The notes under the pieces were generated by a model that was not told the DNA's origin, did no database searches, and saw nothing but the letters and a program-made list of their open reading frames with translations. Shown piece after piece: positions 1 to 64,000 of a stretch of 64,000 bases of DNA. Source of the stretch: Siphonodentalium dalli (Eukaryota; Mollusca; Scaphopoda; Gadilida; Siphonodentaliidae); contig CP136062.1 of NCBI GenBank assembly GCA_032622095.1, forward strand, positions 194,873,887-194,937,886, written 5' to 3'. A program made the position numbers and the translations under genes. The first letter of the stretch is position 1; each line of letters begins with the position of its first letter.

Positions 1-96
1 CACATACAGTTGGAATTCCTTTGTACAGCCATCTCGTACTGCCAGACGTACAGACAAGCAGACATATGAGACAAAGAAACACGTTGCTAGCTGCAG

Positions 97-122
97 ACAT
101 ACATACATACATACATACATAC
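97..122. repeat. (ACAT)n microsatellite
   Basis: Simple tandem run of ACAT, about six units. No other feature is visible in the first 290 bases. Confidence 0.9.
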
Positions 123-289
123 AGACATATGTACTTACTGGTAAAAACGATACGCAGAGAAACGTGGTATCAAACATTACGAACACGCGCGCTTATAACT
201 GCATATTATGGTCGAGTTTATATAAAGGTTTGATGGATCTAGTCAGGACTTCGCGTCAAACGGTCAGCATGTACTCTCAATATAAAGGG

Positions 290-1343
290 ATGCAACTTTG
301 TTCACGAGAAAATCTATTAGTTTTTTTCCTTCTCCGGGAGCAGTGTATATGTTTTCACGTGGAGTTGATAGTCGAACGCGCGTTTTGGATTCTCCATCCA
401 GTTTGTCATACTGCAGTAAAATGTCTACATGACATACGTTAATATATAGCTCGAATTCAAAAGTATTTCGATCATCACAAATGGAAGAACATTCGATTAA
501 GGCATATTTGACAAGATCTCTATATTTCTTGTCACATAATACACAGGTTTTTCCTCAATTGTTTCAAGGATACAAATAAGGCGTGCAATCAATAGATATG
601 ATTTTTCATGGGACGGGTATACAAGGCATGCTTGACGCTGGATGGACGGCAGAGAATCTGGCAAGTCCAGTATCCCCATTTACGCCCATTTCCCAATATT
701 CTCTATTAACTCTTGACAATGATTCATATATCGCACATTTCCATGTGAATATTTAATTTTCTATATAGTTCTCAAGGGCCTCTGTCATCTCATATGTGTT
801 AAGAGTGCAGATTATGTCAGACATGTAGCTTGACGATGAACAGATAGAGCCAGCGATGTACTGATAAAAGCGCGTATGAAAAACTTGTTTCGCAGTTTTC
901 GAAGATTTTAAATGCACAGCGAACCGAAAAATGACAATTTATGTTTTTCGATAAGTGACATCATAGACGAGGTTCCGACTAATTCATGCGCAATAACCAT
1001 TTTTTTACGATGGTGAAGGCCCTGGTAATACTTTAAGCAGAATATGTGTGTTCTTTTCAGACGATCAACATGATTTTAGTTTTAAATTCCAGAGAAGTTC
1101 AGATCCGTAAAGCCCTATAGATATAACAACCGACAAACAGATCAACGAGCAACTTTTTGGGGTCATACCACCCGGGTAAAGTTCGGCGTTGTTCAGCACC
1201 ATAAAGGTGCTACGAGTCTTATCGCATATATGATCAGTGAATACCCCCTTAAAATCGTACTTACCAAGAGAAATACCCAAATGAGTGATGTTCCAGAGTC
1301 GATTTTGACGCAATAATTCTGATTTTGTTTTTTTCAATACCAT
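290..1343 (-). pseudogene. LINE reverse transcriptase C-terminal relic
   Basis: Reading leftwards on the minus strand from 1343, the translation resembles the region behind the reverse transcriptase core of invertebrate LINEs: a KTKSEL-type start, then THLGISL, the stretch up to ISIGLYGSELLW, and further down a cysteine pair (CVLC) followed by a second small cysteine cluster near 480-530. That order (thumb, connection, C-terminal zinc-like region) is typical of RT tails. Several stops and frame changes interrupt it, so it is dead. The left limit near 290 is where similarity-like reading fades. Clade not determined. Confidence 0.6.
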
Positions 1344-1756
1344 TACAGCGCGTTTATTGGGCTTATATTTGTACCGCCATTTATTACTGTAATCGTAGCA
1401 AATATCACAAAAACGCTGATAGACCAGATTTGATCAGAGACAGCCGAACCATATCGTTGGATGTGTTGGGGATGTACAATTTATACCGAGCATGTTTTGG
1501 TCAAACGGTGAGTTTACAAGAATATGTATTAACTCGTCAACATAGATCATATTGTACAAAGGGGAGAGGATACTTTCGTGTTTGGTTCTCGCCGCACATC
1601 AAACCACATGGGAAGAACGTTGTTAGATAAGTTTAATAGGCAAAACATCCTTATAAGGACAGTATGCAACATAATAACATATTGTTGTACTTGAACAATA
1701 TAATAAACTAGCAGGTGGACCCGACTTCGTCCGGGCTGTTTCCCCCGCACCATAAA
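1344..1756. other. Intergenic, nothing recognised
   Basis: Short overlapping open frames on both strands show no recognisable domain. A possible continuation of the LINE relic on the minus strand could not be followed. Confidence 0.4.
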
Positions 1757-1860
1757 ATGAAATAACGGGTAGGAGTCCATTATCTGCTTATTTCATAATC
1801 ACATTATGTACCTATTTCACATTATAGGTCGGTTATGTGCGTATTTGTGCGAGGATATGT
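1757..1860 (-). repeat. MITE family M1, partial copy A
   Basis: One end of the M1 repeat, in the opposite sense to copy B. It carries the shared block with TTATCTGCTTATTTCA, the AATCACATTATGTACCTATTTC segment and the terminal GCGAGGATATGT. Copies A and B face each other across about 200 bp of unrelated sequence. Confidence 0.7.
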
Positions 1861-2057
1861 CAGTTTGTTCGGGTAAAAAAATTCATTCATATAGTTTAAG
1901 TGTTTGGTGTCAAACTCTGGTTTATACAGCGGCGAATATAATTTCTCAAGTAAGATGTCCACCCTTCTGCGATTTTGTGATCATGACGCAGAGTTTGACC
2001 CTCATATGAAAAAAATACGTTCTTATATATGTGATTTCTTTGACGCTTCGTTTGTAA

Positions 2058-2424
2058 TATGCCAACATATCGTCACTCAAATACGCACACAATCGACCTA
2101 TGTTAAATAGGTACACAATGTGATTATTGTTATTCTGAAATAAGCAGATAAAGGACTCATCGCCGCTATTTCGTTTTATGACGCGGACCACAGTGAAAAT
2201 ATATGTTAAAGAGCGTACACCTGAAAGTCGTCAGTTCGCTTATTTGTGTCATTGTCCGCACACAATCTGCCTAGAATGGCCTCATTACGAGTCGATAATT
2301 TGACTAAAAGCTCTCATTTTCAGCACATTATCGACTCAAAATGAGGTCATTCTGAGCAGATTAACTACCTAAAAACAAGTTCTATTATAAGCAGATAATG
2401 TCGGTTTTTGGGAGAACAGGCTGA
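2058..2424 (+). repeat. MITE family M1, copy B
   Basis: Starts with GCCAACATATCGTCACTC and ends with GGGAGAACAGGCTG. Internally it holds a long imperfect palindrome (2272-2355) built from CCTCATT..GAGTCGATAAT and its complement around a ~25-base loop. No coding potential. The same order of blocks is seen in copies C, D and F. Confidence 0.75.
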
Positions 2425-2544
2425 ATATGCTGAATAAATAGTTCTGATCGAATTGAGGACGTTCATCAATTTCATCGTTTTATTCGGCGAAGTATTTGAT
2501 AGGTTTTTCTACATTCTCTCCAGAAATAAGATTTTGCGGTCCGA

Positions 2545-3789
2545 ATCGGCATCTCCAATTTAGACCTAGTTTAAACTACCAGTTTAATTTGGGTTTTAAT
2601 AGTAAAACCAAGTTTTACTCGACCGCGGGGACGACATGGATTTGGTCAATTGCGTTATCATGTAACCACAATTGTTCAATTGAAAGGATAGAAGGCGTGG
2701 TCTGTCTGCTTGTTATGGCTACTTGTCAATGCATTGTTCGGTCAGGCGCCTGTTCGTCGCTATCTGATCTACTAATCATGCGAATAACCCGTGAGATTTT
2801 TGAAATCACACCGTATTCACGGACTGTTGTGCAGCGGTTAGTTATTATCAAACATCATGGACGAACATGATTTTTGGAACATATTTCCATATTCCTTATT
2901 CGCAAAAATATCTTTTTCGGTCAATTTGACGGCATGAGTGGGTGGTACGGTACACCTGAAGTACCCCATATAAACACCCAGCCTCAACCCGTGGGTACCA
3001 CAACCCGTGGGTACCACCCGAGGGGGTGAAAATGGGGTATGTACCATTTAGAGAGCTTGAATTTGATGCCATGGGTGGGTGGCCCCGGTCCAAATACCCC
3101 ATATAAACACCCCACCACTCACCCCGGGGGTACCACCCAGAGGGGGTGAAATCTGGTAAGGACCATTTTCGAGGCAAGGATATAGGCAATTTGGCGACAG
3201 GAGTGGGTGGCACGCCCCAAATACACACTAGAAACACCCAACCCCCTCACCCCGGGGAAATGGGGTATGGACCATTTTCGAGAACGGTAAGGATTTCGGC
3301 CAATTTGACGTCATGGGTGGGTGGCCCGCCCTCAAATATCCCTTATAAATACCCCCACCATTACCCCGGGGTATCACCCCGAGTATCTAAACTGTGGTAT
3401 GAACCTCGGGGTGAGGGATTGGTGTTTTAGTAAAAACTGGGGTAGGGTGGTTTTACTTTGATGTTTTTTAAAACAATATTTAAAGATGTTTTCGAGACAA
3501 GAGGTGTGGTTCGGATAAATCAGCTGTAGTTAGTCGTCTCCTGATGATTGTATAGCCAATTCACCAAAGAAAAATAGTGATATTATCATAACTTTATCAT
3601 GCCAATAAAACCTAGTTTTAATTGAGACCGAAAAACTAAAACTGAGTTTATCACAAAACTGGGTTTAACTACACTAAAACTCCCGTAATAACCTAGTTTT
3701 ACTACAAGTTTTACTCGAACTAAACCCTAGTTTAAGCTAGAGTAAAACCAGGTCTAGAATAAAACCTATTCTAAACCAGAGATGCCGAT
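2545..3789. mobile_element. Candidate non-autonomous element with ATCGGCATCTC inverted ends
   Basis: ATCGGCATCTC at 2545 is matched by its complement ending at 3789. Inside both ends lie inverted-related AT-rich runs of the type GTTTAAACTA / GTTTTACTC. The middle is a GC-rich minisatellite. No transposase-like frame is present and no convincing target duplication is visible, so the class is unknown and it may be a composite. Confidence 0.4.
2920..3425. repeat. Minisatellite, about four diverged units of 115-138 bp
   Basis: Units begin near 2923, 3061, 3189 and 3303 with ATTTGACGNCATGRGTGGGTGG, followed by CCCCAAATAYCCCATATAAAYACCC and the CACCCCGGGGGTACCACCC segment. Spacing shrinks from 138 to about 114 bp. 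The block is much more GC-rich than its surroundings. Open frames crossing it are by-products of the repeat. Confidence 0.8.
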
Positions 3790-4389
3790 GCCGTTTGTGT
3801 AACTTTCCGAATAAGTGTCTGCGCGAGGCTTGCCTTCGTTCATCCAAATTTGCGGGAAAGTCCCCTGGAAAGTCCTCATATTTCTGCATGTTTTTCAATA
3901 TTCGTTCCAGAATGGTTTCAGGGGTTAATTTAACTTATTATTCGACAGGGTTATTTTGAAAGCATTTGATATCGCACGTACAATTTAATCGTATATTCTA
4001 CATCGGTTTCTCTGTTGATCTAATTGGTCAAATGAGTCTAATTATGAATAGAGATTTGGTTATAATGTTCAAGAATATCAGGTTCCTATTTGGCTTATGT
4101 CCCATTTACGACGTCGTGTCATTCAGTGTCAACACCATCGAAAAACAGGCACATCTCGCATGAAAGGAATAAGAGTAGGTGGGATCATGTTATGATCAAC
4201 GATCGTTCCTTCATATTGACTATCGCCGAAAGGGACTCGTATCGCATGCGGACAAAAAGTACATCATATATATTTCACGGACACCATTTTGATTCGCTTG
4301 ACAAGTTTTCTGAATGTCATGTGTCGGTCGTCTGATTTCTAGAATTGGCTACTAAAATCCCCCATTACTATTACATTACCGTATGGTTT
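3790..4389. other. Intergenic, nothing recognised
   Basis: AT-rich sequence with no recognisable coding region, repeat unit or RNA gene. Confidence 0.4.
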
Positions 4390-4861
4390 CAGAATAAAAT
4401 AATCACATTATGTACCTATTTCACCAACATATCCTCGCGCAAGTACGCACATAATCCACCTAAAATGTGAAATATATAGGTAAATAATGTGATTATTTAT
4501 TCTGCAATAAGCAGGTAATGAACTCATACCAGCTATTTCGTTTATGGCGCGGGACACATCGAAAACACATGTTAAAGAGCGCACACCTGAAAAATTCATG
4601 AGTTGGCTTATTTGTGTCATTGTCCGCACCTAATGTGCTTAGAATCGCCTCACTGTTGCCTAGAATCGCCTCATTTTGAGTCGATAATGTGCTGAAAATG
4701 AAAGCATTTTAGTCATATTATCGACTTAAAATGAGGCGAATCTAGGCAGATAATCAACCTAAATAAATGTATTTTTAGCAGATAATGTGAGTTATTGGGA
4801 GAACAGGCTGATTTCATATTATAGCTCGATTATGTGCATATTTGTGCGAGGATATGTTGGA
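4390..4861 (+). mobile_element. MITE family M1, copy C with intact inverted ends
   Basis: The most complete M1 copy. CCAACATATCCTCGCGCAAG at 4422 is matched by its complement ending in GATATGTTGG at 4861, giving terminal inverted repeats of about 50 bp around a 440-bp body. The body holds the palindrome with CCTCATTTTGAGTCGATAAT. The bases just left of it (4390-4421) are a further scrap of M1, so the copy seems inserted into or rearranged with another. No clear target duplication. Confidence 0.7.
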
Positions 4862-4971
4862 GGTACACTTGGGGAGTTTTAATTGGACTATCGTGCTTAT
4901 ATAATTAATAGTCATCATGTGCTTCGTCTGCAGAGTGATTGGGTTGCTGATGCGTTTGTATGTTTTCATTT

Positions 4972-5343
4972 ACCGGGACTTCTGGCTGATATCTCACATC
5001 ATCTGGAACTCTGGAATGGTAACTTTTCACAGAACGATTAGCTCTCCCGTCCGGAAAAGAATCTTCTTGTATACTGTATCAACTCATTTAATGTTTATGC
5101 AATGTCTCGTTGTGTCTTTTATACATCTGTCATTGATAGAATCACACACTCCAAGATTTGTTGAAGTTTGTTTGTTACTTTTGTTGGAAAATTGCGGAAT
5201 TCACCCTTCATTGAATTTACATTGTGCTTTATCGTTTCATTTACAATTTCATCAAACGAATGCGTTGGCTGAATGTGTTTTTTTGTTAACAATGTCCCCG
5301 AATGTTGCCAATTGGTCTTAAACACTCTTCTGCTTCTTGTCAA
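4972..5343 (-). pseudogene. LINE 3' fragment (post-RT region)
   Basis: On the minus strand the translation includes IKHNVNSMKGEFRNFPTKV, the region just after the reverse transcriptase active site. It is about 80 percent alike by eye to 9462-9700, where the same segment follows RT sequence. Both copies stop at the same point (GGGACTTCT) and both lie beside M1 sequence. Truncated and without an active-site motif. Confidence 0.6.
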
Positions 5344-5539
5344 ACTCGTCTAGACCTTGCACTACACTACACATATCACTTAAACTTTTATGTTATCCAC
5401 TTTTACTGATAATTTATCCAAGAGTGTCTGTATTCTTGTCAACCGTGAATTGCAATAACCTGTAGATATCAACAGCCATTCTCATATTGCTACTGTTTTT
5501 ATCAATCGTATGGTCCCATGTTAGATCTCGAATAACTCT

Positions 5540-6500
5540 TTGTTGTCCCCCGACGTTTCCGTCGGAGGACTATAGAAATGACCCTCGTCCGTCCGTCCGT
5601 GCGTCAGTCCGTCCGTGCGTCCGAGATTGGGTACCTTCATGGTGTAATCAACTCCTCCTATAGTTTTAAAAGTAGAGATTTGAAACTCTGGGATATTGTT
5701 CCTAACATGGTGGTGATTTGCAACATCTATATAGCTAATCAAAAATATAATTTGCAACATCTATATAGCTAATAAAAAATATCATTTTTTCCATATTTTC
5801 GGGGGGTTTTTTACTTAGAAAATTTGGATTTTTTTTGCCTTTTGGATGAGATTGGGTACCTTCAAAGTGTAATCAACTCCTCCTACAGTTTTAAATGTAG
5901 AGATTTTAAACTCTGGAATATTGTTCCTAACATGTTGGTGATTTGCAACATCTATATAGCTAATGAAAAATATCATTTTTTCCATATTTTCGGGGGGGTT
6001 TTTTACTTAGAAAATTTGGAACACTTTTGCCTTTTGGATGAGATTGGGTACCTTCAAGGTGTAATCAACTCCTCCTACAGTTTTAAATGTATATATTTTA
6101 AACTCTGGGATATTGTTCCTAACATGTTGGTGATTTGCAACATCTATATAGCTAATAAAAAATATAATATTTTCCTTATTGTTGGGGGGTTTTCGACTTA
6201 GAAAATTTGGAACATTTTTGCCTTTAGGATGAGATTGGGTACCTTCATGGTGTAATCAACTCCTCCTACAGTTTTAAATGTAGAGATTTGAAACTCTGGT
6301 TTAATTGGAAATTATGTTTTTTTTTAGGGTCGTTCATATCAAATTACAGGTCAAGTTCGAATTTGAGTTTGATCCAATGATTTTTCCCAGAGTTATGTGC
6401 CTTTCGACTTTGAATTTTTTTTTTTATAATTTTCTGTATGAGGGTACCTTCATGGTGTAATCAACTCCTCCTACAGTTTTGATCGTAGATATTTGAAACT
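5540..6500. repeat. Tandem repeat of ~190-220 bp with Gtccgtccg leader
   Basis: Begins with a CCGTCCGTCCGTGCGT run (5585-5620), then repeats of GATTGGGTACCTTCA..GTGTAATCAACTCCTCCTA at about 5627, 5847, 6039, 6230 and 6437. The 6340-6420 portion shares AGGTCAAGTTCGAATTTGAG with the block at 51.4-52.0 kb. Such CCGTCCG-led repeats are common in invertebrate genomes. A 125-codon open frame crosses it because 192 bp is divisible by three. Confidence 0.85.
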
Positions 6501-7427
6501 TCAGAGTATTGTTACCCACAGATTGGAGATGTGCAACATGTATATAGATGACGCAAAAATTATTTTTTTACGGAATTATTAACCCTTTCGACATTTCAAC
6601 ATTTTTTAAAGTTTCTTTAAAGACATATTATGGACTTATTCGGGTTCATGAAACTGATAAGTTCGTATTCAGGCGCTATTCCAACTGGTAGAATTTAGCA
6701 TTCTACTAACATCACCGAAAATCTCAAGCAAATCGACCGAAACACTCCATAGAAAACATCGTTTGTATCACGCTCAAATGTAAATATTTACATCTGAATT
6801 CGGTACACAACTACCGGCGATAAACTAACGAATACTATTACGCCATCGAGAGTCGCTACATTTAATTTATATATCAGAATGACGGTGTGTCCTGTCAATT
6901 TGGATATAATATTTGTATAATATAACTACTTTTAGCAAGAATATTCTCTATTTCTATTTGGTCACCCTACCGGAGTGTTTCACATCACTTTAACAAAGCG
7001 GCCATCGACATTTTTTTTAAATTTCTTTAACAAAGCGGCCATCGACTTGCCACGTTGTCGGGGGACACTGTGGTCGGCCGACCTTTTATTTCATTAACGC
7101 AGACTCGTATGGAAACACATCATGCAATTTCTCATGCATGAATACACGGTCGCGCAATGTTTCTGGGAGTATAACTTGTTTTCCATAGTGCATCGCCACA
7201 AGTCGTAGTACTCGTGGCACTCAAGCGTGAAATTTTCGCTGGGCAAGAAGACCTCTACTATGAGCATAAATAGTGTGTACAGTTCACGGGTAGCTGGGAG
7301 CAAGGTTAGGAAACAAGGCGACGTTATTCCTAAGAAATTTACGATATCAATGACTCGTACTGGACAAAAGTGTTTCTACCGTCTTCTGAGAATCCAAAGC
7401 CGATCACAGAATGTTCTAAAAAAAACC
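6501..7427. other. Intergenic, nothing recognised
   Basis: AT-rich, with a short duplicated phrase (AACAAAGCGGCCATCGAC at about 6993 and 7029). No coding region recognised. Confidence 0.4.
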
Positions 7428-7790
7428 GCACATTATCTGCTTATAATAGAGCTTGTTTTAGGTAAATAATCAGTTTAGAATCGCCTCATTTGGATCGACA
7501 ATGTGCTGAAAATAAGAGCGTTTTAGTCACATTATCGACTAACAATGAGGTGACTCTTAGCAGATTAGTGCGGATGAGTGCGGACAATGACACAAATAAG
7601 CCACCTCACGCTTTTTCAAGTGTACGCTCTTTAACATGTGTTTTCATCGTGGCCCGCGTCGTAAAACGAAATAACGGGTATGAGTTCATTATCAGCTTTT
7701 TTTTCAGAATAAAATAATAACATTATGTACCTTATTTCACATTACAGGTCGTTTATGTGCGTATTTGCGCGAGGGTATATTGCCGACCAT
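7428..7790 (-). repeat. MITE family M1, copy D
   Basis: Opposite orientation to copies B, C and F. It contains the same palindrome (7468-7560), the GTGCGGACAATGACACAAATAA block and the terminal region ending GCGAGGGTATATTG. Terminal inverted repeats are decayed. Confidence 0.7.
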
Positions 7791-9407
7791 CCCAAATTCT
7801 ATCATAATATGAAACGCACGAAATACCACAATGAGGCACTGTTCATCATATAACCACCGTGAAACTTCCCACTTTAAGAAGAAAGTGATAGATTGCGGAG
7901 CACAAACTAGTAAGACTTTTGTTATCTTGTTTTTGTTGGTTTCATCCCTCAAACATGTATCGGTATAGTCTTGTTTTTGTTGGTTTCATCCCTCAAACAT
8001 GTATCGGTATAGTCTTGTTTTTGTTTTTTGTCTTGTGTGTTTGTTGCATGCCATCTTTATTGTTATGTTTGCACCACTATACGCCTGTGATCAATGCTAT
8101 CCTAAATATCCTAGTCTCCATGTTTCGTGTTTGCAAGCCATATTTTCGTGTTGGCAAGCACTATTAAACGACTTCCAAAATTTACTAACAAACTGCGCAT
8201 GTAGGCCGAATACATGAAGATTGTACATTTGTATTTACACATTGAAAAACTATGTTGTAACTATAATTTATGAAAATTGAACATCTCTATTGGAAATGCG
8301 ATTACAAAAACAAACCTACGAATATAACATCAGCATGGTCGCAGCTAAATTGTATTGTATGAGTCATATGCGCAGGTATACTTGCTTCCCCAGTGTCTCA
8401 ACTCATACGTGGGCATATTAAATATACAACATCTGACCTCGCATGTTTACACCATTTTCATGCAATGCATGAGTACATTTACATCTGACGACATTTTGTT
8501 TGTTTCTTCGATTTTTCATGTCGTGCATGGGTTATTTCCTGACCTTGAAGCATGCTGCTGAAATTACATGTACTATTCCTATGATAGTTGCAACAAACAT
8601 CTAGGATAAAATGGAGATTTCTTACTCTATTCACGATGTTTGGTAAACAGTTTGTAACATCTGGTTCGTACTATCAAACTATACGTGAAACCGAAGTTCA
8701 CTAAATGACACATGATTTTTTTATTCTCAGCATGTCAGTTTTAATATATGAAAGAAAAAGAAAAAAAATCTTGTTAATCTTTTTAAAGAAACACACTGCA
8801 TCAAAAGAACCTAAATCCAGATCCACCCCTACCCATACCCAACCATTAACAATACAATTACTGTAAAATACCCGTGTTCAGTAAGAAACAATTAGAATTA
8901 TCTTTGTTGTGACTCGTATGAAATGTTCAAAACGCTTGCGGCCGAATTCTGGTCTCTGGTCTGGACCAGGCTTCGCGTAAACTATAGTCTAGACCAGGCC
9001 CAAACCACGGTGATCGCGATGAGTTACCATGCTTCGGAGCGAGAAAACTGGGTTTATTGGTCCGCACTGGTCCGTATTCTCGTCTTTTTGAAACTCAGGT
9101 TTACGTAAACCAAGGTTTGCCTTCTTATTGTCATTCAAGCCTGTGTTGGTCTGTTCATAATTCGAACCATGTGGTAACGTACAAGTTCTGGTAACAGAAA
9201 CATATGTATTTTTTGGAAGCATTTATCTTTATGTTAACCAAATAGGAATTGTGTTTTATCGATATGCCGAGTAGAGGAAAGATTATAATTATATATGAAC
9301 TGGACAAAATTTAATATAATCGATAATTATGTGTGTTATAGGTAATATTCTACAACTGAGGCCTAGTATCCCCCTCCTGGTCTGAGATTTGTGTATAAAC
9401 CGAGACT
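7791..9407. other. Intergenic, only a short tandem duplication
   Basis: No gene recognised. At 8935-9115 there are several TCTGGTCTGGACCAGG / GTAAACT phrases that look like decayed repeat ends, with a related phrase at 9375-9400. Confidence 0.4.
7926..8013. repeat. Perfect 44-bp tandem duplication
   Basis: The 44-bp unit starting CTTGTTTTTGTTGGTTTCAT occurs twice head to tail without mismatch, followed by the first bases of a third copy. The identity implies a recent slippage or duplication. Confidence 0.9.
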
Positions 9408-9458
9408 TGACTCATCGCCGTTATTTCGTTTTATGACGCGGACCACAGTGAAAACGCA
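9408..9458 (+). repeat. MITE family M1, short fragment E
   Basis: Only the internal block GACTCATCGCCGTTATTTCG through CACAGTGAAAACGCATG is present, matching 2154-2205 of copy B. It abuts the LINE fragment that begins at 9462. Confidence 0.6.
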
Positions 9459-9461
9459 TGA

Positions 9462-10930
9462 TACTGGGACTTCTTGTTGATATCTCACATCATCTGGAGC
9501 TCTGGAATGGTAACTTTTCACAGAACGATTAGCTCTCCCGTCCAGATAAAAATCCTCTGACGTATTTTATCAACTCATTTAATGTTTCTGAAATGTTTCT
9601 TTGATATATCGGTCATTGATAGACTCACACACTCCACGATTTGTTGACGATTCTTACTTTTGTTGTAAAATTGCGGAATTCACCATTCATTGCATTTAAA
9701 TTGTGTTTTATCGTTGTTGCAATCTTTGCCTTACTCCTTCTGGATATTAGAAGAATTTTAGTTTTTTTTACATTTACAGTCAGTTTCCATTTTTGGAAGT
9801 ATTTCTGGAATATGTCCAGCTCAGTTTGAAGTTTCTTGGGAAATGTTTATATCATTTGCTATTGTTATACTTTGGTAATTGCAGAGGCATTCTTGCTCCG
9901 AAGATCTGTAAAAGTACATGATTGCATATGCCTGCCTACCAATAACGAGACTACTGTACAGCGCTGTATATCATGACACCATTTCATAATGAACACAAAG
10001 ATATTTTAAGGTGAAATTGTTCCATTTTATTCACCTCCAACCCTCATGGCGACGAAGGAAATAAATATCCATCTTCTCGGACTCATACACCTGAACAGTC
10101 TCGTATATACACATGTAGTATTCACACATGTGCATACATCGATTACCCTGAGAGAAAGTGATCCCTGCGACACACATTGATTCTATTTTCCAATTCGAAA
10201 GAAATTTGTTGAGCCCAATAACGCCTTCGTGTGTCATGAAGCTGTGGGTGTCATGTAAGTAGATAGATAACAACCGGGGTGATAGGTTTACGCCTTGTCT
10301 GACTCCTGACAGACAGGGGAAATAACCAGACTTAGTATTACCCAATTTCACAGATGACTGTATATTAGAATACATGTTTCGTTTGACCTCGAAAATTATT
10401 CCAGTAATGTCTTTGATATGATATTTTGCCATAGACATATTCTCCAAACTTGGCAAATGCTTTTTCAAGGTCGACAAATGCACAATAAAGGTTTGAGTTT
10501 ATTTCCGTTGTCATTCACTTAGCATGTGTACTAGAAAGATGTTGTCTGTGGTAAAATAACCTTTTCGAAACCATGGTTGGTTTTCGAGAAGTGTTGCATT
10601 TTCCTCAACATGTGTGTACATTCTATTTGTTATAATGTTCGTGAATAATTTACTAAAGCAGCTTAATAACGTTATAGGTCTATTATTGTTGGGTCCTTCG
10701 TGTCTCCCTTATTTTGAATAATGCTACAATTGTTCCCATTCCCCACGCATCGGGTATACATCCTGAGTCTAATATTAGATAAAACATTGAACAGTATAAG
10801 TAAATATCTACCATGCTGTCCGATGTTTTTAGGCATTCATTGAGTACCATATATTCCCCAGGCGACTTATTAGGGGAAATATCTGCAAAAGATGGCGTCT
10901 TGAACAACAACTCGATTTTGGTGGGAGCTT
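9462..10930 (-). pseudogene. LINE reverse transcriptase relic
   Basis: Minus-strand non-LTR reverse transcriptase. From 10930 leftwards: NKSPGEYMVLNE (RT motif 1 region), CIPDAWGMGTIVALFK, then near 10500-10620 a TTDNIFLVHM-like stretch, then SGYFPCLSGVRQGVNLSP (finger/palm motif of the xRQGxxLSP type) at about 10270-10340. After a gap, 9840-9620 reads as the post-catalytic LQTELDIFQKYFQKWKL and VNVKKTKILL. The YADD catalytic box is not recognisable. Stops and frame changes throughout. No endonuclease is attached. Confidence 0.75.
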
Positions 10931-11500
10931 AAAATTAGTTTTTACGGCGAGCGACAACTCTTCTTGTGCACAAAACATTTCTAAGGTACTACCATAGACA
11001 TCGAACGATCAATATATGTGGTGTGTGTACATGTCTGAAGCTGAGTTTTAGTAACATAAATTAAAATACTGCAGTGAAATTAAATTTCCCAAATTCGTTG
11101 TATTGACATTTGAAAACAGAACTATAAACTTTGAGAATGCCAGATAAAAGGTCAACTACAATGAGTTCCACGTTAGATGCGGACGATAGCATCAATAAAG
11201 ATCAACCAAAGTCGCAACACTCTGGGTTAGTTGACTACAAACATGTTACACCACAGCATTGGGTTATTGTAATTTAATGAAAATTTTACACGGAGGTATC
11301 GTGATTGCTTTCAAAAATAGTACAACTTCCCGTTTGTAACACACGAATGAAGAGCGTTTAACGTGTACGAAATTACTACACGACTGAACTGAACCTTGAA
11401 ATTTATATTTCACATCTTCCCAACAACAGATACAGACATAATCATAGTGTTATACTGTCTTGTATGTACACACGCTATGACATCATTAAACGGGGCAATA
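10931..11500. other. Intergenic, nothing recognised
   Basis: AT-rich; no gene or repeat structure recognised. Confidence 0.4.
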
Positions 11501-11508
11501 CACTCAAG

Positions 11509-11730
11509 GTGTTGAATGTTAAAGAAACACGAGGCAAGGGACGTGATGCAATATTGGTGTGTGAATATTAAAGGAACACAATGCACTCTAAAGGAACACA
11601 AGGCACTCATTATGAATGAATGTTAAAGAAACACAATAAACGCACTGGTGTTTGAATATTAAAGGAACACAATGCACTCTAAAGGGACACAAGACACTCA
11701 TTATGAATTTTAACAATACAAGCGCAGTGG
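11509..11730. repeat. Two diverged tandem units with AAAGGAACACAA
   Basis: The series GAATATTAAAGGAACACAAT, GCACTCTAAAGGAACACAAG, CACTCATTATGAAT occurs twice, starting near 11560 and 11655, with looser copies on the left side. Non-coding. Confidence 0.7.
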
Positions 11731-13299
11731 TTGAAAGTTAAAATGACACAGAACAATATTTAAAGTTCAAATTTCCGGGCTCTTAATGCGCCTTTTATCA
11801 TTACGTATCGTTTCTCACTCTACAATTCCCAATAATCCACTCACTCTCTCCCCGCTTATAGATATATAACGAAAACGAGAATATCATGTTGATGAAGTTT
11901 ATTGAAATTTAATCGTTTTCTGAATCTACAGCCCATTCATTATTATATCCGTGTTTGGTCAGTTTGACCATTTTCTTCATGATCATATTATGTATGGGTG
12001 ATGTTTTCATTCGATGCTGGTATTCTATTAATCGTTCGTAACTTTTGAGAAAGAGGAACAACCACGACGATGATCACGACCACAACAACAACAACAACAT
12101 CTTAAAATTGCTTCCGGAATTAAAATTTGTCACGTGGCAGTCACCTCACATATGGACAAACCTCACATTCGAACATTTCGTTCTGATTAGTTATCTGTAT
12201 TGCCTTCCTGAGCACAACAGTAACCAAACATCGAATACAAGTGTTTCATTGTTTCTACCGCCATAATAAAATACCAACAATAGCTAATTATATTAACACT
12301 TGCGCCAATCGTACCAAATACTTCAAACCGTCCTTAAACACAACTTTCCACGGCCAGTAGCCAACCTCGATCTAGCCCGATAATCTCTGGAAGGCAATAC
12401 ATATTACGTACATCAAAACTTATCACCATGTAAATACGTTTGTATCGTCATCTTGATTTCATGTGTGTTGCTACATTGTGTTGGGAGAGGGGCTTCATAA
12501 GTTGTAAAAACTTGTGCCCCAATCCCCTTTGTATATTATGCAAATAAAATATGTTTCACGTCAAGACTTGTTTGTCATCCTTTTGGACCCCCCCCCCCCT
12601 CCCACACAATTCAACTCCCCGACCTCGTCACCATTTCCACATAATCCCAATCATAACTCCCCCCCCGTAACAATTAACTCATTACCCAGTCCTTGCACAC
12701 ACTGCGATATATACGAGCAGACGATATTAATTTCACAGTCAGATCAAACACGCCCAGATGTATGTATATAAAAGGGCTAGTTTGCATTCGTTTGGACCGC
12801 CACCCCCTCGACAATCTCATGACAAAGATGACTTATCTCTTCCAACACTTTCTGTATGGGTAGATACAAAATTCATTTGGGACGGAAATAAAATCCAATT
12901 AACAACAATTTCTGACATCACGAAATATATCTTCTTGTCTCTCCATAAAATTGGACAGGACATGTTACTAAATTTAAACACTTTCGGGTAATTTATTTAA
13001 CAGAAATGTTAACAATTTAACAGAATGTTGTTGTAAACAGTTTTGCCGGGAAGAGAAACCCATTTTACATACCCACCACACACCACCCCTAGACCACACT
13101 GCTGACGATATCAACCTACATACCAAACGATTGTAAACCAAATCTAATTTTATGACATACATCTGTTTTGTATCACGCTTACTCTATAGTTGCCACGATA
13201 TATTGAACTTGTTAATATTATATGCAATTTGATTATATTTGTAGTTTGTATGTTTTATATCACGGACTTGAAACAACTATTATCTGTACATTAAGCATG
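11731..13299. other. Intergenic with CAA and poly-C simple repeats
   Basis: Contains a CAACAACAACAACAAC run (12081-12101) and C-rich patches (12588-12602, 12660-12666). The open frames over the C-rich patches are compositional. No gene recognised. Confidence 0.4.
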
Positions 13300-16200
13300 T
13301 TTGGTTTGGGTTTCTCGAATACACATCACCATAAATGCTCGGTTGGATTACATCAGGACAAGAAAGGTAACTCCATCTTTAAAACTGATGACAGGTAGAT
13401 TCTCACTGGGCGATGTTCAGGGAAGCAACTCTTTAAATCTCAAAACCTTATTGCATGGATCACCAGACGATGATAATGAGAACATGTGCTCACCATACAG
13501 CTTCGCTAACCACTCTTGTGATTATTACTCACCGTTGCAATTACAGGAAAATATAGATGTCTCAAAATCTGATTTTTCAATTCTTGGTCTAAATTGACGA
13601 AGCCTGAATGCTAACTGGGATCCGCTTATAAATCTCCTAACAGATATAACTAACTCTAAACATCCTATAGATATACTAGCTCTGACGGAAATATTCAAAA
13701 TATGAGAAAAATATTCTCTTCCTGTGTATCATCAATTCCAATTCAAATCACGACCAGATGACGATGATGGACGTGGTGGTGTTGGCATTTTCGTAAATGA
13801 AAAACTTTCTTATAAAATCCGTGATGACCTAACGATATTCATCCCACATGTTATTGAGACTATATTCATAGAAATTGACTCGGGGTACTCATCGTGTGTT
13901 GTGGCATCCATCGACAGACCAAATATGGCCCCTCATGCAGATATCGATATATTTATAGATAAAATTTCAAGTGTGGTCGAACAATTAAATGATTCAGGAA
14001 CAAAGGCATATCTCATAGGAGACTTCAACATCGAATTGCTTAACTTTCAGTCACATAAGAAAACTAACAACTTCATTGAAACTATGTTTGAAAATGGATT
14101 CTTACCTGCAATTACCAAACCTACACGTATAACCGACCACTGGCACTCGGCAACACGCATTGATAATATTTATACTAATAACAATGTTTCCCGTGCCGAT
14201 ACTGGGATAATCCTCTCAGATGTGTCAGACCATTTTGCTACATGTTATTCCGAATATCACGATCATAAGTATATAAAAGCGAGCAGTTCTACCGAGAAAC
14301 GTATAATGAGTAACGAGAACACAGACAAATGTAAATCAATACTTCAACAACAAGATTTTCGATGTGTCTTCGATAGTACTTCACCAAACCAACCTTATGA
14401 CAATTTTCTTTCAACATATATATGGGCGTTTAATGAATCATTTCCATTGGTCCGATCTAAACCACCAACTAAATATTTAAAAAAAACAACCTTGGATGAC
14501 AAAAGGTCTCATTAACTCCTCTTTAGTTAAGAATAAACTTTACATAACAAAACTAAAAGCTCCTTGTGATAACAACGCTGCGAAATATAAAATATATTGT
14601 CGAATATACAAATCCTTAATTAGGAAAAGCAAAAAACTATACTACGACAATATTCTCCACGAAAATAGATTTGACATGCGACGTACATGGATCATCCTGA
14701 ACGACGCTCTTAAAGTAACAAATAACACTCCAAAAATCCCAACAAATATATCAAATGGAAACATTATAATTTCGCAACTAACAACGGAATGACATTTTCC
14801 GACTATCTACTGATTCCTATGTAAAAACAATTTTCATGTTCCCAACAGATACATATTAAGTTTTGAAACTCTCGAATGACATCACTGGAAAAGGAACCAC
14901 AGATATCAATAACATGTCATTAAAATTAATGAAACAGACCATACCCGAAACGTCCCCAGCGCTAACGCATATATTCAATCTAACATTTAAACAAGGTATC
15001 TTTCCCGATAGGATGAAAATATCAAAAGTAATTCCACTTTTTCCCGATAAAATAACGAACTATAGGCCAATAAGCATTATGTCCGTTTTCTCGAAGTTGT
15101 TAGAGAAACTCATGCATAAAAGGCTTTTTTCGTTTCTCGAAAAACATGAAATCTTACATAAAACTCAGTATGGCTTCCGTAAGAATCACTCTACCATGCA
15201 TCCTTTGATGCACCTTCTAGATCATGTAGCAACAAATAATGACAAACCAACTAAGGATTCTACATTAGCGATTTCCATAGACTTATCAAAAGCATTCGAT
15301 ACATTTAACCACGATATTTTATTGAAAAAAATAGAACATTATTGAATTCGGGGGGTTTCCAATGAATGATTTATCATTTAAGAGTTATTTAAAGGGGAGA
15401 AAACAATACGTTGATTGTCTTGGTAAAACGTCCGGTTTTGCGAAGATAACGTGTGGTGTGCCCCAAGAGTCTGTTCTTGGCCCGATAATTTTTCTTCTGA
15501 ATGTTAACGATATGCCCAAATGTACCTCGATGAACTTACTATCATTTGCCGATGACACCACGCTTTACGTTTCTGATCATGATAGGAAACAGTTAAAAAA
15601 AATCATCAACAGCTGAACTAAAAAACATTTTTGAATGGTGTTGTTGCAATAAACTATCTATCAACGCAACTAAAAGTAAATTCACGTTAATCCACCCCAG
15701 AGGCAACGAGGACAAGTGGAGAAATTTCACACTGAAATTGAATAATATGGAACTAATTAGAGTTGGGAATCAAATGCGAGTAAAATCAATAAAAAAAATT
15801 AGGCATTTTGATCGATGAAAACTTCCCTTTTAAAAACCATATATCAATGATACAACGTAAACTGTACCACACTCTCTACTTATTGAACAAAGTTAAAAAC
15901 TTTCTACCAAAATAATCACGAAAAACACTATATCAGTCGTTAATCCATAGTTATCTTATTTATGGTATCCCGATATGGGGACATTCGATTCACACGGGCG
16001 TACTATCTACCTTACAAAAAAGGGCAATTCGTATGGTATGCAACACAAAATATAGGAGTCACACAGAACCCCTCTTCAAACAAGAAAATATCCTAATGTT
16101 CAAAGATATATATACAGTGGATGCATCTGTCTTTATGTACAACTGGTCTAGAAATAATCTCCCCAAATCGTTTAAGAATATGTTCACATATTCCCTCGGT

Positions 16201-16940
16201 GTTAACACTAGACATGCGGATAAATTAAGAAGCAATAAAGCTAGAACATGTTTTTCAGAAGCCCTACCAAAGCATTCATTTCCTAAAGTGTGGAACTCGA
16301 TAAATTCCAAAATAAAAAAATGTAAATTTAATTACACATTCAAAAAGTTATTGTCTATGGAACTAATAAGTAAATATTCTCAATTGGTTATCTGTGCAAA
16401 CAAATTATGCTACATTTGCAGTCGGCAAAAATCCACTTGACTTAATAATCTGACCAAGGTAAACTTTTTAACTCATATTATTGTGCACTCCAGTTATCAC
16501 CCTGAACATCCTAGATAGTGAGGTTGTTACGACAGTCCTGTGTCACATTCGCCGACAACACCGTGCATGTGACACATGCACGGTGTTGTCGGCGAATGTG
16601 ACACAGGACTGTCGTAACAACCTCACTATTTTTGTTTCAATCTCTTAAACTTGTCCAAAATCTATATTATAGTACAGCATTTTTCAAAATTCAACCCAGT
16701 CTGGATTAAAACGACCACATAAAATATTAAAGTAGTCACCAACCGGCCATCCAAATACCAAATAGTCTGTGTGAAATTGTAAATACGCCATCATATGTTC
16801 ATATTGCACTTATCATTCAGGGGCAGCAGGAAGACGGCCAGCTAGGTCATGCTGATCCTGTGCAATAATAAATTTTTGTTTAATATTCTGTTAATGTATT
16901 GTATATTATTGTGCAAATAAAGATCTACCTATCTATTATT
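13300..16940 (+). pseudogene. CR1/jockey-superfamily LINE (endonuclease + reverse transcriptase), broken
   Basis: Order of recognisable pieces: YYSPLQL leader and LGLN-SLNANWD at 13520-13630 (start of an APE-like endonuclease), DILALTE at 13671, GRGGVGIFV at about 13771, YLIGDFNIELL at 14010-14040, and a DHFATC end of the endonuclease at 14228. Then a basic linker, reverse transcriptase with NYRPISIMSVFSKLLEKLM at 15057, FDTFNHDILL at 15295, GVPQESVLGPIIFLL at 15455 and FADDTTLYV at 15545, and a C-terminal arm to 16440. Stops or frame changes at about 13597, 13704, 14515, 14790, 15345 and 15616 inactivate it. The 3' end at 16880-16940 (ATTGTGCAAATAAAGATCTA followed by CTAT units) matches the tails of such elements. 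CR1-like is the best guess for clade. Confidence 0.85.
16515..16629. repeat. Perfect 115-bp palindrome (57-bp arms, 1-base centre)
   Basis: ATAGTGAGGTTGTTACGACA at 16515 runs to GCATGTG at 16571, a single A at 16572, and then the exact complement from 16573 to 16629, with no mismatch. It lies in the 3' untranslated part of the LINE. Its GC content is higher than the flanks. Confidence 0.95.
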
Positions 16941-16999
16941 TTTTCAAACTGTTCAAGTCTGACTTTATTTCTTCTACATATATTAGCATGTTTAGTACG

Positions 17000-17345
17000 C
17001 TATCATGATCCAGTGCATTACAATTGCATTGCGATGTCGATATCTTGAATGTGTTACACTGTTGAGTTCTTTAAAGTATTCCTCGAGAGTATCAATGTTT
17101 ATGTTTCCATTTCCGCCAAGTTTATTCCAAAATTTCATGGGGTTATTTACTTTAGTGTTTGTCATTCACGCGATACGTAATCTCTATGCTTTGATATGGC
17201 AAAATCGAACTCCCGTTTTTACTCTCGAGACTTCTCTCTTAATACATATCACTCATCGTCAGCTTTATGATCGAGTGAACCAATGTTTACTGTTATTTTT
17301 GTCTTTACACTTTTCAGTCAAACAATAAGATACTATGACAAAGGT
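17000..17345 (-). pseudogene. LINE fragment between endonuclease and RT
   Basis: Minus-strand translation contains NNPMKFWNKLGGN (a W-N linker typical between endonuclease and RT in LINEs) and INIDTLEEYFKELNSV. An in-frame stop appears. It would be upstream of the segment seen at 9.5-10.9 kb in a full-length element, but the same family is only inferred. Confidence 0.55.
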
Positions 17346-17394
17346 CTATTCGGCACTAGTACAAAGTATCTTTGTTATCATATTAGCTAAATCA

Positions 17395-17990
17395 TTGCCC
17401 CGTGTGGGCCCGGGGTAGAATAGGCCTACAACCCACTGCGAGGGGTACAAATCCCCTAATGTGGCACCCTGTTTGCTGTGGTGTGCATCCCGTGTGGTGT
17501 GGTGTAGGTGTCCTTGAGGTGCTAGGGGCCGTATCACGTGAGGCATCGACCTGCGGATATGACTTAGCTCATGGTCCTCTTTGGTTCTACATCTCTTCAA
17601 GACGGGTGGCTGAGTTGACCCGGCTCAATCAATCGGCTAGTCACGCCTCTCCAGTGTTTCAGATTAAATGTTTGTTATATGTTGTATTGCTTGTCTGATG
17701 TCTGAAACATTGTTTTCTGTTTTTTTTTCAGGTATGTTTCTGTTCTCCCCTGTATCTTTTGTGTTCGTCCTGGTGGTTATTGAGTGTTGAATCCTGTGTT
17801 GAATCCTGTATTGCTCACGCCTGTCTCACCGTGGAGAGGTAACGGGCGGCTGATATATGCAGTGGTTAAACGGGCCACCGCTTCAGCTATGTGCAAGTCT
17901 GTTCCAACCAGAATTCGAAGGGTAGACCACGGCGGATGCCGGGCTAGTTGTCGTATGTCAACTCAAAAAAAACGTATTGCTCATAAGAAT
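17395..17990 (+). repeat. Possible tRNA-related SINE
   Basis: GGGGTACAAATCCCC at 17439 resembles a T-arm and is preceded by a GGTAGAATAGGCC box. A second tRNA-like stretch at 17860-17925 has a GTGGTTAAACGGG box and AGAATTCGAAGGG. Both resemble RNA polymerase III internal promoter halves, but neither folds into a complete tRNA by eye. Low certainty; could be unrelated GC-rich repeat. Confidence 0.3.
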
Positions 17991-18234
17991 ACCTGATATC
18001 GAACTAATAAAGAGCGTTTATGCCATTTGTGTGTGATTAGCCAGTATCATTGCGCTGTCTTCTGTAACACAATCAGGCTCTTGCTTATGTAAAATATCGT
18101 AGATCTTTATGATAACATGCTGTTTACGCGATGGTCATGATATATATGAACGGAACTGTATGCGTTTTAATGTTTTTCTGTTTACGGTGTTTGGAACAAA
18201 TATGAATATTTTCGACAATTAAGGCCGCACGTGC

Positions 18235-19110
18235 CTTTAAACCAATCAGGACTCGGCCAATCAGTGGCTTTCTCTTGATTGAATGTTCAAAGAAAGTTCA
18301 CTCTGATGCTCTGCTGCAGTTAACAACTATTGCACAGACACCAGTGTTGGTTACTACCCACAAGACATGGAATAGTAGCAGAGCTGTGTTGCGATCCCGC
18401 GATATAGCTGATTCTTCTGAAGTCCTTAGCTTTATAAAGACTGTTGGTGGACTAAACGTTCATCTGAATAGTTATCATGAGCACATTTGTTCCAAACATA
18501 TTGCGATGTTATAAATGTCAGGGGTATGGCCATGGCCAGGAACATTGTAAAAGTAAAGAAACCATATATGCACGATGTTTTATCCTGTTCATGATCATAA
18601 GGACTGTACGAAGCTTCACATGCGGCAATCCATCGCTCATGTCTAATTTGGGACTATGCATTCAAGATTCAACGATGTAAAGCTGAGAAGCAGCTGTCAC
18701 ATATAGATGTTAAGAAATTAGTTGGTCCTTGACCATCCATTCCGTAAGTCACTTACTCAGCAAATCGTCTCTACACATAGTGTGTTTATGCCAGCACTGA
18801 GACACAGAGTCAAACCAAACTCGTCAGTATATCACTAGCATCACAAGTTGGGCGACTGATATTATTCCTGTTTCAGAACCTGAAGCGCATGTTATGGATA
18901 CAGCTTCTGTCCTTGAGACATTTCCGCCGAAACAATGGACGCAATTTGATCCTATTGTTCCAAAAGAAAAATCGCCTGTTGCTTCGAAACAATTTCGAGT
19001 CTCAGACAGAGAAGTACATCTTTGAGCTTTCAAAATTTGACCACATGATTGATGAGAAAAGTTTAACTCTCAAAGACAAGAAACAGTATTTGTGGATCGA
19101 GGCTGAATGA
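18235..19110 (+). pseudogene. LINE ORF1 (gag-like) relic with zinc knuckle
   Basis: Starts with a GFLLIECSKK-like strand, then VTTHKTWNSSRAVLRSRDI, matching the RRM-like domain of ORF1 proteins from jockey/I-type LINEs. At 18495-18560 follows CYKCQGYGHGQEHC, a CCHC zinc knuckle, with part of a second cysteine cluster after a frame change. The downstream half (18840-19110) is polar and low in similarity to anything. ORF1 proteins bind the element RNA; this copy is broken by stops at about 18512 and 18680. Confidence 0.7.
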
Positions 19111-19343
19111 TTCTAATTCACTCTGCTGCGGTTAAGTTAGAGTTTATCTGGGGTCATGCCGTCATGGATGATTTCCTTTCAACAATTAACTCGAACAATA
19201 TCATTGTGTAATCCCTGATAGACCAGCCCGCTTTTCACCTGTGTATATATGGGTCAGTGTGCCAGTTTGATTACCTGGTATTAGCTGTTTATCGATGGTC
19301 ACGCGCCTTGATAAATCTCTTGGTATAAAATACTGGAGCATAA

Positions 19344-20649
19344 ATGCGCAGTCAGACCTCACTTTGCATTTTAGACAAACCTGTAATGACAAACGAACAG
19401 CAACTCGTGGTGGCACTTATCGTGCTTTTGGGAAATGCTATCCTGTGTTTGAATATGTGGCTAACAGCCGTTACAGTATATCAGTCGCGATATATACAGA
19501 GAAGAAAATTACGTCTACATTTGACAACATCCAATAAAATCAAACGGAAGTATAAAAAGACAAGAAAGCCTCGTAGATTTTGGGTGAGACCCGGCAGGAC
19601 TGACGCATGGTGGATGACTTTCAAAATGGACCTTGTACTGCGAAGTGAATGGGTAGAATACTTTCGGATATCAAAGGAAATTTTCCATCTGCTTTGCTGT
19701 CAGCTGCACCTCTACATAGAAAGACTTGATACACCTATGCAAAAGCCTATTTGCGTTGAAAAGCAGATCGGTGTAACACTGTATTACTTATCTGATGAAG
19801 GCGGATTACGCAAAACTGCAAATACATTCGGTGTAGCTAAATGTACGGTATCGACAATAATTAGGCGTGTCGCCAACGCTATATCAATTAATCTGGGACC
19901 GAGATTAATTAGTGTTCCAAAATCCACAAAGGATGTTCAATTTTGCACTTCAAATTTCGAACAGGCATATGACATTCCACAGTGCATTGGTGCTATATAT
20001 TGTACACATATAAACATCAAACAACCGCGCATCAATCCGACGGATTATGTGAATCGTAAGAACAGACATTCACTCAATATTCAAGCCTGCTGTGACTTCA
20101 GGGGCAGGTTCATAGACGTAGTGGTCAAATGGCCTGGAAGCGTACACGATGCTAGAATTTTTGCAAATTCTAACATAAACTCACAATTGAAGAATGGGGT
20201 GATACCGTCATGTTCAAAAAATATAAATAAAGTGCTATTCCTGTGTACATTGTGGGGGACCCGGCATACCCATTGATGCCTTATCTAATGAAGGAATTTC
20301 CGAATGGTTGAAAAACGGTACAAGAACAGTATTTCGGTCGTTCCCTCTGTCGTGTGAGAATGGTGATAGAATGTGCCTTTGGTCGTCTCAAGGGAAGGTT
20401 TAGAGCACTTCGGCGTCCAATGGATATAGGGCTGAAAGATTTTCCAGTTGTCATATACGCATGCTTTGTTTTGCATAACTTCTGTGAGGAGCAAAACGAA
20501 GGAATTTGTTATCAGACGGTGTGACGTCAGGTCGCTCGAGAACGTGATTCGCAACCAGAAATTCCAGAAGTCTTGTTCAGAACAGGAGGTACCGGCGAAG
20601 AAGAAGGGAAACGTCTGAGAAATGTGTTGGTCAATCATATAGACCCGTG
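19344..20649 (+). pseudogene. PIF/Harbinger (HARBI1-like) transposase, broken
   Basis: A 310-codon frame opens with a leucine-rich hydrophobic N-terminus, then [32 protein letters not shown], a helix-turn-helix-like [18 protein letters not shown], and the start of the DDE nuclease domain. The first catalytic aspartate, expected in the strand before THI, is replaced: the sequence reads [18 protein letters not shown] holds the expected second-region aspartate. A frame change near 20230 is followed by [20 protein letters not shown], a stop at 20309, then MVIECAFGRLKGRFR with the catalytic glutamate, and an end at 20649 after another stop near 20522. With the loss of the aspartate and three breaks it cannot be active. 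Confidence 0.85.
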
Positions 20650-21149
20650 AATTTATCAGTTGATGTTGATCTCAATTGCGAGTGACTAAAATTGAATAAT
20701 TCAATAATCATTTAACGCTACCGTGTCTTGTCATTTTATTGGATCCCACGACTCCGTGCAAGATCCTGTTTGTTCGCATTATTATATTTGTACATGTGTA
20801 AAATATAAGACAAGAAAATAAATTTAAGCATATCCTTTGTAATGATCTCACCTGGTACTCAAACAGAGTCAATAGCCGCAATTTTCTAACATTTAAAAGT
20901 GTTGAGAAGGACAATGCATCAACTCTGGGGTGTCGCCAGCTTGGAATTACAACTCCACCCCGTCCTTAATTGAATCAGACCAAATTCCATATCCGCGTAA
21001 TTATGAAGCCACAAGGAATAACCCTTGTGGCAATTTATACAAGCTCAACGTCTTCAATTAAGCGGCAAGTCGCGTTGGCTCCAATAAGCGTAGAATACCG
21101 GAGTGTGACTTCCCAGAGCTACAACATCACTGACAACTAAGGTCACTCA
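20650..21149. other. Intergenic, nothing recognised
   Basis: Contains a small inverted pair around CACAAGGAATAACCCTTGTGG at 21011. No gene recognised. Confidence 0.4.
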
Positions 21150-22015
21150 TGCCAAATAGAGTTATCCGCTCCGAGCATGGGCAGACAAAATCGCCACTTC
21201 CGTCCATTCCAACTCCTGTCCACACAGAGCGAGGACGAAAAAGATTCCCCGCCCTCCCACCCTACGGTGGCCAGGCCATCGGTTCTATCGGCGTCCTTCC
21301 CCCGGCGGCCGCCCACGGTCGCGTGTTACATTCTTGTCGCTGGTGGCCGCCGCCACACGCGGCGTTCATAACTCACCTCGTTACCCCGTGGTACTCATCG
21401 CCTCGGCGCGTCTCTTCTAGCTTCGTGGCTCTTCATCCGCCACCCCCGCTGGTGCTACCCCCTCGCGACGGGTGCCACTCTCCTGCCGCCCCTCTTCCCC
21501 TCCGCTTCCGCTCTCCTCCCAGCTATGCTTCATCCGCCGCGGATGCTACTCCTCCGTTTCTGCCGCTTGTTGTTTCTGCTTCACCACCGTGTCCGCCTCA
21601 ACCGCCGCTCCCACCTCTCCCGCCGCCTATACGTCACCGCCGTTCATGCTGATGTCTTCGTTTCCCTCGCTGTGCTTGTCTAATTTCTCTTTCCAGCTGC
21701 TGTGCGGTCACATCGCCGGAGGGCGGGGCCTGCTGGTCCGGATATAACTCGTGAACCACATCCATACATCATTCATTCCATCGGATGCTGGGCCGACATA
21801 CCACCAGTATCTGTCGCTCGAGCCGTGTCCCATCGAGCACATCACCGCCATTCAACATTCACATCTGCTCGAGTCGACTCCCATCAGGCTCATCACATCT
21901 ATCTACCCAGATGCCTGGGCCGACACACCGGCATCTGCTGCTCGAGTCGAATCCCATCGAGCCTCACGTCTCATGGAAGACCATCCGGACCGGCAGGTCC
22001 TCATTCAACCTCTGT
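21150..22015. other. GC-rich island with a ~125-bp duplication
   Basis: Strikingly richer in C and G than the rest of the window. Several overlapping plus-strand frames run through it, all proline/serine/arginine rich with no recognisable domain. Near 21783 and 21909 the phrase GATGCNTGGGCCGACAYACC..CTCGAGYCG..CCCATCGAGC is repeated. It could be part of an LTR or other GC-rich element, an exon, or contamination from another repeat class; not resolved. Confidence 0.6.
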
Positions 22016-23228
22016 AATCGTTTAAATTATTAAACACGTGGCCATCTCGCAAAAACACCACTGAGTCTCTCTCAATCCCAACAAACTTAGGAAACAAAGG
22101 GCTCTCAATATGGGGTGGGGGGGAGTCCCCTGAATTAGGCCCGGATACGTGGTAGATAATGTTTGGACAGTTGGGGTCTTGTATAAATGTTCACCCACTT
22201 GACTTGAAAATGTTCAACTGCTAATTCAAGCTTTCCAACTGTAGAGAACTTCTAACATAACATCCCATCATTTTGGAATTGGGCATTTCAGTCCAAACCC
22301 TTACCAAAGAAGGAAATGTCACACATTGGTTCAAAAAACAACAGATTTCACCAGTATGGAAAAGCGAACTAGAAGAACAATTTTATCTAAATTTGGTCTG
22401 AAATTCCCAACAAAGTTGTGTCAGGCATGACATTCCAAACTAAAATAATTTGGACCAAAATATTAGGTGATATGACCCAAACCCACTGTGGCCATGTCTC
22501 TGATTATTCAGTACACGCCTGTTCCAAGAATTACAGTATTCCTGTTGTACTTTATTTACAAATCCGTAGGCCTATATCCGTTGACGTCACACGACGTATA
22601 CGTAACTGACGCTCGCCTTAACCATGAAACCGCAACAATTAAAATAAAAGCAAGCCCTGCAATTATGTGCCTGAAAAAAACGAATATATATATAAGGTCG
22701 AGTGGCGTGTAATAAACACAAAACGAAACGCTTGTTAATGGGTTAGTCGATACGGCACTTGTGCTATTTCGAGAGGATTTAATTCGATGCTGTTCTATGG
22801 TTCTATCCTTCCGCACTGGCACTGGCGCGTATCAACAAATCCACAAAGAAGCTCGTGCCATTCTGTGTATATAACCTACATTGTGTGCACGCTCAAGTTT
22901 ATAGTCTCATATATAAATCAGAAAAATAGATATTGCAGGCTTAGTTTTATTTTCCACTGTATACATGATGGTGATAACACATATGTATCGTACTTAACTA
23001 ATTAGTTTCCACCCCTCTAACTAATGTTATATAAGAAAACAAATTTGGTCCAGAAAACAGAAGTACTAGCAATTTCATTGCTGCCCATCAACTTGATGTC
23101 ATTATGAAAAACGGTCGTTTATTGTTCCAACATTCGGCACGTATTTTGTGGTTCTAATTGTTAGCAATCAGGATCTCTTTCCGACATATTTACCGCGCGC
23201 AGATTTTTTACTTTTGTAGCTGGGGATT
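22016..23228. other. Intergenic; diverged repeat R2-like sequence
   Basis: 22180-22460 has phrases such as TTCCAACTGTAG and AAATTCCCAACAAAGTTGTG similar in style to repeat family R2 (37.4 and 50.3 kb), in decayed form. No gene recognised. Confidence 0.35.
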
Positions 23229-24055
23229 TCAATCCATGTTAGGATCTACTGTCTGTTGCACAGGGGCTGATATTAAATTTTGAATTAGTTGAAATCCGTC
23301 CTTGACCGCGTTGGCGAGAGTGTTCATACTATCCGCCATGGATTTTAAATAATCTTCAGCTTGTTTGTCTGTATTTTCCATATGTTTGAATATTTTCCGT
23401 TTCATTTCCAGATCCTCACCCACAAGCTTGACGTATTGCTGATCCTCTTTCTTTTGAGCTTGTCTTCTTTGAAATTATTCAATTTCTCTCCGAGTAGTTC
23501 GCGTCTTTTAGATATCGTTTCCGACGGCAGAATTTCCTGGCTTAACTCAACCGAGGACCCATCGTCGTTGTCTGACAACGTTTCTGGCAACGTTTCGATT
23601 ATACTAGAATCGTCCAATGTGATGGGGCTGTCAGGTCATTAGTTTCAATTCCATTCGAAATCGTCGTTGTTGCCGGACAGCCGCCCCATATTTGTGTCAA
23701 AATTTCAAAAAATAATTCCACTACTCTTCCAACCCACTCTTTTCCCCCTTGTCAACAGCTCTGCGATAATTTTGTCTAATTAATTTTATCTTCGACTAGA
23801 TATGGTTCTTGTTGAAATCAGAGGTTTATGTGGATAATCCTTGCCAAGTCGGTCTGCCTCCTCTTTGCTAACAGGAAGATTTTGTTGGAATAGTTTGGTG
23901 ATTTCTGGATATTTTGTACGAACTGACTCCCGGTCGATTCCATTTACCGCTTTTGAAACTTTGTATTTATTTATTATTCTCAGAAGAGGCTCGGCTTCAT
24001 CGTCGGTCCATACAATTTTGTCCGTGGTATTCTCTGCATCATTCACATTCTGCAC
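23229..24055 (-). pseudogene. SANT/Myb-like DNA-binding transposon protein, frameshifted
   Basis: Minus-strand gene. The N-terminal part (24055-23786) reads KIVWTDDEAEPLLRIINKYK, then GIDRESVRTKYPEITKLF and LGKDYPHKPLIS, a tryptophan-led three-helix SANT/Myb-like domain found in a large family of invertebrate transposon-associated proteins. The central stretch (23785-23620) keeps the family's basic RQNYRRAVDKG-type and IWGG-like segments but in changing frames. The C-terminal half has an acidic linker (SDNDDGSSVEL) and an amphipathic, coiled-coil-like tail (EDYLKSMADSMNTLANAVKD) ending at 23229; a frame change lies near 23410. Harbinger elements usually pair a transposase with a Myb-like protein; the transposase relic is 2.6 kb away in convergent orientation, which fits but does not prove a shared origin. 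Confidence 0.7.
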
Positions 24056-25009
24056 AGAGTCATGTGGTTTATTGCATTTTTATGTGAATGAACCTTTTTC
24101 TTCAAAATTGACAACGACATCCTGGCGATTGCGAGAGAATGTACACAATGAACTGCATCGATTACCATATGGGCGAGTCGATGATGGGCTTAGCAATTAG
24201 CGTATTGATTGGATGACCGATGATTGGTGTCAATGCGACCAACGGGGCTGTTAGCAGATTGCAGGTACACATAATCTACACATGCATGACACAACTGTTG
24301 CGTGTTCATGGGAATTCAATGTGCGTGTCCATGTACATGTATATTCAGAAGGAAGAAATTGGATGGCGCGTTTTAGTGGATTCGAACGTATTGGACAATT
24401 ATTTAAATAATCTAATTTGGAAAATATATAGTCCACAATGAATGACATGGTCACAGAAACGCCCAAAATAAATGAAAAACAAATTTTATTGTACAATGTG
24501 TCGCTATGTTGAAACTTTGGTCTGATATAAAATCCAATCCGAATGATTAGACACAAATTGGTAGCTATATGCGACGAGATGATACTTAACACTGACAATG
24601 GCCATGCTTTTAACGCGATAGTCACTTAACATATTGTCTAGGAACTCAAGCAGACATTTAAAAATATTGTTTAAATATCTTTAAAATTAACAAGAGCAAT
24701 ACCTGAATGTGCGAGTTGGATATTCCTAGTTTCGACATTTCAGTTTCTAAAATTCCGCATCTCACTATACCGCCCAATGCAACCATGTCTCTAAAAGGTA
24801 GCGGCCAGATGTTTACATCTGTACAACAATACCATACTGCAGTTGAGTGAGAACTAAGGGGGAAACTATTAACAAGCAAATGAGACAAAATAATAGAAAC
24901 GTTTATAGCATAAACGCTATGCAGTAACTATCGCCGGTTAACGCGTTCGCCGCTCATATCGATAGCCGGCTATGTGTAAACAGCACCTTAATCTAATCCA
25001 CTGTCTGAT
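24056..25009. other. Intergenic, nothing recognised
   Basis: Open frames on either strand show no domain. No repeat structure recognised. Confidence 0.4.
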
Positions 25010-25390
25010 TTATCTACACAGTTGCTTCACTACGACCATTTTTGATACCTGTTTCTGTTCTTGGTTGTGGTATGTCGCACCAATTTCTTTTTTTGGGGGG
25101 GGGGGGACTTGCTTCTTCAATAATAAAGTTCCATAGACGGCGTCCAAATGCATGTACATGAAGTCAAGATCAAAATCATTCTCAACCACTTCTACATGTA
25201 GGTATTCTAACACAGTTGATGTGCGTGCATTGAAATCGCATATTAATAGTATTTGACTTGAATGCCGTTTCATATGAGCAATTGCGCACTCGAGTTCAGT
25301 GAAAGTGTTATCTGATGTGTACTTAGTTTCTTCATAGAGCCTCATGACATTTTCATTGGCGTTCGTTACAATTTCTGCCCATTGTACAAA
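25010..25390 (-). pseudogene. LINE endonuclease fragment
   Basis: Minus-strand reading contains ELECAIAHMKRHSSQILLIC followed by DFNARTS, the catalytic GDFN-type strand of APE-like LINE endonucleases (here CDFNARTS), then a leucine-rich segment. Only the middle of the domain is present. A run of G at 25096-25105 marks the break. Confidence 0.6.
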
Positions 25391-25639
25391 TTGACATTTG
25401 GTGTCATATCACTTTAAATGACGACACTATATCGTCACGGACACGAAAACAATACCTCCAGATCTAACTCGTGACAAATTTATTCTGTGTTTCGTGTAAA
25501 ACATGTAGCCAGGTACTATATTTCATCGCAAGTTCGTGACCATAAGAGTCAATGTGCTCATATTCAATATTGTTTGCATAAGGCTCATTGATAGATTGGA
25601 GTTGATTAGTTTTACATGTACGGTCATGCGGCATGTTAA

Positions 25640-26016
25640 CCCTTTACCCAACAGAAGGGCCTTGTGCCAATGCATTCTCTTGTATATGCGAGTCGACCAT
25701 AGGTCGCCTCGCATATATAAGAGAATGCATTGGCTTAACACATGAAAAATTATAAAATTGTTAAAGAATGTAAGAAAAAATGGTAAAAAGTGTTTTTTTT
25801 AGGCCAATGCATTCTCTTATATATGCGAGGCGACCTATACTCGCATATATAAGAGAATGCATTGGCACAGGGCATAACTGTAACTATCACAATGTGGCCA
25901 AGGAGCCGGTTCCAATGATATCCATATTTGTATGGTTCTATTGAGACAGACCGAAGATATGTTAGGCTGTTGAAGCTTTATTTGGCCGGTTTTTTGCCGG
26001 TTTGTTGGGTAAAGGG
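25640..26016. mobile_element. TTAA-flanked MITE (piggyBac/Kolobok-like), copy 1
   Basis: CCCTTTACCCAACA at 25640 and its exact complement ending at 26016 form the ends, each next to TTAA (25636-25639 and 26017-26020). TTAA target duplication and CCC-type ends are usual for piggyBac-like elements. Inside are two hairpin cassettes (25666-25734 and 25803-25866) built from GCCAATGCATTCTCTTATAT and its complement, separated by a short AAAGAATGTAAGAAAAAATG unit. No coding sequence. Confidence 0.8.
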
Positions 26017-26021
26017 TTAAC

Positions 26022-26861
26022 ATCACAATCAAAAGGTGAATGATATGCATTAATTTGACCATAATTATTTACATATACACTATCACATGTATGTTGCAAA
26101 TCAGCATCGCGTTCATCAACACATAAATCATACACATGAAAGTTATCAGGATCTTTAGCATGAAGGAAACGCTGTCTGTCTGTCTGTCCGGATTTTTCTC
26201 CCAGACCACTGGTCCGATTTCAACCAAATTTGGTGGGGTGACTCGGTGTACCCTGGCGGAGGTTACAACGGCGTTTCAAAATTTTGATCGAAATTTATTT
26301 TTAATTAAATGAAAAAAACAACAACAAATAAGCTCGCTATGGGCCTATTTCATTTATCATTATGCTGAACACAAGATCCAACCTCATGGCTACATTAATC
26401 AGTGCCAAACGCATGCTCGTTGTTCATGATTATAGATGGATCAGGATTCCTCGGGAATTTATTATGTAACGTACGTGTAAGTTAAGCGTCACTTTCACAA
26501 TGAAGTGTTGAATTTGCATCAGAAATTGCAGCAAATAGCCCTGCTATCTGGGACATTACATACATTCCCGGACTACTGTCTTTCTCTTGTCAATCGAGAG
26601 TTGAGAGTTTTGTCATAGTTTAGGGGATCGAGATATTTCAGGTGATATTCAATTGAATGGTTAACAACCATGACGGTCAAGGCCGCATCGGTAATGAGTG
26701 CTGAGTGACCACACCAGACGTCCTATTATCATTGATATAAATATAGACATCAGACAATACATTTCCGCTAATATAAGTGCACACGAATCAACGACTGCAC
26801 GCTCTGTGTTAGATGTCGGCTACATACTAGCAGATAATGGATTGTGGGCACTGAGCAGACC
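26022..26861. other. Intergenic with a CTGTCTGTCTG-led repeat fragment
   Basis: 26170-26290 has CTGTCTGTCTGTCTGTCCGG followed by CCGATTTCAACCAAATTTGG, a phrase typical of widespread invertebrate repeats and similar in style to the block at 51.4 kb. Nothing else recognised. Confidence 0.5.
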
Positions 26862-27195
26862 AACCAACATATTCTCGCACAAATAGGCACATAATCGACC
26901 TATAATGTGAAATAGGTACACGATGTGATTATTTGATTCTGAAATAAGCAGATAATGGACGCAGTTCGTTTTATGGCGCGGGCCACAGTGAAAACACATG
27001 TTAAAGGGCGTGTGTCTTTGTGTCATTGTCAGCGCATAATCTGCGTATAATCGCCTCCTTATGAGTCGATAATGTGACTAAAATGCCTCATTTTCAGCAT
27101 ATTATCGACTCAGAATGAGGCGATTCTAAGCAGATTACCTGCGTAAAACAAGTTATATTATAAGCAGAAAATGTGCGGGTTTTCGAGAGAAGAGG
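26862..27195 (+). repeat. MITE family M1, copy F
   Basis: Same orientation as copies B and C. Begins ACCAACATATTCTCGCAC and ends near AGGCTGGACCAACGG; contains the CCTCNTTATGAGTCGATAAT palindrome at 27050-27125. GACCAAC occurs on both flanks and may be part of the ends. Confidence 0.7.
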
Positions 27196-27470
27196 CTGGA
27201 CCAACGGTTGTTTTATCATCGCTCACGCATGTCGAGTCATACATGCATTTAAAGGTGCAAATACTCAGATAATGAACAAACTTAAAACCAAACAGAATAG
27301 TCATGTACTTGTATTATCCGTCGTCTGCATATTTTTACAGAAATCCCTTCCAGATGAATAATAGGCTTTACCAATGTATACTTTTATAACCGACGGGAAA
27401 ACGTCTGCATGTACGATTCCATGTCGACTTACATGGAAAACTATTAACATAGTCGCATGTAGTCCAACAA

Positions 27471-27542
27471 ATTAGACGATTCGGATTAAGACATATTTTA
27501 ATATTTGGACATTTATGTTGTCTTAATTCCTCATCCGTCTAA
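27471..27542 (+). repeat. Short palindromic MITE M3, copy 1
   Basis: ATTAGACGATTCGGATTAAG is mirrored by CTTAATTCCTCATCCGTCTAAT around a TTTTAATATTTGG centre. A second copy in opposite orientation lies at 34872-34942, and both are next to a TAGTCCAACAA-type phrase. Confidence 0.6.
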
Positions 27543-28222
27543 TACAGGACGTGAAAACGTTACTGGCAAAGAACCCGCACAGTCTGTGCGGCAAGGACAT
27601 GCCCCTTTAAATTACATTGTTCACGTCTAATGACACAAATAAAACCATAAATAAAAAACATACCTTTTGTTGGAATGTTAAATATCATGACTGCACTAAC
27701 TAGCATAAATTTGTGTCACTATTAATCCATAAAATTTTCTTTGAAAGACAACTGAAATTTTTTAATCGTCTGCGGCTGTGAGCGCTCCATTCTGAACTCC
27801 TCGACCTGTGACTTCTGGGGCCAACTAAGTGCGCGCATGCGTAATAGATTCAGAAATTTGGGATTTATTTAGGCCACACCAAACTTATTTCGCAGTTTCA
27901 TTGTTCCAGACCACATAGGAACAGGCTGGTATTTTATTGACATTATGGGAACTATATACTTATCATTTTACGGAGTGAATGATTTTTGTTGACATTATAT
28001 AATGTAAGTATATATGTAGTAAGTGCTAGATACAAACGCTAACTGGTTGTCAAGCCACATACAGAAACGTAAAGAAAGCTATATAGTGGGTGGGTGTCCA
28101 GTAGGCCTTTGGTTTCAACAATTGGAAAGTTTATGCCTAACAGGTTGTTCTGATATGCGAGTATTACTGTGGTCCTATTTAATGTAAAATTTGTAGTGAT
28201 GAATCGAGAGAGAGAGAGAGAG

Positions 28223-28253
<31 letters not shown>

Positions 28254-28338
28254 AACGAGCTTCGCTTTGATAATTGAGAATGATACAGCTACGAAAATGC
28301 ATATATGTGTACGGGTTTAATTCTTCTACATAATTTGT
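27543..28338. other. Intergenic, nothing recognised
   Basis: No gene recognised. Ends in a (GA)n(TA)n microsatellite. Confidence 0.4.
28206..28252. repeat. (GA)n(TA)n compound microsatellite
   Basis: GA units from 28206 to 28226 pass directly into TA units to 28252. Confidence 0.95.
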
Positions 28339-29555
28339 AGCGCGCCGCACACGATGCGATATTTGTTGCACGATATTTGTCGCAGACCCTTGCGACGTAA
28401 GATCTGTGTGCGCACACGTTACGATTTTAGTCGTGCGACTTCTGTTTTTATCCGCATCGTACGATCTGGTTGTTTACTTTCTCTTGAATGCAATGGGTTA
28501 CCGTATTATTAACGTGGTATATAGGCTATAGGTATAGGTCTATATTTGTATTTATCGTAGATATTAAATACTAAATTCCAATAAATATTAATATAACAAG
28601 TGTTGTAGTTCTATCGACTAGTAGGCCCTATACCTGATTTAATTCCTCACACAAATTCACAACCAGATATTATTTTGACACCAATTTGCTGGTGTCCAGT
28701 CCACCTGTTTCAATTGTAGTAACCAGGGCATTCCTGACTCCAAGCATACACTTTAGGAGTCAGGGAACAGCTAGTGACCTCGACCTTTCGCCAATGACCC
28801 TTGACCTATCCAACGTGGTAAACAAACTTCGCCATTTAAAATTTTTATGAGCAAGTTGTTGCAATTGTTAACGAATTATAGCCCAAACTGTCAAGTTTAT
28901 TGAATAATACTATAGAGTAAGTACGATCAACTATATAAGGATATGACTTACATATGTTAAAACACTTATCAAACATTATGGGCCAACCAATTTCGGAAGA
29001 TTTCCGTGCACCCAGCAACCCCGGTGGCCAAGTTCAACGGTTGAAAATGTGTTTATGGATATAAAAGGACATACATGTCCATCTCTGATTGTGACGAATG
29101 TTTGTTTACTTGAGTGGTATATGCTATTCACTCAAATCATCTGAAATTTATTATATTTACCATTTTTGTTGCAATTTATATTATTTTACCCCCCCCCATA
29201 GCTTCATACAGTTCATTAAATCAACCTTAATATGGATGTTCTTAAAGATTATTTTAGTAACACTATGTAGGTGAATTTTTTTCTTTTCTTTGGTATGTGG
29301 AACGTATTTACGAACACAAAATTACTATCCAGTCTCATTCAATGGATCCTAAATAATGATTACTGTCAATAATTGTGTTAACTGGTCATCATGTTGAATT
29401 GTTAATTTATTAAAAATTAATTCAATATATTTTATTTTATTTTATTATCTATATATTAAATTATATTGACATTTTTTTAGTATTTAAACACAAATATATC
29501 TGTCAGGCAAAAATAAAAGTGTGTATGTTTCCGATAACGGAGCGAAAACATTAGG

Positions 29556-29690
29556 GTAGGTACAGCCTTCACAATTGGCTACGGCAATCAGCATTCAATG
29601 CCAAAGCAATTTGCTGAAGCAAACTAGGCCACGGCATACTGTTGCCGTAGCGGATTGCCGAAGCCAAACGATCTGAATTAAGAGGGCTGT
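29556..29690. repeat. Imperfect foldback
   Basis: GGCTACGGCAATC (29576) pairs with GATTGCCGAAGCC (29652), and outer GTAGGTACAGCC pairs with GGCTGTAGGTA on the right. Non-coding. Confidence 0.55.
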
Positions 29691-30126
29691 AGGTAGGTAG
29701 GGAATATTTATTTTATTTTATTTTGATATTTTTTATCCAGCTGCAGAAATATTGAATCACCTCGACTGAAGTGACATAAAATGCCAACTTGTGTTGTGGG
29801 AAAAGTATTGCTTGATAAACACAGTGGAAATATACATTATGATTGATGAAAGATCAAACTTACCGGTACGTCATGCTTAAGTATGTTTTTTATTATTCAC
29901 ATACCACATTTTCCTAAAGTTGGCTATAAACTTGGTACGAAATTGATGTCACTAACTTTTATAATTTTACCCATGACACCACTATAATACTGTACTGCTA
30001 TTGTGGCGACTACATCCCATTGTCTGGAGGTAGCCAGTACACCCAACCTAGCATGCCTGGTTTTTGGAAACAGTAGCTGTACCCCTAACATATGTGGTGA
30101 TACCTCTATACATGTATATATATAGT

Positions 30127-30205
30127 AATGCCCTAAGTACTAAATCCTGAAAAGTTATCCATAACTCTGCTGTAGTTAAAGAGTCGATTACTTAGGGCAT
30201 TACTG
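30127..30205. repeat. Inverted repeat GTAATGCCCTAAGTA
   Basis: GTAATGCCCTAAGTA at 30127 is exactly mirrored by TACTTAGGGCATTAC ending near 30204, about 50 bases between arms. Possible MITE ends. Confidence 0.7.
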
Positions 30206-31699
30206 TACAGATACACAACCACCATGTTTGTTGATAGTGTTCATATCTGTACTCTCGGGCTCCAAATAAAAGTGCAGGGGGGAATTCCATTGAAAGTTAA
30301 TAACAGTGCAGACCCACATAATGCCACAGGGGAAACTGAGCAAAACATCAACTATAGTTAAACAATTATTGTATAGTACATGTCATATAGGCCAAGCAAT
30401 CACACATGGGAATCAACATAATATGTGTCATGTGGTGTTTATTCAATATTTAAATATTCACATGTATGCAATATACTTGAATATGTACATGCATAAAGTT
30501 ATAAGCTCATCAATTTGGTATCAGAATCATATACACATCTTGAGTTTGTGCTGATTAATTCAATTTGCATAGCCTCAAAATTAATAAACTTGCAGACCCA
30601 AATAACCACTATGCAGGGCAGATTTCCAAATAAAATAACAAATATGCATGCATGTTTATTTGGAACCCAAGAGTATGTTCCATAAGTCCCAAACAAGGCA
30701 TATAGGTAAAGCAGCCAGGCATGAGATCCACTCTCATAAAATTAAAATTGCAAAATTCATGCCCATCAATCCACAACCCATCAAACACTTCACGTCACTT
30801 TTCACAGGGATATGTTATTAGAAGCCATGTGTTTTGTACACTAATAATTATCAATATATATGAGCTTTAGTCGTAAAAACAGTAAAAAACAAATTAGAAA
30901 ATTTTGACTTTTTCTCAAAATATCAATAAACACTTTACTGTCGGCGGGTTATTGCTAGGGTCGGTCGATGTACGGAAACAAAGCATCTTTTTTTCTGGCC
31001 TCATTCAACTTTATTTCTTTCATTTGCATTTCGACCATATTTCTTTAAATTTTAATATGTTAACTTTATAATGTTTAATAATAAAGGTTGTGTTGGACAT
31101 GCTGCCTCATTACATTATTAACATTGGATTGCCCAGATATGTCTGCCCGAGTCTATGTCTGCCCGAGTCGTCAATGATCCAGTCATTCGGACAGACATTT
31201 GTTTACTAGAGTTCCTTATGCCAATTTTCTAATTTGTTTATGAATAGAACCTGGTGTGAAATTGTCTACAATGGAGGTTACGAGCAGTTTACCTCATCAA
31301 AATACAAACCATTAATAGAACCATGCATATATGGCATCAGTTCTGACAGTACCTCGCAGACGAGTGTGATTCGTCACACCGTAGAATTTCAACCAGGCTC
31401 TGCTCAATGCTCATAATTAATTTTATGACCAAATTTATATTTGTTTTGAATATTTGATAATTTGTGCAATATAAGCAAATACGTCTCAATAGAAATATGC
31501 ATTATTTCAAGACTGTGATGACAATAATCAAATTGATCATCTGGACGAGACAGACACCGTGAAATAACATGAACCGAAAGAACCAACCAAAAACATCAAC
31601 CTATTTAGCATAATACCTTCCAACGGCGCACATACAACCCAACTAATAGAGCTATAAATATGACCTGTACGGTACATACCGTACCGAATCAACACAGAT

Positions 31700-32030
31700 A
31701 TAGAGGATCTCACATGAGTTTCTATTTTATACGGAATTTACCAACCGAGTTCACTAAATTCGATTTGAGCCGAGGTTTACCGAGGCTCAAATAGAATTTA
31801 GAGGACGAGGTTGATAAATTACGTATAAAATAGGACGAGTGTGAGATACCTTTTATCACATGATCAAATAAACCCGAAGCAACGCGAAATATTCATCGAA
31901 AACAACAATCATAAACTACAGCGATCGCAAGTTATTTGAAGAACGCCGTGACGTCATCGCACGCGCTGATATTAAACGTGTCTATTACCGATAATTATGA
32001 AACTGCTTTTATGGCCAAATTATGTGATAA
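31700..32030 (+). repeat. Foldback element M4, left-half copy
   Basis: Nearly identical to 33700-34030 from AGAGGATCTCACATGAGTTT to GGCCNAATTATGTGATAA. The right half found in the full copy is missing, so it is a solo arm. Confidence 0.85.
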
Positions 32031-33699
32031 ATATATCTATTGGCCTATCATATATGTAAAGATAAGATAAGTTTATTGACAATCAAGTCACCTTCACAGG
32101 TAGAGTAATTTAGATAAAACAGACAAACAATAAGTAAACAAATAGATGGACAGAAGATATGAGAAAGTATTGATTGAAGTTGATTGGTGAACTAAAGTGA
32201 TAAAAACTTGCTTAATCTTCATGTCCAACAGTAATCAGATATAGAATAAGGCATTAATGGCCCTACATATGTAGATTTTGTGACCCGTCAGTAACTCAGT
32301 TTATTGCCCAATATCGTGCATCTAATAATAATGATCTATCAATTCGGTCGATTTACCTCGATATGCGGAGCGCGCAGACTCTCTTTTCTTGTGCGTTTAC
32401 TCAATGAGGTTAAATTTTATGATTTAGCCTTGTGTCATTTCATTTTCAAGTAGATTTAATCTTGATTTTTAATTTAGATCCATTGTTTTCGAAAAACGTG
32501 CTATTAACCCGGAAGTCAGTGTTCGTGTTAGTTAATGTCATCCTAACAAAGCGCGGGTCGATGTCGAGAGGCGGAGCTTAATCTTAAATCAAGATGGCCG
32601 CAGCTGTTATCAGACGTCTATTGGAACAAGACGGCTGTCAATCAAGACTACAATTGTAGTTGCATTCCAGAGGCATGAATGTGTTCCGCCGTCCAAAATT
32701 TCCCGCTACTCGGACACTGTATGGACGCCATGTTGTTGTGAAAGAAAACATGTGATCGCCGCGTGTTCACATTAATAGTTGAATCTGATTGGCTACTTCG
32801 AATAAATCGTACGACTCGATCGTAGAAAATCTAAATTATTTGATTACTTGCGAGGCCGATCGTTTGACAAAATGTCCTGCGATTTTCCACCGCACACGCT
32901 ACGATTTGACCCGTAATCGGTGCCCGATATTTGTCGTACGATATATATCGCATCGTGTGCGGCGCGCTTAAGGCAGATTTAGGTTTTCCGTATCAATAAT
33001 ATATGTCGGCCGGTCTATTGCCAATTGTGTAATTTCCCATTTTACTTAACACAGTCAGTCAACTATTTTCGGTACGGTACCGTACGTACATACTTTAATT
33101 TATCTCCAAGTCTTCCAATGTACGTTTTAACAGATATTCACCGTATTAACGACCATATATTCTTTTAAATATAGTAGGATGACCATACTTACCATTACTT
33201 ACCGTAGAAGACATTAACACAACTGTTTATTTGAACGTTGATTTACCGTTTTCTCACTTTACTGGAAAAAGCGGTAATAATCGGAACCACAATCGGAACG
33301 GCAGGATTTTTGTTCCGATGCCGATTATAAAAAGGCAAACGAAAATATAGGCGAGGTGCCGTTTCAGTTAATCTGTTCATCACTAGAAATGTGTTGCTTT
33401 TATGACAAACTATCGAACATATGTTCCGGCTTTTGGTTATAGTTTTCGACTTGTGAACATTTCATGGGGCAGGTGGTCGTTGAATTCATCGAATACAACT
33501 GATTTACTTACCCGAAAATCCACAGCAATACGAATATAATCCACATAAGTGACTAATAATAATAACTATTGACCATGCCTATCATACACTCGTCGAATCT
33601 TGACATACGGGAAAGCTTGAAAGACCAAGCGTCCGGTTAACCATAAAGCATAGACTATTACGCTTTTTAAAAGTAATCAATTTGAATTTCAAAAATAAT

Positions 33700-34348
33700 A
33701 AATAGAGGATCTCACATGAGTTTCTATTTTATACGGAATTTATCAACCGAGTTCACTAAATTCGATTTGAGCCGAGGTTTACCGAGGCTCAAATAGAATT
33801 TAGAGGACGAGGTTGATAAATTACGTATAAAATAGGACGAGTGTGAGATACCTTTTATCATATGATCAAATAAACCCGAAGCAACGCGAAATATTCATCG
33901 AAAACAACAATCATAAACTACAGCGATCGCAAGTTATTTGAAGAACGCCGTGACGTCATCGCACGCGCTGATATTAAACGTGTCTATTACCGATAATTAT
34001 GAAACTGCTTTTATGGCCTAATTATGTGATAAAATAATTTATCACATGATTAGCACTATTTTCCGATGTAATATTCGAGCGTAATAGACACGTGTAATAT
34101 CGTCGCGTGCAATGACGTCACGCTGCTCTTTGGGACAATGTTCGCTGGCTGCAGTTAATTGTTGTTCTTTTCGGTTCTTTTCGATAAAATTTTAGCGATT
34201 ATATGATCTTGTGATAAAAAGTATCTCAAACTCAAACTCGTCCACTAAATTCTATTTGAGCCTCGGTAAACCTCGGCTCAAATCGAATTTAGTGAACTCG
34301 GTTGATAAATTCCGTATAAAATAGAAACTCATGTGAGATCCTCTATTT
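33700..34348. mobile_element. Foldback element M4, full copy
   Basis: A 649-bp inverted-repeat element with arms of about 320 bp. AAATAGAGGATCTCACATGA at the left is mirrored exactly at 34329-34348. Pairing is near perfect for the outer ~150 bp and looser inside, where both arms keep GTGACGTCAYYGCACGCG and ACACGTGTCTATTAC. Each arm has its own small inverted repeat (GATTTGAGCCGAGGTTTACC / AGGCTCAAATAGAATTT). No coding sequence. Confidence 0.85.
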
Positions 34349-35190
34349 CCATATCACTTCAAATATTGTTTACTTAAGAAAATGCATCTTTATTTTTGGT
34401 ACAGAAATTTCAATGGCATAATTTTGATAAGAACACTTGTATGATGAAAATGTCAACAAAATCGGACAAACAGACCCTTATTATTGTTAATTATCAAACA
34501 AACAACATTTGGCGCTAATATGCTATCTATAAATGACAACAATTTGACCCAGTTGATATTTCCAGATCTGCACGGTACATTTTCAAGAGTAATCAATTTG
34601 CCTGGCCTTTATTTTAGAAGCGTGACGTCATTGCGTTCGTTTGTTATTGAAAATGGTGATATGTTTTCACACTCAGGATTAAACTAACAAATCTGTAATT
34701 CTGACAACTTTTATATCACAATCTATGTGTGAACACAAAGAATATTATCTCCGCTACAGGTATGTATTGGTATAAAATTTAAGAGAAAATGGTACTTTGA
34801 AGGGGTCATATCGGTGGTCACTGGTGTTGACCTGCTTCAAAATATGTGCTAACTGGGCTTTCAGCTCTATTATTAGACTATAAGGATTAAGATAATCGTA
34901 AATGTCTAAATATTAAAATATATCTTAATCCGAATAGTCTAACTTGTTGGACTAAGTCGCATGTAGTAAACATGCCCTTCGGAAGTTATCAAGGGTTTCC
35001 ATCATTAAGACATGATTGTATCCACGATATTCACGTGTAGGGTCGAGCTGAACCGTGTTCGTCGTTGCAAGTTTCTGCAAATTACATACATTGTGGTTGT
35101 GAGTGAGTGATGCGCTGCCACGTGCGGCAGCGCGGTGCCACAACATCCAGCAGATAAATGATGGCGGTCCAATTTAATAATACGATTCGT
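34349..35190. other. Intergenic; M3 copy 2 at 34872-34942
   Basis: Apart from the inverted second copy of the M3 palindrome (ATTAGACTATAAGGATTAAG to CTTAATCCGAATAGTCTAAC) no feature is recognised. Confidence 0.5.
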
Positions 35191-35194
35191 TGGA

Positions 35195-37210
35195 CGAGAG
35201 AGGTATTTGATGAGTGTGCCGTCTTGTATAGATAACGGTCGCTGTCTTCACTGTGGCTTCTAATCATTTTGCTATTCTAGCCGCTCCGCTGACAATTATC
35301 ACAATCGGCGTGGGATACGACAGAAACGTGACGGGATATCTAACATTTAGCGAACCAGACGTTATGACTTCTAGACTGTTTTTCGACTTCCATGGAGTCT
35401 TACCTCATTTGCTAACAAATTGCGTTTACGTCAGGATTCGTATTTTCAAGGAATTGCGTTTATTCTTCTTTCGATAATAACATTGTTGCACGCTGTGACT
35501 TCGTCACAAACGTCTGAAGTGAGTATTTTTAAGTCAGGTAAAACTGACACCATAGTGACATGGCTTAATGACTGAAAATACGATAACCACAACAATCAAT
35601 ACCATTGTTTTATATTTACACCCATACATGCATTCGCGTTTGTGGAAGATGTATGCAAGACGTTGATTGGTCGAAATTACGCCACGTGGCGTCGTACGCC
35701 GACCCCAACTTGCCTTCATATTGTGTAGACTAACCTTGCAACGAGCTGCGAGAATATCGTTGAAAATGACGCTAGATGCTCTTTTAACCTGCCAGTTGAC
35801 TCGGTTGATTCTGGTTCGTTCTGCAAGGAATTGTGTTTATTTCTCTTTCGTTGATTACACTGTTACACACTGTGTCTTCGTCACAAATCCAAACGTCTGA
35901 ATTGAGTCAGGTTTCGCTACTTTAAAGCCACATGGCGGTTTGCGCTCCAACATACACATAATAGTATTCGCTTTTAAATTTTCCCTGGTATCGAAATAGG
36001 TCAATAAATATCTTAACTACCTTTCTACGGACATTGTGTACACAAAGACGCACTGAAGTAATGGAAAATACAACTGTGCATACGGTGTTTGGGTCCAAAA
36101 CACAAAACAGCCATATGCACATGGAACAGAAAAGATCGTTCCATGTTAGTTTATTCCTGATATGGTAGCAATAAAGAGCGCTTTTCTGACTTCTGGCGAA
36201 AGTTGAAAACGGCCGAAAAATGACTGTGACAAGTGTTTTTTCAGAGCATATTAAGCCGGTATAATAATAGCTCGTTTATTTGTCGACCTATCATATCCGT
36301 CGCTCCAAATTACGCAGGAAACAAAATTGGAGGTTCGAATGAGCCATGTCCGTTTAAATTAGTTTTCCACCATTGAATATGAACAAACCAGAGATGCCTT
36401 CAGGTTTCCAGACCACTATGCCACCATAAACCTATTTCTTTCGAAAAACTTTTATCATAGTACAATGCCTCTTGAAAACGATATAGAAAGTGTGCTTCAC
36501 GAACGTCCAACCATACTTGACTTGATATAATTTATACCAAATTAATAGTAATTTTGTCTGCTTTGGACCGAAACGACACATAATCTAAAATATCATCACC
36601 ATGATCGACGCCAAAACTCAATAGTGGTTCGCGAGTTATTAAGTCTTCCATTATTCTCAAAGACATCTTCGATTAGTACGCCGTCGTGTATCGATAACGA
36701 CAGCCACATTCACTTCAAATCTGTTTGGATATTCTAGCCATTCTGCTGACACTTATCCTACTTGTCGAGGGCCTCGACAAGGCACGGGATATCTAGCATT
36801 TAACAACCAGACGTTATGGCTTCAAGGCAGTTATTCGACTTCCATACTTTACTGATTTGGTAACAACTCGCGTTTACGTCAGGATTAGTTTTGTAAGGAA
36901 TAGCGTTTGTTGTTCTTTCGCTAATGTTGACTTCGTCAGAAATCCAAACGTCTGATGTGAGTATTTATATAGTCATTTTTCACAAATTTAAAATAGTTTC
37001 CAACGATTAGGTAACAATGCAAAAGATGCCTTCAGGTTTAGAAACCACTATTCCATCAGACACTTATTTCTTTCGAAACTTTTGTCATAATACAAAGCCT
37101 CTTCAAAACGAACAACATGTTTGCGCCGATAATGTCCAGCCATAAGAATTACTTTCTATCATTTGGAAGTGTTGAATAGTAGTTGTGTCTGGTTAAGACA
37201 GAAATGTCAC
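35195..37210. repeat. Tandemly duplicated block (A-B-A'-B')
   Basis: Segment A (35195-35535) recurs as A' (36670-36975) and, shortened, at 35800-35915. Shared anchors are GTGCCGTC..GTATMGATAACG, CGTTTACGTCAGGATT, AAGGAAT.GCGTTT and CTTCGTCACAAA..ACGTCTGA followed by GTGAGTAT. Segment B (about 36365-36600) recurs at 37015-37210 (GATGCCTTCAGGTTT, TATTTCTTTCGAAA, ACAA.GCCTCTT). No frame is conserved between copies. The repeated GTGAGTAT looks like a splice donor. Confidence 0.7.
35920..36365 (-). repeat. Interspersed repeat R1, copy 1 (holds an empty TTAA site)
   Basis: In reverse orientation this matches 53060-53394 plus 53839-53935: AACGGACATGGCTCAT, TTTGGGTCCAAAC / TTTGGGACCCAAAC, CGTAGAAAGGTA, TTATTCGAAATAGG-type end and GCGCAAACCGCCATGTGGCTTTA. 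At 36013-36016 the unoccupied target TTAA is present where the other copy carries a 440-bp insertion. This overlaps the duplicated block above. Confidence 0.75.
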
Positions 37211-37429
37211 ATTATACACATATTGAATGCCTTGGGGTGGAATAGCTAGAAATATTTTCCCGAGGTGGAATCTTTTGAACAACAAGCATGACTACTGACC
37301 GAGGCCGCAGGAATGTTTGATTTCATGTCAGTTTGTGAGAAAACAAAAGAAGAGGGACTTTTGATAGTTTGGAGAAAGAAACCGCCGATCTGCATATAGA
37401 GCACACGTATGCATGTTGGAGGGTGGCAG

Positions 37430-38170
37430 GGACGTGACTTGACATGCAGGGTCTTCGTTGGGGTGGCTGGACCGCAGAGTTCACAATACGTGGCACTGCG
37501 TACCTTTAGTTATAGACCGAAAGTTCAACTGTAGTAGAAGTAGAATCAGGGACGTGACTAGATGGGCTTCGTTGAGATGTCCACCTTTTAATTTCCAACC
37601 TTGAACCAGACTCGAATTCACATGTTTGCGTATAATCCATTTACATTCCCCTGCCCCTCCGCCGGGCTCTGTTGTTCCTATTCCCAACTGAAGTAACTAG
37701 TATTCTTTAATTGGCTACCGACTCGGGGGAGGTAAGGATCCACTGGGCCGACCGTGGTTTGGCCTATAGTTCGAGAAATTTTTAAGATCTGAACCTGACA
37801 TTTGCACAATTATAACATCTATTGGTCTAGCTTCAGTCCCAGATTTGTTTTTCTTAATTAACTAACACTAATTTGTTTGACATATCGGACCTATGATCTG
37901 GTGTGATAATTTATTTTTAATTGGACATGAAAATTGCAAAATACTGGCATATTGTGATCTAATTGCAGGCAAATTCAGACGTCGATTTGTTTTTCTTCAA
38001 TTGAACCAATTTTGACTGGTAACTGGCGACGAACCAGGACACTGGGCGGGCCATGGTTTGGCCCATTGTGAGAACATTCTGAAATATGAACCTGAAAATT
38101 ATACTGGTGTCTAGATTGACATCAAGTTTTCCAGGTGTTGGAAATTTCCAACCTGACACCCCCTAAAATT
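37430..38170 (+). repeat. Interspersed repeat R2, copy 1
   Basis: Shares the series AGGGACGTGACT, GTCCACCTT..TTTCCAAC, GAACCTGA..TTGCA, ATAACATCTA.TGGTCTA, GGCAAATTCA.., TTTGTTTTTC and GGTTYGG with 50280-50815. Within this copy the ATGGTTTGGCC..TGAACCTGA section is present twice (about 37750 and 38050). Non-coding. Confidence 0.65.
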
Positions 38171-38228
38171 GGAATATTTTCAACTGATTGTCATTTCAGT
38201 TCAAAATTTTGACAAAATGAATGGAAAT

Positions 38229-38396
38229 ATAGAGGATCTACAACGAGTCTCCAAAGTCCCCAGTCTATAGCGGAATTAACAAAACGATCCAGTAAATTAT
38301 GTCAGGACCGAGCTTTTGGCGAGGTCCAAACCTAATTTACTGGATGAGTTTTGTAAATTCCGCTATAAGCTGGGGTCGAATTGTAGATTATATTTG
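38229..38396. repeat. M4-like foldback of the same layout but different sequence
   Basis: TATAGAGGATCTACAACGAG opens an inverted repeat whose parts follow the M4 plan: start AGAGGATCT, TATAGCGGAATT, ACGATCCAGTAAATT, then GGACCGAGC..GGCGAGGTCC as the inner mirror, and the complements back to GATTATAT. Only the first ~10 bases and the plan are shared with M4. Confidence 0.55.
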
Positions 38397-40094
38397 TTAC
38401 TTGATCCAAAACCTTGCCACAAAACATACTTAAATCAACAAATAGGACGCGAAACTAACGTCGGCTTCTATAAGGCATGCGATGACATTTCACATAAATA
38501 TGCGTTGTTTGCGTAAAGAAATAGTCCCAAATAAATAAAGACTCTTTGGCGTATCTCATAGCGTCTATTTAATGACATAACATTTCAAAATCTTTATTCA
38601 TTATAGTTTGTTGAAAATTTTTGGAAGCCATAGTATTTTGAGACGTAGCGTACGGAATGTAAACAGACGACAAACTGGAAGTCAAACGTCACCTGGCACT
38701 ATTTCCTGTTATTAAATGAACGTTTAATATCACAATTTATAGAATGGGTTTAATGAATGGAATAAAGGTAGGATCCTGTAATAAATGAAATTATTGGTCT
38801 AAAAATTCCCCACTAATAAATTGTTAGCAAATCAAACTACGAGATCAATTTCAACGTATTGTTGGTGTGAAATTTCCAACTAATTTTGTGTCGGGTATGA
38901 AATTTTTAACTGTTAAAAAGTATTGACCAAAGATGAGTGAGACACATTCGTCGCCACGTCATTTGATAGAATTTTCCAAATAGTAGTTGATACTTCGCGG
39001 CGGCTGGCCGATTCTAACTAATAACCTCATCGAATAGGAAATACTCAAAGTTTTGAGCGACCGGCTCTTGCCTTATTTGACCCCAGCGGAAATCTACTGG
39101 TAATGTTGCAGGAAAGACTGCAGTACGATATTGGTCATTAATCTATCAAATTTTAACAGAGAACGAGCACAATGACGAACACAACATCTTATTTTAAATC
39201 GGGGCAAACATACTGAGTATTTGTTCAAATAAATCGTCATTCAGCACAACCTCATCCTATTTTCCAGTCAAAAATGTCAAATACGGTACTTGTGAGCCTT
39301 GCCACTAGAGTGGCATATATGGAATACACCCACAGTTGCCGAGAGTAGCACATTTTCACTACATGTGGAATTGTGGTTAAAGCCACAACACCACGAGTGG
39401 TGCAAATTTTGTACTCTTGGGTGTATTTTACTTATGCCGTAAATATTAGTTTTGATTTATTCCGCGACAAATAAAGCAGTCACAAATATCCAGCCCAATG
39501 AAAACAAATGTTCGTATGCAGTGTGGTTCGCTCAAGCAGGAAACAATCAACTTGAAGTTAAGAGATGTGGTGGTCAGCTTTAACTTGTTGATGAATCCCA
39601 TGACCCAGAACTCATCTCAGCCCAATTTTTCATTGATCAATGACATATGTTATGAACATTCTGAAATATAGAACATTATTTAATGGTAGTTTACTTTCTC
39701 AATGAAAATAATTAAATTTCACACATCAAGAATAATTAAGTCTCCTCTCGTGATCTTCATATATGGATATATGAACTGCAATTTTGATACAAATTTATTT
39801 AACAGAACTTCTTGGTACCTTCAAGTTAAATCAGTGAAACTGAAATATGTTAATGGCATAACAGTAAAGTAAAAGAGTTTATAATATCCAACGGGTTGAT
39901 GGTTCTTAAATATTGCGTCACAATAATCACTTGTACCAAATTTCAAAAAGAAATTCCAGACAGTTTTTGTGAAAATCCATTTTGAAATATACCAGGAAAT
40001 TTTGACAAAATGTGCGTCACTGCAGAAGGTTAAGGCAACCGTACGTCGACGGAAACTTGGACTATGTCTATAATATGATAATACGCTAGCGTAA
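38397..40094. other. Intergenic; one small foldback
   Basis: 39313-39438 has GGCATATATGGAATACACCC mirrored by GGGTGTATTTTACTTATGCC. Otherwise nothing recognised. Confidence 0.4.
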
Positions 40095-40098
40095 TTAA

Positions 40099-40690
40099 CC
40101 CTTTCATGACGGAAGCTGCGCTGGCGCAACATTAAAGACCCTGTACCAATGCATCCTCTATATATGCGAGTCGACCATAGTTCGCCTCACATATATATAA
40201 GAGGATGCATTGGCCTAACAATTTCTTATCATTTTTTTATAACTTTTTCTTACATTCTTTAACAATTTTTGTCAATTGTTATCATTTTTTCTTACATTCT
40301 TTAACAATTTTCTTATTTTTTTTACATTCTATATAAATTTTTATCATTTTTTCTTATATTTGTTTTACAATTTTATAATTTTTTCCTACATTCTTTAACA
40401 ATTTTATCAATTTTTCTTACATTCTTTATTAGTTTTTATATTTTTTTCTTACATTCTTTAACAATTATTTATCATTTTTATCATTATATCTTACATTCTT
40501 TAACAATTCTTTATCATTTGTTTTCATTTTTTCTTACATTTTTTAACAATTATAAAAAATAATATAAAATTTGTTAGGCCAATGCATTCTCTTATATATG
40601 CGAGGCAACCTATGGTCGACTCGCATATATAAGAGATTGAATTGGCACAGGGTTCTCGCAAAAATTCAGGAAGCTCCCGTATTGAAATGG
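40099..40690. mobile_element. TTAA-flanked MITE, copy 2 with internal VNTR
   Basis: Flanked by TTAA at 40095-40098 and 40691-40694. Ends are CCCTTTCATGACGGAAGCT and the near complement AGCTCCCGTATTGAAATGG. Two hairpin cassettes (40145-40213, 40578-40646) match those of copy 1 at 25.6 kb. Between them lies an AT-rich array of about eight diverged units of ACATTCTTTAACAATTTTT..TCATTTTTTCTT, of which copy 1 has barely one. Confidence 0.8.
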
Positions 40691-40694
40691 TTAA

Positions 40695-42774
40695 CGAACC
40701 AAAGCTAAACCCTTCACACGAGGGTATCTGTGGCGTGTAAATAATGATCAAAATCACTGTATAGAATCCCACCAAATAAGATTCACATAAAACTTATTTT
40801 GTGGGGTGATTATTATTAATTACTCTCCGTACACAATGGTTCGTCACAAAATAGACCCTAATAGTAATTTAGTTAATAAATTAGGCCAACCGTATATCCA
40901 TGTATCTGAGAAATTCCTGTTGTAAACGAACGGGTCATCACCTCACGTTTTAACCTCAAATAACGCTATATACTATGGTGCCAACATCAAAGTACTCAAA
41001 AGTGAAAATAGTTCTATTGATGTTGTCGAAAATGGAACAGGGAGCATTTTACTGAAAAAAACCCATTATATTCTTGGCGCTGCATGGGGGGAGCTCCCCG
41101 CTTGAGAAACCTGTCCATTTCTAAATGTTCATTTCATTCGCAAGATGTCATCATGTCAATTGCAAAGAAAGTCGACGAACAACGTCATCATGTAACTCTC
41201 TCCATTGAAGGAACTCGTGTGGAACTGAATTTATCCTCTGCTTTGTTCACAAGTATTGTTTTCTTTCGATTCAAGAACATAGTAGGATATCTATGGATTA
41301 TCAGATGCATGCAATATACCCCCTGAACCATTACATAATTGCGGGGGCGGTTAATTACCGATAAAATGTCGCAAAGTGTAGTCCGGTTCACCGCTTCAAT
41401 GTTAGATATTCCTACGTGCCAATATTGACGTCAGCTGAATTCCTTGTCTCGTCCATTGCCCATCCAGCTCCGCTCACAGTTCCGTTCCTCTCCATGGCGT
41501 CACCTTTACGCAGTACATGCCGACGACGTTACGGAGTTTACGCATATAGTGGGCGTCCGGTCTACTGACTTCCGTTACCAGCTGGTTGCTATATAAACAA
41601 ACCAGCAGCGTCGCTTCTGTCGAAATTTGACAGTCAGTACATTCCCCCTGTATACATGAACTTTCAGAAATCACAAAACAGCACACCGATATTTCCCATA
41701 AATATTGTCCCGATATCATTTGACAAAATTTCTTGACACGAAACCGTGACAGATACGGCGTAAAATACACATCTCAATGAGTAAACAATTTTCCATTTTT
41801 TCAATTTAACTTCAATTTCGCTGTAAAATCAAAACCGAAATTTGTATGTGATAAACATCTGAAAAAGACATTAAGTACATGCAAAAACTAATTGTTGTGC
41901 ATATTTATTTCCATTCGAGGTGTCAATTTTTCATCTGTATCACCATTTTTAACGATAAGAGCGATGATAATTGACTACATTTTATCCAGCGCATTAAATT
42001 TAATACAAAATGTCGTGAATTAGCTGATTGTGTTCTATGGCTGCACATTTCGTTGGTAATTACATGGCATGTCTGCGTCGAAATAACGTTTTAAGTTCAA
42101 AAAGAATTAGAATGGGGATAACAGTGTTGTTTTCTGATTTCGGAAAGGTACAGGTCGATTATACTGTGGCAAATACCCGTTAATGGGCTCCACTCTGCCG
42201 TCGCACATTAACGAAATTTGCCACAGTATATTCGCCCTGACCGTTCCGACATCACAAAACATCACAAAATATTGTTTTACCATCGACAGGAGTCACGCGC
42301 CTCGGCGCTCCGATATTTTCAAGTAATTCGGGTATATTCTGGATGTTGTTTCCTAAAACTTTCAACACAGAGACCGTGTTGGACACATAGAAGACAATCG
42401 TGGAAGCAGGAATTGTTCTTTCGACTGATTTCTTAACTTTTGAGACATAAAAATGACCTCTATTTTTAGTCACACTTAATTAGCTATATACAGTGGACAC
42501 CTGTAATTAAGGTCAGTGTGTGTAGTTTGGACTGTTGGTTTATTGATTGGGCGATCGATCGATACGGTGTTTGCTGTGGCTTCTGTTGGACTCAGACGTT
42601 GCACCTGACCGAACAGTTGCCTTCTGTTGATCGAGCTTTGTTTTTCGTCTGCTACTAATTGCAATATAGGTATCACGGATACTGTGCAGGTATGGCCGAG
42701 AGGAACTGCTTCGTCTAGGCGAACGCTCAAGCGAGTCAACAACTCAGCTGGACCCAAATGTTATACGCCGGTTA
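40695..42774. other. Intergenic; one foldback at 42146-42243
   Basis: ATACTGTGGCAAAT (42161) is mirrored by ATTTGCCACAGTAT (ending 42229), with looser pairing outside. It lies a few hundred bases before the L2-like LINE. No gene recognised in 40.7-42.7 kb. Confidence 0.45.
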
Positions 42775-45760
42775 ATGAGCTTCAGGTTACTTGACTCTGA
42801 TATATGTGCGAAGTTGTTGACACCCACGGAAGATAATATCCTCAAAATCGGAACACTAGTCCGAGATCGAACTTTGGATATAACTCGCGGACAACGTTGT
42901 GTTAATTCCAATAATCTCACACATATCTGCACTGATGAACGTTTCGACAAATGTACACTAATAGCGTTAAGTAAATTAGTTCATCGAGACCAACAATTGT
43001 CATTTGTTGGCCGTTTGCGAAACGTGGATGTTTGATGGCGAGGAAGGTGCCATTTCCGCTGCAGCATGTCCACATAATTTTAAAGCAATGTTTTCGTCAC
43101 GGAGTGGAGAAAATCGTGGTGGTGGTGTGCGGTTATTTCACTCCTCACAAATTTAGACCCAACGCGAACAGGGTGATTCAGAACACATCGTCATAAAGTG
43201 TAAGTTCCCAATAAAATCGGGAACGGAGACACTCAGACTTATTGTGATATACAGACCCCCAGACAAACCGGGTGGGTGTAAAATATCTCTTTTCCTGAAA
43301 GAGTTTGAACAACTTATAAGTTATTATTCAAGTTGCGTTATGCCGTTCGTTATTGTCGGAGACATCAATATTAAAGTAGACGATGTTTCTGATAACAACA
43401 CCGTGACATACCTGAATAAACTTGCGCGAAAGGGGTTAACCCAGCACGCTGTACTAGTGAAGATCCCCATATTGGCCACACTCTCGATCACATAATTTCA
43501 AGCCAAAATACTCTTGTTTTAAACATTAACATATTAGACAGTTCATGCTTTAAATCCGATCACCATGCTGTCGCATGCGAATGGTCGGTGAGTGTTCTGC
43601 GACCATCTACAAGGACAATGTGTTATGCGACGTCCTTTCAAATCTCTGGATGTTGAACGATTCTCTGTGCTTGTTGAGTTAAAAATTGATTCAATTACTG
43701 ATGTGACATCATATAATCTGTGTGTAACCGAAATTCTCAATGAACGAGTTCATCTAAAGAATGTAACATTAGGTCGCAAAAACAACCCCTGGTTCACGGA
43801 CGAAATACTTGAGGCCAAGAAAGAACGCCGTAAACTATCTGTGAAAAATTCGAGACATTCAATATCTGACAATAAAACCGCGCTGGTAGAATGTTCCAGA
43901 CGAGTTGTGAAAATGGTTTATAGTTCAAAAAATTCATACTTTGAAGAATTCTTAGCTAATGCCTCACAAAAGCAAGTCTTCGACTGCCTAAAGCTTTTAA
44001 CTAAGAAGCAGGATGCTCAGTTAACCCGTCACAGTAATGATGAAATTTTGGCGAACGATTGTGTGATATTTTTTCACGAGAAAAAAGACATTATCAGGAG
44101 GTCTTTCCCAGTGACCACACGCATGCAACCATCGAATTCATGGCTTTCTTCAAACATTACCTTTGGTGAATTCCAGCCTTTCCATGAAGCTGATGTTGAG
44201 AAAGGTTTGGATAAAATGAAGAGAAAGTCATGCTCATTGGATCCGATACCTACAAGATTCATGAAATCGGACATTGTCAAACAACACATTGTTCCATTTT
44301 TACTCGAATTATTTCTAACTCTTTATCTACTGGAGAAGTTCCGGAAAACATGAACACAGCGATCGTTACACCCATCATTAAGAAAGCTTCTCTGGATGCG
44401 GATATTCTGAAAAACTATAGACCGGTGTCCAACTTATCATTTCTGTCAAAATTGTTGGAGAAAATTGTTAGTCTGCAGCTATTAGAACATGTTAAGACGC
44501 ATAATTTGTTTGATTCCCTACAATCTGCATACATAAGTAATCATTCTAGAGAGACTGCGCTTGTTAAGGTTAAAAACGACATCGATTTATCGTTAGACCA
44601 AGGACAGTGTGTGTTATTACTTAGCTTGATCTTAGTGCGTCTTTTGACACGTGTGACCACACCATCTTACTGGACCGCCTTAGTGACCATTTAGGTATAC
44701 ACCGTACGGCGTTGCACTGGTTTTCTTCTTATCTGATAAATCGCAAGCAAAATGTCGTGATCGGGGAGTCATTCTCAAGGGAAGCCAGTCTAGATGTCCC
44801 AGTACCTCAGGGATATATATTAGGACCGCTCTTATTCCTCATTTACACCTTGCCACTTGGACGGATTCTCGAAGGTCATTCGGTTAAATACCATATGTAT
44901 GCTGATGACACACAAATATATGTAGAATTTTCTAGAAAAGATCCGAATGGCTATAACAACGCAATACATTGTCTGGAAGAGTGTTTCTGCGAAGTGAAAT
45001 CTTGGATGCAGAATAACAAACTTAAACTTAATGACGACAAGTTCATGGTAATTGGCTCCAAATATTCCATCAAAGAACTATCCCTCTCTGTGGGTAAAAA
45101 CACAGAGCCAGAGTTTGTAATTAAGCTGGGCGACAGCGTTATTCCATCGTGTAGTGATCTTCGGAACCTTGGTGCGTACTTTGATTCTACCATGTGTCTT
45201 GACAAAATGGTATCTGACATACTGCGAACATGTTACTACCACCTTAGATGCCTGCGCAGAGTTCGATGCCACCTGAGCAAAAAAGCTATGAAACGCGCAG
45301 TCCTATCGCTTGACATGTCACGTGTTGATAGTCTAAATTCTCTGCTGACAAATATCACCAAGGAGAATATGCACCGGGTCGATATCTTAATCAACAACTG
45401 TGCACGACTTATCGAATGGAATACAAATGTGCGGTCACATTATTCAAATCGCTAAATCATACGGTTCCTGTGTACATCTCTGACATGTTTGTTCTGAAAA
45501 GCGGGGTGTGACACGATCATGTACCAGTGGGAAAGATATCCGCATAACGATCAGGAAGCCTAACATCAACTATGGAATTAGGTGCTTCCAAGAGACTTCC
45601 ATTAACAACTGGAATAAACTACCAATGGACATCCGGAAATGTGCTACTTTCCCCAAATTCAAGTCAAAACTTAAAACCCACTTATTCGAGATATGTTTAA
45701 TCTGCCAAAAAAAGTTGTTATTCAACCTTAGCTGTTTACCAGCACGTTAGCTAGTAGCCT
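42775..45760 (+). pseudogene. L2-like LINE (endonuclease + reverse transcriptase), broken
   Basis: A weak N-terminal frame (42775-43035) leads into an APE-like endonuclease: CETWMFDGEEG at 43016, GENRGGG at about 43110, LIVIYRPPDKPGG at 43235, FVIVGDINIKVDD at 43350. Then comes a linker with NNPWFTDEI at 43781, and reverse transcriptase: KSCSLDPIPTRF at 44227, NYRPVSNLSFLSKLLEKIV at 44414, VPQGYILGPLLFLIY at 44800, YHMYADDTQIYV at 44890 (intact catalytic YADD), LKLNDDKFMVIGSK at 45025, LRNLGAYFDSTM at 45160. A C-terminal arm with NNWNKLPMDIR ends near 45750. Frame changes or stops near 43130, 43490, 43560, 44350, 44690 and 45452 disable it. Clade by motif style: L2 within the CR1/L2 group. 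Confidence 0.88.
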
Positions 45761-45960
45761 TGGTCAGCTAGGGTGTTCCAGGCTATACCAGGTGAATGCT
45801 AACGTCATGCGCATTCTTATTCCAAGAAGCATTCAATGACCTGGAATTTATCTACTGGAATTACAACCGAAGAAGAAGTCCCATAAGCACGTTTGCGAGT
45901 AGTCTTGGTCAGCTAGGGTGTTCCAGGCTATAACAGGTGAAAGCTAACGTCACGCGCATC
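45741..45960. repeat. ~70-bp direct repeat in LINE 3' region
   Basis: CACGTT.GCKAGTAGYCTTGG, TCAGCTAGGGTGTTCCAGGC and the GCTAACGTCAYGCGCAT end occur at 45741-45812 and again at 45889-45960, 148 bp apart. Confidence 0.8.
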
Positions 45961-46421
45961 AACCAAGAAAAACACCAGCTGAACCTAACTCGTGTATATA
46001 TGTGTTTGATAACTGTTTTTATTTTTATCTTAAAATACCAACAACAACAAAATACTAATGCAAATACTCTTTGTTGATAATATTCTATCTTTTATACTGT
46101 TTGGATCACTAATTAAGCACCTTAGTCTCATCAATATTTTTCGTTTCGATTTTACTCGTTCCCGATATTTCCCCATTTTACCCCCTTTTCATGTTAGTTT
46201 TAGCGTGTTACCCGTTCGCCATTTTGCCCCCTTTTTTCGCTGTTAGCATTTTTTAGAACGTTACCACCCCCAATTTACCAGTAACTTTTAAATATTTGTT
46301 CGATTTGTAATTTTATGCGCTTTTGTATTTCTTAGTAACGTCTCACTTATAGTTTTACATTTTTTGTTGATGTCCAAAATTATGTCTTATATTTGCAATT
46401 GTATTTTATGTTTAACATGTT

Positions 46422-46488
46422 AAGCGTTTTAGAGCAATTCGGTGGATTTTACGCTATACAAAACTGTTATTTATTTATTTATTTATAT
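46422..46488 (+). repeat. LINE 3' tail ending in (TTTA)n
   Basis: GCGTTTTAGAGCAATTCGGT, ACGCTATACAAAACTG and then TTATTTATTTATTTA: the usual CR1/L2-type 3' terminal stem and microsatellite. It probably ends the LINE that starts at 42.8 kb. Confidence 0.65.
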
Positions 46489-46599
46489 TGCCTTTACTGT
46501 GGTTGAGAATTAGGTTAATTTTGCGTATTTTCTAGTTAGGTTCTTTGTATATAAAATTATTCATTCGCTATTTACTATTATTTTAGGATGTGTGCCATG

Positions 46600-46655
46600 T
46601 CTGTATTGTAAGCGCATTGAAACTAATTTATTGTATAATGCGCTCTAAATGAATC

Positions 46656-46697
<42 letters not shown>

Positions 46698-46698
46698 C
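46600..46698 (+). repeat. Second LINE-type 3' tail with (AAT)n
   Basis: TTGTAAGCGCATTGAAACTA, AATGCGCTCTAAATGAATCA then about 14 AAT units (46656-46698). It has the same form as the previous tail but a different microsatellite, implying another element's 3' end. Confidence 0.65.
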
Positions 46699-48885
46699 AA
46701 TAAGCGTCCAAATGCTATATGTAAGTAGCAACAAATGTCAGCCACTGTCATTGCGACATATATGGACATGGATACGAAATTAACAGTTTGTATCATCGTT
46801 CATATGAGAATCTTGGTTCACAATGAACAAGGAATAATTATCATAGGAAGCTGTTCCATATTCGCTTAATCTGTTCATTTCAAATACACACACGTTGGCG
46901 TGACGTAATTGTAGAGTTATTGTGTCAATTTTAGAAGCAATTATTACACGATTAGCCTCACGTAACATCAGGATTCATCCGATTGTCAAATATGCCTCAT
47001 CTATTCAGATTTCTCAGTGAAAATTATCGCCCTAATGGACGGAAAATAAATAATTGGTAGTCTGCAACAGGACACTTTATGGTGCCTCGGGTAATAGCGA
47101 TCACGGTGTGATACAACCGTCTTATGATAACAATTAAAGATTATATTATTTAATTTCGTTCACGCAGTAGTCTCTACAGTACCGTGCAATATCAAGTGCT
47201 GATCATTAGTTGAAAAATAAAGCTTTGAATTACACGGAGATCTTGTTGTGGCTATCAGATGAGGCATCTCACACAGGTGCGAAAACAAGGCTTATTCAAG
47301 TCTGGTTATAGCATCAGGTAGAGCGATATAGTAAAAATGTCGATCAAGTTAATTTATTTTATGTCAAATACCTATTTATGTGGGTCATAACCCACTTTTT
47401 GAATTTTTGACATGGAAACTTATAAAGTCGACAACATAACGCGGAGAATATATTTTTTTGTTACAATCTGTTCCTTAATAATGTAATTCACTGTAGGTGA
47501 TATTCCCAACTCGAAATTTCACGATTTTAGTGACTTTGTGCGCGATTTTTGCTTTGCGTCGTGTACAATTATAGAATTTCTTCTGGGTAATTAAATAAAT
47601 GAATATTGTGATATCGGCTCAGAAAAGTCACACAAAAAGCATGCAAGGAACAGATAGTAACTACGAAATATATTCCCCACGTTATTTTTTCGACGCTATA
47701 AGCTTCCCTGTCAAAGCTACAACGAGTTCCAAGGTTTTGTACTGGTGGCATATGATCTCAACTTTCGGCCTCTGACGGAGACAGGAAAGGGTCAGAGAAT
47801 CCAATATAGTGAATTGACCCGTCAGGAATTTATTACAGGCCTACCTGCCCTTATCAATAGAAAAATAATAATGATTAGATGACGTTCATATAAATAGCAG
47901 AATGTTTGTGAGGTCGTCTTGGCGATAATGGCGGTTGCTGATGGTCATGAGAGGTTGCACATTGACCGATTTAGGTTGGGCTATTGAATTCCGATTACGA
48001 AATTAATGCTGTAAACCCACCGTTCTACTGTGCGACAAAAGTGCTCGCATCTAAAAATAAATCGCTACTCGTATTATGTCAAAAATTGGTGACTGTCACA
48101 AAATCAGATAGCACATACATCTATGAAACAGAGCGAAACTGACACCACAAAGCACTGACAGTACCCACCCCACACCCTTGATGAATACAGCTTTCAGCGT
48201 TTACTATAGACCCAAATTCCTAAGCCAAGTTTTCGCTTATATATATACCAGGCAAATTGAACACTATACTCGCAATCACCATCTTTCGTAACACACAGGC
48301 ATCTCGGAAAGTAACACGATCATCCGTAGTTAATAAGTCGAAAATTGTCACAAAAGCTCATAATTGGGACCGCTCTTTAGTGTCTATACCGCTTTTGTTC
48401 GATAGAATCATGGACGCGCTTTATAAGTGGCAATCATTGGAATTTTAGCTGCATGGTCAGGCAAAAATGTGTTAAAACTTCCTCTTTTGAACGTCGATAT
48501 ATGGCCATCAAAACATCTATTCATGAGCTCATGGATCCGATATCTTTATTTTCTTGCAAAGAAAAAGTACAGAATATGGTTTTATGATGTCATATCTGAC
48601 ATCTTTAATAATTGTTCCATTCATTGCACACAGTCTACGATAATCAATAGTGTTTCAAGTGTGGAACACTTATTACACCGCAACCGACATTTCAGGCATG
48701 CATTATGCGGCTCAACTTCCGATCGAGGATATCTGCTCCGAACTAGAGGTGTGACTGTCCCAATAGGACTACGGGTACCCCCCTTTTAAAAAAATACTAA
48801 GATGTTTCACATGTCAGTAAACATTTAGTCAAAATAATAAAATAACAGTTCCCATTGCAGGTGTACAACCATAACCCTAATCTTA
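46699..48885. other. Intergenic, nothing recognised
   Basis: No domain, RNA gene or repeat structure recognised on either strand. Confidence 0.4.
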
Positions 48886-49318
48886 AACCTAAATCTTAGA
48901 CCGAAAATTGTAGGAATAAAAGCTTGGACAAAATTATGTATATTGCGAAAAAAATTCTAAGTCGAAAAAGGGGAATAGCTGCACACAAAAAATGTCGGAC
49001 AGACGTCATAATTGCAGGTGCACAGGTTCCCATGGTACTAAATATCTGTGCCACGTTTAAAAAAAATTGACCGAAAAATGTAGGAATAAAAGCTCGGACA
49101 AAAGTATACATGTTGCGAAAAAGGGGGGATAACTAAAAAAAAATCGTGGTGCACAGGTTCCCACGGTGGTTGATGTCTGTGCCAAGTTTCAAGGAAATTG
49201 ATCAAAAAATGACGGAGAAAAACTCCGGACAAATTGGTGTCCACGGACGGACGGACGACGGACGGACGGACGAGCCGACTCCAGTATACCCCCTCTAACT
49301 TCGTTGCGGGGGGTATAA
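48886..49318 (-). repeat. Tandem repeat with GGACGGACGG terminus
   Basis: Two diverged units (from about 48898 and 49070) share GACCGAAAAWTGTAGGAATA, AAAAGCTYGGACAAAA, GGTGCACAGGTTCCCA and GTCTGTGCCA. The right end carries GGACGGACGGACGACGGACG and GGGGGGTATAACT. Same general repeat type as 5.5 and 51.4 kb, in opposite sense. Confidence 0.8.
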
Positions 49319-49809
49319 CTACACAGGCACTCAATTCACACGCGAATCCTCTACGACAACCGCAGTGAAAAGTCGCGTGTCGATGGCAACTAACTCAGTG
49401 TGGCCTCCAGATGGAATTAAGAGGGATTTAAACACATGACATCTTTACGCGATGCCGTCGAGTCAAAAACGATCGATAACATATTGTGTATTAATAGATG
49501 GAAGTTGCATATATGAGTTATACATTACTTGTCCGAATGGTTGAAGCATATTACAGATACACATTGAGATTTGCTATACTAATGTTATCGCACGGACAAT
49601 CTCTTGCCCTTTATCAATTATATATAATAGAAAATAATGGAATAGAGTGTTATTAAATTTACGATTAGAAATATAAGTATAAACGGGCATAATATGCATA
49701 TGCATGTATGATATGACAAATAGTAACAGTATTATAATTAAACATGAATGATGATAACAATGATAATGAAAAAATAATACAAATAAGGAACTTTGTCATG
49801 GGAGTTATT
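49319..49809. other. Intergenic, nothing recognised
   Basis: AT-rich; nothing recognised. Confidence 0.4.
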
Positions 49810-50279
49810 AGCGAGTTTGCGATACCCGTCGGACGGGTACGGGTACCGGTAGATCCAGGTAGATCGGTGAAAATCGTCACGGTCATTTGCGTACTTTGAA
49901 TGCAGCACATAAAGCGATAGGGATTTGGAACGGGTAGATGTATCCCGTTGACTGGTAGTCTTTCGCTAAAGTTTTCTCACTCAAAAGTACATTAGTTCTA
50001 CGAAATAACAGTCAGCTATGCATTAATCTATTTATTGCACGATTTAATTGCCAAATCTCATTGATACATTTGTCATGTAAGCCATGTTTTATGTTCAAAG
50101 TATCGAGGCGGCTTCTAACACTAAGATAACTATGGAACGCCGATTTGTTTACTGACAACTGTCTTCACTCAAGTAATGACATGTTATTTTTTGGGAATGT
50201 GATTTGGGGGGGCTAACCCCGGGATTCTCGACATGTTATGATTAAGAGAGTGAGTTGGCGGTGCTATACGCAGTCTCGA

Positions 50280-50960
50280 CACAGGGACGTAATTATAGGG
50301 GGTCTCCGCGTTGAGAAGGTGTGTCCACCTTCAAATTCCCAACTATACACACCCTTAAACCACACCAAACAGAGGTTTGTGCGTAATTCAAATTGTGCAC
50401 GCCGTTGGGCTCTGATTCCCCCCATGCAACTGATCCTTCACTGTCCTGAATATTATTGTGGACTGTTCTAAATGGATCAGTAGTCTTGTTGCAGAAGTCC
50501 TGTGATGGGGGGTTCCACCTTGCCGACCATGCAGTACGAGAACAGTTTTGTAGATATGAACCTGGAAATTGCAAAATCATAACATCTAGTGGTCTAACAC
50601 CAGGCAAATTCACGCCCTGGTTTGTTTTTCACAAATCAATGATCAGTATTGACGAGCCACTGCATGTTGTTAGACCAGGGCATACCGGGTCGATCATGGT
50701 TCGGTCTGGTGTGAGAACGTTTTGAAATCTGAACATGAAACTTGATAAATTATTGACTTTCCTCAAGCTTTACATTTGTTGGATATTTCCAACCTGCTGT
50801 TGACCATATAGCCCGAATGTTTTTCTACCAAAAGTAGGAATATTTGCAAATGTTGGTCTAAAACTAAAAAAAAAAAAACGCACTAATACATTTTTGGAAA
50901 ATCAAACTGAATGACAGAATAATTTCAACGTATGTTTTGGTGTGTTAGGTATATGCAATA
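50280..50960 (+). repeat. Interspersed repeat R2, copy 2
   Basis: Matches 37.4-38.2 kb in order and orientation (AGGGACGTAATT, GTGTCCACCTTCAAATTCCC, GAACCTGGAAATTGCA, ATAACATCTAGTGGTCTAAC, CAGGCAAATTCACG). It lies inside the candidate 2.9-kb element. Confidence 0.65.
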
Positions 50961-51137
50961 TCCAACTGTTGACAAAAGTTGGGGTGATACACCCCACCCT
51001 CTCGATACACCCCACGTCCCCTATCGACCCTTTGTGCATAAGTACACCGTGAATGTGTTACACGATTGAATACAACCGTTCAGTTATTGTACCTTATGTG
51101 GTGGTGACTGATTTCTCATTTTAATATAGATATTTGA

Positions 51138-51345
51138 CTTTTGAACGGACATGGCGCATTTGAACCCCAAGACTGTTGTATATTGTAGTGGCCGATAGTG
51201 ACACCAAATACTGATATACACACCTCATAGTCGGCACAATCTTACCGTCATCAGATCGACTTTTAGCTGTTTTCTTTGTTTCACTTAGACGTGAAGCAAA
51301 CGCTCTTTATTCGAACCATATAATGAATAGTGTACCATTAAACAC
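51138..51345 (+). repeat. Interspersed repeat R1, partial copy 2
   Basis: GAACGGACATGGCGCATT and GCAAACGCTCTTTATTCGAACC match 53060-53250 in order; the middle is diverged. Confidence 0.55.
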
Positions 51346-51404
51346 CCTTTATATTTAACAAGTTTGATTTTTATACGCCCGTTTGAAAAAAAACGGCCGC
51401 ATTA

Positions 51405-52010
51405 TAGTATTGGTCTGTCCGTCCGGGCGTCCGTCCGTTAACCTGGTTTCCGGATGATAACTTTAGTTAGAGTGAACCAAATTCAATAAAATTTGGTATG
51501 TGGGTTTATGAGCCGAAAAGTAAGTTCAAGTTCGAATTTGGGTTCCGCCCGCCAATTTTCACCGGAATTATGCCCCTTATTTGTTGTCCGGATGATAACT
51601 TTAATATAGTTTATCGGAATGAATCCAAATTTGGTATATTACTTTCTCCCACCAAAACACAGGTCAAGTTCTAACTTGGGTTCTGGTACAGTTAGTTAGA
51701 GTGAACCGATTTCAATCAAATTTGGTATGTGGGTTTATTAGGAGAAAAGACAGCTCAAGTTCGAATTTGGGTTCCGTCCACCAATTTTCACCGGAGTTAT
51801 CCCCCTTATTTGACGTAATTTGACTTTAGAAAATCCCTGAAATTTGTTTTCCGGATGATAACTTTACTAGAGCTTATCGGATTCAATGATAATTTGGTAT
51901 ATTACTTTCTCCCACCAAAACACAGGTCAAGTTCAAATTTGAGTTCCGTCCGCCAATTTTTACCAGAGTTATGCCACTTTTTTACCAGTTTCCGCCGACC
52001 CAAGAGAGGG
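51405..52010 (+). repeat. CCGTCCG-led tandem repeat
   Basis: Begins GTCTGTCCGTCCGGGCGTCC, then several alternating units with CCGGATGATAACTTTA, AAATTTGGTATGTGGGTTTA, CAAGTTCGAATTTGGGTTCC and CGCCAATTTTCACCGGA. Units start near 51449, 51585, 51675 and 51850. Confidence 0.85.
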
Positions 52011-52711
52011 GGTATTTTGCACGCCCAGTGTAGCTCTTGTTCTACCTACATCCGGGTTTAGACCCAGACAAATATCCAAGTTCTTGGGATGAATATTCCC
52101 TTGCCCGACCCTTCGAAAGATTCCAACCCATTACCAGTTATATGACTAAATATTCCCCAACTAATATAAGGGGCAATTTCGGTCTTATATCTGACTAAAA
52201 GTGCATGCATGTAGGACATTCTTGGACCCTGGGTCTAAACCAACACATTTTACACCGAATAATGGTTGGATTATTAAATTAGCGTAATTGTATATTTGTG
52301 CTATCATAACATATTTTCTCAGTCAGAAAATTCCATCTGTTCTAGACGACACTCGAACGGTCTGGGAAATTACTTATGAAAGCTAATTATTGAAAATGTT
52401 ACCAAAACGAGTCAAAGAAAGACGCCAAACCCTTCCACTTTCGCCTCGTCCCTGGTTAATGCAATCCATTATCCACGCAGATGTCCATCATATAACCATA
52501 ACAACAAGTATAACGTCGGCCAAGAAAGCGAATGCGGATAACAATTTCTCTACATCATATATATTGTGCTGCAATTGGCTCACCATACACTACCCGTCGA
52601 TATGCTTAATTCTACCCGTAAAACAGTTTGCGATTTCAAAACGTGTACCGGTACGGGTAGCTACCAGTACCCGTACCGGTACCCGTACCCGTTTGAAATC
52701 GCAAACTCGCT

Positions 52712-53054
52712 ATTAATTTATAGTTAATAATTAAGAATACTATTTGCAATTAGTCTATATGTTAGTGAAATTACAGCTGCATGTACATGTGTAGCAAACA
52801 TTGATTTTTAAATAAGTAATGTCATTCCGTGGTTACAGTGCATTTACGTCACCGCCTCTTGTTTACACGTCCTGTCAAGGTAATGTGAAAGAAACCCTCG
52901 ATACTTTTAGTCCAATTCTCAATGGAGGAACGAGTCGAAATATGTACTTCATCTCTGTACTCTTCCACCGGTGTGTGCCGTAGAGTTCCTGAGGTACAAT
53001 AGGACAAACATTGACAAACAGACGTGTGTATCCGAATTACGCTATTTACGTGAT
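52712..53054. other. Intergenic, nothing recognised
   Basis: AT-rich; nothing recognised. Confidence 0.4.
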
Positions 53055-53935
53055 TCCTTAAACGGACATGGCTCATCGAACATCCAAATTGTGTCTACAT
53101 AATTTGGAGGGACGGATGTCATATGTTGGTAAATGCACGAACTATTGGTATGCCGCTTCATATGCTTTGAAAAACACTTGCCAAAGTCACAACCATTTTC
53201 GCCCGATGTCAGGCAAACGCTCTTTATTGCTACCATATGAGGAATAGAATAACAAGGAACAATCTTTTCTGTTCCATGTCGCGCAAATGGCTGTTTTTTT
53301 GTTTGGGACCCAAACACCTTGTTCATATTTGCATTGTTCATTACTTCAATGCGTATTTTTTGGGGTTTCAGAATGCTCGTAGAAAGGTATTTAAAGGTAC
53401 TCAATCCGATTCGATGGTCCCCATATCAACAGATTCCAACAACAACAACAACACATATTTTGAAATGCCGCTTCAGTAATCAGAATCGATTAATTGCCCA
53501 AAAATAATGCTAACCACACTCCACTATAGTATAAAAATGTCCAAAACCTGTTATTTATCAAAATTTTGAACAATGAAATTTTGCCGGTTTGTCAAAAAGC
53601 TGACAAAAAAGCCACTCGATTTTAAAGTTATCCATCTTCGTCTGCCATTTGGTCTTCTCGTCGACTTTTACTGGGCCACTATATATTCCCGGTGGTGAAA
53701 AATAATAGATTTTAAAAATCGATATCTGAGCTTTGATGGATGGGTTCCTCGACTCGAATCAAATATTTTTTACCCCCCCCCCCCCGAAGCCAAATAAATA
53801 GTAATTGAGGGGTGCTTAATCGAATTGAGTACCTTTAAGATATTTATCGACATATTTCGATACCGGAAAAAATTCAAAAACTAATAATATTATTCGTATT
53901 TTGGAGCGCAAACCGACATGTGGCTTTAATTAATA
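53055..53935 (+). repeat. Interspersed repeat R1, copy 3, interrupted by a MITE
   Basis: Flanking parts 53055-53394 and 53835-53935 together align with the reverse of 35920-36365. The join is exactly at TTAA. Confidence 0.75.
53395..53834. mobile_element. 440-bp TTAA-class MITE
   Basis: Ends AGGTACTCAATCCGATTCGA and AATCGAATTGAGTACCT are inverted repeats of ~20 bp. TTAA lies on both sides (53391-53394, 53835-53838), and the homologous repeat at 36.0 kb has a single TTAA at that point. The interior is non-coding, with a CAA run and a poly-C run. The TTAA preference fits Kolobok- or piggyBac-like transposases acting in trans. Confidence 0.88.
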
Positions 53936-53938
53936 GTT

Positions 53939-54030
53939 CATGGGCTACAACATAGTAATTACATGGGCTACAACAGGGTAATTACATGGGCTACAACAGG
54001 GTAATTACATGGGCTACAACAGGATAATTA
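53939..54030. repeat. 23-bp tandem repeat, four units
   Basis: CATGGGCTACAACAGGGTAA plus TTA repeated four times, with one or two substitutions in the first and last units. Confidence 0.92.
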
Positions 54031-54361
54031 CAACAAAGCCGCTCGAATAAATACATGTACGACCGACCTCGTATGGTATAGGAATATATGAGTCTAGAAT
54101 GCATAAAGTAACAAGGGGCCTTACATATAATACCGCTCTAAATATAGGATTAAGAACATGGCTAAGGAATTTCAGTGATATGTGCTTAAAAGCTATCTGG
54201 ATTTCCGCCACATGTTCAAAGAACCCCCCTCTTTTGTCTTACAGACAACAGACACATTTAAAAACAAAACTGGTCTGGAATTCGATCGGAAACAATATCG
54301 TAAAAAGATTAACAGTCTTCATTAAACCTGTTTCACGTGTTTCTTTTCTCTGGTTAACATT

Positions 54362-54886
54362 AGAGATGGATTATCTCTTTAAATAACAAATTATAAATAG
54401 TTGCGTGGGTATAAAATAATAGATATAAACTGAAGACCCCTGTCCAGAAAAGCTTCTATCAATTAATATTGATTTTATTTCGAATATTAAATCGGGACCG
54501 TTTATGTTACTATTTTCAGAACAGACCATTCGGATGATACCATATTGCGATATAGAGCACTGGGCAGTTCCTATGGCTTCGCACCGAAAGTCAAATGTCC
54601 CAGATTGATTGTTTGTATTGTTTCGTTCCACATATATAAGCGATGATGAGTCTAATTAATGTTTATTTGTGACAAAATTGTACAATAAAATTTCCGGTCT
54701 CTGTTAACAGTAACCACTATTGTTCGTTAGCTGAACAAACACACCTTTTTAGACCAGAAAATATTCGAAATAAAATTAATATTAATCGATAGAAGCATTT
54801 CCGGACAGGAGTCTTCGATTCAAATATAATATGTTATACCCCGGTAACTATATAATACATGTTTACAAAGAGATAATCCACCTTTA
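54362..54886. mobile_element. Foldback/MITE with ~120-bp imperfect arms
   Basis: AGATGGATTATCTCTTTAAA at the left is mirrored by AAAGAGATAATCCACCTTTA at the right. Inner parts also pair (AAGACCCCTGTCCAGAAAAG with CTTTTCCGGACAGGAGTCTT-like sequence, and TTTTATTTCGAATATT with its complement). Loop of ~270 bp. Non-coding. Confidence 0.7.
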
Positions 54887-54984
54887 ACTTATGTCAGCTT
54901 CCGGTGGGCAAGACATGGTACCTCTATGTGTGGACTATTTTGCTAATGGATCCCCATTACTCACATGTTGGGTCAGAAAAGAGC

Positions 54985-55112
54985 ATAATTTACTAATACT
55001 TCAATTTTTTCTCGGATTCTAATGCCATTGTGTCCAGCGAAGGGCGTTCCCCTTCGCTGGACACACTGAACTTAGAATAATACCGAGCAAAAATCGAAGC
55101 ATTGGTAAATTG
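54985..55112. repeat. Strong hairpin at the left edge of the Polinton
   Basis: GTGTCCAGCGAAGGG is followed by a short loop and CCCTTCGCTGGACAC (about 55031-55066), a perfect GC-rich stem. Outside it, TTTACTAATACTTCAATTTT and TCGGATTCTAA pair loosely with the right side (TTAGAATAATACCGA, AATCGAAGCATTGGTAAA). Possible element boundary, promoter or replication structure; undecided. Confidence 0.65.
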
Positions 55113-55290
55113 TGCAACTTTACCAGTGCATTTTTAACAAAAGCGAAAGTCTTCGAATAAATAAAATAAATAAAATGTACTCGTAGAAGTTACCTTTCAG
55201 TGAAATATGATATGAGATAATGGTAAAATGGTACTTATAAAACTTCTCCGAGTCAAATCGGTGTTTTATTCGTAGAAATATGATGTTTTT

Positions 55291-55384
55291 GACAAAAAAA
55301 GAAAACACACTTGATTTAACGTTCGGGGGAAATTTGGTAAGATACACAATGACGTCGTCAGCGACGCCCGCGCATCTCACATAG
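55291..55384 (+). promoter_or_regulatory. Promoter-like module P1, copy 1
   Basis: About 90 bp shared with two other places: AAACACACTTGATTTAACGT, TCGGGGGAAATTTGGTAAGA, ACAATGACGTCGTCA and a CGACGCCCGCGCAT end. It stands 65 bp before the start codon of the following gene and includes a CRE-like TGACGTC core. Regulatory role is inferred from its repeated position directly upstream of three different genes. Confidence 0.65.
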
Positions 55385-55448
55385 TTGATCCTCGAAGATG
55401 TTACCGTTATTACATGCGTGAATTGTAACGTTAGCGTCATTTTGAAAC

Positions 55449-55895
55449 ATGGATCCAGTAACGGAATTTCTCAAGACTATTGATGTGCAGTACGATCATG
55501 TTCCTGCAACGCAAATGTCGACTCCACTGTGTGCGGGAAATGTGACACCACGGGTAGAACAGCAACAGGTACCAACGGTGTATCCGCGAACGGATCAACA
55601 ACCAGTGTATATACCGCTGGTGAAAACACAACAAATGATTCAACCTGTTATATACCAAGTTATCAACAGTTCGCAATGGGAAGAACAGACAAAGTTGTTA
55701 CGGAATATTTGTCAGGAGATGAAGGACTTGCGAAAGCAGTTAACACACAGATCGGTTGAATGTACAATCAACTTGAAACCTGAGGCGATTGACATACCAA
55801 TTCAAGTACATGGTTTCCAGAAAGAACCAACGAAGCGATCAACATTTGGATCACGAGGGAAGGATTTAACAGTGATGAAGAAACAAAAGAAATGA
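55449..55895 (+). CDS. Polinton left-end protein, 148 aa, unknown function
   Basis: Uninterrupted frame from ATG (MDPVTEFLKTID) to TGA. The first half is rich in Q, P, V and T; residues about 75-100 (WEEQTKLLRNICQEMKDLRK) form a likely short coiled coil; the C-terminus is basic (KRSTFGSRGKDLTVMKKQKK), possibly a nuclear or nucleic-acid binding tail. No family is recognised. It is preceded by module P1 and followed, 18 bases after the stop, by a histone-type stem-loop, which argues that it is a real transcription unit. It could be a small structural or regulatory protein; I assign no function. Confidence 0.65.
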   Translation: MDPVTEFLKTIDVQYDHVPATQMSTPLCAGNVTPRVEQQQVPTVYPRTDQQPVYIPLVKTQQMIQPVIYQVINSSQWEEQTKLLRNICQEMKDLRKQLTHRSVECTINLKPEAIDIPIQVHGFQKEPTKRSTFGSRGKDLTVMKKQKK

Positions 55896-55913
55896 TTTTA
55901 TATTATTTTAAAC

Positions 55914-55955
55914 GGCCCTTTTCAGGGCCACTTAAAATTCACGAAAGATACGCTC
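55914..55955 (+). terminator. Histone-type 3'-end stem-loop plus downstream box, copy 1
   Basis: AAAC then GGCCCTTTTCAGGGCC (55914-55929), a 6-bp stem with loop TTTC, then ACT; 12 bases later the purine-rich ACGAAAGATACGCTCTG. Stem, loop, flanking A residues and spacing match the SLBP/U7-processed 3' end of replication-dependent histone mRNAs. No AATAAA lies between the stop and the stem-loop. Confidence 0.8.
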
Positions 55956-56889
55956 TGCAATATTATGCTACATGGTGATCGGATTATGAAGGGGCGGTAG
56001 TCGGGGGGGGGGGGGGGGGCGGAAAAAAACTGCGGGACACAACGTACCGGGGGTGGGGGTGTACATAGGCGTCAAAAATGTATACGTAATTTTTTTCCTT
56101 ATTCATTTAGGGGGGGGGGGGGTTGTCGGTAAAACAATTTGCATGTAATTGTTTTCCAAATATGTATTTTCAGACTCACAACTTCAATTTTCTCTCATTT
56201 TATAGAATATGGATTAACCTTAATATCCAAATCATATATACATGAGTAGTACAATCCACCTAAAACAATTTTGGATAACCACTCTGTTGGTTTACATGTG
56301 GTATTGACCCCATTAACCCTCTTAATAATGCCGACTATGTCAGTGTCTACCAGTCGAATGCAGAATTCTACCCTGCGATCGCTTATCTGGCAATGTTTTA
56401 CTGCAGAACTATCCCATGTATGCTGATGTATTAAACAATTTCTCCTCCAATGGTATCAGAAAACAGTTATATGCTGGTATCTCACTCATCTCATTTGCAT
56501 CTTTTTCAAAGTCGAGGTAATGACTAGTTGTCATTTTTTAAAGTGCATACAAAGCGTTGCGATCACCAATATACATGTTTGTACATGTCATGACATCACG
56601 AGGTACACATCTGCGTTCTACTCTGTTCTACTCTGCAGTTTTTGCTGTTTTTTTTGGGGGGGGGGGGGGGTACCCAAACTGAAGAAAACAGTTTTTTCCA
56701 CCCTGTGTCTGCAGTTTGTTCCCCCCCCCCCCTGCGGTAGTGGGTTTTTTTTAATTGTTAGGGAAGTATTCTTTGATAAATTATGTGAACATTCTCTCCA
56801 AGTTCAGGATGAATGAACGAGTATTTTTGAGAAATTATGTGAACATTATCTCCAAGTTCAGGAAGAATGAACAAATCGTACAATAGAAA
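55956..56889. other. Intergenic with G and C homopolymers
   Basis: Runs of G at about 56005-56019, 56112-56122 and 56656-56670, and of C near 56720-56731. The frame across 56520-56816 is interrupted by low-complexity sequence and has no domain. No gene recognised. Confidence 0.45.
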
Positions 56890-56890
56890 T

Positions 56891-56949
56891 GTTAGAGCGT
56901 ATCTGTCGAAAAATTTGTGAGGCCCTGAAAAGAAACAAAAGGGCCGTTT
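56891..56949 (-). terminator. Histone-type 3'-end, copy 3, with enlarged loop
   Basis: On the minus strand: AAAACGGCCC, TTTTGTTTCTTTTC, AGGGCC, then CAGATACGCTCTAAC after about 17 bases. It differs from the other two by nine extra loop bases that look like a TTTTGTTTC duplication. It lies just past the stop of the minus-strand gene. Confidence 0.65.
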
Positions 56950-56958
56950 TGAATGGTT

Positions 56959-57387
56959 TCAAAAGAAACCGCACTGTGTATTTGGGTTTGAATAAACCTG
57001 GAAGTTATCTTGGGAACATCGCAACCAAATGGCATAATTGCACGGCTGTCCTGTCTGTATTCCCCAGAGCGGCAATAATTCGTATACCCTGTGCCCTGAG
57101 AAGATCGTGATAGAACGCTGCAGTAAGGTAGCCTCGAGTCGAACCATCAGTATTGACGATCCCAGCAATCTGGTGTATCCGAACAACCATGGTGGTAATC
57201 CGAAAACCCGATATCTGTGATCTGTCATCAGCATAACGCTATATCTGTAGATATCGAAGAAGTTATCTACAGTACCCGTTGTCGCTAAGCTCAAAGACTT
57301 CCAGATCATCTGCACTTCATCCCCAAAGACACCTATTACCATCAACCCCTCCTCCAAATAACTCCGATACAGATCTCGGTAATCCAT
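56959..57387 (-). CDS. Polinton left-end gene on minus strand, possibly frameshifted
   Basis: A 142-codon frame begins MDYRDLYRSYLEEGLMVIGV and runs to 56959. From about 57190 a second frame (MVVRIHQIAGIV to AMFPR, ending 57005) looks at least as protein-like, so a single-base frame change near 57195 is likely and the true C-terminus is uncertain. No family recognised. It is read divergently from the 57643 gene out of a shared palindromic promoter region and is followed by the histone-type stem-loop copy 3. Function unknown. Confidence 0.5.
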   Translation of the reverse strand: MDYRDLYRSYLEEGLMVIGVFGDEVQMIWKSLSLATTGTVDNFFDIYRYSVMLMTDHRYRVFGLPPWLFGYTRLLGSSILMVRLEATLLQRSITIFSGHRVYELLPLWGIQTGQPCNYAIWLRCSQDNFQVYSNPNTQCGFF

Positions 57388-57433
57388 TTCGGTATGAATG
57401 AAGAATGGTGGATGTATGTTTAATTGTTTTATT

Positions 57434-57602
57434 GAAAACGCGCGGGCGCCGCTGACGACGTCATTGCGTATTTTACCAAATTTCCCCCGAACGTCAAATC
57501 AAGTGTGTTTCTTTTTGTCAAAAAGAAACACACTTGATTTGACGTTCGGGGGAAATTTGGTAAAATACGCAATGACGTCGTCACCGGCGTCCGCGCGTTT
57601 CA
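57434..57602. promoter_or_regulatory. Head-to-head P1 modules forming a 169-bp palindrome
   Basis: Two P1 modules face away from each other around a single-base centre at 57518, giving ~84-bp arms with only a few mismatches (AAGTGTGTTTCTTTTTG / CAAAAAGAAACACACTT at the centre, TGACGTCGTCA towards both outsides). The left arm points to the minus-strand gene starting at 57387, the right arm to the plus-strand gene starting at 57643. This arrangement suggests a bidirectional promoter; a replication-origin role is also possible. Confidence 0.75.
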
Positions 57603-57642
57603 TATAATATGGAGCGCAGTGTAGCGTTTTTTTATCTTCAAA

Positions 57643-57984
57643 ATGTTCTCTAAACTAAAAGAGAAAATTTTGCTAAAATTCTCTGCCGATGCTCGATTAA
57701 TAAAGCATTGGCAGAGGAATGTTAGAGATTCGGAGAGACACAAGTTAGAGATTAGAGCTGGAGTTCAAGAATTCCTGCAAAGACGGAGACCTTCTGCCAA
57801 GTTGTACGGGTCACATCCAGAATGGAAACCCACGTATAAGGGAGAATTATATCCAGATTTGTCTGGATATAATCCTCCAAGACCACTGCCAATGTGGATT
57901 ACCACTGAGGCAGTGGAATATGTGGGGGATCCATACTGGAGGCCCACACACAACAAGGGAGGACTTTATCCTGATTTGTCTTAA
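57643..57984 (+). CDS. Polinton left-end protein, 113 aa, with two LYPDL motifs
   Basis: Intact frame. Residues 1-50 are basic and likely helical (KLKEKILLKFSADARLIKHW). Residues 51-113 contain an imperfect duplication, HPEWKPTYKGELYPDLSGY and DPYWRPTHNKGGLYPDLS, each with LYPDL (residues 69-73 and 108-112). YPDL/LYPxL peptides are known docking sites for the ESCRT adaptor ALIX in retroviral Gag proteins, so a budding or trafficking role is conceivable but unproven. No family recognised. It is preceded by a P1 module and followed after 28 bases by a histone-type stem-loop. Confidence 0.7.
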   Translation: MFSKLKEKILLKFSADARLIKHWQRNVRDSERHKLEIRAGVQEFLQRRRPSAKLYGSHPEWKPTYKGELYPDLSGYNPPRPLPMWITTEAVEYVGDPYWRPTHNKGGLYPDLS

Positions 57985-58012
57985 TTTTTGTGACTCAGTA
58001 AAAAATTTAAAC

Positions 58013-58056
58013 GGCCCTTTTCAGGGCCACTCAAATTATTCGAAAGATACGCTCTG
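58013..58056 (+). terminator. Histone-type 3'-end stem-loop plus downstream box, copy 2
   Basis: AAAC, GGCCCTTTTCAGGGCC (58013-58028), AC, then TTCGAAAGATACGCTCTGAA after 10-12 bases. The stem-loop is identical to copy 1 and the downstream box nearly so, although the sequences around them differ. Confidence 0.8.
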
Positions 58057-58077
58057 AAATTGCTAAAAAAAACGTAA

Positions 58078-58108
58078 CAAGTAAATAAAATAAATAATAT
58101 TTTATTCA
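58078..58108. terminator. AT-rich poly(A)-signal region
   Basis: AGTAAATAAAATAAATAATA on the plus strand and GTGAATAAAATATT on the minus strand. The minus-strand AATAAA is placed correctly to end the 58.7-58.1 kb gene, which has no histone-type stem-loop. Confidence 0.5.
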
Positions 58109-58109
58109 C

Positions 58110-58686
58110 CATTTTTAACTTTCTTGGAAGATTCTCGCGATGCACGTCTTTTTCTCTTTCTGATAGGCAAAGTGTTTTTGCTTAATTTAAGTATCGTCAG
58201 CTCCTTTGGCTACAGCGTTTATCACTTCCATCTGCGAATCCTCCGTGTTTAGAATAGTGATTTCATCATTTGACGCCTCGTTGAGGCATTCACCACTCTC
58301 AGTTTTCACATCCGCGATCTCGTTAATTGATATCGCTGTTGAGTTGCATTGTTCCCCACTTTCAGCTTTCACATCCGCGATCTCGATAGTTGATGTCTCA
58401 GGTTGATCAATGTTCATTAAACTAGCATCATATGGTGTGAGATAATCGTTGTCTGATGTGTGCGTCCAAGTAGACTTCCCAGGAGTAGATTCACTCACCA
58501 TCAATGATGTTTTTTCATCTGATCAATCTTCTTTTTCGTAGTGCCATCACATTGTAAAGCCCAATATGAACTCGAATTGCACCTAAAACAGTTACCGTAA
58601 GGTGGTATCCACTTTGTATTCTTTACAACTTCTAATGCAATTTTTCGTAAATGTTGTATGTTGTTACTCTGCAATCGTGGATCCAT
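58110..58686 (-). CDS. Divergent partner gene of the DNA polymerase, two frames, unknown
   Basis: From ATG at 58686: MDPRLQSNNIQHLRKIALEV, then CFRCNSSSYWALQC (a C-x2-C..C cluster that could bind zinc) up to a stop at 58501. At the stop the sequence is GATGGTGAGTGA, which opens a second frame (VSESTPGKST) to 58187 and also looks like a splice donor. The second part is acidic with two copies of EIADVKxESGE (about residues 41-51 and 62-72). A third frame beyond it encodes a lysine/arginine stretch (RKRKRRASRESSKKVK) ending near 58110, so another indel is likely. No family recognised. It is driven from the shared palindrome at 58718-58836. Confidence 0.5.
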
Positions 58687-58717
58687 GGTGAGCGTTCGGT
58701 GCGTTATTCAGTCGTCA

Positions 58718-58836
58718 GTGAAATGACGACGTGATGAAAAATCGCGTTGCTTTTATGCTCTGACACGGACGATGACTGCGCATGTCCGTGTCAGAGCATA
58801 AAAGCGACACGATTTTTCATCACGTCGTCATTTCAC
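58718..58836. promoter_or_regulatory. Palindromic bidirectional promoter P2
   Basis: 53-bp arms (GTGAAATGACGACGTGATGA to GACACGGAC, and its complement) with two mismatches around a 13-base centre. Each arm has CATAAAAGC, a TATA-like box, about 33-63 bases before the ATG at 58838 (plus) and 58686 (minus). The arms also carry CGTCGTCATTTCAC, sharing CGTCGTCA with P1. Divergent replication-gene promoter by position. Confidence 0.75.
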
Positions 58837-58837
58837 G

Positions 58838-61235
58838 ATGAAACGCCTTGTGCCATCTTCAGATAGCGAAAGCGAACGAGATAATAGAACGAGAGTGCGA
58901 CTGGATGATGATTGTAAATATTATACCATAAAAAATCTAACCGATAAATACCCGAGGAAATTTAAAACAACATCAAAGAAATACAACGTCACATTTCAAG
59001 ATTTCATCAGCCATTTCAAACTGTTGACAGAATTTTCAAAGATCTGGTGAACAGTTTGAAGGATGAGGGTGACGCAGGACCAAAATATCAAATGAGAATT
59101 TCCATCTTTCATCCAGGGCTAGATCTAGGGATTCACTGAAGCAAAAGACCTGACGGGTGAATTATTGCTTGACAACATAGAAAAAGTTGCACAATCGAAC
59201 AAAAAATTCAAAATTCATGACGGACAGATGACATTTGATATCACTGTCAGGCACACGCCTGCAGGGACCACAAGACATACCTTACATTATGGAGCATTCG
59301 GTGAAAAAAATCAAATTAAAACAGTAAAGAAAAGTATTCTTCTGATTCAGAACGCAGAAGATAACATGTGTTTTGCGAGGGCTGTCGTTGTTGGCATGTG
59401 TAACGCTGACAAAAAAGATACCACTGAATGGAAGCAAGAATGGAAACGGATTACGAGATCAGCAAGAGCTCCACAACGGGAAGCTGCAAAGTCATTGTTG
59501 GATAAAGTGGGGATATCACACCAGGCCAACCGTACGCCAAGGCCAACCGTACCTTTAAATGGCGGTGAAGTTAAAATAAGCACACATTTTGTTGATGGTT
59601 ATCATGCAGAATCAAACACATGGTATGCAATGTATGGGTGTTTATTTCATCGCTGTCCTACTTGCTATCCAGATAGAAACCACCGAAACCCATACAGTAA
59701 TATAACAATGCATGAATTGTATGAAAAAACAATAAAAACGGAAACTGAAATCAAAAGCTTGGGATGCAAATTAATATGCATCTGGGAACATGACCTGGAC
59801 AATAAATGTAAAGAAGACAAAATTTTTAAACAAACTATGGACCAATTATATTTGCATCAAGACCCAATTAAACCAATGGAAGCAGTATTTTGGTGGCAGA
59901 ACTAATGCTCTAAAATTATATCATGAAATAGAACCAAAATCTAAACAGGAAATAAAATATATTGATATATGCAGTTTGTATCCTAGTGTGAATAAATATA
60001 GGGAGTACCCTCTTGGCCATCCTACAATTTTAAGTCAGGAACAAATAGGAGACATAAAATCTTACAAAGGACTCATTAAATGCTAAGTATTACCTCCAAA
60101 TAAATTGTACATTCCAGTGCTACCGATCCACTGTAATAACAAAATGATATATACATTGTGTAAAACTTGTGCAGAAAATGGGAAGTGTAGTCATAAAACT
60201 GAACAGCGTGCTTTAGGTGGAGTTTGGACGCATGTAGAATATTCAAAGCAATAGAATTGGGCTACCAAATTCTGGAAGTGTATCAAGTTTGGCATTGGAC
60301 TGAGTGGTCGGACAAAGTATACAGATATTACATTGATAAATACCTCAAAATTAAACAAGAAGCAAGTGGATATCCAAATTCTGTTAAAAGTGAAGAAGAT
60401 AAAGATAAATACATTAAAGATTATTATGAGGTTGAAGGTATAAAACTTGAAAAGAAAAAATCGAGAAAAAACCAGGACTCCGCCAGTGCGCAAAATTATT
60501 GATAAATTTCATATGGGGAAAAAATGCACAAAATAATATTCTTAATAAAACGAAATATATCTCAGAACCATCCAGATATTTTGAACTACTAACTGATAAA
60601 AATATCACCGTCAAAGCAATTGAAAATTTTCAGCATGATAAATTCATATTATTCAATTATGAAAATAAAACCGACATTATAGAACCACATCCATCTGCCA
60701 ATGTAGTTCTTGCATCATTCGTCACAGCATATGCTTGGAGTTGTAAAAAGTTTTAGAAAAACTCCAAGATTGGGTGCTATATTTCGACACCGATAGCTAT
60801 ATGTATATTTTCGATCCAGAAAAAGAAAATATCAAAACCGAAGACAGCTACCTTGGTAAATGGACTGATGAACATCCGGATGCTAAAATCATAAAATTTG
60901 TAGGGTTTGGACCACAAAATTATGGATATCAGCACGTGAACGATGGTGTCATAAAATATGTATGTAAGGTCAAGGGTATCACTCTGGATTAAAAAACTAA
61001 ACAGCAAGTAAATTTTCATTCAATGGTTGAATGTGTTAACGACCGGTCAAACTTTCAACGTGTCATAAACTACCCATGCAGAATTAAATGCACAAAGAAC
61101 CGAGAAGTAATTAGTGAAGAGAAAACAAAAACATTCCGATCTGTGTACACCAAACGACTTGTGGGTGAATACAACACAATTCCTTATGGATGGAATTGTT
61201 GTTTTACCAGCAGAGATGCTTTTGAAAATTTATAA
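58838..61235 (+). pseudogene. PolB: Polinton/Maverick family B DNA polymerase (protein-primed type), broken
   Basis: Start ATG at 58838 just inside the P2 palindrome. Recognisable parts in order: N-terminal domain to 59520 (KDLTGELLLDNIEKVAQSN, DNMCFARAVVVGMCNADKKD), then abruptly LNGGEVKI, VDGYHAES, GCLFHRCPTCYPDRN and LICIWEHD (59560-59790); polymerase motif A DICSLYPS at 59970; thumb-like YIDKYLKIKQEASGYP at 60331; motif B region NFIWGK at 60503; motif C YFDTDS at 60780; and the C-terminus NYPCRIKCTKN..VYTKRLVG to 61235. The total span is about 720 codons instead of the usual 1000 or more: the 3'-5' exonuclease region expected between 59520 and 59560 is absent. Stops or frame changes lie near 59048, 59905, 60084, 60240, 60500, 60755 and 60990. 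The enzyme replicates Polinton DNA in intact elements; this copy is dead. Confidence 0.92.
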
Positions 61236-61760
61236 TAACTTGATCAAAATGTCAAAAATGGATCAAGAAATCAAACGAGAACTTAAACAAACTTGGTTTT
61301 TGAGGGAAAGTAAAATTATAGTGCAGACATTGCTGAACGGACATTTCTCTGAGGGGCAGAGTCGATTAAAATGTTTGATTGAGAGATCAGAATTAGAAAC
61401 TGATTTCTTAATGGATATATTGGATCAACTGTTTTCAGATTATTGAATATTTCATGATGTTCCTAAAAACAAAATAAACGAAATTCGTGAATTAGTTGAA
61501 TATCAAGACAGGATCTCAATGAAAAAACTTTGAAATTCGAAGAGGTGACGAGAATATATGGATACATTATTCTCCGAGAACCATGTGCAATTTTCACTGC
61601 TGAAAAGTTATTTGAAGAAAATGTGTCTTTGGATTATATTGTAAAAACCACTAGACCTATTTCAGACTTAGATAATGAACTCATTTGGACATTTGGAATA
61701 ATCTGGAGTTATGGTGATTCTTCATTAAAATTAAAAAAGGTTGATTCCGAACAATCCTAA
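61186..61760 (+). pseudogene. Polinton protein of unknown function, overlapping PolB end
   Basis: An ATG at 61186, overlapping the last ~50 bases of the polymerase in another frame, opens MDGIVVLPAEMLLKIYNNLI, 86 codons to 61446. The reading continues, after a stop and a frame change near 61500, as 61530-61760 (EVTRIYGYIILREPCAIFTA to KKVDSEQS). LPAEMLLKIYNNL is F-box-like, a weak resemblance only. Mostly helical and charged. No family assigned. Confidence 0.45.
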
Positions 61761-61774
61761 TCAGTCTTACATGA

Positions 61775-62445
61775 TATGTCTCAGGGTAAAGATAGACGAA
61801 ACATTGTTGTTCAAACATCCCTGTAACATTTTCATATCGGGACCAAGTGGTTGTGTTAAAAACAGAATTTGTTAACAAATTAATCGAATATAAAGATGAC
61901 TTGTTCAAACCTGTTCCATACAAAGTCGTTTGGTGTTACAAAGAATGGCAAAATACCTGTATAGTCAGATGCAAGAATTTAACAATATTCAATTTATAAA
62001 TGGAATACCGGATGATGACAATGAACTTGTCGATGACACAGACTTACCGTACCTCATCGTTTTTTATGATATGTTAGGTGATAAAGATGAAGAAAAAATT
62101 ATGTTGTGGTTTACAAGAAAAGGACATCCCAGAAATACATCTGTTATTTACATAACCCAAATCATGTTTCAGAAATCTAAAGCAAGTAGAACTTTGAATT
62201 TGAATGCACATTACATGGTACTATTTCAAAGTGTGCATGATAAATGTCAAATAAAAATTCTTGCCTCTCAAATGCAAATACCTCATATAATGCAAGCATA
62301 TGATGATGCAACTTCAACCAATCATGGTTATTTACTACTCGATTTTCACCCAAAAACGGTTAAATCGTTGGGACTTAGAACTGATATTTTCCATCGCTGG
62401 CTCACAACTGACGACCGAGCTGCGGTAATATATTCATCGGTATAA
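61775..62445 (+). pseudogene. Packaging ATPase (FtsK/HerA, A32-like), broken
   Basis: FKHPCNIFISGPSGC at 61811-61855 is the strand and P-loop (Walker A) of the genome-packaging ATPase of Polintons and adintoviruses, but the loop is disrupted immediately after by a frame change. The main frame restarts at 61930 with QEFNNIQFINGIPD, DLPYLIVFYDML (Walker B region, in which one of the usual acidic pair is a tyrosine), a sensor-like NTSVIYITQIMFQ, LNAHYMVLFQSVHDKCQIKI and a C-terminal YLLLDFHP segment. It normally pumps DNA into capsids; both nucleotide-binding motifs are damaged here. Neighbours fit the family order (polymerase, ATPase). Confidence 0.82.
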
Positions 62446-62482
62446 AGATAAGTGTATCAACATAATATTTTCATTTCCAATC

Positions 62483-62878
62483 ATGGAGTCGCATGAAGCA
62501 GTCTTGAGTGTATTTTCGACTATAGCTAAATTAATACTTGATGATCACTTAAAGCTTCCAACGCAGACACGAACATTTCTGCAAAAACACAAAAAAGAGC
62601 TGTAGAAAATAGCTGACATTAGAACTCATATCGATTCAAAAAAGATAACACTTTTCAAAACTGGTGGAGGTGGATTTATCGGTGGAGTTTTGATCAGAAG
62701 TCTTCTCAGACAAAAAGAAAATAAATCAATTGCACGAGCTAGATCAAATAGAGTAAATGCTACTAGAGTAAATTCTACAATTGCACAGCGAACTAGTCCA
62801 GTTAGAGTAAATTCTACAATTGCACAGCGAGCTACTCCAGCTAGAGTAAATTCTACTGGATTAAATTCTCAACTATAA
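62483..62878 (+). pseudogene. Basic, glycine-containing core-like protein with RVNST repeats
   Basis: One frame from ATG at 62483 with a single stop at 62603. Part one: MESHEAVLSVFSTIAKLILD and LPTQTRTFLQKHKKEL. Part two: hydrophobic GGGGFIGGVLIRSLL, then an arginine-rich tail in which RVNSTIAQR or RVNST occurs four times (residues about 95-130). Small basic proteins with a glycine/hydrophobic patch are common among virion core proteins of Polintons and adenovirus-like agents, so that role is a reasonable guess. The stop makes the copy doubtful. Confidence 0.5.
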
Positions 62879-63105
62879 TGGTCCGCAACCAATTCCATCA
62901 GTTCAAGAAGCAGAACATTACCCGTTGGTTCAACGATACTCAAAACTTATGAACCTTTCAAAACCATCAAAATTAGCTTTGATGACATTTGATCGTAATT
63001 TTAATAAACGTAGAAGTAAAAGTAATTCAGTCAGTTAACATTCAACTGTTGATGAGTAAAGATGGCGAAAAAAACTCCACTGATTTAAATATATGGTAGT
63101 TTTGT
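62879..63105. other. Short spacer, remains of coding sequence possible
   Basis: A reading with LKTYEPFKTIKISFDDI lies at about 62935-62990 in another frame, probably an extension of the previous gene. Nothing else recognised. Confidence 0.3.
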
Positions 63106-64000
63106 AATGGCTATGAATCAGGCACCAACTCATTTTCGAAAAACAATAATAAAAGATGCCCCAAAGAAAGTGATTGCATGTCAGAATGCTGTAAAAAATA
63201 TCTTAAAAGGCAATGTAAAACTAACAGAAGCTCAGAATCGCATTACCACATAATCCTGAAATTACAAATGTTTCAAAACTAAGCAGAGAATTGAATTCAG
63301 TTTCTGATCAAAATTTGTCAGAATCCGAGAAGGTTCAATTATATGGTACAACTTTGCGCAAATTGAAAACTTCTCAAAAATCAGTTAGGGCTATTTCAAC
63401 CCTGAAAACAGAACAACCGTTTAATCATCATAGGGATGTGATAGAAAGTATTCCGTTAAAGATGAGAAAAAAAGCTGAACAACTTTTACTACTGATTTCA
63501 AAACATCCGCAAATGAAGATTGATGAACATGGACAATTAACATATGGTGAAAAAGTTATTAGAGGATCAAATATTGTTGATCTCCTCAATGATATTGTAC
63601 GACAAAGAAAAGGTTTCGAACCAATAGGTTGGGAAACCTTTAGGATTGAGCGAACCTCAAGAGTTTGTAGGGAACAGAAACCGTGGGCTTTGGATTAAAA
63701 AACATTTGACAGATGATTCAGATGATGATTTTGAAGCTCCGGTACAAAGCATAAAACGAAAACGATTTGATTCTCATCGATTCACACCAATGAAAGGTAT
63801 AAAAGCAAGACATTCAAAAACTAAAATAGCAGATAGGTTGACACCAACGGGTATTAAAACAAAAAACACAATGGGATCCATACTAGATGAACAGTTATCT
63901 AAAATGTTCTATAATCCAAAGAAAGTTGGAAGTTATGGCGGTGTAAAGAAGCTTTTTGCTGAAGCGAAAAGGCAAAATACAAAAATAAAACTCATAGATG
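63106..64000 (+). pseudogene. Polinton conserved protein leading into integrase N-terminus, runs off the window
   Basis: Begins MAMNQAPTHFRKTIIKDAPK at 63106; a frame change near 63240 leads to the frame ending at 63698 with IPLKMRKKAEQLLLLISKHP, KIDEHGQLTYGEKVIRGSNI and VDLLNDIVRQRKGFEPIGWE, a block found in Polinton-like elements of many invertebrates. Another frame change near 63660 opens a frame continuing to the window's end: an acidic/basic linker, then EQLSKMFYNPKKVGSYGGV and KKLFAEAKRQNTKIKLID, which resembles the segment just before the catalytic core of retroviral-type integrases in Polintons. The catalytic core itself would be beyond 64000. Confidence 0.65.

Follow-up and report, generated by a model that had tools for sequence, protein, structure and literature searches.

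Histone-type 3′ ends behind non-histone genes of a Polinton suggest use of host histone RNA processing

A 3′ end of the stem-loop/U7 type is regarded in animals as the signature of replication-dependent histone genes. Histones are also encoded by giant viruses and bracoviruses. Adomaviruses and tailtomaviruses possess 'histoid' histone-like genes, called remote homologues on the basis of HHpred and structure; the term 'stem-loop' is absent from the main text of that paper (PMC11071296). A survey of Polinton-like virus and virophage genomes listed six matches to the Rfam histone 3′UTR stem-loop, none of them in the cryptophyte set; the count stands within a list of ncRNAs, in a section that does not say where the matches lie, which genes they belong to, or whether they have a downstream box or a function (PMC12220804). 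Among the literature matches listed (titles, abstract openings and passages), we found no description of histone-type 3′ ends or histone H4 in Polintons.

The DNA analyzed here, called the window, was a stretch of 64,000 nucleotides from Siphonodentalium dalli. It contained a decayed copy of a Polinton of 14,950 bp, measured from terminal repeat to terminal repeat. The left terminal inverted repeat occupied positions 54975..55234 (blastn of the window against L060, inverted, 92% over 271 nt; the ends were set by the exact shared start), and its partner ended at L060:5924, about 5.9 kb past the window. A piece of the DNA polymerase B gene lay in the core block (59775..60086, + strand; PF03175 match at 59775–60083, 38 bits with a cut-off of 25.8); with the terminal inverted repeats, this family B polymerase represents the Polinton class traits found in the element. 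ORF pieces resembling integrase, packaging ATPase and capsid were recognized by eye, with no Pfam match above the cut-off on the pieces given, and no target-site duplication was seen by eye in the flanks.

The left part of the element encoded short genes, of which A, B and C matched no histone family in Pfam or PHROGs. Gene A (55449..55895, +) encoded 148 aa with the N-terminus MDPVTEFL and a basic C-terminus; no Pfam family above the cut-off and no convincing PHROGs match were found for it. It was preceded by a promoter-type upstream repeat (55297..55383, +; repeats D4, 87%, and I3, 92%) that recurs ahead of gene B and, in inverted orientation, ahead of gene C. Gene C (56959..57387, −, 142 aa) and gene B (57643..57984, +, 113 aa, with two YPDL motifs) were divergent and separated by a near-perfect inverted repeat (57429..57607; repeat I2, 94% complementary), which from its sequence is a probable bidirectional promoter common to both. 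The model of a related gene C (pLDDT 51) weakly predicted an OTU-like fold: Foldseek ranks 1–9 were all OTU-type, with a best E-value of 0.036 and none ≤0.001. Gene F, in two ORF pieces (58187..58686, −), was convergent with gene B, lacked its own stem-loop and had an AATAAA 80 nt past its stop; this signal was present in both Polinton families.

Behind genes A and B, the 16-mer GGCCCTTTTCAGGGCC occurred with 0 mismatches on the plus strand, as a preliminary description of this DNA had reported: at 55914..55929 (flanks AAAC and AC) and at 58013..58028, respectively. These histone-type 3′ stem-loops began 18 nt (gene A) and 28 nt (gene B) after the stop codons, in agreement with the 18–28 bases given there, and in both genes a GAAAGA-type, HDE-like box, CGAAAGATACGCTCTG, started after the proposed 12 bases (55942..55957 and 58041..58056, both +). 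ATTGCT followed the box of gene B (58059..58064, +); the same hexamer came after the box in 5/9 representative Polinton cassettes and in those host histone 3′ ends that were inspected. The claimed histone-mRNA-type anatomy was recognized by the Rfam family RF00032 (Histone3) at the gene B site (58008–58053, 35.1 bits, above the gathering threshold of 34); the gene A site scored slightly below this threshold (55909–55954, 33.8 bits). The diverged third copy placed behind the minus-strand gene at 56.9 kb was likewise present, as a cassette behind gene C (56889..56950, −; match with 3 mismatches at 56921–56936, −). An insertion splits its arms, so we regard it as a damaged copy; the stem-loop of gene C was unbroken in other Polinton copies (L002, L003). 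In total, the window contained three matches at ≤3 mismatches, a number reached in 0/100 shuffles (mean 0.15, maximum 2). MiRNA-type Rfam matches at 57463–57572 and 58714–58838 lay on large palindromes, were under the gathering threshold and were dismissed.

The exact 18-mer GGCCCTTTTCAGGGCCAC was present in 1985 copies in the host genome, with 0 for the reversed control; these counts and the shuffles of the window rule out a chance hairpin. We inspected 30 of the 1985 loci, the first in order on chromosome C1, which formed 14 clusters. In all 30 the stem-loop was on the sense strand, 18–22 nt (coordinate differences of 19–23) past the stop of a Polinton gene A, B or C. Host histone genes were thus ruled out as owners of these sites (0/30), as they were for the window genes. 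The family-I cassette, i.e., the stem-loop with AAAGATACGCTCTG, numbered 206 genome-wide with a near-constant box distance, and family-II (A/B-type) cassettes numbered 606, the control being 0 in each case. RF00032 yielded 14 Polinton matches of 30.8–42.6 bits over the loci searched, 10 of them above the gathering threshold. The cassette was found behind genes of five clear types (A, B, C, D and H4) in two Polinton families, and a further stem-loop, site E near the right end, stood behind a broken gene without a clear purine box. Related Polintons within this genome thus keep the stem-loop, the lack of which had been named in advance as counting against the proposal. A death-domain-like ORF of family II (L097) had no stem-loop within the 65 nt available past its stop, so the cassette need not end every accessory gene. 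The core block (about 10.5 kb of one decayed element) contained no stem-loop at ≤4 mismatches in 58840–64000 or in L060:1–5300. In the IMG/VR viral collection, GGCYCTTTTCAGRGCCAC gave 0 matches; a looser pattern gave two contigs, phage-like by eye, with the hairpin between genes in one and inside an ORF in the other. A capsid-like piece gave eight pattern matches in IMG/VR, none confirmed, and an ATPase-like piece gave none. These searches recovered no relative from the collection.

The proteins A, B and C of families I and II were only about 28–32% identical (32% over 74 aa for gene A and 28% over 112 aa for gene B), while the cassette was common to both families. In an alignment of 3′ ends chosen as representatives (nine Polinton and four host), the stem-loop and the preceding AAC were invariant apart from a single base pair in which both partners had changed; the AC after the stem-loop was kept in 11/13 ends, and the box accompanied the loop in all but E. 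AAAACGGTCCTTTTCAGGRCC occurred at 332 sites, and 88 of the 100 heading the list had the compensated pair, with one single mutant counted; this pair represents a single inherited change, and 31/500 shuffles reach it. Within family I, variability per site was only slightly lower in the stem-loop (0.026) than in the coding (0.042) and downstream (0.051) sequences, and since inserted copies decay, conservation within a family is ill suited to testing for selection. Altered stem-loops in 11/38 gene B copies are as expected of decaying copies. In 7/38 gene B copies, gene-C-like downstream sequence directly followed the box, as judged by eye.

Family-II Polintons were found to carry histone H4: this applied to all nine off-array H4 genes fetched (eight loci), eight other off-array H4 genes not being among those fetched. 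The claim that the encoded proteins are not histones therefore stands for genes A, B and C of the window and fails for some related family-II elements. The Polinton H4 genes ended in the same stem-loop cassette, and their products were 89–97% identical to canonical H4. Compared with host H4 (five Polinton versus two host genes), dN was 0.045–0.084 and dS 1.5–2.9, which points to strong constraint at the sequence level. Four Polinton H4 copies compared among themselves had dS of 0 and dN of 0.013–0.043, a pattern that recent decay would produce.

The host histone genes examined possessed the same stem-loop, the same 5′ flank and a similar box at about the same distance as the Polinton cassettes. 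Four host matches to RF00032 (two loci) scored 40.3–42.7 bits, and in one host H4 gene the gap between stop and loop was 36 nt. The RNA-binding domain of host SLBP was represented by two nearby PF15247 matches on C2, both over the cut-off (60.6 and 31.4 bits) and probably corresponding to exons. We failed to find U7 snRNA in the host genome with RF00066 (541,557 candidates, 65 scored); 0/14 control genomes gave a signal, which makes this genome-wide search uninformative. Two sequence patterns for U7 gave nothing convincing, the first having more control than true matches, and among 12 + 7 fetched candidate sites none was convincing (best 18.7 bits, E-value 0.5, cut-off 34).

The anatomy of the cassettes, their likeness to host cassettes, their recurrence in two families and the presence of the host SLBP domain support the reading as histone-type 3′ ends. 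Since Polinton and host histone genes have the same hairpin and downstream signal, we consider it likely, judging from sequence, that the short accessory genes of the Polinton use the host replication-dependent histone 3′-end system (SLBP/U7). The genes concerned would be those near the Polinton ends: A, B and C, joined in family II by D and, in a subset of copies, by a captured H4. SLBP would bind their transcripts at the stem-loop, and the purine-rich box would position the U7 snRNP for a cut a few bases downstream of the loop, leaving transcripts that lack a poly(A) tail and terminate at the stem-loop. The products would be intronless mRNAs with short UTRs, presumably tied to the host S phase. 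A histone 3′ end may originally have been captured and then spread between genes through 3′-end swapping.

The same capture could have left a passive relic: a histone gene taken up with its 3′ end, whose 3′ segment was copied to positions behind other genes and has since been inherited without function. Polinton-borne H4 genes exist, 3′ ends swap between genes, and young copies (family-II genes 90.7–100% identical to the reference, many >99%) would have the cassette by descent. We nevertheless regard a functionless relic as quite unlikely, because the 16-mer and its 5′ flank have been kept across families with such divergent proteins, and because the compensated pair, the uniform sense orientation and the near-constant family-I box distance suit function better. 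Polyadenylation signals also bear on this question: AATAAA/ATTAAA was absent within 300 nt past the loop in 6/9 Polinton cassettes, window gene A among them. This absence, like the box that accompanies the loop in every representative except E, speaks equally against a stem-loop that serves mRNA stability, export, translation or another protein while the 3′ ends arise from ordinary cleavage and polyadenylation downstream. In the other three cassettes the signal lay 71–76 nt (window gene B), 152 nt (gene D) and 292 nt (an H4 Polinton) past the loop, so read-through polyadenylation is possible, and one of two host histone ends also had it, at 130 nt; we give this explanation little probability.

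A palindrome acting at the DNA level, as a recombination site, protein-binding site or terminator, with a secondary likeness to the histone hairpin, would agree with the palindromic stem and with the 3′-end exchange adjoining it. However, the asymmetric loop and flanks follow gene direction in 30/30 loci, the top Rfam scores of Polinton sites are as high as those of host histones, the core block has no stem-loop and a host-like box follows the stem-loop; a DNA-level role is therefore highly improbable.

Returning to histone-type processing, the core genes (the PolB block) and gene F have no cassette, and gene F has an AATAAA, so that a single element would comprise two 3′-end classes. A broader scheme might follow, which we are slightly more inclined to doubt than to accept: an end-near host-interaction module (A, B, D, the OTU-like C and, where present, H4) would depend on SLBP/U7 and be on with host DNA replication, while the core would use ordinary poly(A). 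The choice of 3′ end would then be a timing switch, and the stem-loop with its box a portable terminator spreading between genes and enabling histone capture.

Several hundred cassettes in one genome are of the types found behind virus-like non-histone genes, and they form a natural set in which to test the parts of the cassette that matter. If they are functional, a mobile DNA element has hijacked histone mRNA processing, which would tie its accessory genes to the S phase, avoid polyadenylation and suggest how such elements time expression. In addition, Polintons are shown to carry histone H4, apparently under strong constraint.

The cassettes resemble the metazoan replication-dependent histone 3′ end (RF00032) in the 6-bp stem, UUUC loop, A-rich 5′ flank and AC 3′ flank, as well as in the loop near the stop codon, the purine-rich box about 12–13 nt further on and the short single-ORF genes. 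Unlike metazoan histone genes, A–D encode non-histones and sit in a mobile virus-like element. The element itself is like a Polinton/Maverick (adintovirus-like) in its length of 14.95 kb, terminal inverted repeats and PF03175 DNA polymerase B, and it differs from the Polintons/Mavericks described in the literature matches listed in its histone-type 3′ ends and, in related family-II copies, the histone H4 gene. In encoding histone-like proteins, these Polintons resemble several eukaryotic DNA viruses, namely adomaviruses and tailtomaviruses, giant viruses and bracoviruses. The Polinton H4 remains 89–97% identical to canonical H4, whereas the histoid is described as a remote homologue (PMC11071296).

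The window element, 14,950 bp in length and bounded by inverted repeats at window 54975–55234 and in the adjoining locus L060, is a decayed Polinton. Its polymerase gene was fragmented into ORF pieces, and a DNA_pol_B_2 piece was detected by profile search at 59775–60083 (38 bits); integrase-, ATPase- and capsid-like ORFs were assigned from by-eye likeness only. A search with the gene B region scored 40 matches among 646 candidates, with 87–94% identity, the window itself aside. Two near-perfect large palindromes between divergent genes (57429–57607 and 58718–58836) are probably bidirectional promoters; sub-threshold Rfam miRNA matches arise from them.

The stem-loop 16-mer GGCCCTTTTCAGGGCC was found on the forward strand at 55914 and 58013, 18 nt past the stop codon of gene A (55449–55895, +) and 28 nt past that of gene B (57643–57984, +), respectively. 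Both copies had the flanks AAAC (5') and AC (3'), and the purine-rich, HDE-like box CGAAAGATACGCTCTG began 12 bases 3' of each, as the preliminary description had stated. The window contained three matches to the 16-mer at up to 3 mismatches (100 shuffles: mean 0.15, maximum 2). The proposed histone-type character was borne out by Rfam Histone3 (RF00032, gathering score 34), which recognized both sites (35.1 bits and, marginally under gathering, 33.8 bits). A diverged third copy had been reported behind the minus-strand gene C (56959–57387); a copy is present there, but it is split by an insertion, and its counterparts in other copies (L002, L003) have an intact stem-loop.

The host genome contained GGCCCTTTTCAGGGCCAC at 956 + 1029 sites (1985, any host histone genes included) and its reversed control at none. 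Thirty loci, the first in order on C1 and falling into 14 clusters, were assigned to reference genes by blastn, family I denoting the window-type Polintons and family II a second, diverged Polinton family: 10 were II_A, 10 II_C, 8 II_B and 2 I_A, and none was a histone. Related Polintons of this genome, where the stem-loop was to be sought, do carry it: in 30/30 C1 loci it lay on the sense strand behind a Polinton gene, 18–22 nt past the stop. The sites examined involve two Polinton families, whose proteins share 32% (A), 28% (B) and 29% (C) identity over the aligned parts. Family-I cassettes (stem-loop plus AAAGATACGCTCTG) numbered 206 genome-wide, a class taking in sites without AC 3' of the loop, and family-II A/B-type cassettes 606; controls gave 0 in both cases. 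Gene-C-like downstream sequence, recognized by eye, stood right behind the box in 7 of 38 aligned gene-B copies (L066, L068, L069, L072, L074, L076 and L083), which suggests that 3' ends are exchanged between genes beside the common cassette.

The core block of the window element (window 58840–64000 and L060:1–5300, about 10.5 kb) contained no stem-loop at up to 4 mismatches; one with a single mismatch adjoined the right terminal repeat (L060:5492). Gene F (58187–58686, −), convergent with gene B, had AATAAA 80 nt past its stop codon in family I and 31 nt in family II. AATAAA/ATTAAA was absent from the 300 nt downstream in 6/9 Polinton cassettes, and window gene B had two such signals 71–76 nt after the loop. 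One element would thus have two 3'-end classes, genes with the cassette and genes lacking it, gene F being the cassette-free gene examined for AATAAA.

Host histone arrays were large: 150 H4 matches were scored among 178 candidates, the majority in arrays on contigs C5, C8 and C9. The host histone genes, to which the preliminary description had also referred for comparison, showed the same arrangement in 20 loci (19 of them in the C5 array and one on C8): CGGCCCTTTTCAGGGCCACC, then a box (AAAGAGATAC, AAAAAGATAAAC or AAAGAGTTACTCT) at a distance equal to that in Polintons, then ATTGCT. Polinton boxes were GAAAGATACGCTCTG, AAAAGGTTACTCTTTC, GAAAAGAAAAACTC or AAAGATAGCTCTTT, with exact ATTGCT following in 5/9 representative cassettes. 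L039 and L047 are host histone loci with ATTGCT 3' of the downstream element, and the box of the L039 H4 gene can itself fold into a hairpin. Histone3 scores were 40.3–42.7 bits in the host (4 matches, 2 loci) and 30.8–42.6 bits in Polintons (14 matches, 10 above gathering). When 13 representatives of these 3' ends, chosen mostly from exact matches, were aligned, 78/78 pair cells were standard; five of the six stem pairs were invariant and one, in the family-II gene D, was changed on both sides. Since this pair alone has a two-sided change, the covariation, reached by 31/500 shuffles, is a single event. The compensated partner was present at 88 of the first 100 listed among 332 AAAACGGTCCTTTTCAGGRCC sites. 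Gene D has two stem-loops in tandem (L061:6290–6370, −), the second with the compensated pair and alone followed by a box. The host SLBP domain gave two matches above the cut-off; searches of the host genome with RF00066 and two sequence patterns identified no U7 snRNA.

Nine off-array H4 genes were fetched at 8 loci (L062:1179–1667; L063:1862–2350, −; L095–L100); beyond this set, the H4 search listed another eight matches or fragments off the arrays. All nine lay within family-II sequence, with the family-II upstream region in front and the cassette at the end. Polinton H4 (n = 5) and host H4 (n = 2) shared 89–97% amino-acid identity, with dN of 0.045–0.084 and dS of 1.5–2.9. Of seven aligned Polinton copies, six have in common an additional residue preceding KVFLE as well as QIR in place of QGR (QIRTLYGFGG), and the L099 copy has neither; the Polinton genes therefore appear to form a separate lineage. 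They may represent either the route by which histone 3' ends were captured or the uptake of a histone gene by a cassette-bearing Polinton.

Gene C (window 56959–57387, −; L011:1538–2005, −) may encode an OTU-like protein of deubiquitinase fold: Foldseek ranks 1–9 were OTU-type domains (best E 0.036) for a low-confidence model (pLDDT 51). YPDL, an ALIX-binding late-domain motif of retroviral Gag, occurred near the C-terminus of gene B in both families (window 57643–57984; L061:7177–7527). A family-II accessory ORF (L097:66–560, −) showed death-domain likeness (PF00531, E 0.025, 15.1 bits, under the cut-off of 22.6).

The anatomy of the cassette, its recurrence, its likeness to host 3' ends, its confinement to a subset of genes and the host SLBP domain are established. 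From this sequence evidence, it is quite probable that the Polinton genes use the histone processing pathway. Host SLBP would bind the Polinton stem-loop, cleavage would be U7-guided, the mRNAs would carry no poly(A), and expression timing would follow S phase. Among the titles and abstract openings listed from open PubMed Central, none described Polintons with histone-type 3' ends, and the 'histone' passages seen in PMC8363768 and PMC12721341 were without relevance here. The nearest report, as far as its accessible text goes, is a Polinton-like-virus survey counting six histone stem-loops, listed without analysis (PMC12220804); adomaviruses and tailtomaviruses are described as having histone-like 'Histoid' genes (PMC11071296).
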